Below are positions 1 through 6,541 of a stretch of DNA of 6,541 bases, in pieces. Each line of letters begins with the position of its first letter. Position 1 is the stretch's first letter. The stretch is taken from positions 1 through 6,541 of the forward strand of contig RFFU01000115.1 in assembly GCA_003697085.1 (NCBI GenBank). Direction: 5' to 3'. The DNA is from Candidatus Hydrogenedentota bacterium (GTDB taxonomy: Bacteria; UBA8481; J006). The notes beneath the pieces were generated by a model that was not told where the DNA came from, searched no databases, and was given only the letters and a program-made list of their open reading frames with translations. Position numbers and translations under genes: made by a program.

Positions 1-33
1 ACCGTAATCCCCCCCCTTCTTGGCATACTCCAT
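1..33 (-). CDS. Start of an unidentified gene, truncated by the window edge
   Basis: An ATG on the minus strand at 33-31 opens a frame that stays open for 11 codons to the window edge (MEYAKKGGDYG). Upstream is a purine-rich AGGAAAGAG, giving a plausible Shine-Dalgarno about 5 bases before the ATG. It lies 40 bases downstream of the deoB stop on the same strand, the spacing expected of the next gene in an operon. The peptide is too short to identify. A nucleoside phosphorylase would fit a deo operon, but that is a guess from context. No terminator-like hairpin is visible between deoB and this start. Confidence 0.4.
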   Translation of the reverse strand, partial: MEYAKKGGDYG

Positions 34-73
34 CTCTTTCCTGGTTCCCCTTCTCCCTGTTCCGCGGATCGAT

Positions 74-1279
74 TTATCCGCGAAGGAAGGACTCCCCCGC
101 CAAAATCGGGAGACCAAAATTCTCCGAAACCGTGGCGCCGATATCCGCCAACGACCGGCGAAGCCCGACATCCTTACCTTCCCGCCACCGAGGGCTCCAC
201 CCCAATATTAAACAGTACTCCCGCGAGTGATCCGTCCCCGGCGTTGTAGGATCGTTTCCGTGGTCACTACACAAAAGAAGCAGGTCATCTTCTCCGAGAA
301 CTTCTTGTATCCGCGGTAAGGCATTGTCGAACTCCTCCAACGCTCCGGCATATCCTTGCGGATTATTTCTGTGACCGTACAACATATCGAAATCCACGAG
401 GTTCGTGAAGATCAGACCTTCCGGATGACTGTCTATCCCCAGAAGCGTCTTTCTAATTCCATCGGCATTATTTCGTGTTTTGACGTAATCCTTGATTCCG
501 CGTCCCGCGAAGATGTCACAAATCTTGCCGACGGCCAGGCTAGGAATCCCCGCCTTCTGCAGTTCATCCAACACTGTGCGACTCGGCGGCAGAAGCGAAT
601 AGTCCCGGCGGTTTGCCGTTCGTGTAAAATGACCGTTTTCTCCCAAAAACGGCCGTGCGATAACGCGTCCCACCTCGTGCTCCCCCCGTAACAAGCTCCG
701 AGCCTTCTCACACACGTCATAAAGACGTTTCAAACCGAAAGCCTCCTCGTGAGCGGCAATTTGAAATACGGAATCAGCACTGGTATAGACAATCGGTTTG
801 CCCGTTTTGATATGTTCATCTCCAAAGAGTTTGATCACTTCCGTTCCGGAAATCGAGAGATTCCCCAAAACACCGGGAACGCCCGTCTCCTTTATGAATT
901 TTTCAAGAAGATCTTCAGGAAATCCTCGAGGATAGACCGGAAGTTTTCTTTTCAGAACACACCCCATCATCTCCCAGTGTCCCGAAGTCGTATCCTTGTT
1001 CGGAGCAGCCAACGCCGCCTTACCGAACAGACCTTTCGCCGGCCGCCGGGGTGATACCCCTTTCACCTCGGTGAGATTTCCCAAGCCTAATGCTTCGAGA
1101 TGCGGCAGTTCGAGTCCTCCGACTGCTTTTGCTGTATTGCCAAGAGTGTTCGAATACCGATGACCGTCGTATTCTTCGGCATCGGGCATCGCACCAACAC
1201 CGACTGAATCCAATACGATCAGGACAATTCTCCTAAAAGTACCATCGTTATTGTTATTTGCCGTTGTCACCCTTCTCAA
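74..1279 (-). CDS. deoB: Phosphopentomutase (DeoB)
   Basis: Cytoplasmic phosphopentomutase of the alkaline-phosphatase superfamily. It interconverts (deoxy)ribose 1-phosphate and (deoxy)ribose 5-phosphate in nucleoside breakdown. The 401 residues match the usual family length. Visible motifs: IVLDSVGVGAMPDA (metal-ligand Asp24); DTTSGHWE at 96-103, holding the threonine that is phosphorylated in characterised members; the cap-domain stretch YTSADSVFQIAAHEE at 165-179; VDFDMLYGHRNN at 295-306; and the metal-binding SDHGND (338-343) and TDHSRE (349-354). All expected metal ligands are present, so the enzyme should be active. The start is uncertain: TTG at 1279 lies only 3 bases after an AGGGAGG, and a GTG three codons later (1270-1268) is a rival. 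No in-frame ATG precedes the conserved core, and an in-frame TGA lies upstream at 1297-1295. It follows the DeoC fusion by 148 bases on the same strand and supplies that enzyme's substrate. Confidence 0.95.
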   Translation of the reverse strand: MRRVTTANNNNDGTFRRIVLIVLDSVGVGAMPDAEEYDGHRYSNTLGNTAKAVGGLELPHLEALGLGNLTEVKGVSPRRPAKGLFGKAALAAPNKDTTSGHWEMMGCVLKRKLPVYPRGFPEDLLEKFIKETGVPGVLGNLSISGTEVIKLFGDEHIKTGKPIVYTSADSVFQIAAHEEAFGLKRLYDVCEKARSLLRGEHEVGRVIARPFLGENGHFTRTANRRDYSLLPPSRTVLDELQKAGIPSLAVGKICDIFAGRGIKDYVKTRNNADGIRKTLLGIDSHPEGLIFTNLVDFDMLYGHRNNPQGYAGALEEFDNALPRIQEVLGEDDLLLLCSDHGNDPTTPGTDHSREYCLILGWSPRWREGKDVGLRRSLADIGATVSENFGLPILAGESFLRG

Positions 1280-1282
1280 TAA

Positions 1283-1289
1283 CCTCCCT
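1283..1289 (-). promoter_or_regulatory. Ribosome binding site of deoB
   Basis: AGGGAGG on the minus strand, 3 bases upstream of the TTG at 1279 and 12 bases upstream of the GTG at 1270. Neither spacing is ideal, so it supports a start in this region without choosing between the two codons. Confidence 0.5.
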
Positions 1290-1427
1290 GTCCATCAATA
1301 CTCAGCGGTGTTCAACAGATCCTTCCTATCACTTTCATGCCCGCGTTCCTGTTCCTGCTTTCCCCCCGGTGATTTTTTCCTTTCCAATTCCCTCGCCGAG
1401 ATAGATCGGCTTGGCATCACAACGAAT

Positions 1428-2960
1428 TCAATAGCCTGCTTTTTGGGACTTCTTTCCGGTTACAATCGCCACCGAAGCCGATGCTCCGATCCGCGTCGCT
1501 CCCGCGCGAATCATCTTTTCTGCGTCTTCCTTCGTCCTGACACCTCCGGAAGCCTTGACACCCAACGATCGACCGACCACCTTCCGCATCAAAGCAACAT
1601 CCTCGGGCGTCGCCCCGCCTCCGCCAAACCCCGTCGAAGTTTTTACGAAATGCGCACCTGCGGCGACACACAGCTGACAGGCGGCGACTTTTTCCTCATC
1701 CGTAAGAAGATGCGTTTCGAGAATGACCTTTACCGTCCGGCCTTTCGCCGCCTCCACCACTGCCTCGATGTCATGCTTGACCTTTTCGTACTCTCCTGCC
1801 TTCAGCGCGCCGACGTTAATCACCATATCGATTTCGTCTGCACCATCGGCCACTGCATCCCGCGTCTCGGCGGCCTTGGCCGCCGTCGTGGTCGCACCGA
1901 GCGGGAATCCGATAACGGTACATACCAAGACCCCCGACCCCCGCAACAGCCGTTTGCAAAGCGAGACGTACGTGGGATTGACACAGACGGATTTGAAACC
2001 AAATTTCCGCGCCTCCGCACAGAGCCTCTCGATGTCTTTCGGTGTGGCGTTCGGCTTCAGAAAGGTGTGATCGATCATCTTGGCGATTCGGTCACCCTTG
2101 TTGCCGGCCACCTCGGCTGACCCCGTCGTTCCAATGCGGCAGGCTCCCGCCGCAATACACTCCTCGATTGATTCCCTAACTCGCGCGGCGCACGGCGCGC
2201 ACGTCGGATCATCGGCCAGTTTGGAAACGAGATATTCTTCTATGTCCTCCACGGCCGTACGACAATCCACGGTCGCTGATCCCGTCAAACTCATTCCGGA
2301 AGGAGTGTCTGCATTCGAAAACCCACCTGCCGGAGAAACAACCGTCCCGCCGTCTCCAACGGTACTTTCAGAGAGCTTCCAGACATCGACAACACGTACT
2401 CCAGTCTTTTTCAAGCGTTCGACGAGATCGGCGCCGATTTCTCGAAAAGCCGGCGGCGTAAACCCCTGGCGCTGTAATCCCGATAAAAGGGCATTTTCGG
2501 CTGCGACAACCGGGATCCTCCGCAACAGTGCCGCCAGGACAAGTTGGGGACCGAGCGAATCGGCGATGAGCCAGGATATTTTTCCGGCCGTCGTTGTGTT
2601 ACAAAGCGGTATTACCAACACCGACGCCCCCTGGAGAATCTCCCCCGCGGAGGCGCCTTCACTTTCCTTGTAAACCCGATCCGGACTTGTCCGCCGGATA
2701 AATTCAGGTCCGACCGCGCGTGGCCCCCCATTTCCTTCCGCACACCTCGTCAAAACTACGATAAGCCGCCCGTATCGGTTCCGCATCTTCTCGATTTGAA
2801 TTACGGCTTCATCGAATCCCGCCGCGGTGCCTGTAACCAACACCACGAGATTTCCCGTGGACACGCCGCCAGCCTCCCCCCCACCGGAAGCCGCGCTCCT
2901 TTCGAGACGACGCACGACTTCGCGAGTGATCCGTTCCACCAGCATCTTGTCCACGTTCAC
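1428..2960 (-). CDS. deoC: Fusion: BMC-type flavoprotein domain + deoxyribose-phosphate aldolase
   Basis: The C-terminal third (about 287-505) is a complete class I deoxyribose-phosphate aldolase, which cleaves 2-deoxyribose 5-phosphate to acetaldehyde and glyceraldehyde 3-phosphate. It shows IDHTFLKP (296-303), Asp378 in DEIDMVIN, Schiff-base Lys440 in FVKTSTGF and the proton-relay Lys469 in VKASGGVR. Free-standing DeoC is usually about 220-260 residues; this protein has 510. Residues 1-22 ([14 protein letters not shown] core) form an amphipathic helix followed by a Gly/Ser/Ala-rich linker, the pattern of a microcompartment encapsulation peptide. Residues 37-193 resemble the flavoprotein found in BMC loci ([20 protein letters not shown], then IPVVAAENA). 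A linker at 194-285 has a second short helix and CxxC (254-257). The start is GTG, supported by AAGAGGAG at 2977-2970. It is first in an operon with deoB. Aldolase identity is near certain, the flavoprotein assignment good, and microcompartment targeting inferred. Confidence 0.93.
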
Positions 2961-3058
2961 CTGAAAGATCTCCTCTTGATCACCTTGATCACCGATAACG
3001 CCTCCTTGGATCTTCCGAATGCTAAATCACCTTTCTCCGTGCTGCAACATTTTCTCAT
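2957..3058 (-). CDS. Possible short leader ORF overlapping the aldolase fusion start
   Basis: A 33-codon frame from ATG 3058-3056 ends in a TGA (2959-2957) that overlaps the GTG start of the aldolase fusion as GTGA, the usual geometry of translational coupling. Its own upstream sequence (AGGAT right against the ATG) is a poor ribosome site. A shorter version is better supported: an internal GTG at 2992-2990 has AAGGAGG (3007-3001) exactly 8 bases upstream, giving an 11-residue basic peptide ending [10 protein letters not shown]. The sequence contains a 9-base tandem duplication. I recognise no family. It could be a leader peptide controlling the operon, or the second Shine-Dalgarno could be chance. 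Confidence 0.25.
2970..2977 (-). promoter_or_regulatory. Ribosome binding site that fixes the GTG start of the aldolase fusion
   Basis: AAGAGGAG on the minus strand ends 9 bases upstream of the GTG at 2960-2958. No ATG, GTG or TTG lies in frame between this start and the in-frame TGA further upstream, so the protein begins here or at a nearby internal GTG/ATG (codons 3 and 6), which are worse spaced. Confidence 0.7.
2976..2993. repeat. 9-bp tandem duplication next to the aldolase start
   Basis: TTGATCACC occurs twice head-to-tail (2976-2984 and 2985-2993); each copy contains the palindrome TGATCA. It lies immediately upstream of the aldolase ribosome site, within the possible leader ORF, where it encodes the repeated Val-Ile-Lys. 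It may be a simple slippage duplication or a double binding site. Confidence 0.6.
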
Positions 3059-3090
3059 ATCCTGGTTAGCAAGAAGCCGATCCGCCCTTT

Positions 3091-3108
3091 GCAGGTTCGA
3101 GAACCTGC
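3091..3108. promoter_or_regulatory. 18-bp palindrome, candidate operator in the divergent promoter region
   Basis: GCAGGTTC, two bases, then GAACCTGC: a perfect 8-bp inverted repeat with a 2-base centre. It is too tight for a good RNA hairpin loop and typical of a dimeric repressor site. It sits about 130 bases from the aldolase start and about 180 bases from the transketolase start, so one regulator could act on both. The half-site string GAGAACCTGC also occurs at 5271-5280 in the repeat-rich region, so it may instead belong to a dispersed repeat family. Confidence 0.4.
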
Positions 3109-3288
3109 GCACCATTCCCCCACTTCCCGATGGGGCGCAACCACCTCCGTTCCGGTCGCGCCCTTATCGGCGGCTCACAATGTCCCCGTGCATTGCCCAT
3201 TTTTTTCTCCAGCCGAAAACCTTCCCACACTCTTCCGGTCGTTGTAGAGTTTTCAAGGCGGTAAGCAAAGGAGAAAGGTCCCGACATT

Positions 3289-4107
3289 ATGCCCGTTGAT
3301 CGGAGTTTTCTCGAAAAGAAGGCCGACTTCGTCCGGCGCGAGACTTTGAAGATCCACAAACGTGCTCCCGAAACGAGGTTGGCGTCTTCCCTCTCCGCCG
3401 TCGAAATACTCGTGGTTCTCTATTACGGCGGATTCATAAAGATCGATCCTTCTCATTTTCGCTCCGAAGAGAGGGATCGGTTGATCGTCAGCAAAGCCCA
3501 CGGCTCCGTCTCTCTCTTTCCCATTCTGGCCGACCTGGGTTTTTTCGACGAAGCGGAATTGGAGAGGGTGTGTCGTCCGGGGGCTCTTTTGGGAAGCATT
3601 CCCGACCCGAGTGTGCCCGGTTACGAAACGATCAACGGCTCGTTGGGGCACGGGCTCGGAGTGGGATGCGGAATGGCGCTCGGCTTGAAGAAGAAGGGAA
3701 AGGGAAACTCCGTCTTCGTTCTTTTGGGAGACGGGGAACTTTACGAGGGGGCCGTGTGGGAAGCGGTTATGTTCGCTCCGCAATTTCACCTGGACAATTT
3801 GACCGCGATCGTGGATGCCAATCGAACCAGTATGCTCGATCGTTGCTCCCACATTATCGACCTCGAGCCCCTGGAAGAAAAATTCAGAACGTTCGGTTGG
3901 GAGACGGCCGTCATCGACGGGCATAACGTTGAAGAATTGCACGAGACGTTTTCCCGCTTCAAGGAAAGGACGGCCGGAAGGCCGAAGGTCGTCGTTGCCG
4001 GCACGATCAAGGGGAAAGGCGTCCCGCGGCTGGAAAGAGATCCCTTGAGCCATATTCGAAACCTGAGCCCGAGGGAGATCGACGCCCTTTTGGCGGATTC
4101 GTTATGA
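3289..4107 (+). CDS. Transketolase, N-terminal (thiamine-diphosphate-binding) subunit
   Basis: N-terminal half of a two-gene transketolase, which moves two-carbon ketol units between sugar phosphates using thiamine diphosphate and a divalent metal. The 272 residues match the usual length of split N subunits. Visible: SLSAVEILVVLYYGG (34-48), RDRLIVSKAHGS with conserved His71, GSLGHGLGVGCGMALG (117-132), the cofactor motif GDGE (147-150) with WEA (157-159) running to Asn178 in DAN, and KGKGVP (241-246) with His255 near the end. Two histidine motifs usual in transketolases are absent: the first GHxG-type motif reads ETRLAS (Arg30 in the His position), and the GHPD segment reads GSIPDP (102-107). 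The ATG at 3289 follows GAGAAAGG by 10 bases. The stop overlaps the next start (ATGA), so the two subunits are translationally coupled. Family certain, substrate unknown. Confidence 0.93.
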   Translation: MPVDRSFLEKKADFVRRETLKIHKRAPETRLASSLSAVEILVVLYYGGFIKIDPSHFRSEERDRLIVSKAHGSVSLFPILADLGFFDEAELERVCRPGALLGSIPDPSVPGYETINGSLGHGLGVGCGMALGLKKKGKGNSVFVLLGDGELYEGAVWEAVMFAPQFHLDNLTAIVDANRTSMLDRCSHIIDLEPLEEKFRTFGWETAVIDGHNVEELHETFSRFKERTAGRPKVVVAGTIKGKGVPRLERDPLSHIRNLSPREIDALLADSL

Positions 4108-5060
4108 AGAACGGTCCGGAAAGACGGATGCGGGACATCTTCCTGGAAGAGGTGTACCGAATAATGAAAAGGGAAGATATCTTCTTTCTTTCCGACGATT
4201 TCGGATCGCCCGTCCTGGACCAATTGCGCCGGGATTTTCCCGAACGGTTCGTCAATGTCGGTATCGCGGAACAGAATCTCATCAATCTTGCCGCGGGACT
4301 TGCTCTGGAAGGTTGGACGGTCTATGCCTACGGCATCGCCGCCTTCTTAAGCATGAGGGCTTACGAACAGGTACGCGTCAATCTGGCTATGCTTTCGCAG
4401 TGGAGAGATATAAACGTCAACCTCGTGGCGGTCGGAGCGGGGGTGAGTTACGATGTCTCCGGCCCGTCGCATCACTGCCTCGAGGACCTCGGGCTGATGC
4501 GGATGCTGCCGAATATGACTGTGTTTTCTCCCAGCGACGGGATATTGTGCGAAGAGATCGCCGATTACACCGCGAAGGCGAGCGGTCCGAAATACATCAG
4601 GCTCGACGGCAAAGCACTCCCCAACCTTTACAAGGGAATCGGAGCGGAAGAGTTGAAGTGCGGCTTTTCGGAGATTCGGCGGGGAGAAAAATTGTGTATC
4701 GTCGCCACGGGGTATATGACGCATCGGGCGCTGGCGGCGTGCGAGTCATTGAAAAGCGAAATTATCGATGTCGGCGTCATCGACGTCTTTCTCCTGAAAC
4801 CGTTCGATGAAGGAAAACTTTTCGAGACGTTGGAACGCTACGACGGCATCGTCACCCTCGAGGAAGGATTCGTCAACAAGGGGGGGCTCGACGGCCTCAT
4901 CTCTTCCCTCCTCGAAAAGAACGGCTCTCGAAAAAGTTTGGCGGCACTGGGCTTCAAGGATGCCTACACCTTCGATGTGGGGAACAGAGAATATCTACAC
5001 CGGTTAAATCAATTGGACGAAGAAAGTATCCTTCGGACCATCAAAAGCATGTTGGATTAG
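4104..5060 (+). CDS. Transketolase, C-terminal (pyrimidine-binding) subunit
   Basis: Partner of the preceding gene; together they make one transketolase active site at the subunit interface. The 318 residues contain the pyrimidine-binding domain (about 8-170) and the transketolase C-terminal domain (about 190-318). Visible: NVGIAEQNLINLAAGLALEG (51-70), with Glu56 in the place of the glutamate that activates the cofactor; YGIAAFLSMRAYEQVR (76-91); GAGVSYDVSGPSHHCLED (111-127), with Asp117 and His123 in the positions of the substrate-contact Asp and His of classical transketolases; and FSPSDG (141-146). The ATG overlaps the TGA of the first subunit. Split transketolases occur in central metabolism and in sugar or surface-polysaccharide clusters, so the physiological role is open. 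It could use the glyceraldehyde 3-phosphate released by the aldolase encoded divergently, but that is inference. Confidence 0.93.
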   Translation: MKNGPERRMRDIFLEEVYRIMKREDIFFLSDDFGSPVLDQLRRDFPERFVNVGIAEQNLINLAAGLALEGWTVYAYGIAAFLSMRAYEQVRVNLAMLSQWRDINVNLVAVGAGVSYDVSGPSHHCLEDLGLMRMLPNMTVFSPSDGILCEEIADYTAKASGPKYIRLDGKALPNLYKGIGAEELKCGFSEIRRGEKLCIVATGYMTHRALAACESLKSEIIDVGVIDVFLLKPFDEGKLFETLERYDGIVTLEEGFVNKGGLDGLISSLLEKNGSRKSLAALGFKDAYTFDVGNREYLHRLNQLDEESILRTIKSMLD

Positions 5061-5094
5061 CAGGTCGTCCCTCGTTTTTGATCATCCTCGGGGC

Positions 5095-5121
5095 GGAATC
5101 CGAGGTGGAGGGGATTCCTCA
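5095..5121. repeat. Covarying hairpin element, copy D
   Basis: GGAAT (5095-5099), a 14-base G-rich spacer, then ATTCC (5114-5118), followed by TCACG. Same layout as the copies at 5167, 6366 and 6428. The stem has A:T where copies A and B have G:C. Confidence 0.55.
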
Positions 5122-5166
5122 CGTTCATTCCAAATAAAAAAGGGAGTGTTGAACGGTCCCCGGCGC

Positions 5167-5209
5167 GGGATACCGCGTGGGGGGATCCCGCGTTCGCCGC
5201 GTTATGGAG
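5167..5209. repeat. Covarying hairpin element, copy A (long form)
   Basis: GGGAT (5167-5171), a 13-base spacer, ATCCC (5185-5189), then a 20-base tail ending GTTATGGAG. The stem extends outward to a perfect 8-bp CGCGGGAT/ATCCCGCG (5164-5192). Aligned with 6428-6471 it matches at 40 of 44 columns by hand, including the tail. Confidence 0.75.
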
Positions 5210-5211
5210 CA

Positions 5212-5361
5212 CAGACTCTCCAGTCTGCGGCAAACCCTGAGAGGGCGGGCATCCTGCCCGCAGTAGGTGGGAGAACCTGCACTTCATTTCTGTTGGCAAG
5301 ATGCCGGCGTTCCCAGGGATCGCACCGCTTGCGGGTCTTCGCGCAGGCAGGATGCCTACGC
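5212..5361. repeat. Series of four tight palindromes
   Basis: Four small inverted repeats in 150 bases: CAGACT-ctcc-AGTCTG (5212-5227), GCGGGCA-tcc-TGCCCGC (5245-5261), GGCA-aga-TGCC (5295-5305), and a 9-base stem with one mismatch around AGGCA-gga-TGCCT (5341-5361). Loops are 3-4 bases. Between them is GAGAACCTGC (5271-5280), half of the palindrome at 3091-3108. No coding pattern. They resemble short dispersed palindromic repeats of environmental bacterial genomes; function unknown. Confidence 0.6.
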
Positions 5362-5471
5362 TCCGACGGATTGCTTCTTCCCCTTTTCCCTTCTGCCTTT
5401 CTCCTCTTCCCTTCCGCGCTCCAGCTGGTGCACCTGCTTACCTATGCATTTCCAGTTTTGAAATCGGCCCC

Positions 5472-5501
5472 TTGCATGGTCGTTTCCGCACAATATATAA
5501 T
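5472..5501 (+). promoter_or_regulatory. Promoter of the vapBC module
   Basis: TTGCAT (5472-5477) and TATAAT (5496-5501, a perfect -10) are 18 bases apart. The -10 ends 6 bases before the vapB ATG at 5508, so transcription should begin at or within a base or two of the start codon. No Shine-Dalgarno is visible between them. Confidence 0.65.
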
Positions 5502-5507
5502 TCAAGC

Positions 5508-5735
5508 ATGGATAGGACACTGACCTTGCTGGATCACGCAATCTCTGATCTGAAAGAATTGCGGAGAGAGCTGGCTGGGAAGCAATCTCCGGCCTCACCC
5601 AACGCGCCGACCGCCCCCGACGAGTCACGGGGCATTTTTGGTTTTCTTTCGCTCGCGGAGGAAGTGTCCGCTTCGTGGAAGGGAAGCGGCTCGGCTGTTG
5701 ACGCCATCCGCGAAGAACGCGGTAAAAACGAATAG
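5508..5735 (+). CDS. vapB: Probable VapB-like antitoxin
   Basis: A 75-residue protein directly upstream of a PIN-domain toxin, the standard antitoxin position. The C-terminal end, SWKGSGSAVDAIREERGKNE (56-75), has the Trp-then-helix, Arg/Glu-rich look of VapB tails that wrap around the VapC active site. The N-terminal stretch (LLDHAISDLKELRRELAG) is a likely amphipathic helix, followed by a Pro/Ala/Ser-rich linker at about 25-40. I see no clear ribbon-helix-helix, AbrB or Phd DNA-binding domain, so autoregulation is not obvious. The ATG at 5508 was chosen over a longer frame beginning at 5301 because a perfect TATAAT lies just before it and the upstream part is translated repeat. Its TAG is immediately followed by the vapC TTG with no gap. 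Confidence 0.7.
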   Translation: MDRTLTLLDHAISDLKELRRELAGKQSPASPNAPTAPDESRGIFGFLSLAEEVSASWKGSGSAVDAIREERGKNE

Positions 5736-6155
5736 TTGCTCTTCACAGTCGACAGTTGTGTGTTTATTGCCGCCGTCCTCGATACAGAACCGGCCCACCA
5801 AGCCTCGAAAGAATTCCTTATCCGCCTCAAAACGAGAGAACAACCTTGTGTGATTCCAGCGACCGTTCTTGTCGAGACGGCCTGCGCTCTGGCTCGCCGA
5901 TCGACGGTGAACGACATAGGAATGCGTGTATACTCGAGATTATCGGAGGACCCCACAATTACCGTAATGCCACTCTCGGCCTCTGACGCAGTTACAATCA
6001 CCGAACTGGGAACACGGTGCCGTTTGCGAGGAATGGACGCTATCGTCGCTGCTTGCGCGAAAAAAGCGGGCGCAACGCTCGTTACGCTCGACGAGGAGTT
6101 GATCGAAAAACTCGACGGGGTGCTCACCATAAAACGCCCTTCTGAAACAGGATAA
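5736..6155 (+). CDS. vapC: PIN-domain ribonuclease toxin, VapC family
   Basis: A 139-residue single PIN domain, typical VapC length. VapC toxins are Mg2+-dependent endoribonucleases that cut tRNA or rRNA and arrest growth until neutralised by the antitoxin. The four acidic active-site residues are in place: Asp6 in FTVDSCVFI, Glu47 in VLVETACALARR, Asp101 in RGMDAIVAACAKKAGATLVT, and Asp119 in TLDEEL, so the toxin looks intact. Translation starts at TTG (5736) directly abutting the antitoxin stop; this gives the N-terminus expected for PIN proteins, which begin only a few residues before the first Asp. There is no separate ribosome site, so expression likely depends on ribosomes arriving from vapB. 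Followed by repeat-rich DNA. Confidence 0.9.
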   Translation: MLFTVDSCVFIAAVLDTEPAHQASKEFLIRLKTREQPCVIPATVLVETACALARRSTVNDIGMRVYSRLSEDPTITVMPLSASDAVTITELGTRCRLRGMDAIVAACAKKAGATLVTLDEELIEKLDGVLTIKRPSETG

Positions 6156-6199
6156 CAAACGGGAGCGGCTGACGTCCCCGCCCCGGCCCCTGTGTCCCT

Positions 6200-6420
6200 G
6201 TCATTCCGAACGAGGCGGCGCGCAGCGACGCTCTCCCCTGTCATGCCGAGGAGGGCGCAGCCCGACGAGGAATCCCCCACGAGCATTGTCATTCCGAGTC
6301 CCTCACATTTGCTCGGAACAGGCTCCGCGAGGAATCCGCCACGAATGCGAATCACCGCCTGCCGCGGAATACCACGTGGCGGGGATTCCTCAATCGCCTT
6401 GCGGCGATTTTCGGAATGAC
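6200..6420. repeat. Cluster of GTCATTCCGA / GAGGAATCC dispersed repeats
   Basis: Degenerate units begin with GTCATTCCGA or GTCATGCCGA (6200-6209, 6240-6250, 6288-6298) and two end with GAGGAATCC followed by C/G and CCAC (6267-6280, 6327-6342). A further unit is inverted: GGGGATTCCTC at 6381-6391 through TCGGAATGAC at 6411-6420. Unit length is about 40-55 bases. The GGAATCC..CCACG part is the reverse complement of the right half of the covarying hairpin element, so both belong to one family. Similar strings recur in many environmental genomes (from memory, not searched). Confidence 0.65.
6366..6391. repeat. Covarying hairpin element, copy C
   Basis: GGAAT (6366-6370), a 14-base spacer containing the palindrome CCACGTGG (6372-6379), ATTCC (6385-6389), then TC. 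Spacer length equals that of copies B and D. Confidence 0.6.
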
Positions 6421-6427
6421 AAAAGAC

Positions 6428-6471
6428 GGGATACCACGTGGGGGAGATCCCTCGTTCCCCGCGTTATGGAG
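6428..6471. repeat. Covarying hairpin element, copy B (long form)
   Basis: GGGAT (6428-6432), a 14-base spacer, ATCCC (6447-6451), then a 20-base tail ending GTTATGGAG. Direct repeat of copy A at 5167-5209; the pair brackets vapBC 1261 bases apart. Confidence 0.75.
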
Positions 6472-6541
6472 ATACCCCGTTGAAAGTCAAGCCCGATAGT
6501 CACGGGAAGCGGTCGGGTGTGAAAGCGGTGGCGCGCGACGG

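Follow-up and report, generated by a model that had tools for sequence, protein, structure and literature searches.

A predicted microcompartment cargo protein joining a flavoprotein-like core to deoxyribose-phosphate aldolase in a Hydrogenedentota genome

A single polypeptide encoded by a Candidatus Hydrogenedentota bacterium joins an N-terminal helix resembling an encapsulation peptide (EP), a core related to the flavoproteins of bacterial microcompartment (BMC) loci and a deoxyribose-phosphate aldolase (DeoC). This fusion is likely to be a cargo protein and to act as the signature enzyme, the one that generates the aldehyde, of a metabolosome with its genes dispersed over the genome. The gene was found in a stretch of 6541 bp (the window), which is the entire contig C8 of a MAG of 3.2 Mb with a completeness of 94.6% and a contamination of 1.85%. 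The unbroken frame of 510 codons described in the first-pass annotation of this DNA was confirmed; its GTG start is preceded by AGGAG at a spacing of 9 nt and an in-frame stop codon lies upstream. The features of the gene, together with those of related loci, are collected in Table 1.

Table 1. Positions of features in the window and, where a locus handle precedes the colon, of tail-bearing proteins in related loci
Feature	Position	Strand	Basis or remark
EP-flavoprotein-DeoC fusion CDS, 510 aa	1428..2960	-	one open frame; architecture repeated in G001 (5' end cut by contig end), G133 and G270
Shine-Dalgarno AGGAG, 9 nt 5' of GTG start	2970..2974	-	sequence
Residues 1-24, amphipathic helix, encapsulation-peptide-like	2889..2960	-	EP profile, 18 other BMC cargo N-termini
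Residues 25-36, Gly/Ser-rich linker	2853..2888	-	sequence
Residues 37-200, BMC-flavoprotein-like core	2361..2852	-	profile of 7 standalone BMC flavoproteins; relatives match PF02441
Residues 201-289, linker; final ~40 residues like N-terminal extension of tagged DeoCs	2094..2360	-	sequence comparison
Residues 254-274, C-x2-C-x10-C-x5-C motif	2139..2201	-	4/4 Cys kept in G001
Residues 290-505, deoxyribose-phosphate aldolase domain, D378/K440/K469	1446..2093	-	TIGR00126 E 8.2e-89; PDB DeoCs
deoB phosphopentomutase, downstream of fusion, same strand	74..1279	-	NF003766 E 2e-151; start probably within listed frame
Tail-bearing small tagged proteins	L004:4594-5085, L026:3341-3826, L078:10397-10717
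Tail-bearing RpiB (weak)	L080:2102-2752

A survey for the same two-domain architecture, which had been proposed as a check, found the fusion in four genomes of two phyla, that of the window (G000) included. The MAG 'Candidatus Hydrogenedentes bacterium CG07_land_8_20_14_0_80_42_17' (G001), which belongs to the same order and is the only other genome of the phylum among those searched, carries a 5'-truncated fusion with deoB following directly. In another phylum, G133 and G270 encode fusions of 456 and 459 aa, with a distance of 31-32 bp between a BMC-P shell gene and the start of the fusion gene that follows it. G013, G129 and G161 encode DeoC and flavoprotein as two separate proteins, each with a tag, and the tagged DeoCs of these three genomes carry a linker like that of the fusion. 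Trees of the DeoC and flavoprotein sequences had supports of 27-47 at several deep nodes. The fusion is the sole DeoC detected in the window genome, no more than one DeoC copy per genome being found in the ten genomes searched, and a search of plasmid records returned ordinary DeoC matches only, none of them spanning 80% of the fusion.

The C-terminal domain is, as judged from its sequence, certainly a DeoC with a complete set of catalytic residues. It matches TIGR00126 over residues 292-500 with 296.6 bits, exceeding the curated cut-off of 117.3, and PF01791 with 71.3 bits. Alignment to 6d33, a B. halodurans DeoC structure, places D378, K440 and K469 in register with D92, K155 and K184, the last of which is the residue mutated in structure 6msw according to the title of that entry. 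The earlier identification of a catalytically complete DeoC with these three residues therefore stands, with the start of the domain moved from residue 287 to about 290. Directly before the DeoC domain lies a CxxC-x10-C-x5-C motif, possibly a metal or Fe-S site. A CxxC is also seen in the tagged DeoCs of G013 and G129, and is absent from G133, G270 and G161.

Evidence for the nature of the preceding domain came from a profile of seven standalone BMC-locus flavoproteins, which matched residues 8-200 of the fusion with 66 bits (E 2e-19 among 1209 sequences); the highest score of 2000 shuffles on this profile was 11.9 bits. On its own the window domain gave no Pfam or NCBIfam flavoprotein match and did not reach PF02441 at E<=1, a threshold at which eight of ten aligned cores matched that family (best E 7.9e-9). 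In single-protein scans of five of the seven standalone proteins, which left out L035 and L037, the curated PF02441 cut-off was passed by L031, L033, L034 and L038 and failed by L036, and the G133 fusion fell slightly short of it (21.5 bits against 22.7). The profile match, together with the PF02441 matches of the relatives, identifies residues 37-200 as a divergent BMC flavoprotein core. The first-pass annotation had seen a resemblance to the flavoprotein of BMC loci at residues 37-193; the resemblance is borne out, the end lies instead at about residue 200, and of the two families suggested for comparison the BMC-locus flavoproteins were matched by the window copy and PF02441 was not.

When a two-sequence profile of the domain was searched in 386 genomes, eight weak matches were obtained outside the phylum, namely the G133 fusion and seven standalone proteins that are encoded in BMC loci and begin with a tag-like sequence. 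Most of these seven adjoin BMC-H and lie near PduL and an aldehyde dehydrogenase; for that of G108, BMC-H is a few kb off and BMC-P is adjacent. A scan of genome contigs with the N-terminal domain matched only the sister MAG, and the two-sequence profile gave only chance matches to PDB sequences. A low-confidence model of the domain (pLDDT 61.5, two sequences) matched generic alpha/beta folds in Foldseek, and no PF02441-type flavoprotein was among the best 50 matches listed for this model from Foldseek or from a second look with VIA-align.

The domain may bind FMN and may be redox-active. In the proposed mechanism the core, which elsewhere belongs to a separate BMC cargo protein and is here tethered to DeoC, would most likely handle electrons with PduS and a PduT-like pore, so reoxidising the NADH of the aldehyde dehydrogenase. 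In PDU compartments NADH is oxidised by PduS, which is in contact with PduT, an Fe-S shell protein (PMC6325248); a PduS/PduT electron route is therefore plausible in the present case as well, and the flavoprotein might take part in it. The redox step is the weakest of the mechanism and is put forward tentatively, as something that may well prove not to occur. A loop near the N-terminus that resembles the FMN-binding (glycine) loop of CoaC is altered in G133 and G270, so that flavin binding may be lost, and none of the BMC members has the 'PAMN' motif of CoaC. These changes, and the divergence of a window domain that scores under PF02441, would suit a flavin-free packaging or assembly module, in which case the fusion would only set stoichiometry or help to nucleate the cargo core and no electrons would be transferred. 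The persistence of tag and tail as a separate small cargo protein in fusion genomes points the same way, in that it suggests that modules are traded for assembly. Such a module is harder to reconcile with the PF02441-type motif, whose K and D residues are invariant in all ten sequences, with the PF02441 matches of four of the five singly scanned standalone flavoproteins and the weak matches of some cores to the AfpA and MJ0208 families, or with the co-occurrence of PduS and PduT. It is nevertheless a realistic explanation, if one falling somewhat short of probable.

The N-terminal helix is predicted to work as a shell-targeting tag. On an EP profile made from 18 other cargo N-termini, the N-terminus of the fusion scored 11.4 bits (E 0.0056) among 353 N-termini, outranking all non-BMC ones, the top of which scored 6.7 bits, and ranking slightly under known cargo. 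The training sequences of the profile sit among its upper ranks and the relevant comparison is therefore that with the non-BMC background. The helix has a hydrophobic moment of 0.709, a value that 0.86% of background N-termini attain, and a helix at residues 3-24 is present in a full-protein model of low confidence (pLDDT 48.8, built from two sequences). These results agree with the earlier description of residues 1-36 as an amphipathic helix followed by a Gly/Ser-rich linker.

Shell genes, whose absence from the genome would have spoken against a microcompartment, are present as BMC-H, BMC-P and BMC-T. In the window genome C86 carries BMC-H, BMC-P and a tagged aldehyde dehydrogenase of the EutE/PduP type, C31 carries three tandem BMC-P (there are four BMC-P in the genome altogether), C143 a PduT-like BMC-T adjoining a PduS homologue, and C133 a tagged PduL; RpiB occurs twice, on C86 and C137. 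The enzymes and shell genes are thus spread over contigs C8, C86, C31, C143 and C133, so that the partners expected within about 20 kb of the fusion are found in the genome on contigs other than the gene's own, which is only 6.5 kb long. In G001 a single run comprises PduL, BMC-H, aldehyde dehydrogenase, PduS, PduT-like BMC-T, a tagged small protein and a 5'-nucleotidase, and this genome also has the BMC-P triplet; in G133 RpiB ends a PduL-BMC-H-BMC-P-aldehyde dehydrogenase run. In G000 and G001 alike, the BMC locus has a UshA-like 5'-nucleotidase and a GGDEF protein as its neighbours (L004:1109-4529 and L026:96-3337). Dispersal is not merely the result of contig breakage, since in G013, a single contig of 3.29 Mb, BMC-H and the flavoprotein lie at 586 kb, the tagged DeoC at 673 kb and PduS with BMC-T at 92 kb. 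The BMC-H and tagged flavoprotein pair of G013 (L046:9406-13821) is 2 kb from deoB, with DeoC 87 kb away.

It is G133 and G270 that tie the fusion physically to shell genes, and not the window genome, in which the fusion, on its short contig, adjoins no shell gene. This, and a DeoC and DeoB that look like an ordinary deo pair, would be expected of a cytosolic enzyme of deoxynucleoside catabolism carrying an incidental helix in a genome whose shell genes belong to an unrelated compartment. Such an explanation is improbable, and a purely cytosolic reading was rejected on the grounds that the fusion follows BMC-P so closely in G133 and G270, that its N-terminus ranks by score with the tags of BMC cargo and surpasses every non-BMC one, and that the fused domain otherwise occurs in BMC loci. 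The proposal of a tagged cargo enzyme, which had been made from the window alone, is strengthened by this genomic evidence; the further suggestion, that the join serves to package both parts in a fixed ratio, describes a possible purpose.

If the fusion is indeed such a cargo enzyme, the N-terminal helix would carry it into the shell. DeoB would yield deoxyribose-5-phosphate, which DeoC would cleave, presumably inside the shell, to glyceraldehyde-3-phosphate and acetaldehyde; the tagged CoA-acylating aldehyde dehydrogenase would then convert acetaldehyde to acetyl-CoA and the tagged PduL would form acetyl-phosphate, the identities of these enzymes being taken from their sequences. DeoC is reversible and accepts aldehydes of other kinds (PMC8403123), and the fusion might therefore act mainly in the synthetic direction or on another aldehyde, deoxyribose-5-phosphate not being its physiological substrate. 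We consider this very unlikely, as deoB immediately downstream in G000 and G001, the 5'-nucleotidase beside the BMC locus, the EutE/PduP-type aldehyde dehydrogenase and PduL all fit catabolism to acetyl-phosphate. An error of assembly or annotation that merged two adjacent genes, which a short contig from a MAG might raise, can be rejected with near certainty because the fusion recurs in four genomes from two phyla, each assembled separately, with 78% identity between G000 and G001 in DeoC and 40% in the aligned flavoprotein part.

Among characterised locus types, SPU loci have pfam01791 and pfam02502 in common and are predicted to use DNA sugars (PMC8217296). A pfam01791 aldolase, a pfam02502 RpiB, aldehyde dehydrogenase, PduL, BMC-H and BMC-P are all present in the window genome, which thus shares with SPU (PMC4207490, PMC8217296) DeoC, RpiB, aldehyde dehydrogenase, PduL, shell genes and a predicted catabolism of DNA sugars. 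In SPU, however, signature enzymes and shell genes form one main locus, whereas here they are scattered and DeoC forms one protein with a flavoprotein core; the system is therefore called SPU-like by enzyme content and not a standard SPU locus. In FRAG types the shell genes are dispersed and a BMC-P triplet is present, and FRAG1-7 are among the metabolosome types that have an aldehyde dehydrogenase and no obvious aldehyde-generating enzyme (PMC8217296). The genomes studied here share with them shell genes at several sites, the BMC-P triplet, an aldehyde dehydrogenase near shell genes and membership of candidate phyla, but where FRAG types were described without a signature enzyme that could be recognised, the genomes studied here offer a candidate in the form of a tagged DeoC or a DeoC fusion. 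The compartment is best read as SPU-like by enzyme content and FRAG-like by gene dispersal and the BMC-P triplet.

Other precedents touch on single aspects of the fusion. In some HO genomes a pfam01791 aldolase bearing an EP-like extension is encoded elsewhere in the genome, and the passages of PMC8217296 consulted mention no flavoprotein fusion for it. An aldolase-isomerase fusion is known from Marinimicrobia, and flavoproteins have been reported for EUT2B/2D and GRM3 loci (PMC4207490). In the archaeal Family 4B DeoC A-domain encapsulin (PMC8346489) DeoC is tied to a component of a protein compartment with a proposed use of nucleosides, as here, but that protein is of HK97 type, is not a BMC and includes no flavoprotein. 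No description of a flavoprotein-DeoC fusion or of a FRAG function was found in the literature searched (largely without subscription journals). Whether on its own or joined to a BMC flavoprotein, a tagged DeoC offers a concrete candidate substrate for FRAG compartments and makes their function testable, and the fusion serves as a 'Rosetta stone' that connects the aldolase step with the unexplained flavoprotein of BMC loci.

The standalone BMC-locus flavoproteins (PF02441 relatives; TIGR02536) consist of tag, core and a tail of ~44 aa. Tag and core are alike in the fusion, in which linker and DeoC replace the tail; the latter was not found in the fusions. It recurs in a small tagged protein encoded in the shell locus (two times in G000 and G001, a single time in G133), and is weakly present in the C-terminal extension of RpiB in G001 and G013. 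Its consensus, '[VI]TxxD[VI]...ITPLARDxAxxxGI', which also ends the L031-L038 flavoproteins, is weakly E3-binding-like, and the tail may be a docking module. The most economical interpretation is that the flavoprotein core was transferred, in the fusion genomes, onto the tagged DeoC, tag and tail being left behind as the small protein, with the direction of transfer a matter of inference. A broader and more speculative proposal, which we regard as rather unlikely in its entirety, is that the FRAG-type compartments of several candidate phyla are deoxynucleoside-degrading organelles with the fusion as their redox-coupled signature enzyme; PduS and a PduT-type pore would dispose of electrons without an internal alcohol dehydrogenase, and the core would derive from a separate cargo protein, of which tag and tail persist in the shell locus as a small protein.

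Elsewhere in the window, transketolase is encoded as separate N- and C-terminal genes with an overlap of 4 bp (3289-5060). A short ORF is followed at 5509-6155 by a PIN/VapC-like toxin gene, and the two may form a toxin-antitoxin pair. Repeated 'GGGATACCACGTGGGG'-type stretches were seen by eye near the contig end (5160-5215 and 6360-6470) and are probably dispersed repeats that broke the assembly.
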